NCBI RefSeq assembly: GCF_020097815.1
Contig: NZ_CP083663.1
Location: forward strand, 310,001 to 374,000
Length of the DNA stretch: 64,000 nucleotides
Reading direction: 5' to 3'
From: Haloprofundus salinisoli
GTDB lineage: Archaea > Halobacteriota > Halobacteria > Halobacteriales > Haloferacaceae
Shown here: one piece after another, positions 1 through 64,000 of the stretch
Layout: each line of letters starts with the position of its first letter
Position numbering within the stretch: the stretch's first letter is position 1
The notes under the pieces: generated by a model
Database searches by the model: none
What the model was told of the DNA's origin: nothing
What the model saw: only the letters and a program-made list of their open reading frames with translations
Translations under genes and position numbers: made by a program

Positions 1-52
1 GGTAAACGGAAGCTCGTGAGAACGAGCGGACGACGCGGGTCGTCCCGTCCCG

Positions 53-2893
53 TTACGTCTGTTGGCCGAAGACGACGTTCGTGTCGCTCGTCCCGTCGAG
101 TTGGACCCACGTCCGTCCGCCGTCAGCCGAAACTTGAACCGGCCCGAAGGTGTACTCACCGCTCTCTTCGAGTGTCTCGGGTGCCTCGGCGAAGTACGTC
201 GCCGACTGTTGCTCGGCCGTGCCCTCGAAGTAGACGTACGTCTTCTCGTCGAACTCGTCGACCTCCGTCCGAACGACGTCGTCGGAGTGGGCTTCCAGCA
301 CCGTCCACGCACCGGGGACGACGTCGCGGACTCGCACGTTCTCGCTCGCCTCGACGGTCACGTCGACCTGGTTCGTCTGCCCGCCGGTGAACGCCGACCC
401 GTCGTCGCTCCGCGCGCCCGACGCCGTGAACGACTGCAGCGTCTCGACCGAGAGGTCGACGTGGCCGCGGACGTCGGTCCCGTTCACGGCTCCGGGGACG
501 TTCACCAGTTTCGCGACGACGGCGTAGACGCCGCCGTCGGTGGTGAACGCGAGCGACCCGTCGCCCGAGAGCGCCTGCGTCCGCGCGACGACGTTCGGTT
601 CGCCGTTCTCGGCGGGCGTTTCGAGGTCGTAGACGAACAGGTCGAGATGCGGGGCCCCCTCGGCGGCTCCCTTGTTCGCGCCGGAGTAGTAGTCGAAGGC
701 GAGGTCGACGCCGTAGGTGCCGGCGTCGACGTCGAGGTAGCCCGCGACCGCACGCTCGTCGTCGGGAACGTTCAGTCCGACGACCCCTCGCGTCGTTCCG
801 GACAGTTCGCGCGTCACGGCGTCGATAGCCGCGCCGGGGTTGATACGGCCGTACCCCTCGTAGGGGTCGCGGTCGCCGAAGTCGTACGTCGGGACGTGCG
901 CGCGGTGGTACGGCGCGGCGGTGAACGCCGTCTCCGTCGCCGTCGCCAAAAGCACCTGCTTGAGGCGGAGCGCGTCGTCGACAGTCGCGTCCGCCGGGTC
1001 CGCGAGCGCGACGGCGTCGGGGGCGTCGGCTTCCATCGCCTCGGCGACGAGGTTGGCCGTCCCGGTGACGTACGGCGCGGCCATGCTGGTTCCGGCTTTC
1101 CCCGTGTAGTCGCGGATGGGCGACTGGGCGTCCTCGGACGCCGTCGGGTCGCCGTTCTCGGCGGCGCGCGCGAGGTCGGTCAACGTTCCGCCCGGTGCGG
1201 CGACGTCGGGTATGCGATAGAGCGTGTCCGAGTCCTCGTCGTAGGCCGCCAGCCCCCCGCTGCTGTAGGCGGCGAGTCCGTCGAGCGGCCCGGTCGAAAC
1301 CGTCGAGACGGACTCGTCGGCGAGCGCCGGGCCGCCGGAGTTGAGCGGCGTCGCGCTGTTCCCCGCCGACGCGGCGACGAGAATACCCGCCGCGGAGATG
1401 TCGGCGACGAGCGAGGGGTCGGAGGCGAGGAGACCGCCGGCCGCGCCGAGCGGCGCGCCGCCGACGTAGCCCCACGACATGTTCACCGTCCGGAGGTTGA
1501 ACGCGCTCGAAAACTCCTGAGCGTACGTCGCAAGGTCGGTGGTCGCGCCGCTGAGTCCCTGCAGTCCGACGATGCCCGCGTTCGGTGCGAGTCCGGCGTG
1601 GACGGTCGTCGCGCCGTCGTCGGTGCGGTCGCCGACCGTCTCGTCCGCGCGGAGGAACGCCCCAACCGAGACAGTCTCGACGGTGGCTGCGGTGAGAAGT
1701 GCGCCGCCGTACGCCGTCACGTAGACCGTGTAGGTCGCCTCGCCGGAGTCGTGGACCGTCGGCGCGTCGACGACGTTGTTGTCCCACTCGCTCGTGTCGT
1801 CGGTGCCGACCGTCGACGACGCCAACTCCTCGCCATCGGGACCCTCGATACGTATCTCCAGCAGGTCGCCGTAGGCGGCGGCGTAGACGCCGGTGTCGGC
1901 GCGGGCGACCACCTCGTAGGTGAGCGACTCGCCGAGTTCGAGCGTCGTCCGCGGCGCGTCCTCGGTCACCCGCTCCGGGTCGACGGCGCTGGCGCGACCG
2001 CTCCCCGCCATGATGGACGAAACGTGCGTCCCGTGGCCGTTCTCGTCGCGCGGGCGGTCGTACCGCCCGTAACGGTCGTTCTCGTCGTACCAGCCAACGG
2101 TCTTCGGCGTGTCGGGTTTGACCGTGCCGTTGCCGCCGAAGACGTCCTTCGTGAACTCCGTGAGTGACCCCTCGTATCGGTAGTAGTTCGCGCCGATTTC
2201 GTAGTCGGTCACGAGGCCGACGTACGTCTCGACGACGAACGCGTACGTCTCGCCGCCGTTGACGTCGACGGTGATTCGTTCGGGCATCTCCGCGGTGGCT
2301 GCCGTGGCGACTCGCTCGCCGGCGGCGTTCTCAACGTAGAACTCCAGGTCGTTCACGTCCGCCAACGACCAGGAGAGTTCGGCCGTAATCTCGTCGGCGT
2401 CGTCGGGGGCGACGAACTCGTGTCGGCGGACGTCGGGGGTGAGGAAGGTTCCCGGGCCGATGGTGCCGGCGAACGACTCCGTCGCGTCGAGTTCGACGCG
2501 GTCGACCGCGTCGGAACCGTCGGTCGTCAGCATCAACTCGCCGTCGCGCGTCACCGCGCGGACGCCGTTCCACGGGCCGAGGTCCGGATGTCTGGCCTCG
2601 ACGCCGCTGTCGGTGAGACCGACGGGTCGGTCGAGTCGCCCGCGATAGCCGCGCTTCCAGGCGTGGGCCGCCTCGCGCACCCGCCAGTTCAGGAACTGCT
2701 CGTCTGTGGCCGTCGACGCCGCTTCGACGGCGGGGACGTTCGTTCCGAGCAGTCCCGCGCCGACGAACGCGGCCGTCGTGCCGAGCACCGACCGTCGAGT
2801 GACGCCGCTTGTCTTCCGAGAGCGTCTGCTCGCCGAGCCGTCGTTTTCGGAGCGACTCGCCGGAGTGTCGCTTTGAGAGTCATTCTGTCCCAT
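53..2893 (-). CDS. Tat-exported subtilisin-like (S8) serine protease with inserted beta domains
   Basis: 946 aa. The N-terminus is acidic and Ser-rich, followed by a Tat signal with twin Arg at 33-34 and a hydrophobic run to about residue 50, so export in folded form is expected. The S8 triad is visible: Asp95 (TDSGVEARHPDL), His287 (NGHGTHV) and Ser603 (GTSMAAPYVTG), with oxyanion Asn512 in ASAGN. Two long beta-rich inserts interrupt the catalytic fold. Residues about 115-240, between Asp and His, resemble a pre-peptidase C-terminal (PPC) domain. Residues about 310-415 lie between His and Ser. About 340 residues follow the Ser, again beta-rich, so the protein is far longer than a typical halolysin. 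Start chosen at 2893 because it keeps the Tat n-region and sits just after TATA-like AT-rich DNA. Substrate unknown. Confidence 0.93.
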   Translation of the reverse strand: MGQNDSQSDTPASRSENDGSASRRSRKTSGVTRRSVLGTTAAFVGAGLLGTNVPAVEAASTATDEQFLNWRVREAAHAWKRGYRGRLDRPVGLTDSGVEARHPDLGPWNGVRAVTRDGELMLTTDGSDAVDRVELDATESFAGTIGPGTFLTPDVRRHEFVAPDDADEITAELSWSLADVNDLEFYVENAAGERVATAATAEMPERITVDVNGGETYAFVVETYVGLVTDYEIGANYYRYEGSLTEFTKDVFGGNGTVKPDTPKTVGWYDENDRYGRYDRPRDENGHGTHVSSIMAGSGRASAVDPERVTEDAPRTTLELGESLTYEVVARADTGVYAAAYGDLLEIRIEGPDGEELASSTVGTDDTSEWDNNVVDAPTVHDSGEATYTVYVTAYGGALLTAATVETVSVGAFLRADETVGDRTDDGATTVHAGLAPNAGIVGLQGLSGATTDLATYAQEFSSAFNLRTVNMSWGYVGGAPLGAAGGLLASDPSLVADISAAGILVAASAGNSATPLNSGGPALADESVSTVSTGPLDGLAAYSSGGLAAYDEDSDTLYRIPDVAAPGGTLTDLARAAENGDPTASEDAQSPIRDYTGKAGTSMAAPYVTGTANLVAEAMEADAPDAVALADPADATVDDALRLKQVLLATATETAFTAAPYHRAHVPTYDFGDRDPYEGYGRINPGAAIDAVTRELSGTTRGVVGLNVPDDERAVAGYLDVDAGTYGVDLAFDYYSGANKGAAEGAPHLDLFVYDLETPAENGEPNVVARTQALSGDGSLAFTTDGGVYAVVAKLVNVPGAVNGTDVRGHVDLSVETLQSFTASGARSDDGSAFTGGQTNQVDVTVEASENVRVRDVVPGAWTVLEAHSDDVVRTEVDEFDEKTYVYFEGTAEQQSATYFAEAPETLEESGEYTFGPVQVSADGGRTWVQLDGTSDTNVVFGQQT

Positions 2894-2906
2894 ACATCAG
2901 TTCTAA

Positions 2907-2949
2907 TTACTATAACTAAGTAAAGAATGTAACCTAATCAGTTAGGTTA
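2907..2949 (-). promoter_or_regulatory. Promoter of the first subtilase with perfect 8-bp palindrome
   Basis: Positions 2930-2949 read TAACCTAATCAGTTAGGTTA, a perfect 8-bp inverted repeat with a 4-nt centre. On the minus strand it is followed after a few bases by TACTTAG and further AT-rich sequence, a plausible TATA region about 25 nt before the ATG at 2893. A related, longer palindrome precedes the second protease. The half-site resembles that of DtxR-family iron boxes, but the half-sites are everted (CCTAA first, TTAGG second), so assignment to a DtxR-type regulator is a guess. Confidence 0.55.
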
Positions 2950-3098
2950 AAATATTCAACTGTCTTTGCGGTGAGAGATATACTGCGCCCACCGACGCCG
3001 ATGACGGCCCATACGGGCGTCGAAACCGGCGGTTCGGGGAGCGAAGAGTAGCGAGCGACCCGACGCGTCGGAGCCGCCCGCGAAGCGAGATTCGGAAC

Positions 3099-4523
3099 TC
3101 AGACGAGCGTCGTCTCGTCGAGGGTAGCGAGGTCACCGCCCTCCGCTCGCTCGACGGCGTCGTAGGCGTCGACGAATCCGGCACCGGCGCTGGCCGGTTC
3201 GTAACTCGACAGCGCGTCCTCGGCTTCGGCTTCGACCGTCGCCAGCAGTTCGCGAGCCGTGGGTCGACTCCCCTGCGCGGCGACGTGGGCGTCGACGATC
3301 AAGGCGGCGATACCCGAGACGTGCGGACAGGCCATGCTCGTCCCGCTGATGCTCGCGTAGTACGGTTCGCCGTCGTCGCCAGTCGTCGCCCCCAGCGGGT
3401 CGTCCGGCGACATCGTACTCACGATTTCGTTTCCGGGCGCGGCGACGCCGGTCCGGTAGACGCCGAGCGGTCCGGACGCCTCGCCGGTCTCGTAGTACGT
3501 TTCGAGGTTCGACAGCGCCGTCTCGCGGTCGTAGTTGCTGCCGTCGTTACGGCCGCGCGAGGAGAAGTCGGTGACTTCCTTCTGGTCGTTCGTCGCGGCG
3601 ACGCCGAGGACGTGAGGCGCTTTCGCGTAGTCGTTCAGCGTGTCGTAGTCGGGACCGTCGTTGCTGGCGGCGAACACCGGGAGGATGTCCGCTTGGTAGG
3701 CGTACCACGACGCGACGTTGAGCGTCGCGTCCGGGTCGAAGTCGTCGGTGCTCGACACGCCGTAGGAGTTCGAGACGACCTGATACGTCGAGCCGTCGCC
3801 GTTTTCGAGCATGTGGTCGAACGCCGCGGCGGCTTTCAGCACCGAAACCCCGGCGCTGGTCGAGTAGGAGGTGAGCGTCGCCTCCGGCGCCATCCCGCGG
3901 TACTGGCCGTCGCTGGCGCTGCCGTCGCCGGCGACGGTGCCCGAGCAGTGGGTCCCGTGACCGATCTCGTCGGTGTCGACGCCGCCGACCTCGGGCCACA
4001 GCGTCTCGGTACCGGTGAGTTCCAGCGGGTCCCCGGCCCACTGGTAGTTGGCGTCGAGATTCGCCGCCAGGTCGGGGTGGTCGCCGTCGATGCCGCTGTC
4101 GATGACGACGACGTGGGCGTTCTCGCCGGCGTAGCCCAACCCGCGCTGTACCTCGGCCGCCCGGGTCACCTCGCGGCCGTCGTCGTTGTAGTAGTCGAGC
4201 TCGCGGTTAGCCTCGACGTAGCGAACCTCGTCCCATTCGGCGACGGTCTCTATCTGTGTTCCCGTCAGTCGGCTAAAACCGACTGGAAGCACCGAGAACT
4301 CGTAGTAGCCGTCGACGAGGTCCAGCGACTCCAAGAGGCCGACGTCGTCGTTCGAGTCGAAGACGACGAGCACCTCCTGGAGCGTGTCGCTCGCCGTGTC
4401 CAGGGTGTCGTCGATGAGCGAGGTGAGCGACCCCGCCCGCGCCCGACCCGCGAAGGGAAGCAGCGATGCCGCGCCGGTCAGTTTCAGTACGGTTCGTCTT
4501 TCGAGCGTCGGTGTTTCGTCCAT
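3099..4523 (-). CDS. Tat-exported halolysin-like subtilisin (S8) protease
   Basis: 474 aa. Tat signal with Arg9-Arg10 (ERRTVLKLTG) and an Ala-rich h-region ending near residue 30. An inhibitor_I9-like propeptide follows (about 45-110, ending in the EVRYVEANRELDYY region). The catalytic domain has Asp142 (VIDSGIDGDHPDL), His189 (IGHGTHCSG), oxyanion Asn288 (AASNDG) and Ser396 (SGTSMACPHVSG). The length and order match secreted haloarchaeal proteases, but the Cys-containing C-terminal extension of classical halolysins is short or absent. It lies in the same direction as the larger S8 protease 205 bp downstream and has its own upstream palindrome, so the two are probably co-regulated but separately transcribed. 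Confidence 0.95.
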   Translation of the reverse strand: MDETPTLERRTVLKLTGAASLLPFAGRARAGSLTSLIDDTLDTASDTLQEVLVVFDSNDDVGLLESLDLVDGYYEFSVLPVGFSRLTGTQIETVAEWDEVRYVEANRELDYYNDDGREVTRAAEVQRGLGYAGENAHVVVIDSGIDGDHPDLAANLDANYQWAGDPLELTGTETLWPEVGGVDTDEIGHGTHCSGTVAGDGSASDGQYRGMAPEATLTSYSTSAGVSVLKAAAAFDHMLENGDGSTYQVVSNSYGVSSTDDFDPDATLNVASWYAYQADILPVFAASNDGPDYDTLNDYAKAPHVLGVAATNDQKEVTDFSSRGRNDGSNYDRETALSNLETYYETGEASGPLGVYRTGVAAPGNEIVSTMSPDDPLGATTGDDGEPYYASISGTSMACPHVSGIAALIVDAHVAAQGSRPTARELLATVEAEAEDALSSYEPASAGAGFVDAYDAVERAEGGDLATLDETTLV

Positions 4524-4611
4524 CGTTCGTGTCGATAACGTCGGCCGAGACGCGCCGCCTCCCGACGACGAACGTCCCCTCGCGCCGAACGACCAGTTCT
4601 TTCTTTTGTTT

Positions 4612-4647
4612 GCACTAAGTACACTTACCTAATCTAATTAGGTAAGT
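4612..4647 (-). promoter_or_regulatory. Perfect 11-bp palindrome upstream of the second subtilase
   Basis: Positions 4623-4633 (ACTTACCTAAT) and 4637-4647 (ATTAGGTAAGT) form a perfect 11-bp inverted repeat around a 3-nt centre. On the minus strand TACTTAG follows immediately, as it does after the palindrome of the first protease. The distance to the ATG at 4523 is about 90 nt, so the transcript would carry a leader of roughly 65 nt if TACTTAG is the TATA element. It looks like an operator shared by the two protease genes. Confidence 0.55.
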
Positions 4648-4815
4648 CGAAATAAATACGTAAGTGAAACGTGTAATTCACGACGTTTAGTAGATACTGA
4701 GTGACGAGTCCGGCACGGAATCGATGGGGTCGATGCTCGCCGTCTTCTCGCAGTCGACGGACGAAACGTCAGAAAGAAAGGTGGTACCGACCGAATCCGA
4801 GCAGGTCGGCGGCGA

Positions 4816-5904
4816 TTACTCGTCGTCGGCCGCCGCCGGAACGAGCGCGTCGACGTCGGCGTGCTCGAACAGCAGTTCGCGCATCAGTTCGACGGTGCGT
4901 TCGTCGCGCGTCCGGCCGCCGCGGATGATCTCCTCGGCGCGGTCGATGGCCGACAGCGTGTCCGCGTTGAGCACCAGCACCGGAACGCCCTCGGACTCCG
5001 CGCGGCCGATAACCGCGCCAGACGGTCGGTGTCCGCCGGTGAGGACGAGACACTTCACGCCGGGTGCCTGGAGCGCGGCGGTCTGGACGTCCGCGCGGTC
5101 GCCGCCGGTGATGACGGCGGCGTCTTTCGTCCGGCGGAAGTAGCGAAGCGCCTCGTCGGCACCCATCGCGCCGACGAGGAAGCGCTCGACGTAGGCGTCG
5201 GTCGGCGCGTCGGTGACGAGCTCCGCGCCGAGTTCCTCGGCGAGGTCGGCGACGGAGACGCCGGCGAGTTCTCGCTCGCGCGGGACGACGCCGAGGACGG
5301 GCACGTCGCGGCTTTCGAGGAAGGAGACGACCTCCTTCTCCAGTTCGTCGTAGGCGGCGTCGCCGACGCGGTTGAACAGCACGCCGGCCAGGCGGTCTTC
5401 GCCCTCGGCGCGCACGTCGTCGACGGCGGCGAGCACGTCGTCGAGGTCGGCGGGCGTCGCGTAGTCGGCGACGAGAAGTACCTTCGCGTCGAGGAGGCCG
5501 GCGACTTCGGGGTCGGTGAGGTCGACGATGCCGCCGGTGGTGTGTTTGCCGCCGCCTTCGACGAGCATCAGGTCGGTGTCCGCCGAGAGCACGTCGTAGT
5601 ACTCGCGGACGATTTCGGCGAGGTCCTCGCCGCTCTCCTGGCCGCGGACCGCGCCCTGCACGAACGTCGGCGAGTAGACGATGGGCTCCATCTCGTGCAT
5701 CTCGGCGTCAGTGTCGAGCAGTTCGCGCGCGAGCATCGGGTCCTCGTCGAGCGTCTTGCCGACGTTGCTCTGCAGACGCGTCCCCTTCGGCTTCATGTAG
5801 CCGACCGAGAGGCCGCGGTCCTGCGCGAGCAAGCCGAGCGCGAGCGTCACCGCCGTCTTTCCGGTACTGTCCTGCGTCGAGGTCACCAGTAGGGTTTCAG
5901 TCAT
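4816..5904 (-). CDS. P-loop/DRTGG phosphotransacetylase-family protein
   Basis: 362 aa. The N-terminal half is a BioD/CobB-like P-loop ATPase domain (VTSTQDSTGKTA near residues 8-20; acidic strand LMLVEGGG near 140). The C-terminal half is a DRTGG domain (about 215-325, with ITGGDRADVQ and VLTGGHRPSG). This matches the N-terminal regulatory half of bacterial phosphotransacetylase without the catalytic PTA domain; such stand-alone proteins are common in Archaea. It starts 25 bp after the stop of the ADP-forming acyl-CoA synthetase and is almost certainly co-transcribed, suggesting a sensory or regulatory role in acetate/acyl-CoA metabolism. The exact reaction is unknown. Confidence 0.85.
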   Translation of the reverse strand: MTETLLVTSTQDSTGKTAVTLALGLLAQDRGLSVGYMKPKGTRLQSNVGKTLDEDPMLARELLDTDAEMHEMEPIVYSPTFVQGAVRGQESGEDLAEIVREYYDVLSADTDLMLVEGGGKHTTGGIVDLTDPEVAGLLDAKVLLVADYATPADLDDVLAAVDDVRAEGEDRLAGVLFNRVGDAAYDELEKEVVSFLESRDVPVLGVVPRERELAGVSVADLAEELGAELVTDAPTDAYVERFLVGAMGADEALRYFRRTKDAAVITGGDRADVQTAALQAPGVKCLVLTGGHRPSGAVIGRAESEGVPVLVLNADTLSAIDRAEEIIRGGRTRDERTVELMRELLFEHADVDALVPAAADDE

Positions 5905-5929
5905 GAGTGTGTGAGGGTTGTCTGGTCGC

Positions 5930-8038
5930 TTATAGTTGGTCCGGGTCGATGGTCAGTCGGACGTCGACCGCCTGAACGCCAGTCTCGTCTCCCTCTTTCG
6001 GGAGCGCGACGAGCGGGTTGATGTCGAGTTCGAGGATGGCCGGGAAGTCCGAGACGAGTTGCGAGAGCCGCTGGATGGTCTCGACGATGGCGTCGCGGTC
6101 GACCGGATCTCGGCCGCGCGCGCCGCGCAGCAGCGGCGCGGTCTGAATCTCGTCGGTCATCTCCCGTGCCTCGGTCTCGGAGACGGGCGCGACGCGGAAC
6201 GTCGTGTCCTCCAGAATCTCGACGAAGATGCCGCCGAGACCGAACATCAAGAGCGGCCCGAACTGCGGGTCACGGTTCATCCCCACGATGGTCTCGACGC
6301 CGTCGTCGAGGTTCACCATCTCCTGGACTTGGACGCCGAGAATCGTCGCGTCCGGCTGGTAGTTCCGCGCCCGCGTGATGAGGTCCTCGTAGGCGTCGAA
6401 CACGTCCTCGTTCTCGACGCCGACCTTGACGCCGCCGATGTCGGACTTGTGGAGGATGTCCGGGCTGACGATCTTCATCACGACGTCGCCGTCGATGTCC
6501 TGAGCGGCGGAGACGGCGTCCTCGGGGCTGTCGACGATGTCGCCGGCCGGAATCGGAATGCCGTAGGCGTCCAGCAGGTCCATCGCCTCGACGCCGATTC
6601 GAGTGTCGCCGCGCTCGGCGGCGTCCTCCAGTATCGACCGGACGTGCTCGCGGTCGACGTCGAACTCGACGGGGTCGTCGTACTCGCGTCGCTGGATGTC
6701 GCGGTACTCGCCGAGGGCGTCGAGGCTCTCGACGGCGCGGGCGGGGTCGAAGTAGTTCGGGATGCCCGCGTCGCGCAGCACCCCCTCGGCGGCGTCGACG
6801 CGCTCGCCGCCCATGAAACAGGCGGCGACCGGTTTCTCGTGTTTCTCGCGGAGTTCCACCGTCGCTTCGGCGAGTTCCCCGTAGTCGAGCACCGCGGTGG
6901 GTGCCGAGAGCACGAGCGCACAGCTGACGTTCTCGTCGGCGAGTGCGATGTCGAGGGCGTCGCGGAAGCGGTCGATGTCGGCGTCGCCGACCACGTCGAC
7001 CGGGTTGTAGATGTTGCCCTCCTCGGGTAGCTTCTCGCCGAAGGCGTCGAGCGTCTCGTCGGAGAACGTCGCCATCTCCAGGTCCGACTCGCCGACGGCG
7101 TCGGTCGCCATCACGCCGGGGCCGCCGGCGTTCGTGATGACGGCGATCTTCTTCGACTCCGGCAGCGGCTGGTTGGCGAGCATCTGCGCCGCGTCGAACA
7201 GTTCCTGCGGCGACGAGGCGCGCAGCACGCCCGCCTGTTCGAGCCCCGCTTCGTAGGCGCGGTCCGACCCCGCAATCGTGCCCGTATGCGACGACGCCGC
7301 CTGCGCTCCGGCGTCGGTCTTCCCGGATTTGACGAGCAGAATCGGTGTGTCCTGCGTCACCTCGCGGGCGGTGTCGATGAACGCCCGACCGTTCTCGATA
7401 CCTTCGAGGTAGCCGATGACGACGTCGGTGTCGGGGTCGTCGCCCCACTCGGCGACGAAGTCTGTCTCGTCGAGGACGGCCTTGTTACCGAGCGAGACGA
7501 CGTCCTTGAAGCCGACGCCCTCGTCGTTGGCCCAGTCGAGGACGGCGGTGATGAACGCGCCCGACTGGCTCATAAAGGAGAGGCCGCCTTCGAGGGCGTT
7601 GTCGGGGCCGAAGGTGGCGTTCATCCCGTTCGGCGTGCTCATGACACCGAGGCTGTTCGGTCCGACGAGGTTGATGTCGTGTTCTTCGGCGACCTCGCGG
7701 AGCTCTCGTTCGCGGGCCGCGCCCTCACTGCCGGTTTCGCCGAACCCGGCGGTGATGACGACGACGTTCTCCACGCCGCTCTCTCCGGCCTCGCGGACGG
7801 CGTCGACGGCGATCTGCGGCGGGACGACGACCACCGCGAGGTCGGCGTCGCTCTCGCCGACGGAGTCGACACACGAGAGTCCGAGCACCTCGTCGTAGTT
7901 GGGGTTTACCGGCACGACCTCGCCGTCGTAGTCGTCGACGAGGTTCTGCGTAATGGCGCGGCCGATAGACCCTTCACGCGCAGTCGCGCCGACAACGGCG
8001 ATGCGTCCTGGCGCGAACAGTTCAGATAGCGCTCCCAT
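5930..8038 (-). CDS. ADP-forming acetate/acyl-CoA ligase, fused alpha-beta subunits
   Basis: 702 aa. Converts acyl-CoA + ADP + Pi to acid + CoA + ATP, the archaeal route of acetate formation with energy conservation. Domain order: CoA-binding Rossmann domain (LFAPGRIAVVGATAREGSIG at about 8-27), succinyl-CoA-ligase-like flavodoxin domain with the putative phospho-His in SSHTGTIAGSD, then a C-terminal ATP-grasp beta domain (VMKIVSPDILHKSDIGGVKVG). The fused form is usual in haloarchaea. The frame is open 23 codons further upstream, but the Met at 8038 begins the conserved MGALSELFAPG block and was chosen. First gene of a two-gene operon with the DRTGG protein. Confidence 0.93.
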   Translation of the reverse strand: MGALSELFAPGRIAVVGATAREGSIGRAITQNLVDDYDGEVVPVNPNYDEVLGLSCVDSVGESDADLAVVVVPPQIAVDAVREAGESGVENVVVITAGFGETGSEGAARERELREVAEEHDINLVGPNSLGVMSTPNGMNATFGPDNALEGGLSFMSQSGAFITAVLDWANDEGVGFKDVVSLGNKAVLDETDFVAEWGDDPDTDVVIGYLEGIENGRAFIDTAREVTQDTPILLVKSGKTDAGAQAASSHTGTIAGSDRAYEAGLEQAGVLRASSPQELFDAAQMLANQPLPESKKIAVITNAGGPGVMATDAVGESDLEMATFSDETLDAFGEKLPEEGNIYNPVDVVGDADIDRFRDALDIALADENVSCALVLSAPTAVLDYGELAEATVELREKHEKPVAACFMGGERVDAAEGVLRDAGIPNYFDPARAVESLDALGEYRDIQRREYDDPVEFDVDREHVRSILEDAAERGDTRIGVEAMDLLDAYGIPIPAGDIVDSPEDAVSAAQDIDGDVVMKIVSPDILHKSDIGGVKVGVENEDVFDAYEDLITRARNYQPDATILGVQVQEMVNLDDGVETIVGMNRDPQFGPLLMFGLGGIFVEILEDTTFRVAPVSETEAREMTDEIQTAPLLRGARGRDPVDRDAIVETIQRLSQLVSDFPAILELDINPLVALPKEGDETGVQAVDVRLTIDPDQL

Positions 8039-8103
8039 CGTCTCTGTGTACCGTCTCTCGGCGCATAAGTTCGGGTGTGTGCGCGGTGCCGTGGGCCGAA
8101 CTG

Positions 8104-8365
8104 TCACTCATCGACGACCGTGAACGACCCCGACTCGTTCGGGTCGGACTCAGCAGACGTGGTCGCCGGCGTCGCCGCGCGAAGCGGGAGCGTCGGAACG
8201 TCGTCGTCGCCGCCGGAACCGACCTCGCGGGCGCGTTCGGACACCCCTCGGTGATTTCGGTGGCTCCGGCGTCGGCAAACGCGAGCGCAACCGCTCGTCG
8301 ATTCCTGAACTCGCGCCGGTGACGACCACGGTATCTCCTTCGGACGTCGGCGACAAACGTCCCAT
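8104..8365 (-). pseudogene. Remnant of a short-chain dehydrogenase/reductase
   Basis: Minus strand from an ATG at 8365 reads a Rossmann start, TVVVTGASSGI, the SDR cofactor signature. The frame then breaks at about 8310. In the next frame the expected continuation appears (RRAVALAFADAGAT, where intact SDRs have GRAVALAFADAGA). After a second shift near 8245 a third frame runs as ERAREVGSGGDDDVPTLPLRA and ends at a TGA at 8104. The remnant is about 85 codons against about 250 for a whole SDR, so it carries frameshifts and a large deletion. It lies between the ADP-forming synthetase and a small conserved gene. Confidence 0.7.
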
Positions 8366-8575
8366 AGCGAATAGCGAGAACGGGAGACACCCCAAGACTC
8401 GGTCTCGGGTCGAGTGTGGCGAACAGGCGGCCGCGTCGGGTCCGGATGTCCGCGAGCGGGCGGCCGCGCTCCCGCCTCGTCCGACTCGCGGCGACGGTTA
8501 GGTCACGCGGCGGAGTGGTCCCGTCCTCGTATTTGAATCTCGGGACGAGACGGGGAAACGGCGGAAGCGGACGAA

Positions 8576-8881
8576 TCAGATGAGGTCGTCCGGGTCGTGT
8601 TTCTCGCGCATCCGCGTCGCTTCGGCCGCGTAGGCGTCCCGCGTGTCGGCGTCGTCGACGCGGCCGACGCTTCCGGGCCTCGCGTCGACGGCGGCGGTCG
8701 TATCGCGCACGTCGCCGAAACTCGTGAGCGCGCGCTCCTTACGGAGATACTGCGCCCCGTCGGGCGTCGCGTAGACGAGGATGACGATGTTCTGTTCGTC
8801 GTCGGAGTACGTTCGTTCGACGAGCCACACGCGCACGGTGTCGTCGGAGTCGTCGGAACCGTCGACGTCGGGAGCGCTCAT
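8576..8881 (-). CDS. Small acidic haloarchaeal protein, function unknown
   Basis: 101 aa, no signal peptide or membrane segment. The middle (TVRVWLVERTYSDDEQNIVILVYATPDG, about residues 15-42) looks like an alpha/beta fold with three strands. The C-terminal half is helical and charged (AAEATRMREKHDPDDLI). Codon use is typical of the neighbouring genes and the frame has strong GC3, which supports it as real. I do not recognise a named family. It lies 50 bp downstream of the putative manganese transporter on the same strand and could be in its transcript. Confidence 0.7.
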   Translation of the reverse strand: MSAPDVDGSDDSDDTVRVWLVERTYSDDEQNIVILVYATPDGAQYLRKERALTSFGDVRDTTAAVDARPGSVGRVDDADTRDAYAAEATRMREKHDPDDLI

Positions 8882-8931
8882 CGGCTCGTGTTACGCCTCC
8901 CGGTCGGAAGTGAGTTTCTCGGACGCACCGC

Positions 8932-10164
8932 TCACAGCACCCCGAATCCGAACTTCGGTCCGAACGCGACGTGAAGCACGATACCGACGACGAGCGCCGG
9001 AATCGTCGTGTAGATGCTGGCGACGACGGCGGCTTTCTTGTCGATGGCGAGGAGCGGGAACAGCGCGTCGCCGTCCTGGCTGATGGCGTTGGCCGTCAGC
9101 GCCGAGAACGGAATCGCGCCCTCGGCGTACGCCGTCGCGAGCAGAATCTGCGGACCACAGCCGGGAATCAACCCGACGAGCGCCGCACCGACGGGCGCGA
9201 GAACGCCCGCCGCGGCGGCGAACACCTGCAGGTCGACGCCGGTCAGGAGGATGCCGTACTCGTACAGGAGGTACGCGCCGATGACCCAGACGGTGACGAA
9301 CGACGTCTCCATCGCCGCGTGCGTCAGCGTCTCGTAGACGTTGCCGAACGTGTCGCGGGCGCGTCCCACGTGACCGTGGCCGACGTAGCGGCGGCCGACG
9401 AAGTAGAGATAGAACGACAGCGTGGTTCCGACGAGACCGAAGACCGTGAACGCCCCTGCGAAGGTGGCGTCGGCGACTATCGGCACCTCCGGTGCGCCGC
9501 GGAGGAGGTAGAGCACGCCGGCGACGAGTCCGCCGACGGCCGCGACCCACCAGACGGCGAGGGCGGCTTGGCTCACCCGGCGGAGCATCGGTGCGTCGCG
9601 GACCGGACCGTCGACTTCGCATCCCTGCTGGTCCTCGTAGTGGTGGACCTGGCTGCCGACTGCGGGGGCGGCGACGCCGCCGTCGGTCACCGTCCGCCCG
9701 ACGCGCGCCACCGCTCGGTCGATGCGGTCGACGCCCATCCCGAACCGGTCGATCCCGTAGCCGAAGACGACCGCCGAGGCGAAGGCGAGTCCGTAGGCGT
9801 ACAGCGCCGCTTCGGGCGCGAGCACGAGGATGACGAACGCTGAATCCCCGGCCGTCGCGATGAGCGTCGCCACCACGGTTCCGAAGGAGACACTCCCGCG
9901 GACGTACAGCGGCATCATCACGATAGCGCCGCCACAGCCCGGTGTCAGCCCCATCAGCGCGCCGACGAGCGGTTGGTACTTCTCCTCGGATTCGAGTCGC
10001 GCTATCAGTTGCCCGTTCGTCCGGTACTGAACGTAACTGAACGCCAACACGGTCACCGCGACGAACGCGCTGACCTGGACGAAGCCGTCGCGGACCGACG
10101 CGAGGAAGATATCGAGCAGTTCCGCCGAGAGTCCCGTCTGGCCGAGCGCGGTGAACTCACCCAT
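8932..10164 (-). CDS. Putative manganese (metal) transporter, multi-pass membrane protein
   Basis: 410 aa with about ten hydrophobic segments. It is built as an internal duplication: both halves carry a PGCG signature (LTPGCGGAIVMMPLYVRG near 75-92 and LIPGCGPQILLATAYAEG near 330) followed by a GDS/GDA-containing helix. This architecture matches the family annotated as putative manganese transporter in prokaryotes. A hydrophilic loop of about 50 residues (about 130-190) separates the halves. The ATG at 10164 fits a TATA box further upstream. An inverted repeat overlaps the expected transcription start, consistent with metal-dependent repression. Metal and direction of transport are inferred from family only. 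Confidence 0.8.
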   Translation of the reverse strand: MGEFTALGQTGLSAELLDIFLASVRDGFVQVSAFVAVTVLAFSYVQYRTNGQLIARLESEEKYQPLVGALMGLTPGCGGAIVMMPLYVRGSVSFGTVVATLIATAGDSAFVILVLAPEAALYAYGLAFASAVVFGYGIDRFGMGVDRIDRAVARVGRTVTDGGVAAPAVGSQVHHYEDQQGCEVDGPVRDAPMLRRVSQAALAVWWVAAVGGLVAGVLYLLRGAPEVPIVADATFAGAFTVFGLVGTTLSFYLYFVGRRYVGHGHVGRARDTFGNVYETLTHAAMETSFVTVWVIGAYLLYEYGILLTGVDLQVFAAAAGVLAPVGAALVGLIPGCGPQILLATAYAEGAIPFSALTANAISQDGDALFPLLAIDKKAAVVASIYTTIPALVVGIVLHVAFGPKFGFGVL

Positions 10165-10226
10165 CGCTCTGTCGCCCCAAATTAGACATATCTAATTCTC
10201 TATTTAGCCTTCCGTAATATATAACT
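10165..10226 (-). promoter_or_regulatory. Promoter and operator-like repeat of the metal transporter
   Basis: On the minus strand a strong TATA-like tract (TTATATATTA, about 10217-10226) precedes AATTAGACATATCTAATT (plus strand 10180-10197), a 7-bp perfect inverted repeat with 4-nt spacer. With archaeal spacing the transcription start would fall at about 10193-10195, inside the repeat, so a bound protein would block initiation. A SirR/DtxR-type metal regulator is a reasonable candidate, not shown. Confidence 0.5.
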
Positions 10227-10231
10227 TCGCG

Positions 10232-10732
10232 TTAACTCGAACCGGTGGTGACGTCGGTGACAGTGGCGCTCGCGTGCTCGCGGAGCGACTCCGGCGTGAG
10301 CGCGAAGACGGCGCTGGGCGTGCCGGCGGCCGCCCAGACGGTCTCGAACTCCAGAAGCGAGGGGTCGATGAACGTCCGAACGTCTGAGTCGTGACAGAAC
10401 GGCGGCACGCCGCCGATGGCCCAGCCGACTCGCTCTCGAATCAGCTCCGGGTCGGCCATCGAGACGGCATCGGATGCGACGCCCAGCTCCGCGGCGAGCG
10501 CCTCCTCGCTGACGCGATTCGCACCGCTTGTGATGACGACGACGAGCGTCTCGGTTCCGTCGTCGGCCTCGATGGTGAACACGAGACTGCTGGCAATCTG
10601 GCCGACTTCACAGCCGACGGCGTCGGCGGCGTCAGCGGCGGTCTTCGTTCCTTCGGGAAACTCACGAACGGTCACGTCGAGACCGTACGACTTGGCGGCG
10701 CGTTCGGCGAACGCCTGTGCACGAGGGTGCAT
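10232..10732 (-). CDS. YbaK/EbsC-family aminoacyl-tRNA deacylase
   Basis: 166 aa. The YbaK/ProX fold clears mischarged tRNAs in trans; substrates differ between subfamilies, so specificity here is open. Visible hallmarks: an N-terminal helix (HPRAQAFAERAAKSYGLDV), the TAADAADAVGCEVGQIASSLVF block typical of YbaK domains, VVVITSGANRVSEEALA, and IGGVPPFCHDSDVRTFIDPSLLEFETVWAAAGTP towards the end. The frame is open 20 codons upstream, but the extra residues are Arg/Cys-rich and unlike the family, so Met at 10732 was chosen. Cytoplasmic. Confidence 0.9.
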   Translation of the reverse strand: MHPRAQAFAERAAKSYGLDVTVREFPEGTKTAADAADAVGCEVGQIASSLVFTIEADDGTETLVVVITSGANRVSEEALAAELGVASDAVSMADPELIRERVGWAIGGVPPFCHDSDVRTFIDPSLLEFETVWAAAGTPSAVFALTPESLREHASATVTDVTTGSS

Positions 10733-10874
10733 GCGGTTCGATGACACGCCGCCGACAAAACAGCTACGTCGACGGCAAGCGCCCACCGACACCGCGCGTT
10801 CGTGGCTAGATTTCCCGTGCTCGGAGAGTGCCGTCGCTCCGGGAACGGCGTCGCAAAAAAATAAATGCGATTCG

Positions 10875-11075
10875 CTACAGCAAGAACGACAGTATCGCTA
10901 GGACGATGAACACGAGGATGAGGATTCGGGCGATCTCCATCGTAACGCCCGCGATGCCCCGCGCACCGACCACGTAGGAGACGATGGCCAGGACGATAAA
11001 CAGCACGGCGAGTTCGAGGAACCCGCCGGACTGCAACGGAAGTGCCGCCGTCGCGTTTGCGAGTTCGGCTAGCAT
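10875..11075 (-). CDS. DUF1328-family small membrane protein (YtjA-like)
   Basis: 66 aa with two hydrophobic helices: FLELAVLFIVLAIVSYVVGA, then a glycine turn (RGIAG), then EIARILILVFIVLAILSFLL at the extreme C-terminus. The layout and the GARGIAG turn match DUF1328 (YtjA), a stress-associated inner-membrane protein of unknown role in bacteria. An ATG six codons upstream (11093) is possible; the start at 11075 gives a length closer to the family. AT-rich DNA 75-100 nt upstream could supply the promoter. Confidence 0.82.
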   Translation of the reverse strand: MLAELANATAALPLQSGGFLELAVLFIVLAIVSYVVGARGIAGVTMEIARILILVFIVLAILSFLL

Positions 11076-11377
11076 CCTCGCCACCCCGCGCACCGTCTAC
11101 CGCTCGTCGTTGTTGAGCTCATCGCACCAGAAGATGCGACTGCCATAGGATTAGTTATAGTTCGTACTTCGGTGAACATTCTCTGTTCAAGATGCTTTGT
11201 CGAACGCGAACAGTGAGACGCGGTGAATGTCGGCTCTGTCGGCCGATTTTTGGAGTTAAAATCCGTTCGACAACCGGTATTACCGCGCCTACTCGTCCGA
11301 AACGACGGCCGTAATCGACCGTTCGGCGACTCTGTCGGCGTTCCCGGAGTTGGTTCGTCGACGACGCGAGAGTCGGC
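11076..11377. other. Intergenic region
   Basis: 302 bp between two minus-strand genes. It is locally AT-richer than the genes. AT-rich stretches around 11148-11165 (minus strand CTATAACTAATC) may be the promoter of the DUF1328 gene. A short 5-bp inverted repeat GAACA-N5-TGTTC lies at 11173-11187. No coding frame with haloarchaeal codon use was seen. Confidence 0.4.
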
Positions 11378-11662
11378 TCAGTGCGAGTGACCCGTCGCCT
11401 CGGCGAGCGTCATGCCGAAGCGTTCCTCGAACAGCTCCTCGCCCTTCTCGTTTATCTCGGCGAGGTCCTGCGGCGTCTCGCCTTCCGAGTGGTGAACGAT
11501 AGCGTGTGCGCGCTGGACGAACGACAGGAGCAGGATGTCACCGACGACCTCCGTGGGCTGCTCGCCCTGCTCGGAGAGCACGTCGACGAGGCCGGCGGGC
11601 AGTTCGACGGTGTCGGTGTCGCCGTCGGGTCCTTCGATGGTGTACGTCTCGGTATCGACCAT
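11378..11662 (-). CDS. Small conserved haloarchaeal protein, function unknown
   Basis: 94 aa, very acidic. The N-terminal part (TYTIEGPDGDTDTVELPAGL) looks like a short beta hairpin. The rest is predicted helical (VVGDILLLSFVQRAHAIVHHSEG, then LAEINEKGEELFEERFGMTLAEATGHSH). It ends in a His-containing tail. I believe such proteins are widespread in haloarchaea as a DUF family (possibly DUF7545) but cannot confirm the number. The frame extends six codons upstream to 11680; Met at 11662 begins the recognisable block. Divergent from the exported DUF5602-like gene. Confidence 0.72.
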   Translation of the reverse strand: MVDTETYTIEGPDGDTDTVELPAGLVDVLSEQGEQPTEVVGDILLLSFVQRAHAIVHHSEGETPQDLAEINEKGEELFEERFGMTLAEATGHSH

Positions 11663-11871
11663 AGGTGGTGTCCGAGACACGCACTAAAGGGTCTGTGGGT
11701 ATCGGTGCGGGTGATGTCGGCCAGCGACGGATTCCCTGCGGGAGAGCCCGGACCGTCGTGCGAACCCGTCGCCGTTGGACGAAACACTCCTGCACTCGGA
11801 ATATTCACGGCACGAGCCCTGTGTACGAATCTCTATATCGCCGCATGACGTACATGAACTTTGGTGAAGAA

Positions 11872-12762
11872 ATGTCGCCCGAGAGATCGATCGAGAGAGG
11901 GATAGCTACGTTACCGTCGTTCAGTGAACGCTTACCGGGACGAGAACACGGGTGGCCACGGCGAGCGGTCCTCAAGGCGATAGGTGCCGGGGCCATTGCG
12001 ACGATGGCCAGCGGTACCGCCGCGGCTGCCGGAGCACACCAAAACGGACAGTTGGCAGGTGGGTTCGGCCTCGGTGAGATGGGGATGCTCGGCGGCGGCC
12101 GCGTTGCGACGTTCGCGCTCCCTGACCGGCGCGGACGGACGGGCGCGCTTGGCGTGTTCATCACCGCCGACACGCTCGAGACACTCCCCGAGGAACCGCA
12201 GATGCTCCACCTGCACTTCCCGCGGGCACCCGGAACGAACTTCACGTACTTGGGTCTCGACTGGACGCCGATGGGTCACCCGCCCGAGGAGATTTACGGC
12301 CTCCCCCACTTCGACATCCACTTCTACCTCATGGATGAGGACGACGTCGAAGCCATCGGACCCGGCGTCGCGGAGTACACGATTCCGGACGCCCAGATGC
12401 CGCCGGGCTACGTCACCGCCGACGCGCTCGGCGCACCGCGTGAGGTCGTCCCCGGGATGGGCGAACACCTCATCAGCCCGATGGCGCGGGAGTTCCAGGG
12501 TGAGCGCTTCACGCACACTCTCATCTGGGGTGCGTACAACCCCGACGGCGGCGGCGAAGGCGAACTCACGTTCGTCGAACCGATGATCACGGCCGAGTAT
12601 CTGGAGGGGAAACCGAGAGATGTCCGCGCGCCCATCAGCACCCCCGAGGAGTTCGCCACGGCGGGTTACTACCCGACCGAGTACGCGATTCGCTACCTCG
12701 ACACCGTCGACGCGTATCTCGTCACCCTCGAATCGTTCGAGTGGTTCCCCGGTGCCGACTGA
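11872..12762 (+). CDS. Tat-exported DUF5602/TTHB210-like protein
   Basis: 296 aa from the ATG at 11872. A Tat signal is clear (PRRAVLKAIGAGAIATM, twin Arg near residue 30) after a hydrophilic n-region. The mature part has many aromatic and His residues (MLHLHFPRAPGT, LPHFDIHFYLMDEDD, GEHLISPMAREF, ERFTHTLIWGAYNPDG) and resembles the DUF5602 (TTHB210-like) fold of unknown role. Alternative in-frame ATGs are at 11845 and 11854. The TATA-like CTATATC at about 11833-11839 predicts initiation near 11862, which favours 11872. The frame continues open further upstream, but that stretch lacks protein-like composition. Likely secreted or membrane-associated. Confidence 0.85.
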   Translation: MSPERSIERGIATLPSFSERLPGREHGWPRRAVLKAIGAGAIATMASGTAAAAGAHQNGQLAGGFGLGEMGMLGGGRVATFALPDRRGRTGALGVFITADTLETLPEEPQMLHLHFPRAPGTNFTYLGLDWTPMGHPPEEIYGLPHFDIHFYLMDEDDVEAIGPGVAEYTIPDAQMPPGYVTADALGAPREVVPGMGEHLISPMAREFQGERFTHTLIWGAYNPDGGGEGELTFVEPMITAEYLEGKPRDVRAPISTPEEFATAGYYPTEYAIRYLDTVDAYLVTLESFEWFPGAD

Positions 12763-12911
12763 GAGAACAGACCGAAGTATCGAACGGCGGGCGGCGGCGA
12801 ATCGCCGCCCGTTCATCGTTGACCGTTCGTCGTCGACTGCTCGTTTCGCCTTTCCCGTGTCTCGGACAGCATCGAGCAAAAGCTGTCCGTCCGAGCGGCG
12901 TCGAACGCGAC

Positions 12912-13979
12912 TCAGTCGTCCGATTCCGCGGCCGCCGGCTCCGCCGCCTCAGGGCCGGCGCGGTCGAGACCTTCGAGGTAGTCGTCGGCGTCGATGGCGG
13001 CTTTACAACCCATTCCGCCCGCGGTGATGGCCTGCTGGTAGTGGAAGTCGACGACGTCGCCCGCGCCGAAGATGCCGGGGACGTCCGTCTCGGTCTGACC
13101 GCCCTCGAAACCGCCCCTCGTCTTCAGGTAGCCCTCGGGGTCCATCTGCACGCTCGTGTTCTCGAGGTACTCGGTGTTCGGCGTGTGGCCGATGGCGTAG
13201 AACACCGCGCCGGCGTCGAACTCGAACTCATCAGTTTCGGGGTCGTCGAGTCGGTCGGTCGGGTGGCCCTCGGGGTGGCGGACCATCGTCACGGTCTCGA
13301 CGCCCGCCTCGGGCGACCCGTGCAGTTCCGTCACTTCGGTGTTGAGCATGAGTTCGATATCGCCGTCTTCGACCTGCTCCATCACGCGGTCGATCCAGTA
13401 ATCCTCCGCGCGGAACTCCTCGCGGCGGTGGACGAGGTACACCGTCGACGCGAACTTCGTGAGGAACGACGCCTCCTCCATCGCGGCGTCGCCGCCGCCG
13501 ACGACGACGATCTTCTGGTCGCGGAAGAACGCGCCGTCGCAGGTCGCGCAGGTCGACAGCCCGTAGCCCATCAGCTCGTCCTCGCCGGGGATTTCGAGCG
13601 TCCGAGCGCTCGCACCCGAGGCGGCGATGAGCGCGTCGGTCGTGTAGACGTCGCCGTTGGTGAGTTCGACGCGGAACGGCCGCTGGGAGTCGTCGACGGC
13701 GGCGACGACGCCGTTCTCGATTTCGGTGCCGAAGCGCTTCGCCTGCGACTTCATGTTGTTGACCAGCTCCGGCCCGCTGATGCCCTCGGGGAAGCCCGGG
13801 AAGTTGTCGACTTCCGTCGTGAGTGTTAGCTGCCCACCGGGTTCGGTACCCTCCAACACGAGCGGGTCGTTGTTCGACCGGGCGGCGTAAATCGCGGCCG
13901 TGAGACCGGCGATACCCGTGCCGGCGACGATGAGCCGCCGGTGTTCGACGAATCCATCTTCGTCAGAGATGTCTGTCAT
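12912..13979 (-). CDS. trxB: Thioredoxin-disulfide reductase
   Basis: 355 aa FAD-dependent disulfide reductase that keeps thioredoxin-type proteins reduced in the cytosol. FAD site GTGIAG at residues 21-26; redox-active CATC with Cys144 and Cys147 (STCATCDGAFF); nucleotide-binding VVVGGGDAAMEEA near 157-169, followed by LVHRREEFRA, whose Arg pair suits NADPH. The C-terminal FAD motif is AGDVVDFHYQQAITAGGMGC. The N-terminal ten acidic residues and the C-terminal Ala/Glu tail are haloarchaeal additions. Monocistronic by context, with convergent or divergent neighbours on both sides. Confidence 0.95.
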   Translation of the reverse strand: MTDISDEDGFVEHRRLIVAGTGIAGLTAAIYAARSNNDPLVLEGTEPGGQLTLTTEVDNFPGFPEGISGPELVNNMKSQAKRFGTEIENGVVAAVDDSQRPFRVELTNGDVYTTDALIAASGASARTLEIPGEDELMGYGLSTCATCDGAFFRDQKIVVVGGGDAAMEEASFLTKFASTVYLVHRREEFRAEDYWIDRVMEQVEDGDIELMLNTEVTELHGSPEAGVETVTMVRHPEGHPTDRLDDPETDEFEFDAGAVFYAIGHTPNTEYLENTSVQMDPEGYLKTRGGFEGGQTETDVPGIFGAGDVVDFHYQQAITAGGMGCKAAIDADDYLEGLDRAGPEAAEPAAAESDD

Positions 13980-14109
13980 TGGCCTCTCTTGGCCGTGGGT
14001 TTGTATTTAATTTGTGCTGTTCGACGCGGCCGGCGCAACTTGGCGGTCCGAGGCGAATCGGCCGGTGCGACAGGGGAACGCTTAGGCGACGACGGACGCA
14101 TCCACCGGT

Positions 14110-14394
14110 ATGGCTGCGGACCTCGAAGAGAAGACGACCCGCTACGAACGAATGCTGGCCGACGCCCTCGACGAGGCCGAAGCGCTCCCGCCCGAGGGGA
14201 CGCCGCTGTCGGCGATGGCTGCCGACTGCCGGGAGATGGCCGAGTCGTACCTCGACGACGGCCGCCACTTCCGCGAGGCCGACGACTGGGTCAACGCGCT
14301 CGCCTCCTTCTCGTACGGCTACGGCTGGCTCGACGCGGGCGTCCGAATGGGACTGTTCTCGATTCCCGAAGAGACGGAACTGTTCACGACGTGA
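14110..14394 (+). CDS. DUF357-family helical protein
   Basis: 94 aa, all-alpha, acidic. The sequence EKTTRYERMLADALDEAEALPPEGTPL followed by MAADCREMAESYLDDGRHFREADDWVNALASFSYGYGWLDAGVRMGLF fits DUF357 (COG1849), a conserved archaeal family of tetratricopeptide-like short helical bundles without known function. Spacing and codon use are normal; the start at 14110 is the only Met before the conserved block. Separately transcribed from the divergent trxB. Confidence 0.88.
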   Translation: MAADLEEKTTRYERMLADALDEAEALPPEGTPLSAMAADCREMAESYLDDGRHFREADDWVNALASFSYGYGWLDAGVRMGLFSIPEETELFTT

Positions 14395-14527
14395 GGCGAA
14401 CCGGGAACTGTGCCCGCGGATTCGTAGGTGAGAGACCGCCGACGAGACGGCGTTAGTGGGTGAGAGCGAGTCGCACGGCCTGTATGCTCCGGCGATGTGT
14501 TTAGGTCGGTCGGTGAACTCTCAGTCA

Positions 14528-14824
14528 ATGATGGAGTCCGTCCTCTGGTACGTGCTGACGAGCACGCGTGGCGGCGACAACCGGCTTCGACTCCTCCTCG
14601 CCGCCCACGAGGAACCCCGCAACGCTAATCAGTTCGCCACCGACCTCCACCTCGACTACAAGACGGTTCGCCACCACCTCGACGTGCTCGTCGAGAACGA
14701 TATCCTCGAACCCGTCAGCGAAGGGTACGGCGCTCGATACCGACCGACCGACAAGGTTCACCACCACTGGGAGACGGTCGAGAAGATACTCGACGAGGCC
14801 GACGGCGACCGGTACCGAGTCTGA
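14528..14824 (+). CDS. Winged-helix (ArsR-like) DNA-binding protein
   Basis: 98 aa single-domain winged-helix regulator. MMESVLWYVLTSTRGGDNRLRLLLAAHEEPRNANQ leads into the helix-turn-helix FATDLHLDYKTVRHHLDVLVENDILEPV, then a wing (SEGYGARYRPTDKVHHHWETV). This type is common in haloarchaea as a small transcription factor without an effector domain. The frame is open 24 codons upstream, but the Met at 14528 starts the domain; the adjacent Met at 14531 is an equal alternative. Target unknown. It converges on ribL. Confidence 0.85.
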   Translation: MMESVLWYVLTSTRGGDNRLRLLLAAHEEPRNANQFATDLHLDYKTVRHHLDVLVENDILEPVSEGYGARYRPTDKVHHHWETVEKILDEADGDRYRV

Positions 14825-14851
14825 ACGGGGCAGGGTCGGGGCGAATCCGAG

Positions 14852-15283
14852 TCAGCAACCGCGCTGGGAGAGGATTCGTTCGATGATGTCGCCCGTCGAG
14901 AGCAGTTCGTCGGGGTAGCGCGGTTCTCTCGCGGAGGCGCGTTCGACGGCGCAGTCGATACCGCGGGCGGCCAACGCCGACTCGATGGTCGCCTTGTCGT
15001 GGTGTTGGTCGTAGCCGAGGACGATGAGGTCGGGTTGAATCTCCTCGATGGGGACGAAGATATCCTCGTGGTGGCCGAGATGCGCTTCGTCGACGACGCC
15101 GAGCGCGGCGACCAGATCGCGGCGCTGGCGGTCCGAGAGAATCGGTTTCTCCTTGTGGGTGACGTTGTCGCGTCGGGCGACGATGACGTGGAGCTCGTCG
15201 CCCATCGAGGCGGCCTCGGTGAGATAGTGAACGTGCCCCGGGTGGAGCAGGTCGAACGTGCCCTGTGCGATCACCGTCGTCAT
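14852..15283 (-). CDS. ribL: FAD synthase, archaeal RibL type
   Basis: 143 aa nucleotidyltransferase. It transfers AMP from ATP to FMN to make FAD; the archaeal RibL family is unrelated to the bacterial bifunctional RibF kinase half. Visible signature: [17 protein letters not shown] with the HxGH motif as His14-Pro-Gly-His17, an ISTTERT-like segment replaced by [11 protein letters not shown] at 127-137, and [13 protein letters not shown] glycerol-3-phosphate cytidylyltransferase-like activity cannot be excluded from sequence alone. It follows the JAMM protease gene by 19 bp on the same strand and is probably translated from the same mRNA. Confidence 0.87.
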
Positions 15284-15302
15284 GCGTCGAAATCCTCGCC
15301 TA

Positions 15303-15794
15303 TCATGAGTCCTCGGAGAGTTCCCGGTCGATATCTTCCTGCGTGAAGTCGAAGAACGCCTCGTCGTCCGGAAGGTCGACGTCGAACACGTCGAGTTTCC
15401 GGCGCTTGCCCTCCCGGTCGAACGCGCGCCAGTCGTTCCACCCGTACGGTGCGCCGATAATGATGTGAGCGTCGCCGTTGCCGAACGTCGCGAGGTCGGC
15501 GTCGCTCGGGCGGAGCACGCCGTTTGGATGCGAGTGAACCGACCCGACGGCGTTTCTGTCGTTCGGGACCATGCTCGTCCTGACCGTCGCGCTCACCGGA
15601 TTCGATTCCGTCCCCGGGATCACCAGCACGTCGGTGATGACGGTGCCGTCGCGGTTCAGCCCGAGGTCGCGGGCGTCCTCGCCGCGGAGAAATCCCATGT
15701 ACTCGTTGGGATGGGTCTCTTCGGAGGCTTCGAGGACGAATTCGAGCGTCTCGGCGGCGATACCGAGGATCTCACTCGACCGGAAGAGCCGCAT
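15303..15794 (-). CDS. JAMM/MPN+ metalloprotease, probable desampylase (HvJAMM1-like)
   Basis: 163 aa. The JAMM zinc site is complete: Glu31 (NEYMGFL) and His87-x-His89...Ser97-x-x-Asp100 in [16 protein letters not shown]. Length and motif spacing match the stand-alone archaeal enzyme that cleaves ubiquitin-like SAMP proteins from their lysine targets and regenerates free SAMP. The [22 protein letters not shown] block is typical. The frame has another ATG at 15803; Met at 15794 was chosen because it begins the conserved [10 protein letters not shown]. The upstream neighbour is divergent. It is the promoter-proximal gene of a pair with ribL. Confidence 0.88.
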
Positions 15795-15917
15795 AGCACA
15801 CACTCCTACCCGTCGCCATCTAAGGGTTCCGGAAGGGTCGTCGCTCTCGGGCGGCGACCCGACGAGCTATCGAGACAGGATGTAAAGCTTAAGGCGGGAC
15901 CCCCACGTAGCACGCCC

Positions 15918-17816
15918 ATGACCGATGACACCGCCGGAGATTCCGGCGCAGGGTCAGATTCGAGACCCGTCGTCTACGATCTCGCTCCCGACTGCACCGT
16001 CGCCGACGTGGAGACGGACGCACGCTACCACGCCGTCGTCAACGGCGTCGTCGACTACGGCGTCTTCGTCGACATCTCCGACGGCGTCTCCGGACTCGTC
16101 CACGAGTCGAACCTCGGGGGCTCGTACAGTGTCGGCGACAGCCTCGTCGTCGAACTCGTCGAAATAAAGGAGAACGGCGACATCGCCTTCGACGAGGCCG
16201 ACGTCGACGACTACCGGACCGAGACCGTCGACCACGAACCCGACATCACGTCCGTCGCCTCGCTGACCACCGGCACCGACGCGACCATCGAAGGCCGCAT
16301 CGCGCAGATCAAACAGACCGGCGGTCCGACCATCTTCCACGTCGCCGACGACACCGGCATCGTCTCCTGCGCCGCCTTCGACGAAGCCGGCGTCCGTGCC
16401 TACCCCGAAGTCGGCCTCGACGACCTCGTGCGTATCGACGGGCGGGTCGAAACCCACGACGGGACGACGCAGGTGGAAGTCTCCTCGCTCGCCGCGCTCG
16501 ACGGTGAGCGGGCCGAGACCGTCCAAGACCGTCTCGACGCCGCGATGGCCGAACGAGCGGAACCGCACACCGTCGAACCGCTCGTCGAGTGGCCCGCGTT
16601 CGAGAAACTCCGCGACGACCTCCGCGAGGTCGCCCGCCTGCTCCGCCGGACCGTGCTGGAGGGCCGCCCGATTCGCGTCCGCCACCACGCCGACGGCGAC
16701 GGCATGTGCGCGTCGATTCCGGTGCAGTTCGCGCTGGAGAACTTCATCGCCGAGGTTCACGAGAACCCCGACGCCCCGCTGCACCTGTTCAAGCGTCTCC
16801 CGAGCAAAGCGCCGTTCTACGAGATGGAGGACGTGACGCGCGACCTCAACTTCGCGCTCGAAGGACAGGCCCGTCACGGCCAGAAACTTCCCCTCCTTCT
16901 GATGCTCGACAACGGCAGCACCGAGGAGGACGTCCCCGCCTACCAGAACCTCGCACACTACGACATGCCCATCGCCGTCGTCGACCACCACCACCCCGAC
17001 CCGGAGGCGGTCGAACCGCTGCTCGACGCCCACGTCAACCCGTACCTGTACGACGAGGACTACCGCATCACCACCGGGATGATGTGCGTCGAACTCGCGC
17101 GGATGATCGACCCCGACATCACCGACGAACTCCGCCACGTCCCCGCCGTCGCCGGACTCGCGGACCGATCGAAGGCCGAGGTGATGGACGAGTTCGTCGC
17201 GCTCGCCGAAGAACAGGGCTACGACCGCGATGACCTCGGCGACATCGGCGAGGCGCTCGACTACGCCGCCCACTGGCTGCGCTACAGCGAGGGCAAAGCG
17301 CTCGTCAACGACGTGCTCAACGTCGGCTGCGACGACGACGAGCGCCACCGCGAACTCGTCGAGTTCCTCTCGGCGCGCGCCGAGCGAGACGTCGCCGACC
17401 AGCTCGACGCCGTCGAGGACCACGTCGAACACGAGCGCCTGAAGAGCGACGCCCGCCTCTACACGGTCGACCTCGACAACTTCGCGCACCGATTCACCTA
17501 CCCCGCGCCCGGGAAGACGACCGGCGAACTCCACGACCGGAAAGTCCGGGAGACGGGCGAGCCCGTCATCACCATCGGCTACGGACCCGACTTCGCCGTC
17601 CTCCGCTCGGACGGCGTCCGCCTCGACATCCCGCAGATGGTCGCCGAACTCAACGACGAGGTGAGAGGCGGCGGCGTCTCCGGCGGCGGCCACCTCGTCG
17701 TCGGCTCCATCAAGTTCGTCAAAGGCATGCGCGAGGAGGTCATCGACAGCCTCGTCGAGAAGATGGCCGAAGCCGACATCGACGACGAACTGTCGAGCAC
17801 CGCGGCGCTCGACTGA
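15918..17816 (+). CDS. Archaeal RecJ-like DHH nuclease with S1 and OB domains
   Basis: 632 aa. Domain order: acidic N-terminus; S1 RNA-binding domain (about 33-95, VNGVVDYGVFVDISDGVSGLVHE); OB-fold (about 108-190, EGRIAQIKQTGGPTIFHVAD); DHH phosphoesterase with motif I HHADGDGMCAS, motif II LLLMLDNGS and motif III AVVDHHHPDP; and a DHHA1 C-terminal domain with the GGGVSGGGH substrate loop. All metal ligands expected for an active enzyme are present, unlike the rps15-linked paralogue at 31 kb. The family is COG1107-like. Preference for RNA or single-stranded DNA is not resolvable here. The reading frame stays open upstream, but Met at 15918 follows a TATA-like AAGCTTAAG and starts the conserved acidic leader. 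Confidence 0.9.
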   Translation: MTDDTAGDSGAGSDSRPVVYDLAPDCTVADVETDARYHAVVNGVVDYGVFVDISDGVSGLVHESNLGGSYSVGDSLVVELVEIKENGDIAFDEADVDDYRTETVDHEPDITSVASLTTGTDATIEGRIAQIKQTGGPTIFHVADDTGIVSCAAFDEAGVRAYPEVGLDDLVRIDGRVETHDGTTQVEVSSLAALDGERAETVQDRLDAAMAERAEPHTVEPLVEWPAFEKLRDDLREVARLLRRTVLEGRPIRVRHHADGDGMCASIPVQFALENFIAEVHENPDAPLHLFKRLPSKAPFYEMEDVTRDLNFALEGQARHGQKLPLLLMLDNGSTEEDVPAYQNLAHYDMPIAVVDHHHPDPEAVEPLLDAHVNPYLYDEDYRITTGMMCVELARMIDPDITDELRHVPAVAGLADRSKAEVMDEFVALAEEQGYDRDDLGDIGEALDYAAHWLRYSEGKALVNDVLNVGCDDDERHRELVEFLSARAERDVADQLDAVEDHVEHERLKSDARLYTVDLDNFAHRFTYPAPGKTTGELHDRKVRETGEPVITIGYGPDFAVLRSDGVRLDIPQMVAELNDEVRGGGVSGGGHLVVGSIKFVKGMREEVIDSLVEKMAEADIDDELSSTAALD

Positions 17817-17830
17817 GCAGGCGACTCGAC

Positions 17831-19459
17831 TCACTCGAACTTTATCTCTCTCGCTCCGACGACGACGGCCAGCGCCGCGGCCGCGACCACCGCCACGCCG
17901 ATACCGACGGGGAACGGTCGACGCCCGCCGTCGTCGCTTGCCCGCCAGTCGGCGGTGAACACTCGGGTGTAGTAGCCCGCCGCCCCTTCACCGTCGAGGG
18001 CGACGACGACCTCTCGGTTCTCGCGCGCGGAGTGATTGTTCCAGTTGAGACTGCCCACAAGCGCCGTCTCGCCGTCGACGACGACCCCTTTTGCGTGCAC
18101 CTTTCCGTATCGTCCCCGTGGGTCGGCGAGGCGGACCGACAGGGGCGCGTCGGTCCGGTCGGCCCACTCGTTCAGTTCCGCCGCCAGCGCTTGGTTCTCC
18201 CCCTCGACGTACCACGCGCTCGACAGCAGGATTCGGACGCGGACGCCGCGTTCTGCGGCCCGCGTCGTCGCCCGGACGAACGGCTGTCGAGGACCGCCGA
18301 CGGTCGGTTGGAGCACGTCTATCGACTTCTCGGCCCCGTCCAGCTCGGCGACGACCGCATCCTCGGCGTTTCCGGGGGCGGTGAGCAGTCGCACGCGCTC
18401 GGCGCGGACGGAACGGTGGTCGAACTCGCCCGCGTACGAGTCGCTCGCGGGGTCGGGGTCGACGAACGTCGCGTTGCGGCGGTGTTCGGACCACCGCTTC
18501 GCGTCGCGCCAGCCGGCGTCAGCCTCGAACACGGCAGCGAGCTCGTCGGCCGTCTCCGCGTCGTCGATTCGGACCCCCCAGCCTCGGCTGTCGCGGCCGC
18601 CGGTGCCGCCGGGTTTCCAGTTCTCGGTGAGCACGAGCGCCGAGTCGTCGGCGACGGCGTACTTGGCGTGGTGGTAGCTGTACCGCGCGCGCTCGCCGTG
18701 GACGACGCGTATCTCGACGCCCGCGGCCGCGAGCTCGTCGAGCAGTCGGGCCTGCCGCTTCGAGACGCCGCCGACTGGCCCCCCTTCGACCAGAACGCGC
18801 ACGTCGACGCCGCGGTCGGTGGCCCGTCGGAGCGCTGCTACGACGCGTTCGGAGGTGACGGTGTAGCCCGCGAGCAGGAGTCGGTCGTCGGCCGCTCGGA
18901 GGGTTTCGAGGGGGAGTTCGGGAGAGTCGGGGAGGACGAACGCCGTCGTGTCGGCCGGTCCCGTCTCGACGACCGGCCGGGGCTCGAAGCCGCGCGGCCG
19001 CCACTGTGGGTCGGCGTCGCGGAGCCAACGCTCGCCCTCCGGCGCGCGGCCGTACGTGACTTCGTCGACGACACGGCCGTCGCGTCGGAGGACGAGACGC
19101 TCACCCGCGTTCGACAGCGAGAGTGTGGCCTCGACGACCGGTACGTCTGTCAGGTTCCGGGCGGCTGCAGGGTCGGACGCGAGTGCGACCCGACCGGGTG
19201 AGGGGAGCGAAACGGTCGACTCACCGTCCGAGAGCGTCCAGTTGCCGCCGCCCTCGATGTCGACGGCGACGAACTCGCCGGCGTCGCCGTCGTGGACGGG
19301 GTTCGGATACAGTTCGACGATGCGGCCGGAGGCGTTCGTCGCGTCGTCCGCGCCCGTCGCGTCGCTCGGCTCGGCGGCACTCGTCGGCACCGCCGCCGGC
19401 GACGCCACTCCCGCGCAGACGGCGAGCAGACAGCAGACGACCGCGAGACGCCGGAACAC
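17831..19459 (-). CDS. Secreted, membrane-anchored phospholipase-D-like protein
   Basis: 542 aa. Sec-type signal peptide (about 1-28), then a beta-rich domain (about 45-140) resembling a lamin-tail domain (GRIVELYPNPVHDGDAGEFV). Two PLD domains follow with complete HKD motifs: His264-x-Lys266...Asp271 (HHAKYAVAD) and His455-x-Lys457...Asp462 (VHAKGVVVD), each followed by the Asn/Trp-containing strand (LTENW, GSLNWNNHS). A single C-terminal transmembrane helix (about 515-534) ends in a short charged tail, so the catalytic part faces outside. Paired HKD domains act on phosphodiesters; lipid or nuclease specificity is unknown. Convergent with the S1/DHH gene. Confidence 0.88.
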   Translation of the reverse strand: MFRRLAVVCCLLAVCAGVASPAAVPTSAAEPSDATGADDATNASGRIVELYPNPVHDGDAGEFVAVDIEGGGNWTLSDGESTVSLPSPGRVALASDPAAARNLTDVPVVEATLSLSNAGERLVLRRDGRVVDEVTYGRAPEGERWLRDADPQWRPRGFEPRPVVETGPADTTAFVLPDSPELPLETLRAADDRLLLAGYTVTSERVVAALRRATDRGVDVRVLVEGGPVGGVSKRQARLLDELAAAGVEIRVVHGERARYSYHHAKYAVADDSALVLTENWKPGGTGGRDSRGWGVRIDDAETADELAAVFEADAGWRDAKRWSEHRRNATFVDPDPASDSYAGEFDHRSVRAERVRLLTAPGNAEDAVVAELDGAEKSIDVLQPTVGGPRQPFVRATTRAAERGVRVRILLSSAWYVEGENQALAAELNEWADRTDAPLSVRLADPRGRYGKVHAKGVVVDGETALVGSLNWNNHSARENREVVVALDGEGAAGYYTRVFTADWRASDDGGRRPFPVGIGVAVVAAAALAVVVGAREIKFE

Positions 19460-19536
19460 GGGACGGGGTGGTCCCGTCTCCGGGGATAAACGTTCGCTTC
19501 GGTGTTTTTTTGCCTCCGACAGACGGTGAGACTGTC

Positions 19537-19785
19537 ATGGTCACTGTCGACATCGTAACCGGTCTCGAACTGGCGGGCTACGCCCTCGGCGCGCTCGGCG
19601 GCGCGCTCGTCTTCATGGAGTTCTTCCAGGAACCGACGTACGTCGAGTACGACCCGGACTTCAACGGCTACACTATCGACATCTCGCCGCAGGAGGTCCG
19701 CGAGCACACGTGGCTCGGCCGTGTCGGCGGCTTCTCCATCGCACTCGGATTCGCGCTGCTGTTCCTCTCGACGTTTCTCGCGTGA
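19537..19785 (+). CDS. Small haloarchaeal membrane protein
   Basis: 82 aa. Two hydrophobic helices (LELAGYALGALGGALVFMEFF at about 10-30 and GGFSIALGFALLFLSTFLA at the C-terminus) flank an acidic aromatic loop (PTYVEYDPDFNGYTIDISPQEVREHTWLG). No family recognised, though the even spacing and codon use support a real gene. The frame continues upstream, but Met at 19537 is the first Met with protein-like sequence after it. It converges on the HEAT-repeat gene with a 19-bp gap. Confidence 0.75.
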   Translation: MVTVDIVTGLELAGYALGALGGALVFMEFFQEPTYVEYDPDFNGYTIDISPQEVREHTWLGRVGGFSIALGFALLFLSTFLA

Positions 19786-19804
19786 AAACTGAGACCGCCT
19801 CCCC

Positions 19805-21127
19805 TTACGCCGTCGGCGTCGTCGCTTCGAGCGACTGCTTGGCCTGCTCGACTTCGTGCTGGACGATGAACGAGTTGTCGTCGGTGTGTTCGGCGACGGC
19901 TTCCAGCGCCTTCTCGGTGCCGATCTGGCGAAGCGCCCAGGCGGCGCTCGCGCGGACGTTCGGACTCGCGTCGTCTTCGAGCGTGTCGGCCAGCGGTTCG
20001 ACGGCGCGAGTGTCGCCGATGAGACCGAGCGCGCGTGCGGCGTGCGGTCGGACGTTGTCGTTCTCCATGACGAGTTTGTCCGCCAGCGGCTGCGTCGCCT
20101 CCTCGCTGCCGATCTCGCCGAGCGCCTTGAACGTCACCTTCTGCAGGGCTGGGTCCTTGTCGGAGTCGACGTAGTCGACGAGCGTCTCGACGGCGTCGAG
20201 CGCGCCCGTCCCCATCTTACCGAGCGCTCTGATGCTCGGTTTGTCGCGCTTCTGTGCGCGCTGGTGCATCGCGTCGAACGCGCGGGCGTCGTTCATCCGC
20301 GTGATGGCTTCGAGACAGTGCTTCTCCATGAAGTCCGACTGGAGGCTGTCGAGCGCGAGCAGCACCATCTCGACGTTGCCGCGCTTCTCGTGCTCCTTCA
20401 GCGCGCTCCACTCCGGCGGGTAGTCCTTGTAGTGGCCGAGCACGTCGTAGAAGCCCTCGACTTCGAGCTGTTCGCGCGTCTCCAAATCGTCCCACTCCTG
20501 GGCGTCTTCGAGGTCCGACTCCAGCAAGTCGGTCGCTTCCAGGAGCGCCGCGATGGTCTCTTCGTCTTCGTCGGCGTCGAGAGACGCCGATTCGACGGTT
20601 TTCTCGACGGCGTCGAGCGCCGAGACGAGGTCGCTCTCGTCGCCCGTCGAGACGGTTGCGTCGATGACGGCGTCGCTCTCGTCGTCCTCCTCGAAGATGT
20701 CGGCGACGGTGTCGAGAAACGACTCGACGGCCTCTGCGATCTCGCTCTCGCCGCGGTCGGTCCACCGGGTGTCCTCGATTTTCGTCTTCGCGTTCTCTAC
20801 GTCCTCGACGACGTCCTCGGCGTACGGCCCGCGCTGGGATTCGAGGTCGTCACGCAGGTCGGAGAGGCGCGATTCGAGCTCCTCCTGCGGGCTCTCCTCG
20901 TCCTCGTCGTCGGGTTCGGACAGCTCTGCCGCTTCGATATCGGCGGCGATGATCTCCAGTGTCTGTTCGACCTCGTCGAGGTCGGCTTCCGTCTCCGCCG
21001 CGTCGAGTTTCTCCTCGGCGGTGTCGAGGCGCTCGTCGAGGCTCTCGGGCGTAATCTTGGAGGATTCGTCGGTGGCCGACTCCTCGTCGGGCGCCTCGGT
21101 GGGCGTCTCGTCGTCCCCGTCAGTCAT
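19805..21127 (-). CDS. Acidic HEAT-repeat protein
   Basis: 440 aa. The first half (about 1-235) is extremely acidic and predicted coiled or helical (repeated LDERLDTAEEKLDAAETEAD-type stretches). The second half (about 255-430) contains five or six HEAT repeats; clear copies are ALGKMGTGALDAVETLVDYV, ALGEIGSEEATQPLADKLV, ALGLIGDTRAVEPLADTLE and ALRQIGTEKALEAVAEH. Such proteins serve as scaffolds; PBS-lyase-like HEAT proteins in haloarchaea have no defined partner. The frame extends 46 codons upstream, but that part is Arg-rich; Met at 21127 starts the acidic protein. Confidence 0.88.
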   Translation of the reverse strand: MTDGDDETPTEAPDEESATDESSKITPESLDERLDTAEEKLDAAETEADLDEVEQTLEIIAADIEAAELSEPDDEDEESPQEELESRLSDLRDDLESQRGPYAEDVVEDVENAKTKIEDTRWTDRGESEIAEAVESFLDTVADIFEEDDESDAVIDATVSTGDESDLVSALDAVEKTVESASLDADEDEETIAALLEATDLLESDLEDAQEWDDLETREQLEVEGFYDVLGHYKDYPPEWSALKEHEKRGNVEMVLLALDSLQSDFMEKHCLEAITRMNDARAFDAMHQRAQKRDKPSIRALGKMGTGALDAVETLVDYVDSDKDPALQKVTFKALGEIGSEEATQPLADKLVMENDNVRPHAARALGLIGDTRAVEPLADTLEDDASPNVRASAAWALRQIGTEKALEAVAEHTDDNSFIVQHEVEQAKQSLEATTPTA

Positions 21128-21552
21128 ATGCTGAGTCTCCGCACGTGCGTCAAAAGAGCGTTTCCCTTTGGGCCCCCCACGACGGAGAGAAAACTGCGGC
21201 CACGACCCTACCCGCGCGGGACCATGACGAACCCGCGCCGTTCGTGGCCGCTGCCGGTCCAACACACTATGATAATGACCAGCATGGTACTAGTACACAT
21301 CCAACTATATGCATCTATCGCGGTGTATCAACATCGACGAACCACAGTTTGTCTGACCGAATGAGGGGAGTATCGACCCCACGACGACCGGTATCGCATC
21401 CGCGGCCTCATCGGACGGTACTCGATGGGGTAGAACGTTTCAGTTCAGTGCGAACAGATTGACGACTTGTCGGAAAGTATTTTTTGGAAAGCCGAAAAAG
21501 GATTTTTGTAGACTCAACTTTTAAGTGAATGGCGTCCCTACGAAGGAGTGCT
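21128..21552. other. Intergenic region upstream of dpsA
   Basis: 425 bp between divergent genes. From about 21260 it becomes AT-rich with no codon bias. A TATA-like TTTTAAG at about 21518-21524 and a Shine-Dalgarno GGAG at 21544-21547 belong to dpsA; a T-rich run lies at 21480-21485. No iron-box palindrome like that at 22436 was found here. I see no gene. Confidence 0.45.
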
Positions 21553-22098
21553 ATGAGTACCCAGAAGACCGTCCGTCAGCCTGCCGACGAGGTGGAGGAG
21601 ACAGCGCTTCGTATCGACAAGGACAAAGCCGAACAGATTATCGACGCGCTGAACACCGACCTCGCCAACGCGTACGTCCTCTACCACCAACTGAAGAAAC
21701 ACCACTGGAACGTCGAGGGCGCGGAGTTCCTCGAACTCCACCGCTTCCTCGAGGAGGCGTACGAACACGTCGAAGAAGGCGCGGACATCATCGCCGAGCG
21801 CGCACAGGCGCTCGGCGGCGTTCCCGTCGCCGGTCCGTCGAACCAGGAAGAGCGCGCCACCGTCGAGTTCGAAGGCGAGGACGTTTACGACGTCCGCACC
21901 TCGCTGGAGAACGACCTCGAAATGTACGGTGACATCATCGAGGACCTGCGCGAGCACATCCAGCTCGCCGGTAACCTCGGCGACCCGGCGACCGAGGAGA
22001 TCCTTCGGACCATTCTGGTCGAAGTCGAAGAGGACGCCCACCACATCGAGCACTACCTCGAGGACGACACGCTGGTGCTCGAAGAAGCGACGCACTGA
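21553..22098 (+). CDS. dpsA: DNA-protecting ferritin-like protein Dps
   Basis: 181 aa. Dps proteins form dodecamers, oxidise Fe(II) at inter-subunit sites and store it, protecting DNA from Fenton chemistry. The Dps signature is intact: KKHHWNVEGAEFLELHRFLEEAYEHVEEGADIIAER with candidate ferroxidase ligands His51, His63, Asp78 and Glu82. The acidic C-terminal helix is long (EEILRTILVEVEEDAHHIEHYLEDD). Met at 21553 has a Shine-Dalgarno GGAG six bases upstream; an upstream in-frame ATG at 21529 gives an unlikely basic extension. Monocistronic, ended by a T-rich terminator. Confidence 0.94.
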   Translation: MSTQKTVRQPADEVEETALRIDKDKAEQIIDALNTDLANAYVLYHQLKKHHWNVEGAEFLELHRFLEEAYEHVEEGADIIAERAQALGGVPVAGPSNQEERATVEFEGEDVYDVRTSLENDLEMYGDIIEDLREHIQLAGNLGDPATEEILRTILVEVEEDAHHIEHYLEDDTLVLEEATH

Positions 22099-22126
22099 GA
22101 CGAGGGCCCGTCGGCCGACCGGACGA

Positions 22127-22141
22127 TTCTTTTCTTTTTTC
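22127..22141 (+). terminator. T-rich terminator after dpsA
   Basis: TTCTTTTCTTTTTT-type pyrimidine/T tract about 30 nt after the dpsA stop, in GC-rich surroundings. Archaeal transcription ends at such T runs without needing a hairpin. Confidence 0.6.
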
Positions 22142-22266
22142 ACTCCCGCAGCGACGGCCACGCCGCTCGAAGGAGCAAGGTGCGGAGCCGCAGGTCCGTC
22201 CGGTGTCCGAGGAACGGTGAGGAGAGACGAAGCGCGGAGGTGACTTCGCCGGAGGGTTCGAGGAAA

Positions 22267-22428
22267 CTACCGCTCGAGAGCGACGGTGAAGTCGGTCGCT
22301 ATCCAGCCGTCGTTGTTTCCGTCTTCGGTGAATACGGTTCGGTTCTGTGAGGTTTGACACGCCGAAACGGAGAACTCGGGGTCCACCGGGCGGGCGGAGT
22401 CGTCGTCGCGGGCGTCGGAAACAGCCAT
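22267..22428 (-). CDS. 53-aa haloarchaeal protein with WIATD motif, iron-box promoter
   Basis: 53 aa, acidic. The C-terminal half reads NRTVFTEDGNNDGWIATD followed by FTVALER; small haloarchaeal proteins ending in a W-I-x-T/S-D-x-x-V-x-L motif are known as a DUF family (possibly DUF7331) without function. Start at 22428 (ATGGCTGTTTCC) fits a leaderless transcript, as the TATA-like ACATATTTTG lies centred about 29 nt upstream. The promoter has two TTAGG/CCTAA-type repeats flanking the TATA box, suggesting repression by a DtxR-family iron regulator. It lies 170 bp from dpsA, convergent. Confidence 0.72.
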   Translation of the reverse strand: MAVSDARDDDSARPVDPEFSVSACQTSQNRTVFTEDGNNDGWIATDFTVALER

Positions 22429-22435
22429 GGTCGTG

Positions 22436-22476
22436 TTAGGTGAGCCTAAAGCAAAATATGTTTTGGTTGCCCTAAA
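22436..22476 (-). promoter_or_regulatory. Two iron-box-like repeats around a TATA element
   Basis: Site 1 at 22436-22449 is TTAGGTGAGCCTAA, a perfect 5-bp inverted repeat with 4-nt spacer. Site 2 at 22462-22475, TTTGGTTGCCCTAA in its core, keeps the same spacing and geometry with one mismatched half. Between them is the AT-rich CAAAATATG that serves as the TATA region of the minus-strand gene. The TTAGG-N4-CCTAA form resembles the boxes of DtxR-family iron regulators (Idr/SirR in haloarchaea). Confidence 0.62.
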
Positions 22477-22543
22477 CCGAATTCGGTAGCGAACATCGCC
22501 GACCGAGCGGCGGAACGAGGCCGCAGACGCGCCGATAGCGGAT

Positions 22544-23224
22544 TCAGATAGCCAGCCACTCGGTCGAGAGCGATCGGTCGGGGAAGCGCCACCGATGCTC
22601 CGGCGTCTCGTCGCAGACTCGAAGTTCGACGACGGCGTCGAAGGACTCTGCGAGTTCGTCGACGAGCGGGTCGTCGCACGGGACCGAGAGGTGGTAGTGT
22701 GCCATACCGGAGACTGAGTTGACTCGTCCGCCGACGACGCTGACGAAACGCCGAACCGACTGGACGCCGTTTTCGTCGACGAGCGGCGAAAGCGAGTCGA
22801 AGCAGAGTCGGAGTTCGCCGGTGTCGAGCCCACCCGACATCTCGAACGCCGTGATGGCGTCGCCGATGGCCCACGATAGCGACCCGAGGTCGTCGGCTTC
22901 GACGTACTCTCTGGAGACCGGGCCACCGAGGCTCGACCCGGAGAGCCCTTCGGTCACCGCCGGACTACGGACCACCGCCGACTGCGAGACGACGCGGACC
23001 GAGTCGGTATCCTGCGAGCCGTTTCCGAGGCGCTCGTGGGTGTAGACGCCGTCGGTGAAGACGAACAGTCGTTTCCGCGACTCGGTGAGTGCGTCGCCGA
23101 GAAGTCGTCGAGTGAGGGCCTGTCGGGCGTCGAGCGCTGCGGACCCGACGACCAGGATGTTACACCCCCGGCGCTTCAACTCCGAGAGGGTCTGGGTGAC
23201 GGAATTTTGCCCGGGAGCGTTCAT
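22544..23224 (-). CDS. DUF7504-like haloarchaeal protein (RecA/KaiC-like fold)
   Basis: 226 aa, cytoplasmic. NAPGQNSVTQTLSELKRRGCNILVVGS at the start, TRRLLGDALTESRKRLFVFTDG, and LRLCFDSLSPLVDENGVQSVRRFVSVVGGRVNSVSGMAHYHL in the middle resemble haloarchaeal proteins with a degenerate RecA/KaiC-type fold (DUF7504 as I recall), in which the Walker A is weak: VVGSAALDARQAL replaces GxxxxGKT. They often accompany signal-transduction genes, but no such neighbour is adjacent here. Met at 23224 was preferred over an upstream frame extension rich in Arg and Thr. Divergent from the flavin oxidoreductase. Confidence 0.7.
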   Translation of the reverse strand: MNAPGQNSVTQTLSELKRRGCNILVVGSAALDARQALTRRLLGDALTESRKRLFVFTDGVYTHERLGNGSQDTDSVRVVSQSAVVRSPAVTEGLSGSSLGGPVSREYVEADDLGSLSWAIGDAITAFEMSGGLDTGELRLCFDSLSPLVDENGVQSVRRFVSVVGGRVNSVSGMAHYHLSVPCDDPLVDELAESFDAVVELRVCDETPEHRWRFPDRSLSTEWLAI

Positions 23225-23321
23225 TATTCGAAGAGAGACGACCGTGTGTACAATAAATATTGTGGGTATGACGTACCGACGAGTCGACAGTCGTTTTGTA
23301 GATGCCCTCGTAGCACCCACG

Positions 23322-24407
23322 ATGACGGATTCGCTGTTCAGTCCCCTGACTCTTCGCGGGACGCAGATTCCGAACCGTGTGATGGTTTCACCGATGTGTC
23401 AGTACTCGTCGCCCGACGGCGTCGCCACCGACTGGCACCGCGTCCACCTCGGGAGCCGAGCGGTGGGCGGGGCCGGTGTCGTGATGACCGAGGCGACGGC
23501 CGTCTCGCCGGAGGGGCGCATCTCGCCGGACGACCTCGGCATCTGGACGCAGGAGCAGGCGGACGCGCTCGCGCCCATCGCGTCGTTCATCCGCTCGCAG
23601 GGGAGCCAGCCGGCGATTCAGCTAGCTCACGCCGGGCGGAAGGCGAGCACTCATCGGCCGTGGGACGGCGGCGGTCCCGTCGCGCCCGACGAGCGAGGGT
23701 GGGAGGTGTACGGACCGACCGACGAACCGTGGCCGCGCGAGGAGTCGTATCCGAAGACGCACGCACTGGACGCCGACGACCTCGAAGCCGTCGTCAACCA
23801 GTTCGCAGAAGCCGCAAAGCGCGCGCATCTCGCCGGGTTCGAGATAGCCGAGGTCCACGCGGCCCACGGCTACCTCCTCCACGAGTTCCTCTCGCCGGTC
23901 ACCAACACCCGCGAGGACGACTACGGCGGCAGTTTCGAGAACCGAACGCGACTCGTCCGCGAGGTCACCTCGGCGGTCCGGACCGTCTGGCCCGACGATA
24001 AGCCCGTGTTCGTCCGCATCTCGGCGACCGACTGGTTGCCGGACCGCGAGTCGTGGGACCTCGAACAGTCGGTTCGCCTCGCACCGCTGCTTCGAGAGGT
24101 GGGTGCCGACCTCGTCGACGTGAGCTCCGGCGGTGTTCACCCCGACCAACAGATCACGAACACGGGCGCGGGTTACCAGGTCAAGTTCGCCGAGTCCATC
24201 CGCGAAGAGAGCGAGATGCCCGTCGGCGCAGTAGGCAAAATCACCGAAGCCGAACAGGCCGACCAGCTGATTCGGAACGAACGCGCCGACCTCGCCGTCG
24301 TCGGCCGCGAGTACCTCCGAGACCCCTACTTCACGCTCCACGCGGCCGAAAAACTCGGTGTCGACGTCGACTGGCCGGTGCAGTACCAGCGAGCGAAGCC
24401 GCGGTAA
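23322..24407 (+). CDS. Old-yellow-enzyme-type NADH:flavin oxidoreductase (YqjM-like)
   Basis: 361 aa FMN-dependent TIM barrel that reduces activated C=C bonds of enones or related substrates; the physiological substrate is unknown. Hallmarks: SPLTLRGTQIPNRVMVSPMCQYSSPDG, TEATAVSPEGRISPDDLGIW, QLAHAGRKAS (FMN contact), the catalytic EVHAAHGYLLHEFLSP and the conserved DDYGGSFENR, then VSSGGVHPDQQ and VGREYLRDPYF near the phosphate site. The Cys in MVSPMCQYS is a feature of the YqjM thermophilic-like class. Met at 23322 begins the domain although the frame is open 89 codons upstream. Confidence 0.93.
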   Translation: MTDSLFSPLTLRGTQIPNRVMVSPMCQYSSPDGVATDWHRVHLGSRAVGGAGVVMTEATAVSPEGRISPDDLGIWTQEQADALAPIASFIRSQGSQPAIQLAHAGRKASTHRPWDGGGPVAPDERGWEVYGPTDEPWPREESYPKTHALDADDLEAVVNQFAEAAKRAHLAGFEIAEVHAAHGYLLHEFLSPVTNTREDDYGGSFENRTRLVREVTSAVRTVWPDDKPVFVRISATDWLPDRESWDLEQSVRLAPLLREVGADLVDVSSGGVHPDQQITNTGAGYQVKFAESIREESEMPVGAVGKITEAEQADQLIRNERADLAVVGREYLRDPYFTLHAAEKLGVDVDWPVQYQRAKPR

Positions 24408-24499
24408 CCCGCTTCGCACGGAGCGCGGACCGTCCGGGAGTTGCGCCCGACTCGGTTGCGGACAAAGCCTTATTCAGGTCAGGCGACCAACGCGAAGCT

Positions 24500-25285
24500 A
24501 TGAGCCGCCGCGACGACGACGACCTCGAAGACCTCCTCGGGGAGTTAGAGGAGACGCTGTCGGAACTCCGATCCGAACTCCGCGAGGAGCGAGCCCCCCG
24601 CCGCCGACCCTTCGAACCGCCGACGCCGAGAGATATCCTCCGGTTCACCGAGGAGTACACCATCCCGACGGTCATCTCGACGCTGGAGGCGACGATTCAG
24701 GCGCTCGAACTGTTCCAGCGACTGCTGCGCCTGGCCGACCCCGAACGCGCGATACGCGAGGAGAGTCGGACCGCCCGCGAAACGACGCGTCGCCGCGCCG
24801 ACGACGTGGGTCGCGTCGCCGTCGACGGATTGGAGCGCGCGCTCTCGGAGCTTCAGCGCGCGCTCTCGGAGGCAGACCTCCCCGAGGACGGCGAGTCCCG
24901 CGACATCGTCGAAGAGGCCCGTCGGCTCTCCAGAGACATCGAGGACCGCCTCGCCGACAGCCAGCGACGCTCCCGCAACTCGGGACGGCGCGACCGCTCG
25001 ACGGACGACCGAACGCGGGCGAATCGGGAGCGAGACGGTCGGATGCGGCGAAACGATCGCAACGATGGGCTCAACGACGGAGCGGTCAGAATCGACGTCA
25101 GCGACGAGGAGAGCGACGACGCCGACGACGAACACGAGGAGCCCGAAGACCCCGACGACGCGCCGACAGTCGACATCGAGTCGGAACTGGATTCGATTCG
25201 TGACGAGGTCGAGCGGGCCGAACGCGGCGAGGAGCCCAAACCCGAGGGTGGAGAGGAGCCGAAAACCGAGGACGACGAGGAGTAG
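24500..25285 (+). CDS. Highly charged haloarchaeal coiled-coil protein, function unknown
   Basis: 261 aa. An acidic, helical N-terminus (DDLEDLLGELEETLSELRSEL) precedes a conserved segment (FEPPTPRDILRFTEEYTIP, then TVISTLEATIQALELFQRLLRLADPER), the only apolar part, which looks like an amphipathic or membrane-associating helix pair. The rest is long charged helices (ALSELQRALSEADLPEDGE) and a disordered acidic C-terminal third (about 180-261) rich in Asp, Glu and Pro. I recall such proteins as a haloarchaeal DUF (possibly DUF7547) without assigned role. Start at 24500 follows a TATA-like CCTTATTC. Confidence 0.75.
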   Translation: MSRRDDDDLEDLLGELEETLSELRSELREERAPRRRPFEPPTPRDILRFTEEYTIPTVISTLEATIQALELFQRLLRLADPERAIREESRTARETTRRRADDVGRVAVDGLERALSELQRALSEADLPEDGESRDIVEEARRLSRDIEDRLADSQRRSRNSGRRDRSTDDRTRANRERDGRMRRNDRNDGLNDGAVRIDVSDEESDDADDEHEEPEDPDDAPTVDIESELDSIRDEVERAERGEEPKPEGGEEPKTEDDEE

Positions 25286-25432
25286 CGACTCGGCACCGAA
25301 CTGGCGAACAGACGGTGAATCGAAGCGCACGACGGGTCACCGTACTCCCGCCTCGGCCGCCGTGGGCGACTCGTCAGGCTACTCGGGAGGGTGGCCGCCC
25401 CTTCTCTCAAAAACGTTCGCGGACGTTCGCGG

Positions 25433-25534
25433 TCAGCAGCAACAGCAGGGGGAACAGCACGGCGAGCAGGTGTATCGGTTTTCGGTGGTCGATTCGGCAC
25501 AGCAACCGGCTTCGGCACAGTCGTTCGATGGCAC
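25433..25534 (-). CDS. 33-aa cysteine-rich microprotein (ten Cys), GTG start
   Basis: Minus strand from GTG at 25534 to TGA at 25433. Ten of 33 residues are Cys: one at 6, a pair at 11-12, one at 23, a pair at 26-27 and a run of four at 30-33, giving the C-terminal CSPCCSPCCCC. A TATA box (CCAATATATGG, about 25558-25568) is centred about 27 nt upstream, so the GTG would be the first codon of a leaderless mRNA. An in-frame ATG at 25561 lies inside the TATA box and is unlikely. Divergent from an HxlR-type regulator with its own Cys cluster. The composition suggests a thiolate metal binder or redox buffer, like a minimal metallothionein; no family is recognised. Confidence 0.6.
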   Translation of the reverse strand: MPSNDCAEAGCCAESTTENRYTCSPCCSPCCCC

Positions 25535-25649
25535 GAGTAGTACTACGCCCGCCGCCGCCATATATTGGACAGTTTAGTGATATAAAGGAGCTTTCCGCGC
25601 GGAAACCCGCCGGCTACGTTTACCCGCCGTCGGTGCGTACCGGACCCCA
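25535..25649. promoter_or_regulatory. Divergent promoter region, Cys-rich microprotein / HxlR regulator
   Basis: 115 bp. The minus-strand TATA CCAATATATGG lies at about 25558-25568. The plus strand has GATATAAAGG at about 25578-25587 and ACGTTTAC at about 25614-25621, the latter about 30 nt before the regulator's ATG at 25650. The closeness of the two promoters makes cross-regulation by the HxlR protein plausible. Confidence 0.5.
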
Positions 25650-26042
25650 ATGACGGACGCGAACGGCGAAGACTGGCAGACGCTCTGGCATCGACTCCAC
25701 GAGACGCTCGGCGGGAAGTGGGCGTTCCACGTGCTCCGGTTACTCTCCGAACGGGACGCCGGATTCAACGAGATGCGCCGCGAACTCGACGGCGTGACGG
25801 CGAAGACGCTCTCGAAACGACTCGGGGAGCTCCGCTGCCACGGCCTCGTCAGTCGGAGCGTCGAGGCGACGTCGCCGCCGCGGACGCGCTACGCGCTGAC
25901 GCCGGAAGGAGAGCGGTTCGTCTCCGTGCTTCGAGACGTAGAGTCGCTGGTATCGGTCGCCGACTGCGGATGCGGTCGGGAGTGCGAAGTGCTCACCGTC
26001 GACGCCGACGCGACGGCGACAGTCTGCACTGAGGGATGCTAA
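25650..26042 (+). CDS. HxlR/MarR-type winged-helix regulator with C-terminal Cys cluster
   Basis: 130 aa. The core is a classic HxlR domain: LGGKWAFHVLRLLSERDAGFNEMRRELDGVTAKTLSKRLGELRCHGLVSRSVEATSPPRTRYALTPEGERF. After it comes a tail that family members usually lack, VADCGCGRECEV...CTEGC, with five Cys in the last 30 residues. HxlR proteins often sense thiol stress or electrophiles through Cys; this tail could bind metal or form disulfides. It converges with the DUF35 gene across one base and is divergent from the Cys-rich microprotein, which is the likely target. Confidence 0.88.
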   Translation: MTDANGEDWQTLWHRLHETLGGKWAFHVLRLLSERDAGFNEMRRELDGVTAKTLSKRLGELRCHGLVSRSVEATSPPRTRYALTPEGERFVSVLRDVESLVSVADCGCGRECEVLTVDADATATVCTEGC

Positions 26043-26043
26043 C

Positions 26044-26457
26044 TCAACGAACGGGGCGGAACCGGTAACCGTCCCACTCCTGGCTCTCCTTCTCGCGGAT
26101 ACCGGCGTCGGGGTCGCGGAGTTCCTCGGCGTAGACGGGTTCGACTTCGTCGCCGATCGCCACGTCCGGATTCTCGTCGTCGACGTCGAGTTGGCCGATG
26201 GCGCCGACCGGTTCGCCGTCGACGTCGAACTCGACGATAGCCAGCGAGTTCGGCGCGCGGACGCCCGGCGGCGTCGCCGTGCTCGTCGTCCACGTGACGA
26301 TAGTGGCGGTGTACTCACTCAGGTCGACAGTGTCGACCGGTTGCTCGCCGTCGGGACCGAGCGGGTGCGGCGGGTAGGTGATGCTGCCGTCGGAGTAGCG
26401 AGCCGCTTCCATGGGTGGGGTGTCGTCGTGCGCGTCGCGTTCGGTGGTTTCGCTCAT
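26044..26457 (-). CDS. DUF35-like OB-fold acyl-CoA partner lacking zinc-ribbon cysteines
   Basis: 137 aa. The C-terminal half fits the DUF35 OB-fold (YTATIVTWTTST, NSLAIVEFDVDGEPVGAIGQL, VAIGDEVEPVYAEE). DUF35 proteins normally start with a rubredoxin-like zinc ribbon (two CxxC pairs) and bind thiolase or HMG-CoA synthase to shuttle CoA. Here the corresponding part (ITYPPHPLGPDGEQP) has none, and the entire protein has no cysteine. Its ATG overlaps the thiolase stop by four bases, showing tight coupling. It probably acts as the scaffold subunit of that thiolase. Confidence 0.83.
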   Translation of the reverse strand: MSETTERDAHDDTPPMEAARYSDGSITYPPHPLGPDGEQPVDTVDLSEYTATIVTWTTSTATPPGVRAPNSLAIVEFDVDGEPVGAIGQLDVDDENPDVAIGDEVEPVYAEELRDPDAGIREKESQEWDGYRFRPVR

Positions 26458-27608
26458 CGTTCCGCCTCCAGAATCGTCGTCGTCACGCAGTTACCGAAGC
26501 CGCCGACGTTGCAGGCCAGGCCGGTGTCGGCGTCGACCTGTCGGTCCCCGGCGTCGCGCGTGAGCTGTTTGTATATCTCGTACACCTGCGCGACGCCCGA
26601 CGCGCCGAGGGGGTGGCCCTTCGACTTGAGGCCGCCGGAGGTGTTGATGGGAAGGTCGCCGTCGCGGTCGGTGACGCCCTCCTCGACGGCCTTCCAGCCT
26701 TCGCCTTTCTCGAAGAAGCCGAGGTCCTCTGACTGGAGGAACTCGAGGATGGTGAACATGTCGTGCAGTTCCGCCACGTCGACGTCGTCGGGGCCGAGGT
26801 CGGCCATCTCGTAGGCGATTTCGCTGGAGTTGGCGACGCCACCCATCGTCGTCGGGTCCGCGCGTTCGTGGACGACGTGGGTGTCCGTCGCGCCGCCGAT
26901 ACCCGAGACGACGGCGTACTCGTCGGTGTACTCGCGGGCGACCGACTCGGGACAGAACATGAGCGCCGCGCTCCCGTCGGTGATGGGGCAGAAGTCGTAG
27001 AGTCGAAGCGGGTCGGCGACGACGGGCGACCCGAGGACGGTGTCGAGGTCGACCTCCTTTCTGAACTGCGCGTGGGGGTTGTCGACGCCGTTCTTGTGGT
27101 TCTTGACGGCGACCTTCCCGAGGCTCTCGCGCGGCGCGTCGTACTCGTGGAGGTAGAGTCGTGCGGTGAGTCCCGCGAAACTCGGGAGCGTGACGCCGTG
27201 TTTGTACTCGACGGGATGGGTGAGCGAGGCGATGACGTCGGTGGATTCGGCCGTCGTCCGGTGGGTCATCTTCTCGCCGCCGACCAAGAGGGTCATCTCG
27301 CTCGCGCCGGAGGCGACCGACTGCCAGGCGGCGTAGGTGCCCGCACCGCCCGACGACGAGGTCTGGTCGATACGAGCGGTGTACGCGGGCATCGCCGCGA
27401 GGTCGTGCGCGAGGGCGTTCGAGATACCGGTCTGGCCCTCGAACTCGCCGCTGGCCATGTTCGAGACGTAGAGGTGGTCTATCGCGTCCGGTACGACGCC
27501 CGCGTCGTCGAGACAGCCCCGCCCGGCCTCCGCGAGCAACTCGCGGATCCAGGCGTCGCGCTGTCCGAACTGGGTCATCGACGCACCGATGATCGCTACG
27601 CGTTCCAT
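26454..27608 (-). CDS. Thiolase-fold protein with Ser in place of the nucleophilic Cys
   Basis: 384 aa. Thiolase superfamily: ERVAIIGASMTQFG start, LLVGGEKMTH, LHDMFTILEFLQSEDLGF, GHPLGASGVAQVYE with His332, and CNVGGFG with Cys366. At the position of the acyl-accepting Cys (CASGG in archaeal thiolases) it has SSSGG at residues 84-88, so the nucleophile is Ser84. The codons are unambiguous (TCG TCG TCG on the minus strand). Either the enzyme uses a different chemistry (an acyltransferase or lyase role) or this thiolase is structural. It is coupled to a DUF35 partner that has also lost its cysteines. Lipid side-chain or CoA metabolism is the likely setting. Confidence 0.88.
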   Translation of the reverse strand: MERVAIIGASMTQFGQRDAWIRELLAEAGRGCLDDAGVVPDAIDHLYVSNMASGEFEGQTGISNALAHDLAAMPAYTARIDQTSSSGGAGTYAAWQSVASGASEMTLLVGGEKMTHRTTAESTDVIASLTHPVEYKHGVTLPSFAGLTARLYLHEYDAPRESLGKVAVKNHKNGVDNPHAQFRKEVDLDTVLGSPVVADPLRLYDFCPITDGSAALMFCPESVAREYTDEYAVVSGIGGATDTHVVHERADPTTMGGVANSSEIAYEMADLGPDDVDVAELHDMFTILEFLQSEDLGFFEKGEGWKAVEEGVTDRDGDLPINTSGGLKSKGHPLGASGVAQVYEIYKQLTRDAGDRQVDADTGLACNVGGFGNCVTTTILEAER

Positions 27609-27704
27609 ACCGGACGGGTGCGTGCCACCCGCTTACCGATTTCCCTTCTGGAACGTCGCGCGCGTCTCAAACGGTTTAACCTCCTCGCGGACCGAACGGT
27701 CGGT

Positions 27705-28118
27705 ATGCGCACCGCAGACGCCGCCGCCACCGCCGGCACCGTCGTCAGTCTCGTGCTCCTCGTCGTCGTCGCGGTCCCCTACCTCGTCGTCACCAACCCG
27801 GCGGCACCGCTGTCGGCGTACTACGCCGCCGGCTCCGTCGGTGCGAACAGCGTCGGGTTCCTCTCGGTCATCGCCGCCGTCGCGTTTCTCTCGGGGACGC
27901 GCGGCAACGCCGAACCGGATTTAGTCGCGGGTATCGCCGTCGTCCTCGGGCTCGCAATGGTCGTGCTCTCGCTTCTGTGGGCGACGACCATCGATTCGAC
28001 GCTGCTGTTCAGCTTCCCGCCGGAAGCCGCGTGGATACAGTACCACCGCTGGGCCGTCGTCGCGCTCTCGGCCGTGGTCGCCGTGGTCGCCGGCGTGTAC
28101 GCCCGCGAAGTGGTCTGA
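27705..28118 (+). CDS. Four-helix haloarchaeal membrane protein, function unknown
   Basis: 137 aa with four transmembrane helices: TVVSLVLLVVVAVPYLVV (about 12-30), SVGFLSVIAAVAFLSGT (45-60), LVAGIAVVLGLAMVVLSLLWA (68-90) and AVVALSAVVAVVAGVYA near the C-terminus. Short loops, no catalytic residues seen. Probably a haloarchaeal DUF family (DUF7548 as I recall). Met at 27705 follows a TATA-like GGTTTAACC at about 27672 and starts the first helix; the frame upstream is the antisense of the thiolase. Located between the thiolase and SRP RNA. Confidence 0.77.
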   Translation: MRTADAAATAGTVVSLVLLVVVAVPYLVVTNPAAPLSAYYAAGSVGANSVGFLSVIAAVAFLSGTRGNAEPDLVAGIAVVLGLAMVVLSLLWATTIDSTLLFSFPPEAAWIQYHRWAVVALSAVVAVVAGVYAREVV

Positions 28119-28206
28119 GTCGAATCGGCGTCCGACCGCCGCGCCGTCACCGTGTTCTCACGAGACGAGAGTCGAAAGGCCCTTAAGCCGGACCGGAGTA
28201 TTTTGG

Positions 28207-28520
28207 GGTGGACTAGGTCGGGCAGTTAGGCCCTGCTCTCCTACCCGCCATAGAGTCTTTAGCGGGGACCGAACGTCGGGCGCGTCCGGTCAGACCGGCG
28301 CGGGCCCCGGGAGCCAACGTAGAAACCTCGTCCTGCGGGGACAGCGGTTTCGTGGCGCTCGTCCGCAGGGGCGAACCGTCACGATTCATCGGCGGTACTG
28401 GGTCAGGCGCGGAAGCGAGCAGCCCACCGTCGGACGTGCGTCGCTCGCTGGATCGCGGGGTGGAGGAGGCAACCGGGATTCCCCGTGCCGGAACGCCGGG
28501 CAACCCCGACTGTCCGCACT
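28207..28520 (+). ncRNA. Signal recognition particle (7S) RNA
   Basis: About 314 nt. The S-domain helix 8 core is recognisable at about 28397-28423: GGGTCAGGCGCGGAAGCGAGCAGCCC, made of GGTCAGG, the GGAA tetraloop region and GAGCAGCC that bind SRP54. The 5' part (GACTAGGTCGGGCAGTTAGG) and a GGAGGCAACCGGG segment fit haloarchaeal 7S RNA. The ends pair: GGAC near 28210 with GTCC near 28512. A TATA-like CCTTAAG at about 28181-28187 would start transcription near 28210. Ends are approximate by about 10 nt. The RNA works with SRP54/SRP19 to target membrane proteins. Confidence 0.93.
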
Positions 28521-28631
28521 CATATCTCATATCCACCGTCCCCCGAGCGACCGCATCCGGCGGCCGCCGGCGACGGCGACCGCGTACTATACTCCGGAAC
28601 CCATAGGTCCGGCTGTTCCTAACGACGAGCC

Positions 28632-28901
28632 ATGAGCGAATCCAGCGCCGACGACGTGGAGGCGCGCTACTACGAAACTGCCGACGAGCGCGTCGTGCGG
28701 TTCTCGCGCGAGGGACAGACGGCCGCCATCGCACAGAACGTCGACGGCTACGCGATGTTGAAGGTCCGACCGACCGGCGACAGCGCCGAACTGGAGCGCT
28801 ACTACGGCTTCGACATGGCGCTCGACCACGCCGCCGAACTGCTCGGCGTCTCGGCGCACGAGCTGCCGGTGCCGGACGACGCCAGCGACATGGGGATGTG
28901 A
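28632..28901 (+). CDS. Small acidic haloarchaeal protein, function unknown
   Basis: 89 aa. Starts with an acidic leader; ARYYETADERVVRFSREGQTAAIAQNVDGYAMLKVRP suggests a small beta sheet, followed by a helix (SAELERYYGFDMALDHAAELLG) and a Pro/Asp/Met-rich end. Reminiscent of a haloarchaeal DUF (DUF7111, from memory). It lies just after the SRP RNA on the same strand, with a TATA-like TATACTCC about 45 nt upstream. No partners are evident. Confidence 0.72.
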   Translation: MSESSADDVEARYYETADERVVRFSREGQTAAIAQNVDGYAMLKVRPTGDSAELERYYGFDMALDHAAELLGVSAHELPVPDDASDMGM

Positions 28902-28932
28902 GCGAGTCGAGAACGACCCGAGAGCGGGCGAA

Positions 28933-29610
28933 TCAGCGGCCCCAGTAGAACCGCGGCGCGAGGAACATGTACGCCAGCGCCAGAAAGAGGAGACCGAAGG
29001 CGAACCCGCCGCCGAGACGGTGCGGGAACAGAATCGCCAGCGCCTGCACGACGCCCATCACGAGCGCGTCCTGGGTGTGCAGGTCGGGGTACGGAATCGT
29101 CGTCACCATCAGGACAGCGAGCAAGGCGGTCAATCCGACGAGCGGGAACGGGTCGGTGAACCCGACGAGCACGCCCGCGGCGAGAACCGTCGCCGCGAGC
29201 GTCGTCGGGACGCCGCGCGTCTGGTCGGAGTCGGCGTCGTAGGCGGTGTACATCCCGAGACGAGTGACCGCCAGTACGACGAACAGCGCCGCGACGGCGA
29301 CGGCGACGACGACGCGCAGAGAGTCGAACCCCCACACCGCGCGGACCGCGGCGACGACGACCATCGCGGGAGCGACGCCGAACGACGCCACGTCGGCCAG
29401 CGAGTCGAGGTACGGCCCGGCGTCGGTGCCGCCGTAGCGCCGCGCGAGCACGCCGTCGAGGCCGTCTGCGATGGCGGCCAGCAGAATGAGCCTCGCGGCG
29501 AGGCCCGGATAGACGCTGGCGGTGGCGACGGCGAGAAACCCCAGGCCGGCGTTGCCGACGGTGACCACGTCGGCGATACCCAACCGTCCGACGACGAACC
29601 GGGGGTGCAT
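28933..29610 (-). CDS. pssA: Archaetidylserine synthase (CDP-alcohol phosphatidyltransferase)
   Basis: 225 aa integral membrane enzyme that joins CDP-archaeol and L-serine to make archaetidylserine. The CDP-OH motif is complete: Asp49-x2-Asp52-Gly-x2-Ala-Arg57...Gly65-x3-Asp69-x3-Asp73 (DGLDGVLARRYGG, then GPYLDSLAD). Six to seven helices follow. In haloarchaea this enzyme supplies the phospholipid used by the archaeosortase (ArtA) pathway to anchor surface glycoproteins; no artA gene is in this window. Met at 29610 begins the conserved leader (MHPRFVVGRLGIADVVTVGN); the frame is open upstream but rich in Arg and Cys. Confidence 0.88.
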   Translation of the reverse strand: MHPRFVVGRLGIADVVTVGNAGLGFLAVATASVYPGLAARLILLAAIADGLDGVLARRYGGTDAGPYLDSLADVASFGVAPAMVVVAAVRAVWGFDSLRVVVAVAVAALFVVLAVTRLGMYTAYDADSDQTRGVPTTLAATVLAAGVLVGFTDPFPLVGLTALLAVLMVTTIPYPDLHTQDALVMGVVQALAILFPHRLGGGFAFGLLFLALAYMFLAPRFYWGR

Positions 29611-29764
29611 AGTTTCGGGGTTGCGGAGGCGCGGTATACGTTTTTTTATCCGTCGTCGGGGCCGCTGATGGCGCGTGCGTCGGCGGGCTGTTCGACGACA
29701 CGTCCGTCGACGGTTCGACGCGCAGACCACGCCGCCTTTATCCGACCGGTACCGAGGGCAACGT

Positions 29765-30226
29765 ATGAAGCGACGCGCGTTTCTCGCCGCGGTCGGGGCT
29801 ACCGGACTCACGGCGCTTGCGGGCTGTGGCGGCGTGAGCGGACAGGGGGAGGGCCAAGAGTACGACGTCGGGATGACGGCGGTGGCGTTCGACCCGCCCG
29901 AGATCACGGTTTCCGTCGGCGAGGAGGTCGTCTGGCAGAACACGAGTACCCGAGACCACACGGTTACGGCCTACGAAAACTCCATCCCGGCGGAGGCCGA
30001 CTATTTCGCCAGCGGCGGCTACGAGGACGAACAAGCCGCCCGCGACGCGTGGCGTAACCGAGACAGTGCGATCAACAACGGCGAGACGTTCGCGCACACC
30101 TTCGAGGTACCCGGACGGTACGAGTACGTCTGCCTCCCGCACGAGCGAAGCGGGATGGTCGGGACGGTTATCGTCGAGGAGAGTTCGGCCTCCGGGAATC
30201 AGTCACAGTCGAGCGATCAGTCGTAG
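29765..30226 (+). CDS. Halocyanin-like blue copper lipoprotein
   Basis: 153 aa. Tat-type leader (KRRAFLAAVGATGLTALAG) ends in a lipobox with Cys21, so a lipidated, membrane-anchored extracellular protein is expected. The plastocyanin-like domain keeps the type-1 copper ligands His65 (RDHTVTAY), Cys123 and His126 (YVCLPHERSGM) and Met131. Acts as a mobile electron carrier in haloarchaeal respiration; partner oxidase not in the window. The Ser/Gln C-terminal tail is low complexity. Start at 29765 has the Tat twin Arg at 3-4. Confidence 0.93.
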   Translation: MKRRAFLAAVGATGLTALAGCGGVSGQGEGQEYDVGMTAVAFDPPEITVSVGEEVVWQNTSTRDHTVTAYENSIPAEADYFASGGYEDEQAARDAWRNRDSAINNGETFAHTFEVPGRYEYVCLPHERSGMVGTVIVEESSASGNQSQSSDQS

Positions 30227-30294
30227 TCGAGCGACGGCTCTGAGGTTCGACTCGGAAAAATTCGTGTTCGCGGCGGGAAGCCGACTCGTTCGGC

Positions 30295-30951
30295 TTACTC
30301 GGCTTCTTCGGCGACTTCTTCGGCCACGTCGGACTCGTCGACGTCGACGGCGGCCTCCTCTTCGGCTTCGACCTCTTCGGGACGCGCCTCCAGCGAGAGC
30401 TTCTGGACCTCGACCCGGCGGAGCGGGTAGATGGTCTTCGCCTCGCCGTAGATGGCCGAGGAGAGTCGACCCTCGACGATGCTGTCGATGAGCTGCTCGA
30501 AGCTACGGTCCTCGGCGGCCTCGTTGACGAGGTCGATCATGACCCGCCGAATCGCCTGCTCTTGGCTGCGGTCGGCCTTCTTCGTCGTGAACGCCACGGG
30601 CTGGACCTGGACGCGGTAGTCGTCGGTCGTCAGGACGGTGACGTTCGCCTCGACTTTCGAGGCGCCGCGGCGAACCAGACTGCGCAGGTAGTCGCGCGTC
30701 AGTTCGTGCTGGATGAACTCGGTGTACGCCGAGTCTGAGCCCACGTCGTTGATCTTGAACGTGAGCTTCGTGTTGTTCGCGCCGGCGTCGTCGGTGAGTT
30801 CGCCGAGCGTGGTCTCGATGGTGCGTCCGTACACCATCTCCGGTTCCTCAGCGACGGTCTTGCCGAGTTCGGCCCGGTCGAACTGCTCGGGCGCGAGCAC
30901 GGAGTACCATCGCTTGCCTCGTTTCTGCTTGGATACTGAACGTTCGCTCAT
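30295..30951 (-). CDS. rps3ae: 30S ribosomal protein S3Ae
   Basis: 218 aa. Archaeal/eukaryotic small-subunit protein eS1 (S3ae). QKRGKRWYSVLAPEQFDRAELGKTVAEEPEMVYGRTIETTLGELTDDAGANNTKLTFKI and DYLRSLVRRGASKVEANVTVLTTDDYRVQVQPVAFTTKKADRSQEQAIR are the characteristic central region. A 35-residue acidic tail rich in Glu, Ala and Val is typical of haloarchaea. The start at 30951 overlaps the pcc1 stop by 4 nt, placing it last in the rps15-Cdc45-like-pcc1-rps3ae operon. Confidence 0.96.
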   Translation of the reverse strand: MSERSVSKQKRGKRWYSVLAPEQFDRAELGKTVAEEPEMVYGRTIETTLGELTDDAGANNTKLTFKINDVGSDSAYTEFIQHELTRDYLRSLVRRGASKVEANVTVLTTDDYRVQVQPVAFTTKKADRSQEQAIRRVMIDLVNEAAEDRSFEQLIDSIVEGRLSSAIYGEAKTIYPLRRVEVQKLSLEARPEEVEAEEEAAVDVDESDVAEEVAEEAE

Positions 30952-31190
30952 GTTGTGTCTCTAGCTGCGTCGATGACGGTCTCTGCGACCGTCAGGTTCA
31001 CCACGTAGTCGTCGACCGTGGCCTGTAGGCCGCCGGTCGTCTCCCGCTCGATGACGGTGACGATGCGATTTTCACTCACTGTCGTCGTCATCTCGTCGGT
31101 GTCGTCGGGGGCGAGCGCGGCGGCGACGAGCGCCGCCTCCTCGTGCGTCGTCTCGACGCGGGCGGTTCGCGCACTCGTCGTCTCACTCAT
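30948..31190 (-). CDS. pcc1: KEOPS complex subunit Pcc1
   Basis: 80 aa. KEOPS makes the t6A modification at position 37 of ANN-decoding tRNAs; Pcc1 is the small dimerising subunit that supports the Kae1 catalytic subunit. ARVETTHEEAALVAAALAPDDTDEM and ETTGGLQATVDDYVVNLTVAETVIDAA match the two-strand and helix layout of the family. Overlaps both neighbours by 4 nt (ATGA-type junctions), so it is translationally coupled. A ribosomal protein gene downstream and a replication gene upstream make the operon a mixed growth-related unit. Genes for Kae1/Bud32 are elsewhere. Confidence 0.88.
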   Translation of the reverse strand: MSETTSARTARVETTHEEAALVAAALAPDDTDEMTTTVSENRIVTVIERETTGGLQATVDDYVVNLTVAETVIDAARDTT

Positions 31191-32386
31191 GCGCGAAGCG
31201 CCTCCCGGAACGCCGCGGTGAACGGATGTTGGTCTGTCGTCGATGCGTCCGATGTGGTCGGTGCGTCCGTCTCCTCCGTGTCGAAGCGCGCTTCGCCTTC
31301 GTCTCCGCGTCCGTAGCCCGCGCCGCCGAGTTCGGCGGCCGCCGTCGCCATCGTCTGGCCCAACTCGCAGGAGTCGATGCTCGCGGCGGCGGCGACGCCG
31401 TCGCCGACGACGAGCACGACCGGTTCCGGCGACCGGAAGTCGCGGACCAGTCGCGCAATCGTCGCCACCGCGCCGAGCGAGTCGGCATCCACGCCCGTTC
31501 GCACGACGAAACAGTCGGCGAATCTGGCGGTGTCGGCCTCGCGCAGGACGGTGTGGGCTTCGAGCGCGTGGTTGCGCCACGCGTCGAGCGCGGCCCGCCG
31601 CGTCGCGTCGGTAGCGTGACCGAGCGCGAGCGCGACGCCGGTTCCGGGGCGTTCCCGGGCGACGGTGCAGAGCACGTCCGCGTAGCCTTCGACCGTCTCG
31701 AAGGGGCCGTCCGGCGTCGCGTACGGACGCAGGACGCGGTCGAGCGACTCGACCGCACGCGGCGTCGCGTCGTCGGCCCCTGTCGCGTCGAGCGCGGCGA
31801 GGGAGGCGACGCGGCGGTGCGCGTCGGCGTCGAGTTCGGCCGGCAGGCTCGCTTCGGCGAGCATCGCCCGCGCCGCCTCCACGTCGCCGGAGTACGGCGC
31901 GGAAAGCAGCGTCGAGTGGGCGAGGCCGTCGGCGATCTCGCCGACCGGCACGCCGACGCCGGGACGTCGCGTCACCCCGGCGGCTTCGGCGGCCGACCGA
32001 ATCGAGTCGTAGGCGTCGTCGGCGAGCGACTCGCCGGCCGCGGCGACGCCCGCGAGTGCGAGCGTCGAGTCCGGCGTGTCGCCGAGTTCGCGCGCGGTTC
32101 GGTACGCCGCGAGCGTCGCCGGCGAGTCGTCACCGGGGACGGCGAGCGACGCCGTCGTCGCGCCGACGGAGACGACGGTATCGTTGTCGTCGACGACCGT
32201 CGGATTCGGCCGGAGCTGGACGTGGAACGGAGTGTCGGCGCTCCGCAGCGCACGCGCGAGGATGCCACTCGCGGCCAGCGAGTCGCCGTCGGCGCGCGCG
32301 ACGACCCGGACGAACGGGGCGTCGGCGAGTGCCGAAGCGACGGCGGCGGGGGCGGTCTCGGCGTTGGCGGAGCGCGCAGTCGACAT
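31187..32386 (-). CDS. Cdc45/GAN-like DHH-family protein with degenerate active site
   Basis: 399 aa. Motif I of the RecJ/DHH fold is recognisable (VVARADGDSLAASGILARAL, residues about 28-47), and the central part keeps the family layout (DDNDTVVSVGAT, then ALAGVAAAGESL). No DHH or DHHA1 GGGH motif can be found, so nuclease activity is doubtful. The position between rps15 and pcc1 matches the conserved archaeal location of the GINS-associated RecJ/Cdc45 homologue (GAN in Thermococcales). It is therefore likely the Cdc45-like scaffold of the replicative CMG helicase, in a form close to inactive eukaryotic Cdc45. The C-terminal 50 residues are low complexity. Overlaps pcc1 by 4 nt. Confidence 0.82.
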   Translation of the reverse strand: MSTARSANAETAPAAVASALADAPFVRVVARADGDSLAASGILARALRSADTPFHVQLRPNPTVVDDNDTVVSVGATTASLAVPGDDSPATLAAYRTARELGDTPDSTLALAGVAAAGESLADDAYDSIRSAAEAAGVTRRPGVGVPVGEIADGLAHSTLLSAPYSGDVEAARAMLAEASLPAELDADAHRRVASLAALDATGADDATPRAVESLDRVLRPYATPDGPFETVEGYADVLCTVARERPGTGVALALGHATDATRRAALDAWRNHALEAHTVLREADTARFADCFVVRTGVDADSLGAVATIARLVRDFRSPEPVVLVVGDGVAAAASIDSCELGQTMATAAAELGGAGYGRGDEGEARFDTEETDAPTTSDASTTDQHPFTAAFREALRA

Positions 32387-32392
32387 CTCAGA

Positions 32393-32857
32393 TTATTCGA
32401 GGAGTTCGACGGCGACGTCGTAGCTGTAGCGGAACGACGGGTCGAGCGCGTCGCCTCGGTAGTAGTTGACGAGACGGCGAATCTTCGACTCGGTGTTCTG
32501 CAGGGCGCGACGGTTCTGGTGGTCCTGCGGGTTGCGTTGGACGTGCTCGCGGAGGCGAATCGCGCGCTGCATCAGGTTCTTGAGGTCCTCGGGAAGGTCG
32601 TCCGAGGCGTCGTTCTCGTCGAGAATCTCGGTGATTTTCTTGCCGGTCGCGAGCTTGACGTTCGGGACCGGGGTGCCTTTGACGCCTTCGTCGCGCAGTT
32701 TCAGGCCGATGACGCTTGGGTCGTGGCCCTGCTCTGCGAGTTCGACGACGCGCTGTTCGACGTCGTCCGCGTCGACGTCACTCCACTCGGGGGCTTCGTC
32801 TGTCGCCGGGCGGTCCGAACCGGACGAGCCGCGGCGACGGGTGTGCATTCGTGCCAT
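32393..32857 (-). CDS. rps15: 30S ribosomal protein S15
   Basis: 154 aa uS15 of the archaeal/eukaryotic type. The N-terminal extension MARMHTRRRGSSGSDRP and block PEWSDVDADDVEQRVVELAEQGHDPSVIGLKLRDEGVKGTPVPN precede the core (PEDLKNLMQRAIRLREHVQRNPQDHQNRRALQNTESKIRRLVNYYRG). The first gene of a four-gene operon; a 6-nt gap separates it from the Cdc45-like gene. Upstream frame extension to 32929 was rejected because MARMHTR is universal in the family. The region upstream (32858-33142) should hold the operon promoter. Confidence 0.96.
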   Translation of the reverse strand: MARMHTRRRGSSGSDRPATDEAPEWSDVDADDVEQRVVELAEQGHDPSVIGLKLRDEGVKGTPVPNVKLATGKKITEILDENDASDDLPEDLKNLMQRAIRLREHVQRNPQDHQNRRALQNTESKIRRLVNYYRGDALDPSFRYSYDVAVELLE

Positions 32858-33142
32858 AGTTCGAAATTGGAACGGCACTGACCGCAGAAAGCGTGACCGA
32901 CGGCTGTCGGTGCACTTCCGCAATCCCAAGCCCGGAGAGAGAACCCGGGCGAGTCAGAGTTGCGGCCGTGCTGTTCCCACAGGTGGGTACCCCCCTCGGA
33001 GGTTAAACCGTTTCGACTCGTCGCGGTGGACTCGCGGGCGTCGAGGACGCGATGGTCGCCCGACGGCGTGCGGATGTGACGCACGCGCTCTATGAGTCGA
33101 AGCCCTTATTACTCGGTCTGAGATACGTGAGAGTGCAGACGA

Positions 33143-33214
33143 GGGCTCGTAGATCAGTGGTAGATCGTTCCCTTGGCAGGGGAAAGGCCCGGGGTTCAAA
33201 TCCCCGCGAGTCCA
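33143..33214 (+). tRNA. tRNA-Ala (GGC anticodon)
   Basis: 72 nt cloverleaf. Acceptor GGGCTCG/CGAGTCC has the G3:U70 wobble pair diagnostic for alanine, A73 follows, CCA not encoded. Anticodon loop TTGGCAG reads GGC. T-arm CCGGG-GTTCAAAT-CCCCG region is normal. No intron. Confidence 0.95.
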
Positions 33215-33246
33215 TCTTCTTCGGTCGTTTCACTCCCTCAGTCTAT

Positions 33247-33303
33247 GGGCTCGCGTAGTCACACTCACTCGCTTCGCTCGTTCGCGTGACCCCCACGAGT
33301 CCA
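33247..33303 (+). repeat. Mini tRNA-Ala-derived element
   Basis: 33 nt after tRNA-Ala, GGGCTCG (33247-33253) and CGAGTCCA (33296-33303) repeat both acceptor halves of the tRNA exactly, including G3:U70 and the discriminator A. Between them are 42 nt with GTCAC...GTGAC ends and a CGCTTCGCTCG core instead of the tRNA body. It looks like a deleted or rearranged tRNA copy. Confidence 0.6.
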
Positions 33304-33488
33304 CTCGAACTGCTTTCTCGGGGAGCGTTTGACAGTGAGCGCCCCGTTCGAGCAGCGCCCGGGTTTTTGCGACTACTTCGAGTAGTGCACGTCGCAGTTG
33401 CCGGAACGGCTGGATTCGCCGGCCACGAACCCGACCGAAAACCGAGTCGGCGACCCGTCGCTACGAGCGGACGACGGACGCGACGCGT

Positions 33489-35057
33489 TCAGTCGTCGGA
33501 CTCCGCCGCCGGAAGCGTGCAGTGAAACGTCGTCCCTTCGCCGAGTTCGGACTCGAACCAGATGTCGCCGCCGTGGCGTTCGACGATGCGCTCGCACAGC
33601 GCCAGACCGATTCCCATGCCGGCTCCCTCCTCCCGCGTGTGGAGGCTCTGGAACACCTCGAAGACGCGGTCTGCGCCGTCGGAGTCGATGCCGATGCCCT
33701 CGTCACTGACCGAGACCCGCCACTTGTCGTCCAGCCGCTCCGCCGAGACGTGCACCCGCGGCGGCGCTTCGCCGCTGTACTCGAGGGCGTTACTCAGCAG
33801 GTTCTGGAACAGCTGTCGGAGTTGGTTGGTATCACCCTCGACGCGGGGGAGCGACTCCGCGTCGATATCGGCGTCGGACTCCTCGATTTTCACTCGAAGG
33901 TTCTCGCGGACGTCCTCGAAGACGGCGTCCAACGACACCGGCTCCAAGGGACTGCCGCGCGTGTCGATACGCGAGTACTCGAGCAGCCCCTCGATCATGT
34001 CGTTCATCCGGTTCGCTCCGTCCATCGCGTACTCGACGAACTCCTGTCCGTCCTCGTCGAGGTCGTCGGCGTAGCGGCGCTCGATGAGCCCGAGGAAACT
34101 CGACACCATCCGCAGCGGTTCCCGCAGGTCGTGGGAGGCGGCGTAGGCGAACTGCTCGAGCTCCTCGTTGGACTCCTTGAGCTCTCGTTTGTACACCTCG
34201 CGCTCGAGTTCGTTGCTCACCCAGTTGCTGAGCAGGCTGATGAACGACACCTCCCAGTCGGAGAACTCCTCGGTTCGGGCCTTCATCCCGTAGAAGCAGA
34301 ACGTCCCGTACACGTTCCCGTTGACGATGACCGGCGTCCCGAGGTAACAGGAGATGCCCCACTCGGGGTCGACCAGTTCCGGTGCCTCCGCCTCCACGTC
34401 CTGCAGGACGAGCGTCTCCGCCGTCTCGACGACGCGCGAACAGTTGGGGAGCGTCGAGAGCGGCGTCGTGTCGCCCGATTCGAGGCCGGACCCCTCCGGC
34501 GTCGCCACGTGCTCGAAGATGTACTCGCCGGCGCTCTCGTCGACGCGCGAGAGCGTCGCGAACTTGGTTCCGACCGTCGTGCGAACCACCTCGAGAAGCG
34601 ATTCCATCTGCTGGGAGAACGGCCGGTCCGTCGCCGACATCACCTCGCTGGCGCGTCGGAGGGCCTGCTCCCGCTTTTCGAGTTCCTGCTGTCGCTCGTC
34701 CGGATTGGTGACGTCGTGGGCGTACACCGAGAGGCCGGTCTCGGAGGGGTAGATGCGCATCTCGAACCAGCTCTCTCGGGGCGGGTAATGCGCCTCGAAC
34801 GTGACGGGGTCCTGCGTCTCCATCGCTCGCTCGTGCTCCCACTGGAACGGGGTGTCGGCCATCTCGGGGAACTCCTCCCAGATGACCGTCCCGCGGAGTG
34901 TCTCGATGTCCCGCCCGAACAGGGTTTCGGCTCGGTCGTTGAGGTACGTGAATCGCCAGTCTTCGTCGAGCGCAAAAACCGCGTCGGAGACGCGCTCGAA
35001 GACCGCTTCGGGAGAACTTTGACGAGGATGTTCACCCGGCGTCTCGGGGTCTGTCAT
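33489..35057 (-). CDS. PAS-GAF histidine kinase
   Basis: 522 aa, no transmembrane segment. PAS domain about 15-118 (VFALDEDWRFTYLNDRAETLFG), GAF about 140-290, HisKA with phosphoacceptor His309 (YAASHDLREPLRMV), and HATPase_c about 410-515 (N box FQNLLSNALEYSG, G1 SDEGIGID, G2 GMGIGLAL). The C-terminal kinase core closely resembles the one at 37492-40572 (same SHDL-x-EPLRM-SS, RRYADD, EEFxEYA and ESLPRV blocks), indicating duplication. No receiver is adjacent to its own stop, so its partner may be the shared receiver proteins downstream of the larger kinase. Stimulus unknown. Confidence 0.93.
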   Translation of the reverse strand: MTDPETPGEHPRQSSPEAVFERVSDAVFALDEDWRFTYLNDRAETLFGRDIETLRGTVIWEEFPEMADTPFQWEHERAMETQDPVTFEAHYPPRESWFEMRIYPSETGLSVYAHDVTNPDERQQELEKREQALRRASEVMSATDRPFSQQMESLLEVVRTTVGTKFATLSRVDESAGEYIFEHVATPEGSGLESGDTTPLSTLPNCSRVVETAETLVLQDVEAEAPELVDPEWGISCYLGTPVIVNGNVYGTFCFYGMKARTEEFSDWEVSFISLLSNWVSNELEREVYKRELKESNEELEQFAYAASHDLREPLRMVSSFLGLIERRYADDLDEDGQEFVEYAMDGANRMNDMIEGLLEYSRIDTRGSPLEPVSLDAVFEDVRENLRVKIEESDADIDAESLPRVEGDTNQLRQLFQNLLSNALEYSGEAPPRVHVSAERLDDKWRVSVSDEGIGIDSDGADRVFEVFQSLHTREEGAGMGIGLALCERIVERHGGDIWFESELGEGTTFHCTLPAAESDD

Positions 35058-35373
35058 TGGGTGTACTCACTGGTGGAGCAATATGGGCATTACGCACGTC
35101 TCTTGTAGCTCGTTCCGATCTCCTCCCGTGCTCCTCTCGCTGTGCGGCGACCGCTGAAGCAACTGCTCGCCGTCGACGGCGGAGCGTTCGGGCTGTGGAC
35201 CGGCCGGGGCGTCTACGCCGCCCATCTCGGTACCGTCGCCTACCGAGGCGTACTGAACGCGACCGACGGGCGGTACGGAGACGAGAGTTCGGATACTCGA
35301 GGCTCACCCATCGAAGCCGAACGTGAAGTCACGCCGTTGCGTCGTTTTCGCTTTCGAACCTAAAGCGTGTATT
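35058..35373. other. Gap between sensory genes, with a doubtful small ORF
   Basis: 316 bp. A plus-strand frame from GTG 35142 to 35363 (73 aa) has haloarchaeal codon use in its first two thirds (LAVDGGAFGLWTGRGVYAAH, then LGTVAYRGVLNATDGRYG), but the end is basic and poorly supported. It could be a small gene or the remains of one. Otherwise only promoter DNA of the kinase at 35057 is expected here. Confidence 0.25.
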
Positions 35374-37044
35374 CTACGAGCGAGACTCCGCACGCCCGTC
35401 CTTCGCGGAGTCAGAGAACAGCGCACCCAGCAGTTTGGAGAGACCGATCCGGATGTGCTGGTGGAACGTCGGCGCAGACACGCCGAGCGATTCGGCGACG
35501 GCCTTCCCGGAGCTGTCGCGCGGCCAGTTGAAGAAGCCGGCGAGGTACGCGGTTTCGAGCACCGCTCGCTGGCGCTCGGTTAGCTCCTCCGACACCGCCG
35601 TCTGAATCTGCTGTGCGGACCGGTCGCGGCGGGTCGTCTGCCGCTGTGCGACCACCTCGGCGTCGGGGTACGCCTCTTGTATCGCCTCGCTCAACCGCCA
35701 CACCTCGGCGTTCGGCGGGAGGTGGACCACGAGGTGGAAGTCGCCGTCCTCGATGGTCGCCTCCTCGATGTAGCCGCCCTGCGAGGCCAGCGTCGAGATG
35801 ATCGGTGGCTTCGTGAGGTGGAGTTCGAACTGCGCGGACCCCGGGACCTCGCTGATTATCTTGAAGCTCTCGAAGTGGGGGACCTCCTCGACGAGGCCCG
35901 GGAGCGAGTCGATCTCCGCTTCGACGACGGTCCCGTAGGCGAGGTAGGAGTCGTCGCCGATGGGGACCACGCGGTCGAAGGTGATGGAACCGCCCGGAAT
36001 CTCGGAGACGCCGATCTGCTGTAACATCTTCTCGACTCGGAATCGGACCTCGGTGACGTCGTCGCTCATCAGGGCCGCCTTCCGGTCGAGCGCGGCGACG
36101 GCGTGGCCGATAATTTCGCCGAGTTGGCGTATCACCGCGTACTCCTCCCCCTCGAAGGCGTACGGCCGCGCGGCGTACACGTTCAACACGCCGTACAGGA
36201 GACCCTCGTGGGCGATGGGAATCGCCGCAGACGACTCGAAGCCGTATTCGAGAGCGCGCTCTCGCCAGTGCTCGTAGTCGGGGTTCTCGGGAATCTGCTG
36301 GGCGACCTGCACCTCCTGCGTCCGAATCGCCTTTCCCGTCGGTCCGTTGGCCGTTTCGCTCCCATCGGCAGTGATGGTGACGTTGTCGAGGTAGCCCTCG
36401 GCGCCGGCTTTGGCCCGTACGGTGACCTCCTGGCTGTTCCGGTCGAGGGAACCGACCCAAGCGAACCGATACGACTCGGAGGCGGCGAGGCGGTCGCAGA
36501 CCAACTGCTCGATCTCGTCGCGGGTCGACTGCTGAACCAGCGCCTCGTTGATGTCGCGGACGACGGCGTTGAGGTGGTTCAGCGCCGCGAGCTGTTCGCG
36601 CTGGTGGGCCAACCGTCGCTCGCGGTTCTGTCGCTCGATCGCGTAGCGGAGCGACCGCTGTAGAAGCGCGCTCGTCAGTTCGTCCTTGACGAGGTACTCC
36701 TGTGCGCCCTGCTCGACCGCCTGCAGACCGACCGCCTCGTCCTTCAGTCCGGTCAGAACGACGATGGGCATGTGCGCCGTGTGTTCGAGCACCGTTTCGA
36801 GCGTTTCGAGCCCTTGGCTCTCCGGCAGACCGAGGTCCAGCAACACGACGTCGACGTCGCGGCTGTCCAGCAGTTCGAGTCCCGCCGTGAGGCAGTCCGC
36901 GCGTCGAAGCGACGGGACGCTATGCGCCTCGCTCGCGCCGTCCTGCGCCGCGGCGCCGATCGGCTCTCGGAGATACTCCTCGATGAGTCTCACGTCGCCC
37001 AGATTGTCCTCGATCAGGAGGATGTCGAGTTCGTCTCCGGACAT
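35374..37044 (-). CDS. Receiver-GAF-Bat-HTH10 response regulator
   Basis: 556 aa. The N-terminal receiver has acidic pair Glu12-Asp13 and phosphoacceptor Asp70 (VVLLDLGLPESQG) with the Lys in EYLVKDEL. A coiled linker leads to a GAF domain (about 160-310), then the bacterio-opsin activator (Bat) domain (about 330-480), and a C-terminal HTH_10 (LTERQRAVLETAYLAGFFNWPR...GKAVAESLGVSAPTFHQHIR). This layout is haloarchaea-specific and converts a phosphorelay input to transcription. Its ATG shares its A with the stop of the receiver gene upstream, so the two are coupled. Targets unknown. Confidence 0.93.
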   Translation of the reverse strand: MSGDELDILLIEDNLGDVRLIEEYLREPIGAAAQDGASEAHSVPSLRRADCLTAGLELLDSRDVDVVLLDLGLPESQGLETLETVLEHTAHMPIVVLTGLKDEAVGLQAVEQGAQEYLVKDELTSALLQRSLRYAIERQNRERRLAHQREQLAALNHLNAVVRDINEALVQQSTRDEIEQLVCDRLAASESYRFAWVGSLDRNSQEVTVRAKAGAEGYLDNVTITADGSETANGPTGKAIRTQEVQVAQQIPENPDYEHWRERALEYGFESSAAIPIAHEGLLYGVLNVYAARPYAFEGEEYAVIRQLGEIIGHAVAALDRKAALMSDDVTEVRFRVEKMLQQIGVSEIPGGSITFDRVVPIGDDSYLAYGTVVEAEIDSLPGLVEEVPHFESFKIISEVPGSAQFELHLTKPPIISTLASQGGYIEEATIEDGDFHLVVHLPPNAEVWRLSEAIQEAYPDAEVVAQRQTTRRDRSAQQIQTAVSEELTERQRAVLETAYLAGFFNWPRDSSGKAVAESLGVSAPTFHQHIRIGLSKLLGALFSDSAKDGRAESRS

Positions 37045-37499
37045 CAGCGTTGATCACACGGAAGCCGGACGATCGAGAGCCAAAACGAGTTGAACGACCG
37101 TATCGTCTCGACGAACTCCACCGGGTTGACCGGTTTCGTCAGATACGCGTTCGCGTGCAACTCGTACGACTTCGCCACGTCGGACTCCGCGCCCGAACTC
37201 GTCAGGATGATGACCGGCACCTTCGCGAGGTCGGCGTCGCTGCGGATCTCTTCGAGCACCTCGTCGCCGTTCTTCCGCGGGAGGTTGAGGTCCAACAGGA
37301 CGATGTCCGGACACGGTGCGTCGGCGTACTCGCCGCGTTTGAAGAGGAAGTCGAGCGCTTCGACCCCGTCGGTGACGACGTGGAGTTTGTTCTCTATCTG
37401 CCCCTCCTTGAACGCCTCCTCGGTGAGGCGGACGTCGCCCGGGTTGTCTTCGACGAGCAGAATTTCCGCCGGTCTCCCGGCGTCTGATGAGTCACTCAT
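37044..37499 (-). CDS. Single-domain response regulator (Rcp1-like receiver)
   Basis: 151 aa receiver with no output domain. Acidic residues Glu17-Asp18 (LLVEDNPGD), phosphoacceptor Asp70 (IVLLDLNLPRKNG), switch Thr in VIILTSSGAE and conserved Lys in YLTKPVNP. Similar to the receivers that shuttle phosphate from phytochrome-type kinases. Located between the multi-PAS kinase (8-nt overlap at its start) and the Bat regulator (1-nt overlap at its stop), which suggests a relay kinase to receiver. Met at 37499 starts the conserved region; upstream frame is Arg-rich antisense-like. Confidence 0.93.
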   Translation of the reverse strand: MSDSSDAGRPAEILLVEDNPGDVRLTEEAFKEGQIENKLHVVTDGVEALDFLFKRGEYADAPCPDIVLLDLNLPRKNGDEVLEEIRSDADLAKVPVIILTSSGAESDVAKSYELHANAYLTKPVNPVEFVETIRSFNSFWLSIVRLPCDQR

Positions 37500-40400
37500 C
37501 GGGACTCTCCACCGCCTGCAGAGTAAACGAGAACGTCGACCCCTCGCCGGGTTCCGATTCCACCCAGATGTCGCCGCCGTGACGTTCGACGATGCGTTCG
37601 ACCAACGCGAGGCCGATACCCGTCCCGTCGTGTCCGTTCTGGGTGTGGAGGCGCTGGAACACCTCGAAGATTCGGTAGGTGTCGTCGGGGTCCATGCCGA
37701 TTCCTTTGTCACTGACCGAGATGGTCCACTCCCCCCCGTTTCGTTCCGCAGCGACGTTCACTCGTGGGCGTTTGTCCCCGCTGTATTTAATCGTGTTGTC
37801 CAGCAGATTCTGGAACACCTGACGCAACTGCCGCTCGTCGCCCTTGACGCGCGGGAGCGACTCCGCCTCGATCTCGGCGTCGCTCTCCTCGATTTTGATC
37901 GCGAGGTCGTCGCGGACATCCGCGAGAACCTCGTCGAGGTCGACCGGTTCGAGGGGGTCCTGCTGGGTGGTTATCCGCGAGTACTTCAGCAGGCCGTCGA
38001 GCATCTCGCGCATCCGGTCGGCGCCGTCGACGGCGAACTCGATGAACTCCCGTCCGTCCTCGTCGAAATCGTCGGCGTAGCGGCGGTCGATGAGTTGGAG
38101 GTACGACGAGATCATCCGCAGCGGCTCTTGCAGGTCGTGGGAGGCGACGTACGCGAACTGCTCCAGTCGCTCGTTGGAGGCTTCGAGCATCCGCTCGTAC
38201 TCGCGACGCTGGGTGACGTCCTGGGCGACGACCATGCCCGCGAACACTTCGCCTTCGGCGTTTCTCACCGGGAGGGTGTGCGCCAGCAGGTAGCGGTCGT
38301 AGAACTCGACCTCGAAGGAGTGCTCCTCGCCGTCGAGCGCCGCCTGGAAGTGCGGTTCGACCTGGTCGACGAGTTCGTCGGGGTAGGTGTCGTAGACGCT
38401 GCTTCCGATTCGGTCCTCCGCGCTGAGACCGATTTCGTCCATGAGTTGTCCGCCCGCGGCGGTGTACTCCAGATTGCTGTCGAACAGACCCACCGATCCG
38501 CCGGGGAAGTGTTCGACGAGCGTCCGGTATCGGCGTTCGCTCTCTTCGACCCGTCGCTGGTTCTCCCGGCGCTCGGTGATGTCCGTTATCGTGACGACGC
38601 CGCGGGTCACCTCGCCGTCGGCGTCCCGAACCGGCATCCCCTGCGCGCTGATGATGCGACGTTCGCCGTCGGCGGCCTCGATTTCGTAGATGTTCGGGTC
38701 GGTCACCTCCTCGCCGTCGAGCACCCGCGACATCGCCCACTCGTCGGATTCGACCTCCTCGCCCGACTCCGCCCACACCGCCGGGAACCGCACGTACTCC
38801 TCGACGGATTCGGCGTCGAACACGTCGCCGCCCCAGATCTCCTTCGCCGTGTCGTTGGCTTCGACCAGTCGGCCGTCGGCCTCCGCGACGACGACGCCGA
38901 CGGGGAGCACCTCGAACAGCGACTCCAGTTGGCTCTTGTTCCGCTGTAGTTCCAGTTCGGCGCGTTTGCGCTCCGTGATGTCGGTGAGCGCGCCGGGGAA
39001 CGTGACGGGGTCGCCGTCCGCGTCGCACTCGACGTGTCCTCGCGCGACCACCCACTGGAGTTCGTCGTCGGCGTTCCGGACGCGGTACTCGGACTCGTAC
39101 TCCCCGCACGATTCGACGACCTCCTCGATGTCGGCGACGACCCGGTCGCGGTCGTTCTCATGGATGGCCGAGATGAACCGGTCGAGTGACACGCCCTCGC
39201 GGGCCGCCTCCGGGTCGACCCCGAACGTCCGCGCGAACGACCGGCCGACGACCATCTCGTCGCGCCGGACGTCCCACTCCCACGTGCCGACCGCGCCGGC
39301 GTCGGTCGCCGCCTCCAGTTGGTCTTTCGCCTCGCGCAACTTCCGCTCCTGTGCTTGCTGTTCCGTGACGTCCTGAGCCATCGTCATCCCGGCGAACACT
39401 TCGCCTTCCTCGTCGACGATCGGCACCGCGTAGATGCTCCACTCTCGACCGACGTACGACACCTCGATCGACGCTTCCTTCCCGTCGAGCGCCTCTCGCA
39501 TCGCCGGGCCGAGCACCTCGCCCACGTCGTCCCCCCACGTTTCGCTCGGCGCGTGGTCTTCGACGTCGGTCGGGGAGACCGGGAGGTAGTCGAAGGCTTG
39601 CCCAGCCGCGAGCGTGTAGCGGAGGTCGTCGTCGAACAGGGTGACGATGCCGTTCGGGAACGACTCCGCGAGCGTTCGGTAGCGTTGTTCGCTCTGTTCG
39701 AGTGCACGTTCGCGCTTCTTTCGGTCGGTGACATCGCGGAAGTAGACGGAGAGTCCCGTTTCCGAGGGGTACGCCCGCACTTCGAACCACGTATCGAGCG
39801 GGTCGGGGTAGTACTCCTCGAAAGAGACCGTCTCCTGTTCGTACATTGCCCGCTCGTACTTCGATTTGAACTTTCGACTGGTCGCCTCGGGAAACACCGT
39901 CCAGACGTGTTCTCCGACCAGAGTCCGCCCCTCAGGGTTGATTACTTCGTGCGCACGCTCGTTGAGATATGTGAACCGCCACTCCTCGTCGAGCGCGAAG
40001 AAGGCGTCGGAGATGCGGCCGTAGATTTCGTCGAGTTCGTGTTGCGTTCGCTCGTTCTCGATGGCCGACGCGAGGATGTTCGCGACGCTTTGGACGAAGC
40101 TGGCGTCGTGTTCGGAAAGCTCTCGGCGCTGCGTCGAGTGCACGCCCAGAATCCCCCACGGCCGTTCGACCGAACCGATGATAGCGCTGATACCGCTGAC
40201 GACGTCGTGGTCGGTCAGCAACCCGGGGCCGGAGAACCGCTCTTCGCTTCGCAGGTCGTCGACGACGACGGGCCGCTCCGTGTTTAGTGTGTATACCGCC
40301 TGCGAGGCGCAGTCGGCCGGTACCGTCGTGTTTCCGACGAGCTCGTCCCGCCAGCCCACGCCCTCTCGGAGTACGAGTTCCGCTCCGTCCGGCAGTAGTT

Positions 40401-40572
40401 CGAGAGCCTCGCAGAACTCGCAGTCCAGCGTCTCGGCGACGGCCGCCGTCGCGTCGCACATCAGCGCGTCGAGGTCGTCTGCTTCGAGCGCACGTTGACC
40501 GAGTTCGGCGACGACCTCCTGCTGTCGAATCCGACTGCGGAGTTTCCCGTCGGCCGATGAGCACGAGTCCAT
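37492..40572 (-). CDS. Multi-sensor GAF/PAS histidine kinase
   Basis: 1026 aa soluble kinase. Order: GAF about 20-165 (CEFCEALELLPDGAELVLREGV), four PAS/PAC blocks (about 170-285, 290-405, 415-530, 535-650) and one more PAS about 660-780, then HisKA with the phosphoacceptor His near 812 (YVASHDLQEPLRMISSY) and HATPase_c (FQNLLDNTIKYSG, SDKGIGMD, GTGIGLAL). PAS heme/flavin cofactor sites cannot be judged. First gene of a three-gene operon with the receiver and Bat regulator. Its kinase core is paralogous to the one at 33489. Confidence 0.93.
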   Translation of the reverse strand: MDSCSSADGKLRSRIRQQEVVAELGQRALEADDLDALMCDATAAVAETLDCEFCEALELLPDGAELVLREGVGWRDELVGNTTVPADCASQAVYTLNTERPVVVDDLRSEERFSGPGLLTDHDVVSGISAIIGSVERPWGILGVHSTQRRELSEHDASFVQSVANILASAIENERTQHELDEIYGRISDAFFALDEEWRFTYLNERAHEVINPEGRTLVGEHVWTVFPEATSRKFKSKYERAMYEQETVSFEEYYPDPLDTWFEVRAYPSETGLSVYFRDVTDRKKRERALEQSEQRYRTLAESFPNGIVTLFDDDLRYTLAAGQAFDYLPVSPTDVEDHAPSETWGDDVGEVLGPAMREALDGKEASIEVSYVGREWSIYAVPIVDEEGEVFAGMTMAQDVTEQQAQERKLREAKDQLEAATDAGAVGTWEWDVRRDEMVVGRSFARTFGVDPEAAREGVSLDRFISAIHENDRDRVVADIEEVVESCGEYESEYRVRNADDELQWVVARGHVECDADGDPVTFPGALTDITERKRAELELQRNKSQLESLFEVLPVGVVVAEADGRLVEANDTAKEIWGGDVFDAESVEEYVRFPAVWAESGEEVESDEWAMSRVLDGEEVTDPNIYEIEAADGERRIISAQGMPVRDADGEVTRGVVTITDITERRENQRRVEESERRYRTLVEHFPGGSVGLFDSNLEYTAAGGQLMDEIGLSAEDRIGSSVYDTYPDELVDQVEPHFQAALDGEEHSFEVEFYDRYLLAHTLPVRNAEGEVFAGMVVAQDVTQRREYERMLEASNERLEQFAYVASHDLQEPLRMISSYLQLIDRRYADDFDEDGREFIEFAVDGADRMREMLDGLLKYSRITTQQDPLEPVDLDEVLADVRDDLAIKIEESDAEIEAESLPRVKGDERQLRQVFQNLLDNTIKYSGDKRPRVNVAAERNGGEWTISVSDKGIGMDPDDTYRIFEVFQRLHTQNGHDGTGIGLALVERIVERHGGDIWVESEPGEGSTFSFTLQAVESPDE

Positions 40573-40889
40573 TCTAAGAGGGTAGCCGAGGTGAACGCGG
40601 TAAAGCTTCTCGATATGTGTTGTTTAGTGTTAGGACAGGTCACGCTGATACTGCCTCCGTTTCGAACGGAAGGCGGCCGATGTGACGGCAGTGCCGGTCG
40701 AACTAGGAGGAGGGAAACAGCGCGCTCGTCGTCGGCCGACCCGGGCGCTCGTCGTTCGCGGGTTTTCTGGAGCGTCACCGGCGGTTGGATGCGCCACCCC
40801 CTGAAGCGCTCGACGAGCACGACGGCGTCGGAACTCAATCCGACGTAGACTGACGTGAATTTTTATAGGTTGAGCACAATCAGCGTCCA
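40573..40889. promoter_or_regulatory. Divergent promoter region, kinase / prepilin-like gene
   Basis: 317 bp. The plus-strand TATA TTTTATAGG at 40861-40869 is 25-27 nt before the ATG at 40890, predicting a leaderless mRNA for the prepilin-like gene. The minus-strand kinase promoter should lie within about 60 nt of 40572, where GTAAAGCTTCTCG gives a weak TATA candidate. No gene is seen. Confidence 0.55.
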
Positions 40890-42383
40890 ATGCAGGAATC
40901 CAGGCCCGCGCGAGAGAGGCGACTCGCGCGCGAAACGAGAAGGGGAGACCGCGCCCAGTCGGAACTCATCGGCGTCGTCCTGTTGTTCGGGTTGGTCGTC
41001 GCCGGGACGGCGGCCGTCGTCGCGCTCGGAGGCGTCGCCATCGACGACGCGAAGTCGCACTCCGAGTTCGACCGAGCCGAACAAGTGATGACGCTGTTCG
41101 ACTCGAAGGCGGCGACGGTCGCACTCGGTGACTCCGAAGTCAAGACCGTCTCGCTGGGCCGCTCCGGCGGCCAGTACGTCGTCGACGAGTCGAGCGGTCG
41201 ACTCACCATCGTCCACGAGAACTACGACGGCGCAGGAAGCGACGAGACGCTGTACGACGAGCCGCTCGGAGCGGTCGTCTACCATGCCGCTGACGGTGGC
41301 ACTATCGCCTATCAGGGCGGCGGCGTCTGGTCTGCGCCCGCCGACGGCGGCGCGACGATGGTGTCGCCACCGGAGTTCCACTACCGCGACGGCACGCTCA
41401 CGCTGCCGGTCGTTCGGGCGACGGGGACGTCCACGACGAGCGGGGCATCGAGCGCACGAATCAAGGCACAGTCGCGCGGAGACCGGGTGTACCCCGATTC
41501 GTCGGCGACGTATGGGGAGGATGAAGATGGCGCGCGACGATACGTGAACCCCGTCGAGAACGGCCGCGTCGTCGTCAAGGTTCAGAGCGAATACTATCGC
41601 GCGTGGGCCGAGTTCTTCCGAAGTCGAACCGAGGGTGAGGTCGAAGTGTATCCGGGGACACAGACGGCGACGGTGGCACTCGTCACCCTCGGGACGAACG
41701 GCGACTTCCGGATGCCCGCCGAGCGCGGGTCCATCGACGTTCGGGGGATGGCCGAACACACCCTCGACGACTTCAGCATCGCGTTGCGCCCCGACGACAG
41801 CGACAGCGCGAACTTCAACAACCTGCAGTGGTCGCTCGCTGCCGAGGAGGGAGACCAACAGTTCGAGATTCACCTCAGAAAGACCGGTTCCAGCGGATGT
41901 GACATCGCCATCTCGACGTCCGTCTACTACTCCGACGACGGCGGCGACACGTACCACGGGTGGTACGACGACGACGCGTTCACCACTCACTGCGAGGACC
42001 TCGACGGCGACGGCGACAACGAGGTGCTGCTGGACGCGGACTTCGTCGACAACGGTGCGAGTCTCACGTACAAAAAACTCCAGAAGAGCGAACTGATGCA
42101 CTTCAAGCCGGGAGAGCTCCGAGAGAGCGTGACGTTCGACGAGCACGAGGCGGATTCCGGCGAGACGTACACGGCCGGCGAGAACGACGAACTCCCGCTC
42201 TCGACGCTCGTCAGCCACTACTTCTCGCTGCTCTCGCCGTCGTTCGAGCTGATCGTCTACGACAAGAACTCCAACACGATAAGCGAGAGCGTCTCCAGCG
42301 GCCGTGTCGTCTACAGCGGCGACGAGAACTACGTCACGTACCTGCAGGTGAGCGAGAGCGAAGTCGTCGTCGAACTCGACTGA
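40890..42383 (+). CDS. Prepilin-like surface protein, large (DUF7289-like)
   Basis: 497 aa. The N-terminal basic region ends in a class III signal (DRAQSELIGVVLLFGLVVAG) with Arg21-Ala22 before Gln23 and a hydrophobic stretch to about residue 45, fitting cleavage by the PibD prepilin peptidase. The rest is a long beta-rich acidic ectodomain with Gly/Ser segments and an EF-like acidic turn (DLDGDGDNEVLLD near 370), which may bind Ca2+. Lies alone on the plus strand facing the pilus operon at 42456-50967, and probably belongs to the same appendage. Leaderless ATG after TATA at 40861. Confidence 0.85.
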   Translation: MQESRPARERRLARETRRGDRAQSELIGVVLLFGLVVAGTAAVVALGGVAIDDAKSHSEFDRAEQVMTLFDSKAATVALGDSEVKTVSLGRSGGQYVVDESSGRLTIVHENYDGAGSDETLYDEPLGAVVYHAADGGTIAYQGGGVWSAPADGGATMVSPPEFHYRDGTLTLPVVRATGTSTTSGASSARIKAQSRGDRVYPDSSATYGEDEDGARRYVNPVENGRVVVKVQSEYYRAWAEFFRSRTEGEVEVYPGTQTATVALVTLGTNGDFRMPAERGSIDVRGMAEHTLDDFSIALRPDDSDSANFNNLQWSLAAEEGDQQFEIHLRKTGSSGCDIAISTSVYYSDDGGDTYHGWYDDDAFTTHCEDLDGDGDNEVLLDADFVDNGASLTYKKLQKSELMHFKPGELRESVTFDEHEADSGETYTAGENDELPLSTLVSHYFSLLSPSFELIVYDKNSNTISESVSSGRVVYSGDENYVTYLQVSESEVVVELD

Positions 42384-42455
42384 GGCGGCGAGGCGTCTGC
42401 GGCCGGTTCGACTGAGAAGTCGCCGACCGGAGTCGGCCGAACTCGCGTCGGAGAG

Positions 42456-43247
42456 TTATTCGAACTCGACGGTGAGATACGTCGCGGTCACGTGCACGCG
42501 GCCGACCGGAACGTCCGAACACGTCACCGTCGACTCCGCTACACCGGTCAACTCGCACTCGCGGCCGAGTTCGGACTCGAAGTACCGTTCCCAGACGGGC
42601 GCTCGCTCCGTCGTCGTGTCGAGCGTGAGCGTCACCGAGGTGGTCGCGTCGGGGAACCGCTCGGTTCCGGCGTGCTCGGCGCGGACTAACACCGTCGTCG
42701 ACCCGCCGACGTTCGACCGGCCGTCGCCGGGGTTCGTCAGAATCATCGGCACGACGAGAATTCGATCGTCGCCGGTTCCTCGGGACACAAAGTCGGGCTC
42801 CCGGAGCATCACCGACCCGCCGCTGGCGTCGGTGCGGATGAGCGCGCCGTTCTCGTAGACGAGTTCCGGCCCCGACCCGGTCCGGAAGAGAATCGGTTGG
42901 TAGGACTTCCCCGGGTCGTCGACCGCATCACGCCCCTCGATGTCGACACCGATGGAGTGTGACTGCCCGAGAAGCAGTTGCGATTCGGCGAGTTTGAGTT
43001 CGGTCGCCCGACTCGGCGCGTCCTCGTGGTGGATGTCGGCGAGGTTGTCGGCCATCACGTCGAACGCGCGTTCGGCGTTCGTGAATCGCTCCGCGTCGCG
43101 GGCGTCCTGCAAGCCGGAAAAGCCGGAGACGTAGACGACGCCGACGGTGCTGGTGATGAGCGCGAAGACGAGGATGAAACTCACCGTCTCGCTGACCGCC
43201 CGTGAGCGACGGGTCGACGCGCATCCGCCCCGACGACGGCTACGCAT
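42456..43247 (-). CDS. Prepilin-like protein, last gene of the pil operon
   Basis: 263 aa. Class III signal SRAVSETVSFILVFALITST (Arg16-Ala17 before Val18) and a single hydrophobic N-helix. Ectodomain is beta-rich with Cys pair near the C-terminus (RECELTG and VTCSDV). The start at 43247 overlaps the upstream gene's stop at 43240 by 8 nt. In-frame Met at 43334 is an alternative but lengthens a basic Arg/Trp-rich n-region. One of a set of six prepilin-like proteins; the specific DUF numbers (DUF7261-7289 range in haloarchaea) cannot be assigned by eye. Confidence 0.83.
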   Translation of the reverse strand: MRSRRRGGCASTRRSRAVSETVSFILVFALITSTVGVVYVSGFSGLQDARDAERFTNAERAFDVMADNLADIHHEDAPSRATELKLAESQLLLGQSHSIGVDIEGRDAVDDPGKSYQPILFRTGSGPELVYENGALIRTDASGGSVMLREPDFVSRGTGDDRILVVPMILTNPGDGRSNVGGSTTVLVRAEHAGTERFPDATTSVTLTLDTTTERAPVWERYFESELGRECELTGVAESTVTCSDVPVGRVHVTATYLTVEFE

Positions 43248-43746
43248 GCTCCACCACCAGTTCTCCGTCCGCGTAGACGATACGCACGTCGCCGCCGCTA
43301 ACGGAATCGGCGGCGACTGTCGTCCGTGTCGCAAACGAGACGGAGACGGTCACGTCCGGGTTCGACGTCGAGAGGTGAATCATCTCGGTGTCGCCGTCGC
43401 CGTCCTCGTCGGCTATCTCGACGACGTAACTCGACCCGACGACGCGCGGGGGGAGCTGCCGGGCGAGTCGCACCCTCCCCGACGGCGCGGAGCGAACCAG
43501 CGCGTCGGCCGTTTCGAGGTCCGCGGCCAGTTGCTGGCCGACGACGCGGAGTTCGTTTTCGAGCGTCCGGTCGCGCTGGTCCTCCACGAGTCCGCCGCCG
43601 GCGACGAGCAGCCCCGAGATGAGGATGCCTGTGATGCCGAGCGCGAGCACGTACGACAGCGTCGTCGACACCGCGCGGTCAGTATTGGATGCCGCCGCGC
43701 GGTCGGTCCGCATCGGTGACGACCAGAGCGAGCGCTGACTACGCAC
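43240..43746 (-). CDS. Prepilin-like protein
   Basis: 168 aa. Signal DRAVSTTLSYVLALGITGIL (Arg24-Ala25 before Val26) then a hydrophobic helix and a helical/beta ectodomain (VEDQRDRTLENELRVVGQQLAADLETADALVRSAP, typical pseudopilin alpha-helix extension). Start at 43746 overlaps the preceding gene by 8 nt; an internal Met at 43713 (MRTDRAAASN) gives a shorter n-region and is equally possible. Small enough to be a minor pilin. No Cys. Confidence 0.82.
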   Translation of the reverse strand: MRSQRSLWSSPMRTDRAAASNTDRAVSTTLSYVLALGITGILISGLLVAGGGLVEDQRDRTLENELRVVGQQLAADLETADALVRSAPSGRVRLARQLPPRVVGSSYVVEIADEDGDGDTEMIHLSTSNPDVTVSVSFATRTTVAADSVSGGDVRIVYADGELVVEHA

Positions 43747-44695
43747 CGGCCTCCCCCGGGGCGACCCGTAGCGTCGTCTCGTAGTCGAGGTTCGACGAGT
43801 AGTACGCGAGGTCGACGGTCACAGCGTAGACGACCTCCTTCGAGTTGGGGACCGCCTGGACGCTCCCCTCGTCGACGACGAAGCGATAAGTTCCGCTGAC
43901 CGCGTCGCCGTTTTCGTACGACACGTCGTAGATGGCCGACTCGTCGAAGAACTCCAGCGCCGGGCACGGTTCGCCGCCGACGGTAGCCGACGTGAGGTCG
44001 ACGGTGACGGACTCGTCGACGGACGCGCCGTCGTACAGCGCGCAACGTTCGGTTTCTTCGACTTCGCCCGATAGCGTGGTGACTTCGACGCGCAGGTCGT
44101 CGTCGCCGACGCGCAGGAGACGGACGCGATGGGTGTCGCCGCCGCCGACGAACTCGGTGGCGAACGGGTCTCCCGACTCGGTGGCTAGCGAGCCGATTTG
44201 CACTCGCTGCTCGAACGCGCGGAGGCCGTCGACGTTCGTGGCGACGGACCAGTCGGCCGTCGTCGTTCCGTCGGCGAAGAAATTCCCCTCAGTCGACTGC
44301 TCGGCGGCCGTTCCGTCTGTTCTCGACACGTAGGAAACGCGCACCGCACGGCCGTTGCGGACGCTGTAGTTGCCGACTTGGCTGTTGAGTTCCGCCACCC
44401 CGTTCTCGACGGCGGTGGGGTCGACCGACGCTCGATTCCGATTCTCGTACTCTATGAGTCCGGCGACGCCCGCCTCGACGTCGGCGCGGGTGTCGAGCAC
44501 CGCCGCCCCGCCCGCCGCGTCGGTGCTGCGCGTCGCGAGGTTCTCCGTGTAGATGGCGGAGTTGAGGATGAGCGAGAGCGCGACGAAGACGACGGCCAGC
44601 GAGAGCGCGCCGACGAGGAACAACTGCGCTCTGTCGCGGAGCGCCGAGTCGTCGGGGTGGTCGTCGGCACCGTCGAACCGACTCACATCCGCCAC
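43739..44695 (-). CDS. Prepilin-like protein
   Basis: 318 aa. Signal DRAQLFLVGALSLAVVFVAL (Arg22-Ala23 before Gln24), hydrophobic helix to about residue 46, helical stalk (IYTENLATRSTDAAGGAAVLDTRADVE) and beta-rich globular part with two Cys (RCALYDG, EPCPALE). The N-terminal 15 acidic residues before the signal are unusual. Overlaps genes on both sides (13 nt with the upstream gene, 8 nt with the downstream one), a sign of tight translational coupling. Function in pilus assembly or as a minor subunit is inferred from locus. Confidence 0.83.
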   Translation of the reverse strand: MADVSRFDGADDHPDDSALRDRAQLFLVGALSLAVVFVALSLILNSAIYTENLATRSTDAAGGAAVLDTRADVEAGVAGLIEYENRNRASVDPTAVENGVAELNSQVGNYSVRNGRAVRVSYVSRTDGTAAEQSTEGNFFADGTTTADWSVATNVDGLRAFEQRVQIGSLATESGDPFATEFVGGGDTHRVRLLRVGDDDLRVEVTTLSGEVEETERCALYDGASVDESVTVDLTSATVGGEPCPALEFFDESAIYDVSYENGDAVSGTYRFVVDEGSVQAVPNSKEVVYAVTVDLAYYSSNLDYETTLRVAPGEAGA

Positions 44696-45324
44696 ACGAC
44701 CACCTCCACTCTGAGAACGCTGTAGACGCCGCTGTCGGTTCCGTCGACGTTCTCGGCGTAGAAGTTCGAGCCGTCTATCTGCGTCTCCGGCTCTGTCGGT
44801 TCGGCGACACCGTCGTCGTCCTCATCGTCGTACAGCACCGCATCGTCGTACAGCGTGACGAGGTGCGTTGCCATCGCCGCGTTGTCGCTCGGTTCGCCTT
44901 GATAGAAGAGACGCTGGCGGCGCTCGTCGCCCGCGGCGGTGTGATAACGGACATAGACGTTCGCGGCGACGCCGCGGTCACCGAACGTCGAGCGGAGCAT
45001 CCGTCCGAACTCGGTGGGCGGATAGCCGCCGGTGTAGTACGCCTCGTTGGTCGCCCCGCGGAACTCACGGTCGCCGTCGCCGTCGCCGTCGCCCCACAGT
45101 AGCAACGTCCGTTCGAGCGCACCGGAGTCGGCGGCGGCGGTGAGCAACCCCTCGGCCGTCGCCTGCTGTTGGTTCTCGATGTGCTGGCTGGACGTACTCG
45201 CCGACAGCGGCGTCACCGCCGTCACCTGCAGCGCGAAGATGACGCTCGTGAGCAGAATCATCGCCGACAACACCGCTTCGAGCGTGTGCGCTTGGCCGCG
45301 GTCAGTTCCGCATTCGCGGTTCAC
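44683..45324 (-). CDS. Prepilin-like protein, GTG start
   Basis: 213 aa from a GTG at 45324, which overlaps the preceding stop in a GTGA junction as in the other genes of the operon. The longer ATG-started frame (45378) would give a 54-nt overlap and a basic extension, so it is disfavoured. Signal DRGQAHTLEAVLSAMILLTS (Arg9-Gly10 before Gln11), hydrophobic helix to about 38, then an ectodomain with an acidic Asp/Gly run (GDGDGDGDREF). Member of the six-protein prepilin set. Confidence 0.8.
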   Translation of the reverse strand: MNRECGTDRGQAHTLEAVLSAMILLTSVIFALQVTAVTPLSASTSSQHIENQQQATAEGLLTAAADSGALERTLLLWGDGDGDGDREFRGATNEAYYTGGYPPTEFGRMLRSTFGDRGVAANVYVRYHTAAGDERRQRLFYQGEPSDNAAMATHLVTLYDDAVLYDDEDDDGVAEPTEPETQIDGSNFYAENVDGTDSGVYSVLRVEVVVWRM

Positions 45325-45887
45325 CACACGCGCACCTCCAGTTGTGCGGGGTCGCCCGCGAACGAGACGGTTCGCCACGCCACGACGACCGAGTTGGTGT
45401 CGGTCGGCGGCGTATCGCCGTCCTCGAATCGGTGATCGCAGCCGCTGGCACTGGCCGCGACGACGCGCCGTTCGTTCTCGTCCCAGCAGAGACGTTCGAC
45501 GCCGTCACCGGTCCAGTCACCGTCGAGAGTGACGTTCAGACGCACGTCGGCGGCGACGCCGACGCGCTCGTTCAACGACGTGCCGTCGAATCCACAGTCG
45601 GGGTCGCTGGCCACCGGCGCATCGAAGAACACCGCCGCGCACTCGCCGTCGACGCGGTACGGAGTTCCGGGGGCGCTCAGCGTCCCACCGACGAGGTTCG
45701 ACGCCACTCTGTCGGCGACGACGGTGTCCTCCTGCCCCCCGTCGGCGAACGGCGCGAGCATCGACGGGACGAACGCGACGACGAACGCGACGGTGAGCAG
45801 GAAGACGCCCGCGCCGATGGCGAAGTCGATAGTCGTCTGCGCGCGGGGATCGCGTCGAAGCGCCCGGTCTTCGGGGCGCAGACTCAT
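45321..45887 (-). CDS. Prepilin-like protein following pilC
   Basis: 188 aa. Signal PRAQTTIDFAIGAGVFLLTV (Arg15-Ala16 before Gln17) with a hydrophobic helix to about 40; ectodomain contains four Cys (GECAAVF, DPDCGFDG, RLCWDENE, ASGCDHRF), probably two disulfides. ATG at 45887 forms an ATGA junction with the pilC stop at 45884. An upstream in-frame Met at 45902 adds only five residues. Fifth of the minus-strand prepilin-like set and next to the assembly machinery. Confidence 0.83.
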   Translation of the reverse strand: MSLRPEDRALRRDPRAQTTIDFAIGAGVFLLTVAFVVAFVPSMLAPFADGGQEDTVVADRVASNLVGGTLSAPGTPYRVDGECAAVFFDAPVASDPDCGFDGTSLNERVGVAADVRLNVTLDGDWTGDGVERLCWDENERRVVAASASGCDHRFEDGDTPPTDTNSVVVAWRTVSFAGDPAQLEVRVW

Positions 45888-47917
45888 CCGACCACCACCC
45901 ACACCGCGAGCGCGATGGTCTGGAGCACGACGACGAACTTGACGCCGGAGATGATGTCGGCGTCGCGGATGTAGCCGCTGATGAACGCCGAGAGGACGGC
46001 CTGGAGGGTGACCGCGTGGAAGAACAGGACGGAGAGCACGTTAGTGTCGACGCCGCCGCCGAAGCTCATGCCGCCGGCGCTCTGTCCGCCCCCGCCCTGC
46101 GTCAGCCCCGACATCACGTCGAGGAACTGCGTCTTGAGGATGGCCATCACCGCCAACAGCGTGAGGTAGGTCATGATGATGATGACCACCTGCATCCGTG
46201 CGCGCGACTTCCGCTCGCGGTCGATGTCGTCCTGGTTTTCCGACGCTTGGGCCGCCGTCGTCAGCACGTCGGTAATCTGGCTGGACGCCTCCTGGGCCTT
46301 CGTGATGAGCTTGACCGTCCGCGCCAGTCGCGGGATGTGGTACTTGTTGTTGAACTCGACGAGCGCCTCCTTGAGGCTCATCCCGTAGTGGACCTTCGCG
46401 TACATAACGTCGAACTCGTCGGCGAGTTTCCCCGACGAGGTGTCCGACACCGTCTTGACCGATTCGAGCAGCGTCTGGCCGGTGTCGTTGGCGCTCGACA
46501 GTTTCCGGAGGTTGTCGGAGAGCTTGCCGACGACGGCGTTGCGCGAGTAAACGTTCCACGTGTGGAACACGGCGAGGGGAACGGCGACGATGTACGACGG
46601 AACGTACCACCAGACGAACGTCCCCCAGACGGGTTGGGCGACCATGCCGTCCCACGACAGCGGCGCGACGCCGTTGGCCGCCGAGACGCCGATGACGACG
46701 GCGGCGACGGGGAGCGTGAAGACGAGCGTGAAAAGCGGGTTGTCGCGGAAGAAGATGTGCGGCTGTTTCAGCAACTCCTTGGTCTTGAACGTCCCCTCGC
46801 GATTTTTCACGCGGTCGAAGAGGCTGTACTCGCCGACGAAGCTCTCGACGAGACCGAGGTGAACCAGCCCCTCCTTGTTGGTCTCGGCGAGTCGGTCGCT
46901 GCTGTCGGCCGGGTTGAGATAGCCGTCGCCGACCTCGTCCTGCTTCACCGTCGAGACGAGGACGAGGAAGCCGACGCCCGTCAGCGGGATGAGTCCGTAC
47001 ACGGTCGCGTACAGGAGCATGTCGTCGGCGTTGCCGAGCATGCTCATGATGACGAGGATGATGATGAGAAGCAGCGGGAACAGCGAGAGCGTCATGTACA
47101 TCTCGCCGAACAGCTCCAGTGTTTCGAGCGTCAACTCCTGTTGCTGCTTGGCGGTGCGCATGTGCTTGTCCTTCTTGTCGTCGAGGAACTGCTGCATGTT
47201 GCCGCCGGAGTTGACGATGGAGAGCATGTCGGTGAGAAACTGCGAGAGCTCGTCGCTCGGCGTCTCCATCGCCTGCTTCTGGATAGCGCTTCGATAGTCG
47301 GTGCCGAAGTACTCGGTCTCCTGGACGATGCTTCTGAACTCGCGGGCGACTTCGCCGTACGTGTCCTCGGCCATCGCCATCGACTCCAGAATCTCCAGTT
47401 GGTTCAGCCCGCCCACGGAGAGCGCGTACATAAACGAGATGGAGTCGGAGAGGAGCATGTCTATCTCGCGTTTTCGAGCGGAGGCGGTGGAGTACGGAAT
47501 CGCCAGTAGCGTGCCGAAGCCGAGGCCGAAACCGACCGAACCGAACACCAGTCCCGTGATGCCGACGGCGGCGGGCATCTTCATCGCCTCCAGGAGGTCG
47601 ACGAGCGTCGGATTCGGGATGCGCGCGCCGAGCGAGAGCATCTCCGTGTTGACGATGCCAAACTGGAACAGCGCGTAGCCGAGTATCGTCCCGAGGAACC
47701 ACAGCGCGAGCCCCGCGAGTACGCCGACGGCCAGCGCCTGCGAGATGTACAGTTCGACCGTCGTCGTCGCGCGCGCCTGCGAGAGTTTCTCTTCCACGTC
47801 GGCGACGAAGTCGCCCTCGGGGTCGAACAGCCACGTGAACAGCGGGTAGAAGGCGTCGCCGAGTTTCTCGCCGGCGTTGGCGCTGCCCGCGCCGCTCGAC
47901 CCGGTGTCGAGGCTCAT
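45884..47917 (-). CDS. pilC: Type IV pilus assembly membrane protein PilC (T2SSF family)
   Basis: 677 aa. Two T2SSF (GspF) domains: one at about 130-260 (SDSISFMYALSVGGLNQLEILESMA) and one at about 430-580 (LSDNLRKLSSANDTGQTLLESVKTVS). About nine transmembrane helices in all, more than the bacterial PilC, as usual in haloarchaeal versions. It is the polytopic platform that the PilB ATPase works on to extrude pilins. ATGA junctions with pilB upstream and a prepilin gene downstream. Which of the several pil loci of a haloarchaeon this represents is unknown. Confidence 0.92.
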   Translation of the reverse strand: MSLDTGSSGAGSANAGEKLGDAFYPLFTWLFDPEGDFVADVEEKLSQARATTTVELYISQALAVGVLAGLALWFLGTILGYALFQFGIVNTEMLSLGARIPNPTLVDLLEAMKMPAAVGITGLVFGSVGFGLGFGTLLAIPYSTASARKREIDMLLSDSISFMYALSVGGLNQLEILESMAMAEDTYGEVAREFRSIVQETEYFGTDYRSAIQKQAMETPSDELSQFLTDMLSIVNSGGNMQQFLDDKKDKHMRTAKQQQELTLETLELFGEMYMTLSLFPLLLIIILVIMSMLGNADDMLLYATVYGLIPLTGVGFLVLVSTVKQDEVGDGYLNPADSSDRLAETNKEGLVHLGLVESFVGEYSLFDRVKNREGTFKTKELLKQPHIFFRDNPLFTLVFTLPVAAVVIGVSAANGVAPLSWDGMVAQPVWGTFVWWYVPSYIVAVPLAVFHTWNVYSRNAVVGKLSDNLRKLSSANDTGQTLLESVKTVSDTSSGKLADEFDVMYAKVHYGMSLKEALVEFNNKYHIPRLARTVKLITKAQEASSQITDVLTTAAQASENQDDIDRERKSRARMQVVIIIMTYLTLLAVMAILKTQFLDVMSGLTQGGGGQSAGGMSFGGGVDTNVLSVLFFHAVTLQAVLSAFISGYIRDADIISGVKFVVVLQTIALAVWVVVG

Positions 47918-50900
47918 TCGCCGCCCTCGTCGGTCGACGCCGCGTCACGGGCCGACTGCCCGAAGTCCCATCCGTCGTCCGCGCCGGAGCCGTGCTCGTC
48001 GCTCGCGCCATCAGACGCCCCGGCGTCGCTCTCCCCGTCTACGTCCTCGTTCTGGGTGTCGACGGTTGTGGCCTCGTCGTCGTCAGGCGTCGAATCGTCG
48101 TTAGACAGCTGGTCGTCGTCCGCCGTCGACGTCGCCGAATCCGCAGCGTCTCCAGAGTTCGCAGCGTCCGTCAAATCCGCAGCGTTCGCAGCGTCCGTCG
48201 AATCCCCGGCCTCCGCGGACTCGCCGTCGGTGAGCGCCGGGACGTCGCCGTCGCGTTCGTCGCCGTCCGCGAGTTCCGGGTTCGCTTCGGCGGCGTCGAG
48301 TTCGGGGTTCTCGTCTGCTTCGCCGAGCGCCGGACCGTCAACCGCCGGCGATTCGTCGGTCGGCGTCGACGGCGTGGCAGTCACGTCCGCCGCGGATTCG
48401 ACGCCCGAGAGCGCGTCAGCGATGCTTCCGACCGGTTCGCCGCGGTAGTCGTCGAACAGTTCCTCCTCCGCGCGCTCGAGAATCTCTCGGGCCTCCGCCA
48501 GCGTCTCCGCGTCGGGGTCGGGACGGGGCACCATCTCCTCCTTCTCGGGGTCGATGTCGATGAGCACCGACTCCATCTCGCGGAGGTCTTCGAGGCTCTT
48601 CTCCAGCCCGTCTTCGGCCATCAGCGTGAGGATGGTCTCGGGGTCGTTGATGAACGCCTGGAACGTCGCCGCGACCTGCGTGTAGGTGTTCAGCCCGCGG
48701 TCGATGAGATAGGCGAGAACGACCTGTCGCTTGAAGATCTCGGACTGCAGCGTCTCCTCGGACCACCCGCGGTCGAACTTGATCTCGTCGAGCGTGTTCG
48801 AGTCGCCCATCAGCAGGAACTCGTCGTCCTCGGCCTGCCACTGGTAGACGTCCTGGACGTTGATCTCGTCGTTTTCGGCGTCGTAATGGTTGATCTCGGT
48901 GAGCGACTTGTTCCGGCGGACCTTGTTGCCCTGCACTCGCGTCGAACTCTGAATCGAGACGAGGTCCAAAGCCGAGAACATCGTCTTCGAGACGTTGATA
49001 GGTTCTGTCGTGAAGCGTTTGAGCACCTCGCCGACGGAGTCGGCGTGGAACGTCGTGTACGTCGTGTGCCCCGTCGACATGACCTGAAACAGCGTCCGGC
49101 CCTCCTCACCTCGAATCTCGCCCATCACGATGTAGTCGGGGCGCTGTCGGAGCGCGGCCTCCAGCAGGTCGAACTCGTCGACATCACCGCCGTTGTCGTC
49201 CGAAAAGGAGGGTCGGGTGACCGACGCGATCCAGTTGCGCTGCGGGAGTTCGACCTCGCGGGTGTCCTCGATGGAGACGATCTTCGTGTTCGAGGGGATG
49301 AAAAGCGAGACGGCGTTGAGGCTCGTCGTCTTTCCGGACGCCGTACCCCCGGCGAAGATGAGCGACTTGTGGTTCTCGATGCAGAGCCACAGGAAGGCCA
49401 TCTCGTCGAGCGAGAACGTGTGCCAGCAGATGAGGTCGATGGGCGTGAACGGGACGTCCTTGAACTGCCGGATGGTGTAGTTCGTCCCGTGATCGGACAC
49501 CTCCCGGCCGAGCGTCAACTGCGCCCGCGAGCCGTCGGGGAGCGTCGCGTCGACCTGCGGGCGACGCTTCGAGATGCCTTTCCCGGAGCGCTGGGCGAGT
49601 TTTACGACGAAGTCGTCCAACTCGGTTTCGTCGTGGTAGACGTTCGTGATTATCTGCTCGTAGTCGCCGTGGTAGACGAACACCGGCGAGTTGTAGCCGT
49701 CGCAGGAGATGTCCTCGACGTTGATGTCGTGTTTGATGCCGTCGATGCGCTCGTAGCCGATGAAATCCCGCGTGAGGAAGTTGAGCAGTTTCTCGACCTG
49801 GTACTCGGTGAGGTCGGCGTCGTCGTCGGCCAATACGGCGGGTTCGGGGCGGGCGGCGATGCCGTCGAGTCCGGCGCTCTCGCGTTCGAGCGGTCGATAG
49901 CCGAGCAGTCGGACGAGCTTACCCGCGACACCCTCGTCGTCGCCGGAGATGCCGAGACGGTCGGCGAGCGTGTTCGCAAACGGCTCCGTCCGTTCGCGGC
50001 TGTAGAGGTCGTAGCGCTCCAACAGCTCGTACGTCTGGTCTTCGATGACCCGTCGACGGTGATCGTCGCCGCCGACCACGTCGTCGTCGGCGTACTTGAT
50101 GGCCGTCCGGAGCTTCCCCGTGAGATACTCCGCCAACTCCGTCTCCAATCGGTTCATGTACGGCTGAACGAGGTAGTACTTGTCCTCGTTCTCCTTCGTG
50201 GAGTGGAAGATGACGACGAACGCGTACGGTTTGTTCACCCAGTAGCGTTCGACCTCCTCGAAGTGCGTCTTCTTCGCCATCGGCACCGCCTTTTCGAGGT
50301 CGTAGCGGTTGGCGACCGTCGTCGTTCCCGCGTCCGTCGAGAAGAACTCGTCCTCGTCGAAATCCCCTCTCGTGTTGACGGTGCGCTCTTCGATGAGCGC
50401 CTCCAGCTCGTCGGCGCGGTCGCTCAGATGCGAGATGGTGTTCTCGATGTAGTCGGGGTCGTGGCCCAGCGCGTCGATCGGATCGAACCGCTCGATCTCG
50501 CCGTCGGTGTCTCGCGGGCGGCTGCCGTCGTCCTCGTAGTAGTACTCCCGCTTGTAGTGCTCCCAGATGTACTCGTCCTTGACGACCGGGGTCGTCTCGG
50601 GGTCGCAGAACGACTCGAATATCTCGTGGAGCGTCTCGGCGTTGCCGCCGGCCAGCCCTACGCGCGAGTCGATGTCGTCGGGGTGAAAGCCCAGAAACGA
50701 CACCGGGTCGAGCGGGATGCGGTCCCAGTCCGCACCCAGCGGTTTCGTCTGTACGTCCTCGTCGTCCTCCCAGCGGTCGGTGCCCGGCGCGGGTCGAAGC
50801 CCCCGATAGAGGTCGTCGGCCGCTCCCGGCGGCCCGTACTCGTCGAGGTACTCAGCCCACGTGTACTCCCCCACGGCGGCCGGGCGACGCGCCTCGGAAT

Positions 50901-50967
50901 CCGACGCGCCCTCGCCGGCGTCGTCGAACTGCCCGGAGTCCGAGTCGACTGCGTCGTCGATAGCCAT
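47914..50967 (-). CDS. pilB: Type IV pilus assembly ATPase PilB with acidic C-terminal tail
   Basis: 1017 aa. T2SS/type IV secretion ATPase: Walker A near residue 540 (FAGGTASGKTTSLN), Asp box (TKIVSIEDTREVELPQRN), Walker B region (PDYIVMGEIRGEE) and the His box (STGHTTYTTFHADSV). The N-terminal 500 residues are a haloarchaeal extension. The last about 150 residues (870 onward) are a low-complexity Asp/Ala/Ser/Thr-rich acidic tail not seen in the bacterial enzyme. Met at 50967 was chosen over an in-frame upstream Met at 51009. First gene of a seven-gene overlapping operon; powers pilus assembly. Confidence 0.93.
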   Translation of the reverse strand: MAIDDAVDSDSGQFDDAGEGASDSEARRPAAVGEYTWAEYLDEYGPPGAADDLYRGLRPAPGTDRWEDDEDVQTKPLGADWDRIPLDPVSFLGFHPDDIDSRVGLAGGNAETLHEIFESFCDPETTPVVKDEYIWEHYKREYYYEDDGSRPRDTDGEIERFDPIDALGHDPDYIENTISHLSDRADELEALIEERTVNTRGDFDEDEFFSTDAGTTTVANRYDLEKAVPMAKKTHFEEVERYWVNKPYAFVVIFHSTKENEDKYYLVQPYMNRLETELAEYLTGKLRTAIKYADDDVVGGDDHRRRVIEDQTYELLERYDLYSRERTEPFANTLADRLGISGDDEGVAGKLVRLLGYRPLERESAGLDGIAARPEPAVLADDDADLTEYQVEKLLNFLTRDFIGYERIDGIKHDINVEDISCDGYNSPVFVYHGDYEQIITNVYHDETELDDFVVKLAQRSGKGISKRRPQVDATLPDGSRAQLTLGREVSDHGTNYTIRQFKDVPFTPIDLICWHTFSLDEMAFLWLCIENHKSLIFAGGTASGKTTSLNAVSLFIPSNTKIVSIEDTREVELPQRNWIASVTRPSFSDDNGGDVDEFDLLEAALRQRPDYIVMGEIRGEEGRTLFQVMSTGHTTYTTFHADSVGEVLKRFTTEPINVSKTMFSALDLVSIQSSTRVQGNKVRRNKSLTEINHYDAENDEINVQDVYQWQAEDDEFLLMGDSNTLDEIKFDRGWSEETLQSEIFKRQVVLAYLIDRGLNTYTQVAATFQAFINDPETILTLMAEDGLEKSLEDLREMESVLIDIDPEKEEMVPRPDPDAETLAEAREILERAEEELFDDYRGEPVGSIADALSGVESAADVTATPSTPTDESPAVDGPALGEADENPELDAAEANPELADGDERDGDVPALTDGESAEAGDSTDAANAADLTDAANSGDAADSATSTADDDQLSNDDSTPDDDEATTVDTQNEDVDGESDAGASDGASDEHGSGADDGWDFGQSARDAASTDEGGE

Positions 50968-51536
50968 TGAGGGTGAGTTGTGTTCATTATTGAAAAGTGC
51001 TTCCACCAATTAACTCTCAAATACTTTGGACTAATTACGTGTGTTCGGAGACAGCCGTTTGCCAAAAATGACTTCCGAGTGGCTCTAAGCCCCGCAAATC
51101 GGATTTCGGGAGATAACCGTTTCTCGCATCGGGACCGGGACCGGCACAGGCCAACAGGGGAAACAGCGCGTTCGACAGCGTCGAGTGATAAACTGGATGC
51201 CGAGATAGCAAACGCGATGAGAGACGGGGGTTCGTGCTCTCGTCTCCGCGCAGAAGCGACGTCAATCGTACTTGAGACCCACGTCGACCGCGGAGCTCCG
51301 GTTTAAAACTGTCTCTCAACACACCTGTCGAGAGACGGTGGACGAACACACTGTGATGGCGACTGGATACGACGCATCCGAAAACAGCGTCACTCGACCG
51401 CTCGACGAGAAACGAGAGCGTGGTTCGTATCCGACATGATTCGATATCGACTCCGCTCACCACGCCACCGAGCGTGGTGGGAGTGAGCAAACGCGGAGCG
51501 TTTGCGAACTACGCCACGAGAGCGAACGCAGTAAGC
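50968..51536. other. Intergenic region upstream of pilB with palindromes
   Basis: 570 bp. The first 80 bp are AT-rich and should hold the pilB promoter on the minus strand. Further right is a row of GC-rich inverted repeats typical of tRNA-proximal DNA in haloarchaea: about 51454-51487 (GCTCACCACGC...GTGGTGGGAGTGAGC) and AAACGC-GGA-GCGTTT at 51489-51503. No frame shows convincing codon use; the minus-strand frame 51035-51490 lacks family features. Confidence 0.45.
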
Positions 51537-51608
51537 AAGCGTGGCGGGATTCGAACCACGGTCGGACGTGCTCGCTTCGCTGCGCACGACCTCCCTGATT
51601 CGAATCCC
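51537..51608 (-). repeat. tRNA-Arg-derived inverted-repeat module
   Basis: 51537-51560 (AAGCGTGGCGGGATTCGAAC region) is an imperfect copy of the acceptor/T-arm of tRNA-Arg at 51651. GGGATTCGAA (51546-51555) is inverted as TTCGAATCCC (51599-51608) after 43 nt containing GTGCTCGCTTCGCTGCGCAC, itself a near palindrome. The same plan occurs beside tRNA-Gly debris at 63074. Confidence 0.62.
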
Positions 51609-51650
51609 ATACGCGTCACTCTTCGGCCTCACTGCGTTCGGCACGAAGAG

Positions 51651-51723
51651 CGGGCGTGGTGGGATTCGAACCCACGATCTAGAGGTTAGGAACCTCTCGC
51701 CCTATCCGCTAGGCCACACGCCC
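51651..51723 (-). tRNA. tRNA-Arg (CCT anticodon)
   Basis: 73 nt. Acceptor GGGCGTG/CACGCCC, discriminator G73, T-arm with TTCGAAT, anticodon stem AGAGG/CCTCT with loop TTCCTAA giving CCT (reads AGG). No intron, CCA not encoded. D-arm (GGCCTAGCGGATAGGGC) normal. Confidence 0.94.
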
Positions 51724-51800
51724 CGACGCCGATTCGTCGTCGTCGCTGAAAAGCGTGCGCTTCGGCGGTGAAAATGATGCCCGACGAGGCGGGCAGGAGG

Positions 51801-52097
51801 TTAGTTGCTGCTCTGCTCGGTCGCTTCGTTGTTCGTCTGCGTCGACGTGGTCGACGTAGACGGCGAGGAGGCCGACGTCGTCCCCTCGGTCGAGTCGTCG
51901 GAGGAACCGTCCATCTCCTGCAGTTCCTCCTCGATCTCTTCGCGTCCTTTTTTGAACTCCCCCATTGCCTGGCCGGTCGAGCGCGCGAGCTTCGGCAGCT
52001 TGTTCGCGCCGAACAGCAGGACGATGATGAGGAGGATGATGAGCATTTCGGGCCCCCCCGGAAGCGCCCCGAACAGTGGTATTGCGGTGTCGAACAT
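51801..52097 (-). CDS. tatA: Twin-arginine translocase subunit TatA (first copy)
   Basis: 98 aa. Short N-terminal transmembrane helix (GGPEMLIILLIIVLLFGANKLPKLARS) followed by the amphipathic helix GQAMGEFKKGREEIEEELQ and a Ser/Thr-rich acidic tail of about 40 residues. TatA oligomers form the conduit for folded Tat substrates. A second, near-identical TatA lies at 55124. Neither has a neighbouring tatC. The FGANKLPKLARSTGQAMGEF block is the family signature. Several Tat substrates are encoded in this window. Confidence 0.95.
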   Translation of the reverse strand: MFDTAIPLFGALPGGPEMLIILLIIVLLFGANKLPKLARSTGQAMGEFKKGREEIEEELQEMDGSSDDSTEGTTSASSPSTSTTSTQTNNEATEQSSN

Positions 52098-52321
52098 CTC
52101 TACTCCTGCTTAACTCTGTAGCAGTTATAGGCTTTTTGCTCAGGAAATCCAGCCCGTTCGGTGACAGAAATCCGCCGCACGATGGCGTTTGGGACCCGGA
52201 CGGCGTCGATTGCGACGCCGCAGCCCGGGGCGGCGCGCCGCCGGCGCGGTGTCGACCTCTTCGATAGCCCAAACGGTACCTCAAGCGCAACCCTCATCCG
52301 CCTCTGTTACTTTCGGCGACT

Positions 52322-52801
52322 ATGGTCGACGTAGGAGACGACGCCCCGGAGTTCACCGTCCCGCTGGCCGACGGCGACGTGAGTTCGTTCACGCTCTCGG
52401 AGCGACTCGACGAGACACCGCTGGTGTTTGTGTTCTTCCCAGCGGCGTTCACGGGCACGTGTACGAGCGAGATGAACACCTTCCGCGACCGGATCGACGC
52501 CTTCGACTCCGTCGACGCGCACGTTTACGGTGTCAGCATTGACACGCCCTTCGCGCTCAACGAGTTCCGTCGACAGAACGACCTGAACTTCCCGCTTTTG
52601 AGCGATACGAACCGCACGCTCATCGACCGCTACGACGTCTCCATGGACTTCGCCTCTCTCGGCGTCGAAAACGTCGCCAAACGCGCCGTGTTCGTCGTCG
52701 ACGAGGAGAGAACGGTGACGTACAAGTGGGTCAGCGACGACCCCGGCATCGAACCGAACTACGAGGAGATTCAGACCGCCGCGGCCGACGCCGCCGACTG
52801 A
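52322..52801 (+). CDS. 1-Cys peroxiredoxin (AhpE/BCP-like)
   Basis: 159 aa. Peroxidatic Cys47 in FPAAFTGTCTSEM with Thr44 and the downstream Arg in the family position; it is the only cysteine of the protein, so no resolving Cys is present in cis and an external thiol (thioredoxin or gamma-glutamylcysteine) must complete the cycle. Thioredoxin fold: DDAPEFTVPLADGDVSSFTLSE, VYGVSIDTPFALNEFRRQNDLNFPLLSDTNR. Cytosolic. Its gene starts 24 bp after a TATA-like region and is monocistronic. gshA and trxB in this window could provide the reductant. Confidence 0.9.
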   Translation: MVDVGDDAPEFTVPLADGDVSSFTLSERLDETPLVFVFFPAAFTGTCTSEMNTFRDRIDAFDSVDAHVYGVSIDTPFALNEFRRQNDLNFPLLSDTNRTLIDRYDVSMDFASLGVENVAKRAVFVVDEERTVTYKWVSDDPGIEPNYEEIQTAAADAAD

Positions 52802-52879
52802 GTTCACGGCCCTCCCTCTGTGCGATGAGGCGGCACACCGAAAGTAAGTTCTTTTCCGCTCCCGAGCGTTGGGTCGGAC

Positions 52880-53707
52880 ATGAGTAGTGACGCGAGCGTC
52901 GACCCCAAAGACACGACCGACGGGGGACGGGAGTACGACCCGGAAGCCGACCACGCCTACCCCGACGAGAAACTGAACGAGATCCTTCCCGAGCTGCTTG
53001 ACGACCCGGAAGTGACGACGTATCTGGAGGCGCAGAACGTCAACGCAGTCACGCGGAAGGGGTACAACGACCACGGGACGAAGCACATCGAAATCGTCCG
53101 CAACCGCGCGCTGCGCCTGTACGACCTGCTCAAACGCGGCGGCGTCGGGTTCAACGGCGCGCGCCAGCAGGGACTCGACGAGGCGGACGAACCCGTCATC
53201 GTGGCGCTCGCGGCGACGCTGCACGACATCGGCCACATCGTCCACCGCGACGAACACGCCTACTACTCGATTCCGCTCGCGGCGGACCTCCTCGACCGCT
53301 TCCTCCCGCAGTTCTACGAGACGCCGAGCGTCGTCCGGATGAAGGCCGAGGTGCTCCACGCCATCCTCTGTCACCACACCGAGGAGGACCCGCTGACCCA
53401 CGAAGCGGGCGTCATCCGCATCGCAGACGCGCTCGACATGGAACGCGGCCGGTCGCGCATCCCCTACGAGAAGGGTGGCCGCGGCATCAACACGCTCTCT
53501 AGCCAGGCAATCAGCAGTGTCGCGCTCGAGGAGGGTGGCGACGTGCCCGTTCTCGTCGAGATCGAGATGATAAACGCGGCGGGTGTTTACCAGGTCGACA
53601 ACCTACTGAAGGCGAAGATGCAGAACTCCCGACTGGAGAACGACATTCGTATCGTCGCTGTGAACACGAAAGCCGACGACCAACTCGTCGAACGCATCGA
53701 ACTCTGA
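52880..53707 (+). CDS. HD-domain phosphohydrolase
   Basis: 275 aa. Metal ligands His69 (TKHIEIV), His115-Asp116 (ATLHDIGHI), His122, His126, His165-166 and Asp183 (IADALDM) fit an HD phosphohydrolase, which may carry two metals. The N-terminal acidic 25 residues and the block LNEILPELLDDPEVTTYLEAQNVNAV are haloarchaeal features. Likely hydrolyses a phosphorylated nucleotide or nucleoside phosphate; the substrate is unknown. It lies 78 bp downstream of the peroxiredoxin in the same direction, perhaps in the same transcript. Confidence 0.88.
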   Translation: MSSDASVDPKDTTDGGREYDPEADHAYPDEKLNEILPELLDDPEVTTYLEAQNVNAVTRKGYNDHGTKHIEIVRNRALRLYDLLKRGGVGFNGARQQGLDEADEPVIVALAATLHDIGHIVHRDEHAYYSIPLAADLLDRFLPQFYETPSVVRMKAEVLHAILCHHTEEDPLTHEAGVIRIADALDMERGRSRIPYEKGGRGINTLSSQAISSVALEEGGDVPVLVEIEMINAAGVYQVDNLLKAKMQNSRLENDIRIVAVNTKADDQLVERIEL

Positions 53708-53822
53708 GCCCAGCAGAAATTCGTCAAACGCGTCTATCACGGTCGTTTACCGTGCGAACTAGCCGCTAACGCGTCCGGTATGCGGTCATTTATCCGTCTC
53801 CTCGTCATTTCGAATCGTAACC

Positions 53823-55118
53823 GTGGTTTCGGTTCCGGGCCAGTCGCTGGCGCTGCTCAAAAACCGGGAGTTCGCCGCCCTCGCCGGAACGGCGTTCGCC
53901 CGTAGTCAGGCGTACTCGACGGTCATCATCGCGCTGGCGCTGTACGCCGAGCTGTACGACACGACCGGAGTCGTCGAGGGGCTGTTCGGGACCGCCTTTG
54001 CGTTCGTCCAACTGCTCATCGTCCTCCCACTGGGCCGGAAAATCGACACCGGGAACGCGAAACACTACTTACTCGCCGGACTGGCGCTGAACGTCGTCGT
54101 CTTCGGGGCGTTCGTGCTCGTCGACAACGCCGTCCACGTCATCCTCGTTCGGATGCTACAGGGAATCGGCGCGAGTCTGCTCTGGATTACGGGGTCGACG
54201 GTCGTCGGCGAGATAAGCCCCGACGACGAGAGCGGTCGGTGGCTCGGGTCGTACAACCAGGTCGCGGCGCTCTCCAGTCTGTTCGGCGACGTCGTCGGCG
54301 GCTATCTGCTGTACACGCGCGGGTTCAGCGACACGTATCTCGTGTTGAGCGCGGTGACCATCGCCGCGTTCGTGCTCGTGTTCTTCAACCTCCGGTCGAA
54401 CCCCGGCGGCCGGAAAGACCCCGAGGACGCGACGAGCGTTGAGACGTTCGGTGCTCTGCTGAACCGACCGCTGATTCGGGCGCTCGTCTTCTTCCGGCTC
54501 TCGTTCAGCGTCGGCAAGATGGCGGTCATCATCTTTCTTCCCATCTTCGCGATCCGCGAGTTCGGTATCTCGGAGTTCGCCGTCGGGTGGATTCTCGCGG
54601 GCGGCAAGCTCACCAAGTCGATGTCGCAAGGCTACGTCGGCGACCTGACCGACCGTATCGGCCGCAAACCGTACTTCGTCGCGGCGGGAGCGCTCGTCTA
54701 CGGTCTCGGAACGGCGTTCATCCCGTTTGCACTCGTCGCCGAGGGGACGCTCGAACCGATGTCCGTGGAGACGTTCGAGGGAACCCTGACGCTCGGCGGC
54801 GCGTTCTTCTCGCTGTTCGCAGCCTACGCGATACTCGGCGTCGCCGACAGTCTCCGCCTGCCGGCGAGCATGGCGCTCTTCGTCGAGGAAGGCGAACGGT
54901 TCGACTCCGTCGCCAGCAGCATGTCGCTTCGCTCTATCTCGTGGAAAATCGGACAGGTCGCGGGTCCGGTGATGGTCGGGTTCGTCAAGGATTTCGTCTC
55001 TACGACGGCGGCGTTTCTGTTCGCCGCCGGGTTCATCGTCTTTGCGACGGGCGTGTTCGTTCTCACGTACCGTCGGATGAAGCCGACCGAGACGGTGAGC
55101 GCCGTTCCCGGTGACTGA
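53823..55118 (+). CDS. Major facilitator superfamily transporter, GTG start
   Basis: 431 aa, 12 hydrophobic segments in two six-helix bundles. MFS signatures are present: GRKIDTGNAKHYLLAGLAL after helix 2 and DLTDRIGRKPYFVAAGALVYG in the second half. GTG at 53823 is about 28 nt after the TATA-like CATTTATCC and fits a leaderless mRNA. Substrate cannot be predicted; the sequence resembles the drug/metabolite efflux group. The C-terminus (MKPTETVSAVPGD) is short. It converges with the second tatA gene five bases away. Confidence 0.85.
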   Translation: MVSVPGQSLALLKNREFAALAGTAFARSQAYSTVIIALALYAELYDTTGVVEGLFGTAFAFVQLLIVLPLGRKIDTGNAKHYLLAGLALNVVVFGAFVLVDNAVHVILVRMLQGIGASLLWITGSTVVGEISPDDESGRWLGSYNQVAALSSLFGDVVGGYLLYTRGFSDTYLVLSAVTIAAFVLVFFNLRSNPGGRKDPEDATSVETFGALLNRPLIRALVFFRLSFSVGKMAVIIFLPIFAIREFGISEFAVGWILAGGKLTKSMSQGYVGDLTDRIGRKPYFVAAGALVYGLGTAFIPFALVAEGTLEPMSVETFEGTLTLGGAFFSLFAAYAILGVADSLRLPASMALFVEEGERFDSVASSMSLRSISWKIGQVAGPVMVGFVKDFVSTTAAFLFAAGFIVFATGVFVLTYRRMKPTETVSAVPGD

Positions 55119-55123
55119 CGCGG

Positions 55124-55444
55124 TCAGTTCGTCGGACGGGAATCGGTGTCGGAGTCGGGCTCGGCTTCCGAATCGGCCTCGGCTTCCGTTTCGACGTCGT
55201 CGCGTTCGGACTCCGCGGAGGACGCGGCCGGCCCTCCCGTCGCGGTGGGCGTAGTCGACGCTGCCGACGATTGGTGGAGTTCCCGTTCGATCTCTTCGCG
55301 CCCGCGTTGGAACTCGCCCATCGCTTGACCGGTCGAGCGCGCGAGCTCCGGGAGTTTGTTCGCCCCGAACAGCAGGACGATGATGAGGAGGATGATGAGC
55401 AACTCGGGACCGCCCGGCAACCCACCGAAGAGTACAAACGCCAT
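55124..55444 (-). CDS. tatA: Twin-arginine translocase subunit TatA (second copy)
   Basis: 106 aa. Transmembrane helix and amphipathic helix (PGGPELLIILLIIVLLFGAN, then GQAMGEFQRGREEIERELH) are almost identical to the first TatA at 51801, while the acidic tail (Glu/Asp/Ala/Ser-rich) is different and longer. Met at 55444 is the one before the conserved part; the frame continues upstream without family resemblance. Two copies on the same strand 3.0 kb apart suggest duplication with tail divergence. Confidence 0.93.
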   Translation of the reverse strand: MAFVLFGGLPGGPELLIILLIIVLLFGANKLPELARSTGQAMGEFQRGREEIERELHQSSAASTTPTATGGPAASSAESERDDVETEAEADSEAEPDSDTDSRPTN

Positions 55445-55624
55445 TTCGATGAGTAGAGACGTCGTACACCGGCATAAACTCGCCGTGGCTCCCATCGACC
55501 GGACGGTCAGAACGCCGCGGTAGTATATGAAGGCCTTGTTACTACAGGCAATCTTCCTTCCCGGAAGGAATGTGAGATACGGACCGGTACAGCAGTCGCT
55601 GTGCTGGTGGAACACGGTATATCG

Positions 55625-55855
55625 ATGGAGGAAGTAAACCCAGAGAGCGTACCAACAGAACCGAGCGACGATTACACGCTGACGGAGCACTGCGCTGACT
55701 GCGGACGGGAGACGGAACACAAAGTCGAAGTGAGTATCGTCTCGACGAGCGACGAACAGCAGACGAACCCGGAAAACCGAAAGTTCGCACGAGTTCCGTG
55801 TCGGACCACGACGTGTCTCAGTTGTGGTGCCGTCACGGAACGACTCCGACGCTGA
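55625..55855 (+). CDS. Small zinc-ribbon-like protein
   Basis: 76 aa. CADCGRETEH at about 27-36 and CRTTTCLSCG near 60-69 give two Cys pairs, suggesting one zinc ribbon. The rest is polar. Met at 55625 was chosen because the upstream eight-residue extension from a CTG/ATG frame adds no conserved part. I recall haloarchaeal proteins of this kind (DUF7835) without defined function. No transmembrane segment. Divergent from tatA. Confidence 0.75.
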   Translation: MEEVNPESVPTEPSDDYTLTEHCADCGRETEHKVEVSIVSTSDEQQTNPENRKFARVPCRTTTCLSCGAVTERLRR

Positions 55856-55968
55856 CCGTCCGTCTCCACGCCGACTGCAGTTCGGTTCCGCGGAATTTCT
55901 GTACCTTCATACACTCCACTTCGGCGTAAAAAACAGTTACAGTTTGAGACGAACTATCTCGTCGTATC

Positions 55969-57270
55969 GTGTCGCACCCAGAGCTATCCCGTCGACGGTT
56001 TCTCGCCGCCAGCGGTACAGTCGGTATCGGTGGTCCGTTCGCCCTCTCTCGGCCCTCACGCGTCTCCGCCCGCGAAGCCGCCCACTCAGAGGGTGACGGC
56101 GAGTTCACGCAGCAGGTGGGAACACAGCTACAACCCGGCGCGTGGCCGATGTTTCAGAGCGACGCCGCGAACACCGGCTACCAGATGGACGGCATCGGAC
56201 CGTCCGAAGGAGTGACCGTCCGCTGGCAGTTCACACCCGGGTCGAGACAGATTTTCGGACAGGACGTCAGCGGGATTCTGTCGAGTCCGGCCGTCGTCGA
56301 CGACACCATCTACATCGGTGCCAACGACGGACAACTGTACGCGAAAGACGCCGAGAGCGGCGACCAGCGCTGGCAGTTCGAGTCCGGAAAGGTCCTCGCT
56401 CGGAGTCCGGCCGTCGTCGACGGCACCGTCTACGCGGGCGCGTCGACGGGGAAGCAGCCGATATACGCGATAGACGCCGAGGACGGGAGCCAACAGTGGT
56501 CGTTCGAGACGATAAACACCCTCGGACGGGCGACCAAAGGTCGGTCGCCGAGCAGTCCGACCGTCGTCGACGGCACCGTCTACGTCGGCAGTGCCGAGAC
56601 GTCCATCGTCGACTCGCGGGGAGCGGTGTACGCGCTCGACGCCGAAACCGGTGACATGGAGTGGGCCGCCCGAGTCGACGGGTACGTCGACGGAACGCCC
56701 GCCGTCGACGAGACGTCCGTCTACGTCGGCGGGTCGACGGGGTCCGTGTACGCGTTCGACATCGACACCGGCGAGATCCAGTGGCAGTTCGACACCGAAG
56801 ACGTCGTTCGGAGCAGTCCGAGCGTCGCCGACGGCACCGTCTTCGTCGGCAGCAACGACACCAACGTCTACGCGATCGACGCCGAGACCGGCGACCAGCG
56901 CTGGCAGCACGTCACCCGGAGAGGCGTACAGAGCAGTCCGAGCGTCGCCGACGGCGTCGTCTACGTCGGCAGCGACGACGGCGGCCTGTACGCGCTCGAC
57001 GTGATGACCGGGCGGAGGCGCTGGCGGTACCCGACCGGCGGGTTCGTCAGAAGCAGCCCGACCGTCGTCGGCGACACCGTCTACGTCGGTAGTTCGAGTG
57101 AGAGCGTCCACGCCGTCGACGCCGACAGCGGCGAGCGACGCTGGCGCTTCGAGACGGACGGCAACGTGCTCAGTAGCCCCGTCGCCGTCGACGGAAGCCT
57201 CTACGTCGCGGCGCTCGGCGGGTCGGTGTACGCACTCTCGGGAACGTCTCCCTCGTCGTCGGTGTCGTAA
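55969..57270 (+). CDS. Tat-exported PQQ-type beta-propeller protein
   Basis: 433 aa. Tat signal SRRRFLAASGTVGIGG at 6-22 from a GTG start, then about eight PQQ-like blades of about 40 aa, each with the pattern SP-x-V-[VA]-D-G-T-V-Y-V-G-S...Y-A-[IL]-D-A-E-[TS]-G-D-x-[RQ]-W. Blade starts recur at about 120-150 bp, with near-identical DNA in the later three (56815, 56935, 57055), suggesting recent duplication. No catalytic residues of quinoprotein dehydrogenases are seen, so it is more likely a BamB-like scaffold for extracellular protein assembly or binding. Confidence 0.88.
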   Translation: MSHPELSRRRFLAASGTVGIGGPFALSRPSRVSAREAAHSEGDGEFTQQVGTQLQPGAWPMFQSDAANTGYQMDGIGPSEGVTVRWQFTPGSRQIFGQDVSGILSSPAVVDDTIYIGANDGQLYAKDAESGDQRWQFESGKVLARSPAVVDGTVYAGASTGKQPIYAIDAEDGSQQWSFETINTLGRATKGRSPSSPTVVDGTVYVGSAETSIVDSRGAVYALDAETGDMEWAARVDGYVDGTPAVDETSVYVGGSTGSVYAFDIDTGEIQWQFDTEDVVRSSPSVADGTVFVGSNDTNVYAIDAETGDQRWQHVTRRGVQSSPSVADGVVYVGSDDGGLYALDVMTGRRRWRYPTGGFVRSSPTVVGDTVYVGSSSESVHAVDADSGERRWRFETDGNVLSSPVAVDGSLYVAALGGSVYALSGTSPSSSVS

Positions 57271-57363
57271 CCGGTGATTGCGGACGACACCGGCGCAGAC
57301 CACATCTCGTCTCGACGTGAGCCGCATCAGTTATCTCCCGCGCGCTCGCACGACCCGGCACCC

Positions 57364-57759
57364 ATGGACGTAGAACTGTTCGGAACCACCGTCGCGCTGG
57401 ACGAGACGGTCGTTTCGATTTCACCGGACGAACTCCGCCGACAGGTCGCCGCCTACGAATCCGGTGACCGACGGACGTTCGACCTCGAACTGCCGCGACT
57501 CGCCGGTTTTACCGGCGCGGTGATGCGAGCGATGGCCGAGATTCCGTACGGAGAGACACGCACCTACGGGCAGCTCGCGGCGGAGCTCGACAGCGCGGCT
57601 GTCGCCGTCGGCCAAGCGTGCGGACGGAATCCGCTCCCTATCGTCGTACCGTGTCATCGCGTCGTCGGCGCGGACACGCTCGGCGGCTACTCCGCCGGTG
57701 GCGAACAGGGACTCCGACTGAAACGTCGCCTCCTCGTCCACGAGCGGACAAACTGGTGA
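57364..57759 (+). CDS. ogt: Methylated-DNA-protein-cysteine methyltransferase
   Basis: 131 aa. Transfers alkyl groups from O6-alkylguanine to its own Cys97 in the PCHRV motif (VVPCHRVVG). The DNA-binding part has GFTGAVMRAMAEIPYGETRTYGQLA and AVGQACGRNPLPI. Compared with the full-length enzyme it lacks the N-terminal half, which is normal for short archaeal versions. Met at 57364 is the family start; the frame extends 30 codons upstream without conserved content. Confidence 0.92.
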   Translation: MDVELFGTTVALDETVVSISPDELRRQVAAYESGDRRTFDLELPRLAGFTGAVMRAMAEIPYGETRTYGQLAAELDSAAVAVGQACGRNPLPIVVPCHRVVGADTLGGYSAGGEQGLRLKRRLLVHERTNW

Positions 57760-57854
57760 CTCCGTCGGGCGCTCCGAGAACGACTGACGCCGTCCGCGTG
57801 CTGGTAGATACAAGCACCAGCTACCTCTGTAAACGTAACGATTGTTGAATTGCA

Positions 57855-58097
57855 ATGGTTCGAGATTTCACCGACGACGACCGGAACAAACGTGTCGTGA
57901 CCGCCGAGGGAACCGAAGTCGGGACGATACACGAGGTGAACGGCGACCGTGCGACCGTCGACCGCGACGACAACGCCAGCCTCACAGATAAGGTAAAGGA
58001 CCTCCTCGGGTGGGGTGACGACAACTCCAACGAACTGCGTACCGAACACATCGACTCCTACGACGAGGGGCGCGTCCGACTCCGGCGCTCGCCGTAA
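57855..58097 (+). CDS. Small PRC-barrel-like protein
   Basis: 80 aa. KRVVTAEGTEVGTIHEVNGDRATVD is a recognisable PRC-barrel beta core (V-x-x-x-x-G-x-x-I-G-x-V-x-x-V); a charged helix follows (ASLTDKVKDLLGWGDDNS) with tail ELRTEHIDSYDEGRVRLRRSP. Such PRC-barrel proteins are common in haloarchaea with no assigned function. A TATA-like element lies about 28 nt upstream (GTAAACGTA). Single gene. Confidence 0.8.
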   Translation: MVRDFTDDDRNKRVVTAEGTEVGTIHEVNGDRATVDRDDNASLTDKVKDLLGWGDDNSNELRTEHIDSYDEGRVRLRRSP

Positions 58098-58154
58098 CCG
58101 AGGCTGCGTCCGTCGACCCGGCGTCGAACCCGTCGACTCGACTGTTTTTTGCGA

Positions 58155-58469
58155 TTAGTCGTTTTCGGAGGCTTCGGGCAGCTCCGGTTCGCTGAACGGG
58201 TCGTCGGCGCTCGGAAGGGTGAGAGAGGCGTCGCGGACGCCGATGGTGTCGAGAATCCGCCGGAGGGTCTGCCCGCGGTCGGTGTCCCGGGGCGCGTCGA
58301 TACAGGAGAGGTGGACGAACGCGCCGTAGATGTCGCCGTCGAGTTCGTGCGACACCGAGAAGAACCGCTGCTGGGTGGTGAAGTCGCCGAGTCGGAGTTC
58401 GACGACCGGATCCTCCTCGGCGAGGTCGCCGCCGCAGATGTCGCACGTGGGTTGACCGTTGTTGTTCAT
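58155..58469 (-). CDS. Haloarchaeal zinc-finger-like protein, function unknown
   Basis: 104 aa. CDICGGDL at residues about 9-16 is a treble-clef-like knuckle, with a third Cys and His near 54-57 (FVHLSCIDAP). The remainder has beta strands (EEDPVVELRLGDFTTQQRFFSVSHELDGDIYGAF) and an acidic tail. I see no known catalytic motif. Met at 58469 is the only Met before the knuckle. Convergent with the PRC-barrel gene. Confidence 0.75.
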   Translation of the reverse strand: MNNNGQPTCDICGGDLAEEDPVVELRLGDFTTQQRFFSVSHELDGDIYGAFVHLSCIDAPRDTDRGQTLRRILDTIGVRDASLTLPSADDPFSEPELPEASEND

Positions 58470-58799
58470 AGGGCGAGGGAGGTATGCGGCGCAGCGACGA
58501 GAAGGTACGGAACGGTCTATCCATACGAGTGTGCGGACCCCGGACGCGTCGGGGGTTGTCGTCTCGAAGCAGTTCGTCGACAGAGAGTTCGCCTCCGGCC
58601 GCATCCGAACCCGAAATCTCGGACGCGTAACGGCGGTCGAACGGTGCACGTGCGTGCCGCCAGTAGCTATTTATCCTAAAAAGAAGTACACACGCCTACG
58701 ACCTAGCAATTACTCAACCCGCTCGAGTACCGCATTTTAGCCGCAGCAACCGGAGTAGCGTCGAGCAGATTTCGACCGGATACGAGAGCTGATCAACGT
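58470..58799. other. Intergenic region upstream of gshA
   Basis: 330 bp. It contains AT-rich DNA near 58668-58700 (TATTTATCCTAAAAAGAAGT), a possible promoter for gshA or for an unseen transcript. Immediately before the gshA ATG the DNA is GC-mixed with no strong TATA. No coding frame with normal codon bias was recognised. Confidence 0.4.
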
Positions 58800-59891
58800 A
58801 TGCAACAAAGCATCGAGGTAGAGTACTGGACGGTCGACCGAAACGGCGAGCTCACGACGCCCGGCCCGCTCACCGACGTCTCCGAGTACGTCGAAGAGGA
58901 GTTTGTCGAGCCGCTCATAGAGCTGAAAACACCGCCGTGCGAGACGTACGCCGACCTCCGAGCGACGTTCGTCGACCAACTGGACGAACTCCTCGAGAGA
59001 GCCGACGAACTCGACAAGGCGCTCGTCCCGCTCGGGACCCCGTTAGACGGCGACTCCATCGAGCGGCTGCCCAGCGAGCGCGGATGGGTACAGAAGCGCG
59101 TCATGGGCGAGAACTTCGACTACGCGAAACACTGCGCCGGCACCCACCTTCACTTCGAAAAGCGGAACGTCACGGACCAACTCAACGTGCTCATCGGCCT
59201 CGATCCGGCGCTCGCGCTGCTCAACTCGTCGTCGTACTATCGGGGCGAACGCGTCGCCGACAGCGCCCGCGCCTACCTCTACCGAAAGAAGAGCTACGAG
59301 CAGTTCCCGAAACACGGTCAGCTCTGGGACTACGTCGAGACGGTCGGCCAGTGGGAACGGCGTCTCGAACGGCGGTTCGACGAGTTCAAAGCGGCGGCGC
59401 TCAGAGCGGGCGTCGAGGCGAAAACCGTCGAAGAGAACTTCTCGCACGACACCGTCGTGTGGACGCCGGTGCGATTGCGCGACGCGATGCCGACCGTCGA
59501 GTGGCGTTCGCCCGACGCGACGCTCCCGAGCCAGATTCTCCGTCTGGCCGAGGAGACCGGCGACGTGATGGAGCGGCTTCACCACACTAACGTCCGCATC
59601 GACGGGAGCTCGGGTTCGGTAGCGGACGACGGCATCGTACTTCCCGAAATCGAGACCGTTCGCGACTACACCGACGAAGCCATACACGACGGTCTCGACT
59701 CGCCCGACGTCGCCGGCTATCTCCAGCGGATGGGGTTCGACGTCGGCGGATACGCCCCGCTCTCGCGAAAGATCGGCCAGCGCGAGTCGATCTCCCCCGC
59801 CGAGGCCCGCGAACTGCGCCTTCGGTACGGGGAGCTGCTGAAGCGAGACGTGAACGACCTGCTCGAAGACCAACGGCGGAGCGGACGGTAA
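58800..59891 (+). CDS. gshA: Glutamate-cysteine ligase (gamma-glutamylcysteine synthesis)
   Basis: 363 aa GCS2-family ligase. It joins glutamate and cysteine with ATP; haloarchaea use gamma-glutamylcysteine as their main low-molecular-weight thiol. Visible: start QQSIEVEYWTVDRNGELT (family nucleotide/metal site region), LIELKTPPCETYADL, DYAKHCAGTHLHFEK with the conserved His pair, NVLIGLDPALALLNSSS, VEWRSPDATLPSQ. Only a monofunctional ligase, with no glutathione synthetase domain. Start at 58800. Monocistronic; the zinc alcohol dehydrogenase follows 44 bp later. Confidence 0.88.
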   Translation: MQQSIEVEYWTVDRNGELTTPGPLTDVSEYVEEEFVEPLIELKTPPCETYADLRATFVDQLDELLERADELDKALVPLGTPLDGDSIERLPSERGWVQKRVMGENFDYAKHCAGTHLHFEKRNVTDQLNVLIGLDPALALLNSSSYYRGERVADSARAYLYRKKSYEQFPKHGQLWDYVETVGQWERRLERRFDEFKAAALRAGVEAKTVEENFSHDTVVWTPVRLRDAMPTVEWRSPDATLPSQILRLAEETGDVMERLHHTNVRIDGSSGSVADDGIVLPEIETVRDYTDEAIHDGLDSPDVAGYLQRMGFDVGGYAPLSRKIGQRESISPAEARELRLRYGELLKRDVNDLLEDQRRSGR

Positions 59892-59935
59892 CCGCCGCGA
59901 TACGCCTATTGGCCCGACGGCCGAACCTCTCGCAC

Positions 59936-60949
59936 ATGCACACCGCAGCATTCACCGAACTCGTCGGTCCCGAGGGCGTGAGCATCGTCGACGAACCGAC
60001 ACCGGAACCGGGGCCCGGAGAAGCGGTCGTCGACGTCGAAGCGTGCGCCATCAACCGCCACGACCTCTGGATTCTCGAAGGTGACTCCGCGATGGTCGAT
60101 ACCGGCGATCTTCCGTTCGTCAGCGGTCTCGACGTCGCCGGCGTCGTAGCGTCCGTCGGCGACGACGTGAGTGCGGTCGAGCCGGGCGACCGAGTCGTCC
60201 TCTGTCCGAACGAGACGTGCGGAACCTGTCGATTCTGCCGGGACGGTCCCGAGAACCTCTGCGAGAACTTCTCGCTGTACCACGGCGGCCTCGCTGAATC
60301 CGCGCTCGTGACGGCGGACCGCCTCGTCGCACTCCCCGATTCCGTCGACGTGACCACCGCGGCGGCGTTGCCGACCGCCTACATGACCGCCTTCCACATG
60401 CTGCGGCGCGCCGAGGTCGGGCCCGGCGACCTGCTGTTCGTTCCGGGGGCGACCGGCGGCGTCGGCGTCGCAAGCGTGCAACTGGCGGACGTGCTCGGCG
60501 CACGAACGGTCGGCACGTCCTCCTCGGCGACGAAGCTCGACCAGTTGTCGGCGTTGGGACTCGATTATGCCGTTGAGGGAACCGACGTAGAGGAGCTTCG
60601 GCCCGCCGTTCGAGATATCGGGACGCCGGACGCCGTGCTCAACCACCTCGGCGGGTCGTACACCGAACTCGGGTTGGAGCTCCTCCGTCGCGGGGGCCGG
60701 ATGGTCGTCTGCGGGCGGACCGCGGGCAGTCGCTCCGAGATCGACGTTCCCGACCTGTTTCTCGGACACAAGCGCGTCATCGGCAGCACGATGGGAACGC
60801 AGTTGGACCTCGAACGACTGGTCGACCTCGTCGCCGACGGCTCGCTCTCGCCGGAGGTACACGAGACGTATCCGCTCGAAGAGACGGGCGCGGCGTTTGC
60901 CGCGATGGCCGAACGCGACCACGTGGGGAAAATCGTCGTGACGGTGTGA
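59936..60949 (+). CDS. Zinc-dependent medium-chain alcohol dehydrogenase
   Basis: 337 aa MDR enzyme. Structural-zinc cysteines appear in the segment CPNETCGTCRFCRDGPENLC (four Cys). Catalytic-zinc candidates are the Cys in VDVEACAINRHDLW and the Asp/His in SGLDVAGVV. Rossmann NAD(P) binding is VPGATGGVGVASVQLADVLG. Family members oxidise alcohols or reduce quinones or enones; the GLAE-x-ALV segment suits an ADH. Met at 59936 begins the core although the frame is open nine codons upstream. Located between gshA and a regulator. Confidence 0.9.
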   Translation: MHTAAFTELVGPEGVSIVDEPTPEPGPGEAVVDVEACAINRHDLWILEGDSAMVDTGDLPFVSGLDVAGVVASVGDDVSAVEPGDRVVLCPNETCGTCRFCRDGPENLCENFSLYHGGLAESALVTADRLVALPDSVDVTTAAALPTAYMTAFHMLRRAEVGPGDLLFVPGATGGVGVASVQLADVLGARTVGTSSSATKLDQLSALGLDYAVEGTDVEELRPAVRDIGTPDAVLNHLGGSYTELGLELLRRGGRMVVCGRTAGSRSEIDVPDLFLGHKRVIGSTMGTQLDLERLVDLVADGSLSPEVHETYPLEETGAAFAAMAERDHVGKIVVTV

Positions 60950-61019
60950 ACGCGAAGACCACGAAGACCCTGCTCGATCACACAGACGAGTGTGACGGCG
61001 GCGAATGTGTCGTCTCGGA

Positions 61020-61057
61020 GACGAATAGCTATAGTATCCCCCACGTGTACTAGTACC
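61020..61057 (+). promoter_or_regulatory. Promoter of the FilR1-like regulator
   Basis: TATA CTATAGTAT at 61029-61037 is centred 25 nt before the GTG at 61058, which fits a leaderless mRNA starting at the GTG. Confidence 0.6.
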
Positions 61058-61867
61058 GTGATACATAATACCACACAAGGTGCGCTCGACGACATCAGCT
61101 ACCTCGCGCGCTCACATCACCGCGTACCTATGCTGGTGGCGCTCGCAACCCGTCCGCAGAGCGGGGCCAATCTACGTGAACTCTCGGACGTCTCGGCCTC
61201 GACCGTTCGACGGACGCTCCGCGAGTTCGAGGCGCGAAACTGGGTACACAGAAACGGCTTCCGGTACGAGGCGACGGAACTCGGCGTGTTCGTCGCCTCG
61301 GCAGTCGAGACGCTCGTCGAACAGATCGAGACGGAGCGAAAGCTTCGCGACCTCTGGCACTGGCTTCCGGGCGAGGAGAGCGACTTCGGGGTCGACACCT
61401 GCGTAGACGCCGTCGTCACCGTCGCCGAGTCGGACAACCCGTATCGACCGGTGAACCGGTTCGTCTCGCTGCTCCGAGAGACCGACCAGTTTCGGTTCGT
61501 CGGCGTCAATATCTCCCTGATCGAACCCTGCAAGGACGAGTTCCGAGAGTGGATTCTCGACGGGATGCGCGCGGAGATAATCGATCCGCCGAACGTCGCC
61601 CAGCACATCCTCGAAACGTACCCGGACCACTGTTCGGGACCGCTCGAAAGCGGCAATCTCAGCGTGAGAATACACGACGCTCTCCCGCCGTACGGCGTCT
61701 GTCTCTTCGACCACCGAGTGGGCGTCTGCGGCTACAACCACGACAGTGGAACGGTTCGAGTGTTGATAGACTCCGAGACCGTGGAGGCGCGCGAGTGGGC
61801 GGAGGTCGTGTACGAGTCGTACCGCCGCGAGAGTCGGCCGCTCCGTCGCGAGACGGTTCCGGAGTGA
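61058..61867 (+). CDS. FilR1-like winged-helix transcriptional regulator, GTG start
   Basis: 269 aa. N-terminal HTH (SYLARSHHRVPMLVALATRP, then SGANLRELSDVSASTVRRTLREFEARNWV) is followed by a linker and a C-terminal domain (about 105-265) resembling DUF1724/FilR1 middle domains of archaeal regulators: VNISLIEPCKDEFREWILDGMRAEIIDPPNVAQHILETYPD. The GTG at 61058 coincides with the start predicted from TATA at 61029. An ATG 22 codons upstream gives an unlikely basic leader. Target genes unknown. Confidence 0.83.
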   Translation: MIHNTTQGALDDISYLARSHHRVPMLVALATRPQSGANLRELSDVSASTVRRTLREFEARNWVHRNGFRYEATELGVFVASAVETLVEQIETERKLRDLWHWLPGEESDFGVDTCVDAVVTVAESDNPYRPVNRFVSLLRETDQFRFVGVNISLIEPCKDEFREWILDGMRAEIIDPPNVAQHILETYPDHCSGPLESGNLSVRIHDALPPYGVCLFDHRVGVCGYNHDSGTVRVLIDSETVEAREWAEVVYESYRRESRPLRRETVPE

Positions 61868-62018
61868 GTCATCGACACGCCCCGTCTCGTCTCCGAGCGT
61901 CGCCGCCGGGCGACTACCGGACAGTCGCCGCGCGGCGGTCAGTCGTTGCCCGACCGGCAACCGGTAGCTATCTCTCTGCGCCGGTCGTGTACTCCCCCGG
62001 CGAGAGGTGACGACAGCT

Positions 62019-62192
62019 ATGACACGCGCACACAAACTTGACTGCGAGTCGGCCGCCGCGGACTGCCGATTCATCGTTCAGTCGGAAGACGAGGCGGAAG
62101 CGATAGAACTGGCGAGGCGGCACATGCAGAACGTCCACGGCAGAGAGTACAACGACGAGGAACTCCGAACGGAGCATCTACAGGTCGTCTGA
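62019..62192 (+). CDS. DUF1059-family small protein
   Basis: 57 aa. HKLDCESAAADCRFIVQSEDEAEAIELARRHMQNVHGRE is the DUF1059 pattern with Cys pair (two Cys at about 8 and 15) and a conserved His. A small soluble protein that may bind a metal; function unknown. Met at 62019 with the frame opening at 62007 (MTTAMTR) as an alternative. Single gene. Confidence 0.85.
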   Translation: MTRAHKLDCESAAADCRFIVQSEDEAEAIELARRHMQNVHGREYNDEELRTEHLQVV

Positions 62193-62481
62193 GCGCTTTA
62201 TCGATCCGTCGCTCACGCGGCGATTTTTCCGTCTACGCGTCCCGAGGAGTCCCGTACACGGTCGACGTCTCGCGCACCGTCGACGACTGAACGGGCGTCG
62301 GCCGCTGCACGGCGTGCAGACGCTGCCGCGAGGACGCCGACTGCCCGAACGGCACGAGTTAGCTACCTATCCGCCGGGTTCGTCTTCTCTCTCGGCAGGG
62401 GGATGGACGTCCGACGCTCGGCGTCCCTCGGAGGTGTCGAAACCCGCGTTCGTCCACCGGCCATCGACGCAGGTGACAACG

Positions 62482-62976
62482 ATGGCAACAAAACAACCGG
62501 TAACAAGCGAACAGCAAGAACAGATCGAACACGAAACGAGACTGCGCAACGGGGCGCTGTTGATGGCGCTTTCGGGCGTCGCGTTCGTCGGTTACGGCGT
62601 CGTCTTCCTCTTCATGAACTTCGTCGGCAGCGGCTTCGAACTCGGCGTCGAGACGGTGGGCGGCTTCACGAAAGCCGAGCTCGACCCGACGGTCGCACAT
62701 TACATCAGCCACCTGCACGTCGCCACCGCGGCGTTCATCATCTCGACGGGCATCGCCGTGACCAGCCTCTCGTGGTTCGGGGTGCGGCAGCGACTCACGT
62801 GGGCGTGGGCGACGGCCATCGTCGCGGCCGTCGTCGGACTCGTCCTCGCACTGCCGATGCACTACACACCGGGTGCGTTCGAGCACGACTGGATTACGCA
62901 TCTCGGCCCGATTTACCTCGCGACCGTCGTCTTCGTCGTCGGTGCGGTGTTGGCGTACCTGGGCATGCGGTCGTAG
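62482..62976 (+). CDS. Four-helix haloarchaeal membrane protein
   Basis: 164 aa. Charged N-terminus, then four helices: LLMALSGVAFVGYGVVFLFMNF, AHYISHLHVATAAFIISTGIAV, TWAWATAIVAAVVGLVLALP and YLATVVFVVGAVLAYLGM. His/Asp residues occur at membrane edges (ISHLHVAT, HYTPGAFEHDW), possibly for heme or metal. Function unknown. Met at 62482 is within an open frame from 62314, but the leader is Arg/Ser-rich and unlike a protein. Confidence 0.78.
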   Translation: MATKQPVTSEQQEQIEHETRLRNGALLMALSGVAFVGYGVVFLFMNFVGSGFELGVETVGGFTKAELDPTVAHYISHLHVATAAFIISTGIAVTSLSWFGVRQRLTWAWATAIVAAVVGLVLALPMHYTPGAFEHDWITHLGPIYLATVVFVVGAVLAYLGMRS

Positions 62977-63073
62977 GACTCCGTGGTGGAGCTTCGACGG
63001 TCGAGAAAATGCGCCGGTCGCGACCGAGCAGACCGCAGGTCTGCGAGGGTCGGGCGGCGTACGACCGAAGGGA

Positions 63074-63143
63074 GTGCGCCGGCCGGGATTTGAACCGCCT
63101 GAACTTCGCTCGCTCCGTTCGCTCGTTCCGTGCTTCAAATCCC
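63074..63143 (-). repeat. tRNA-Gly-derived inverted-repeat module
   Basis: The segment from 63074 (GTGCGCCGGCCGGGATTTGA) is a copy of the acceptor/T-arm of tRNA-Gly as at 63218. GGGATTTGAA (63085-63094) is inverted as TTCAAATCCC (63134-63143) with 39 nt between, containing CTTCGCTCGCTCCGTTCGCT. A weaker GCGCCGGTCG copy lies at 63011. Structure parallels the tRNA-Arg module at 51537. Confidence 0.65.
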
Positions 63144-63217
63144 TCAGAGACGCAGTCACCGCTTCAGAGCCTCGCGGCGAGATGAAACTCGCCGCTCGGA
63201 TAGTAGAATCGAGGAAG

Positions 63218-63258
63218 TGCGCCGGCCGGGATTTGAACCCGGGCCATGAGCTTGGAAG
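63218..63258 (-). repeat. 3' fragment of tRNA-Gly (TCC), probable integration scar (att)
   Basis: Minus strand: anticodon loop CTTCCAA (reads TCC), 3' anticodon stem GCTCA, T-stem CCGGG/CCCGG with TTCAAAT, acceptor 3' strand CCGGCGC and A73. The 5' half of the tRNA is absent: beyond the loop (63259 on the plus strand) the sequence is unrelated. A 3' half starting at the anticodon loop is the usual core of archaeal tRNA-directed integrase sites. Confidence 0.75.
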
Positions 63259-63596
63259 GTCCAATGGAATGATAAGTGTGTGAACCAACCTATTTGTGAA
63301 CCTCATGGGCGAATAAGCCCACCACTCACAGACACACCTCGGAGACCGCCGCTCCACCCCTCATTTATCGGAACTGGCACATCCCTGAGTCACATGTGAT
63401 AACATCAACCAGCTACTTATATACCCGCCCAATAAGCCTCGTGCTTAGACCGACTCAATCAAACGAAAACGAGCGAACGCCAGTTTCTGTTTCCGATTCA
63501 GATCCTATCTCTGAGTGATGGGATTAAATGAGGCCACTTGGTTTTTGAGTTCGAGGTTATCGATTGGTCTCCTTTGGATTGTGTGACAAAACTCAT
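63259..63596. other. AT-richer intergenic DNA of a probable integrated element
   Basis: 338 bp, visibly lower in GC than the rest of the window (many T and A runs near 63390-63420 and 63520-63590). No gene is recognised. The minus-strand gene that follows has similar base composition. Interpreted as the left part of an integrated element starting at the tRNA-Gly fragment. Confidence 0.5.
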
Positions 63597-64000
63597 CTAT
63601 TCGAACGCCTCTCGAAGCGCTTTACCGGCGCGTTCATGTACATCGTTTGCTGCTTCAATCGCAGTGAAGGGATCCGCAAGTTGACTCATGTTTGCGAAGT
63701 CGTGAATCATATCTTCGTAATGAGTGTGATCGACAGGGACACCTGCATCGGCAAGCGCCCTTCCGTACGCGAATTGTTCAGTCCGAAGCGGATCATAACC
63801 GGTGGAGTACAGGGTTACTGGTGGAAGCTCGGCAAGAACTCGCTCGGGAGCCCGTAGCGGGGATGCCCGAAGGTTTGCCCCATCAATGTCGTCTCGGAGA
63901 TAGTGGTTCCAGAACCAGACCATTCCTCGAGTCGTCAGAAAGTAATTATCAGCGTTCAGCTCGTACGAGAGAGTGTCGAATCCGTGATTCGTCACCGGAT
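63597..64000 (-). CDS. Alpha/beta hydrolase (HSL-type esterase/lipase), C-terminal part
   Basis: At least 133 aa; open at the right window edge, so the start and the nucleophile elbow are outside. The C-terminal region is typical of HSL/acetyl-hydrolase family: PVTLYSTGYDPLRTEQFAYGRALADAGVPVDHTHYEDMIHDFANM, with the catalytic Asp in GYDPLR and the His in MIHDF. Codon use is distinctly AT-richer than in chromosomal neighbours, consistent with acquisition. It lies within the presumed integrated element beginning near 63259. Substrate unknown. Confidence 0.85.
   Translation of the reverse strand, partial: PVTNHGFDTLSYELNADNYFLTTRGMVWFWNHYLRDDIDGANLRASPLRAPERVLAELPPVTLYSTGYDPLRTEQFAYGRALADAGVPVDHTHYEDMIHDFANMSQLADPFTAIEAANDVHERAGKALREAFE

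Follow-up and report, generated by a model that had tools for sequence, protein, structure and literature searches.

The two divergent genes in positions 25433–26042 of the window (the whole stretch of 64,000 nucleotides which we have analysed, part of a haloarchaeal genome of 3.4 Mb) appear to form a two-gene stress unit. In the reading which we favour, and which we hold to be rather probable, a soft-metal(loid) sensor of the HxlR family drives a leaderless, metallothionein-like thiol peptide. Probably it is an undescribed detoxification unit against arsenic-like or other thiol-seeking poisons. An earlier note on this DNA had proposed that a thiol-rich regulator and a thiol-rich effector belong together: this part has gained strong support from conservation, joint loss, operator drift and partner replacement. 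The ligands which it gave as examples (Cu, Zn, Hg, reactive sulfur) have received no specific support: arsenic genes stand out as the clearest functional neighbours, and they are found beside sister types of the unit and not beside the peptide type.

The micropeptide gene

The micropeptide gene is found on the minus strand, in positions 25433–25534. It starts with GTG at 25534, ends with TGA and codes for 33 amino acids (VPSNDCAEAGCCAESTTENRYTCSPCCSPCCCC), ten of them Cys, with a CCSPCC motif and a terminal CCCC. The frame had been described in the earlier note; on derivation anew its coordinates, its start and its ten Cys are exactly the same. There is also an in-frame ATG at 25561, which would give a version of 42 amino acids. 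It lies inside the TATA box and it is absent from a third species of the genus, which only has GTG; we have rejected it, and for these reasons a leaderless GTG start is likely.

The TATA box of the peptide (AATATA, positions 25560–25566 on the minus strand, with the spurious ATG in 25561–25559) has its centre 29 bp before the GTG. A TATA-like box centred at −28 to −32 from the peptide start is present in 18 of the 21 peptide loci described below. Spacings of 28–32 bp from box to start are those of leaderless haloarchaeal transcripts, so that the peptide transcript is likely to be leaderless as well. The transcription start had been placed on the GTG in the earlier note, and the position of the box and its constancy among loci support this.

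Purifying selection acts on the Cys frame. The dN/dS values are 0.11–0.21 for those pairs of homologous peptides which have diverged further; the closest pair (L038/L039) has 0.64, based on few changes and therefore the least informative, and one pair (L044/L045) is saturated. Cys codons of the homologues show silent TGC/TGT changes. The other reading frames over the gene have stops in sister species; a Leu-rich frame which overlaps it (25407–25505) was rejected on account of stops in a sister species. The earlier note had made its proposal depend on conservation of the Cys positions: between genera the CC pairs and the Cys-rich end are kept rather than a sequence, and the positions other than Cys vary greatly.

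The composition is metallothionein-like: a small protein with roughly 15–35% Cys (here 10 in 33 amino acids) and CC/CxC patterns. The window peptide has no match in Pfam (E up to 1) or NCBIfam (E up to 10), and the other peptides tried have no significant match to Pfam or NCBIfam families, metallothioneins included. Rfam and terminator scans gave no match either. One peptide matched a streptolysin S-type model with E=3.1, which we consider noise; a RiPP precursor was rejected, since no modification enzyme recurs beside the unit. The peptide of locus L057 is peculiar: it has 61 amino acids with 17 Cys, in glycine-rich repeats which each end in CC, apparently an internal duplication.

The HxlR regulator

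The divergent gene (positions 25650–26042, plus strand) codes for a winged-helix regulator of the HxlR family with 130 amino acids. It matches PF01638 with E=1.2e-16 and 60.8 bits over residues 20–100, for a cut-off of 20.8; the ArsR/SmtB model NF033788 gives 15.8 bits for a cut-off of 55, which does not place the protein in that family. Two features distinguish it. One is Cys63 (codon in 25836–25838, in the motif ELRCHG), at the predicted end of the recognition helix. The other is a C-terminal tail (positions 25965–26039, residues 106–130, CGCGRECEVLTVDADATATVCTEGC), in which the five Cys noticed in the earlier note are indeed present: C106, C108, C112, C126 and C130. The tail and Cys63 are a candidate ligand site. 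Both are conserved within the clade of Cys-tailed HxlR proteins: Cys63 is found in 38 of 40 Cys-tailed relatives and in none of the seven tailless ones. A single-sequence structure model has a mean pLDDT of 70, with about 50 in the tail. The solved relatives matched include QsrR, YodB and YybR, and the NCBIfam models RrpA/RrpB, with names related to redox, show weak matches below the cut-off. A broad contig search for HxlR relatives gave only HxlR proteins of Bacteria.

Tailless HxlR proteins divergent from protoglobin genes are found in four genomes (L079, L081, L082 and L083), where they form a separate clade. They are possibly a gas- or haem-related regulator pair.

The proposed operator

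Between the two genes there is an inverted repeat in positions 25590–25607, GCTTTC-CGCGCG-GAAACC, with a family consensus GGTTTC-N6-GAAACC. Its centre lies 51 bp away from the start of HxlR and 64 bp away from that of the peptide. The first distance is 48–51 bp in 17 of the 21 peptide loci, the second mostly 64–71 bp. In most loci the observed repeat scores are seldom or not at all reached by dinucleotide shuffles of the intergenic sequence; two loci (L043 and L076) have no clear copy. Some variants are found at the same position: ACTGTC-N6-GACAGT in L064 and L066, GCTGTC-N6-GACAGT in L077 and ACTATC-N6-GAAAGT in L069. The regulators of L064, L066 and L077 have a diverged DNA-binding domain: as clades with a diverged domain carry an altered repeat in the same place, domain and repeat change together.

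The HxlR gene has its own TATA-like box, TTTACC, in positions 25619–25624 of the plus strand, centred at −28. The repeat is found upstream of both TATA boxes, a position which leans towards activation rather than occlusion as the sign of regulation. Since the operator is shared, autoregulation of the HxlR gene is implied.

The perfect operator GGTTTC-N6-GAAACY is present 0–2 times per genome in the six genomes searched; in genome G358 the second perfect site is inside a transposon-type gene. With a loose pattern we found tens of matches in the window genome and in two sisters, among which no clear second target was identified. A match in positions 3832–3849 of the window is inside a subtilisin-like gene, and a wide regulon was rejected for these genomes.

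Recurrence and joint loss in haloarchaea

Of the 391 genomes sampled from the class, 45 contain relatives of the HxlR protein. We fetched about 16 kb around each of them, 747 kb in total, and searched for short frames in which Cys numbers 8 or more and makes up no less than 18% of the residues. Such frames are divergent from HxlR relatives in 21 loci, and only two are found elsewhere in the 747 kb. The 21 loci correspond to 21 genomes from 11 genera and five families; their peptides have 27–89 amino acids and 8–18 Cys. The distance from start codon to start codon is 114–122 bp in 17 of them. The synteny in other haloarchaea for which the earlier note had asked is present in 20 further genomes.

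Within the genus the regulator is missing from two of the five species. One of them (G002) has a scar: what is left of the 3′ half of the peptide gene, in degraded form, is joined directly to the last part of the HxlR tail; as one runs into the other, a single deletion removed most of both genes. This scar, a fusion of the peptide remnant with the tail coding region, is found in L104:1186-1500. In the other species (G004) nothing remains between the flanking genes. Peptide and regulator have been lost as a pair.

Other partners of the regulator

The clade of Cys-tailed HxlR proteins has three types of partner: 21 peptides, 14 divergent DUF2703 genes and four upstream Rdx genes. DUF2703 proteins (PF10865, thioredoxin-like) have C-terminal ends such as CGCGC, CDC, CC or similar. 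The Rdx proteins, which are SelW-like, end in GCC and have the HxlR gene further downstream. The operator of the peptide type also precedes most DUF2703 genes and, in the Rdx type, the Rdx gene. DUF2703 is above the cut-off in 17 of the 391 haloarchaeal genomes, and 14 copies adjoin a Cys-tailed HxlR gene, while one further copy is that of genome G286, described next; in the genomes of the peptide type none is above the cut-off. Genome G286 has a Cys-tailed HxlR gene with no adjacent partner, and in this genome the perfect repeat is found in exactly two places. One copy precedes the lone HxlR gene; the other stands 68 bp upstream of the start of an unlinked DUF2703 gene, which codes for a protein with SCC at its C-terminal end.

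On the regulator tree the five partner labels require 8 changes, and the peptide label at least three; there were therefore several events in which an effector was lost or gave way to another. Judged from gene order, shared operators and this tree, the effector of the HxlR/operator module is replaceable.

A conserved protein of 90 amino acids with a CEHCGC-type motif is found between Rdx and HxlR in loci L046–L049. It is absent from the plasmid gene table and has no Pfam match.

Arsenic and metal genes in the neighbourhood

Arsenic islands carried by plasmids of Halorubrum, Halosimplex and Halorussus hold the Rdx type. These islands have the gene order acr3-arsR-arsD-arsA-hcsL-hcsS, and some have arsM. 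Linkage to ars genes is present in three of the four Rdx-type loci and in four of the 14 DUF2703-type loci. The remaining Rdx-type plasmid, from Halorubrum BOL3-1, has no ars genes nearby and has a cation diffusion facilitator gene nearby. The DUF2703-type loci L062, L070, L072 and L037 adjoin arsR, arsC-like or arsP-like genes; at DUF2703 loci the names arsP and arsR were given from similarity and typical motifs rather than from a family scan. In Rhodococcus a DUF2703 gene is induced by As(V) (PMC6514093).

Two further arrangements were observed. In L128:365-2394 there is a row formed by an arsP-like permease, DUF2703 and arsR, with no HxlR gene nearby; this row ties DUF2703 to arsenic independently of HxlR. 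In L084:5362-5909, after arsA, the genes hcsL and hcsS overlap, and both products end in CC at the stop; the same islands are found in L085, L086 and L087. NCBI names these proteins "halo-CC-star", and we did not find the corresponding paper in the open-access literature.

There are no ars genes within 8 kb of any locus of the peptide type, and Acr3 above the cut-off is missing in 14 of the 21 genomes of this type, including the window genome. Arsenite methyltransferase-like genes (E<1e-20) are present in 11 of the 24 genomes searched; the window genome has a weaker match, with 41% identity. A cation diffusion facilitator gene is found 53–77 bp downstream of the peptide gene in L050, L054, L057 and L061, and it neighbours the unit in L051, L078 and L047, an adjacency which would fit a divalent metal.

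The ligand of the unit is likely to be a soft metal(loid), with arsenite as the leading candidate. We infer it from the company of the sister types, as there is no ars gene beside the peptide loci and most of their genomes have no Acr3; for the same reason the peptide branch may have a ligand other than arsenic. The window peptide does have a CCxxCC pattern (CCSPCC), a pattern which binds biarsenical dyes.

Discussion

The mechanism which we propose is built on sequence comparisons. The HxlR protein, probably as a dimer, would bind the inverted repeat which lies between the promoters of both genes. A soft metal(loid), with arsenite or antimonite as the first candidate, would bridge Cys63 and the Cys of the tail, so that the contact with DNA or with a transcription factor would be altered. 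The change in transcription would lead to the leaderless peptide mRNA, and the 33 amino acid peptide may then trap the ion or hand it over through its CC pairs (CCSPCC, CCCC), in the manner of a metallothionein. In other haloarchaea the same module of regulator and operator would drive the Cys-tailed effectors DUF2703 or Rdx. On a wider scale, we give about even chances to the view that these proteins are a new family of HxlR metal(loid) sensors with a regulon of nearly one target and an effector slot which is interchangeable among CC peptide, DUF2703 and Rdx.

Other explanations differ mainly in the nature of the signal. It could be redox or electrophile stress (disulfide, quinone or reactive sulfur), with the HxlR tail as a thiol switch and the peptide as a thiol buffer. 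The solved relatives QsrR, YodB and YybR are thiol-switch regulators, the subthreshold matches to RrpA/RrpB point in the same direction, and the partners are thioredoxin-fold or CxxC proteins. However, the bacterial thiol-switch HxlR proteins have one or two Cys near the N-terminus, whereas the Cys here form a tail of five; moreover, poly-Cys effectors typically go with soft-metal binding and arsenic genes remain the clearest functional neighbours. We consider this explanation possible, but unlikely. Slightly less likely still, the peptide branch could have as its ligand a metal, divalent or monovalent (Zn, Cd, Cu(I) or Hg), with arsenic sensing limited to the Rdx and DUF2703 branches. The lack of Acr3 in most peptide-type genomes would agree with it, as would the cation diffusion facilitator gene directly downstream in four loci and adjoining the unit in three more. 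However, at peptide loci this adjacency is limited to one family and may be a single inherited arrangement, and the operator is common to all three branches, which suggests one kind of signal.

The function of the short frame itself may also be questioned. Polycysteine attenuators are on record from mycobacteria, where short leaderless frames contain Cys codons in runs (PMC9031893). The frame in the window is likewise leaderless and short, with terminal runs of Cys codons, and could be such a cysteine-responsive attenuator rather than a functional peptide. However, the next gene beyond its stop is convergent in the window (DUF7547) and in 13 of the 21 loci, so that there is nothing to attenuate; the Cys runs are spread over the whole frame and full Cys-tailed proteins replace the peptide in sister loci. 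For lack of a co-directional downstream gene we have rejected this explanation, which is very improbable. Even less credit is due to a chance open reading frame, any transcript being non-coding or antisense. Short frames do arise in GC-rich DNA, and the overlapping Leu-rich frame is also readable in this species; nevertheless the enrichment of 21 to 2 at this position and the purifying selection led us to reject it, and the stops in other frames and the lack of an Rfam match also speak against it.

In its layout the unit resembles smtA/smtB of cyanobacteria, in which a metallothionein gene is divergent from an ArsR/SmtB repressor: in both cases a small Cys-rich protein is divergent from a dedicated regulator, with an intergenic operator region of about 100 bp. 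The parts differ: the regulator here is HxlR and not ArsR/SmtB, the peptide matches no metallothionein family, and the unit is archaeal, leaderless and has a replaceable effector. The regulators YodB, HypR/YybR and QsrR share the DNA-binding fold, as judged by sequence, but the proteins described here differ by a Cys which ends the recognition helix and by a Cys tail of 25 residues, both missing in the tailless haloarchaeal relatives.

There are also similarities with other small Cys proteins. HcsL and HcsS are small haloarchaeal proteins which end in CC at the stop and share islands with the Rdx branch, but they have little Cys besides the terminal CC, and the peptides tried against their NCBI models gave no match with E up to 10. 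ArsD senses As(III)/Sb(III) with the help of vicinal Cys pairs (PMC4562236 and references therein); it is a folded protein of about 110 amino acids with no evident similarity to the peptide. Some of the C(P)XCG zinc-finger micro-proteins of Haloferax volcanii bind zinc (PMC11241148); they are also haloarchaeal, Cys-rich and below 70 amino acids, but our peptides carry CC, CCC and CCCC runs in place of two CPxCG knuckles. The attenuators of mycobacteria share the leaderless frame and the Cys codon runs, but the product here is replaced by proteins elsewhere. We have found no description of the HxlR/Cys-peptide unit in the open-access literature, which was the scope of our search.

If our interpretation is true, the CC peptides would correspond, in Archaea, to metallothioneins and phytochelatins, and haloarchaea would have a dedicated system of the metallothionein kind, controlled by a sensor of a new class. 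A role is also suggested for the archaeal DUF2703 and Cys-tailed Rdx proteins, which share the operator. With apparently one or two targets and an operator which can be recognised, a small reporter would allow direct tests of sensor, ligand and effector. The replacement of one effector by another would be a natural test of which chemistry matters.
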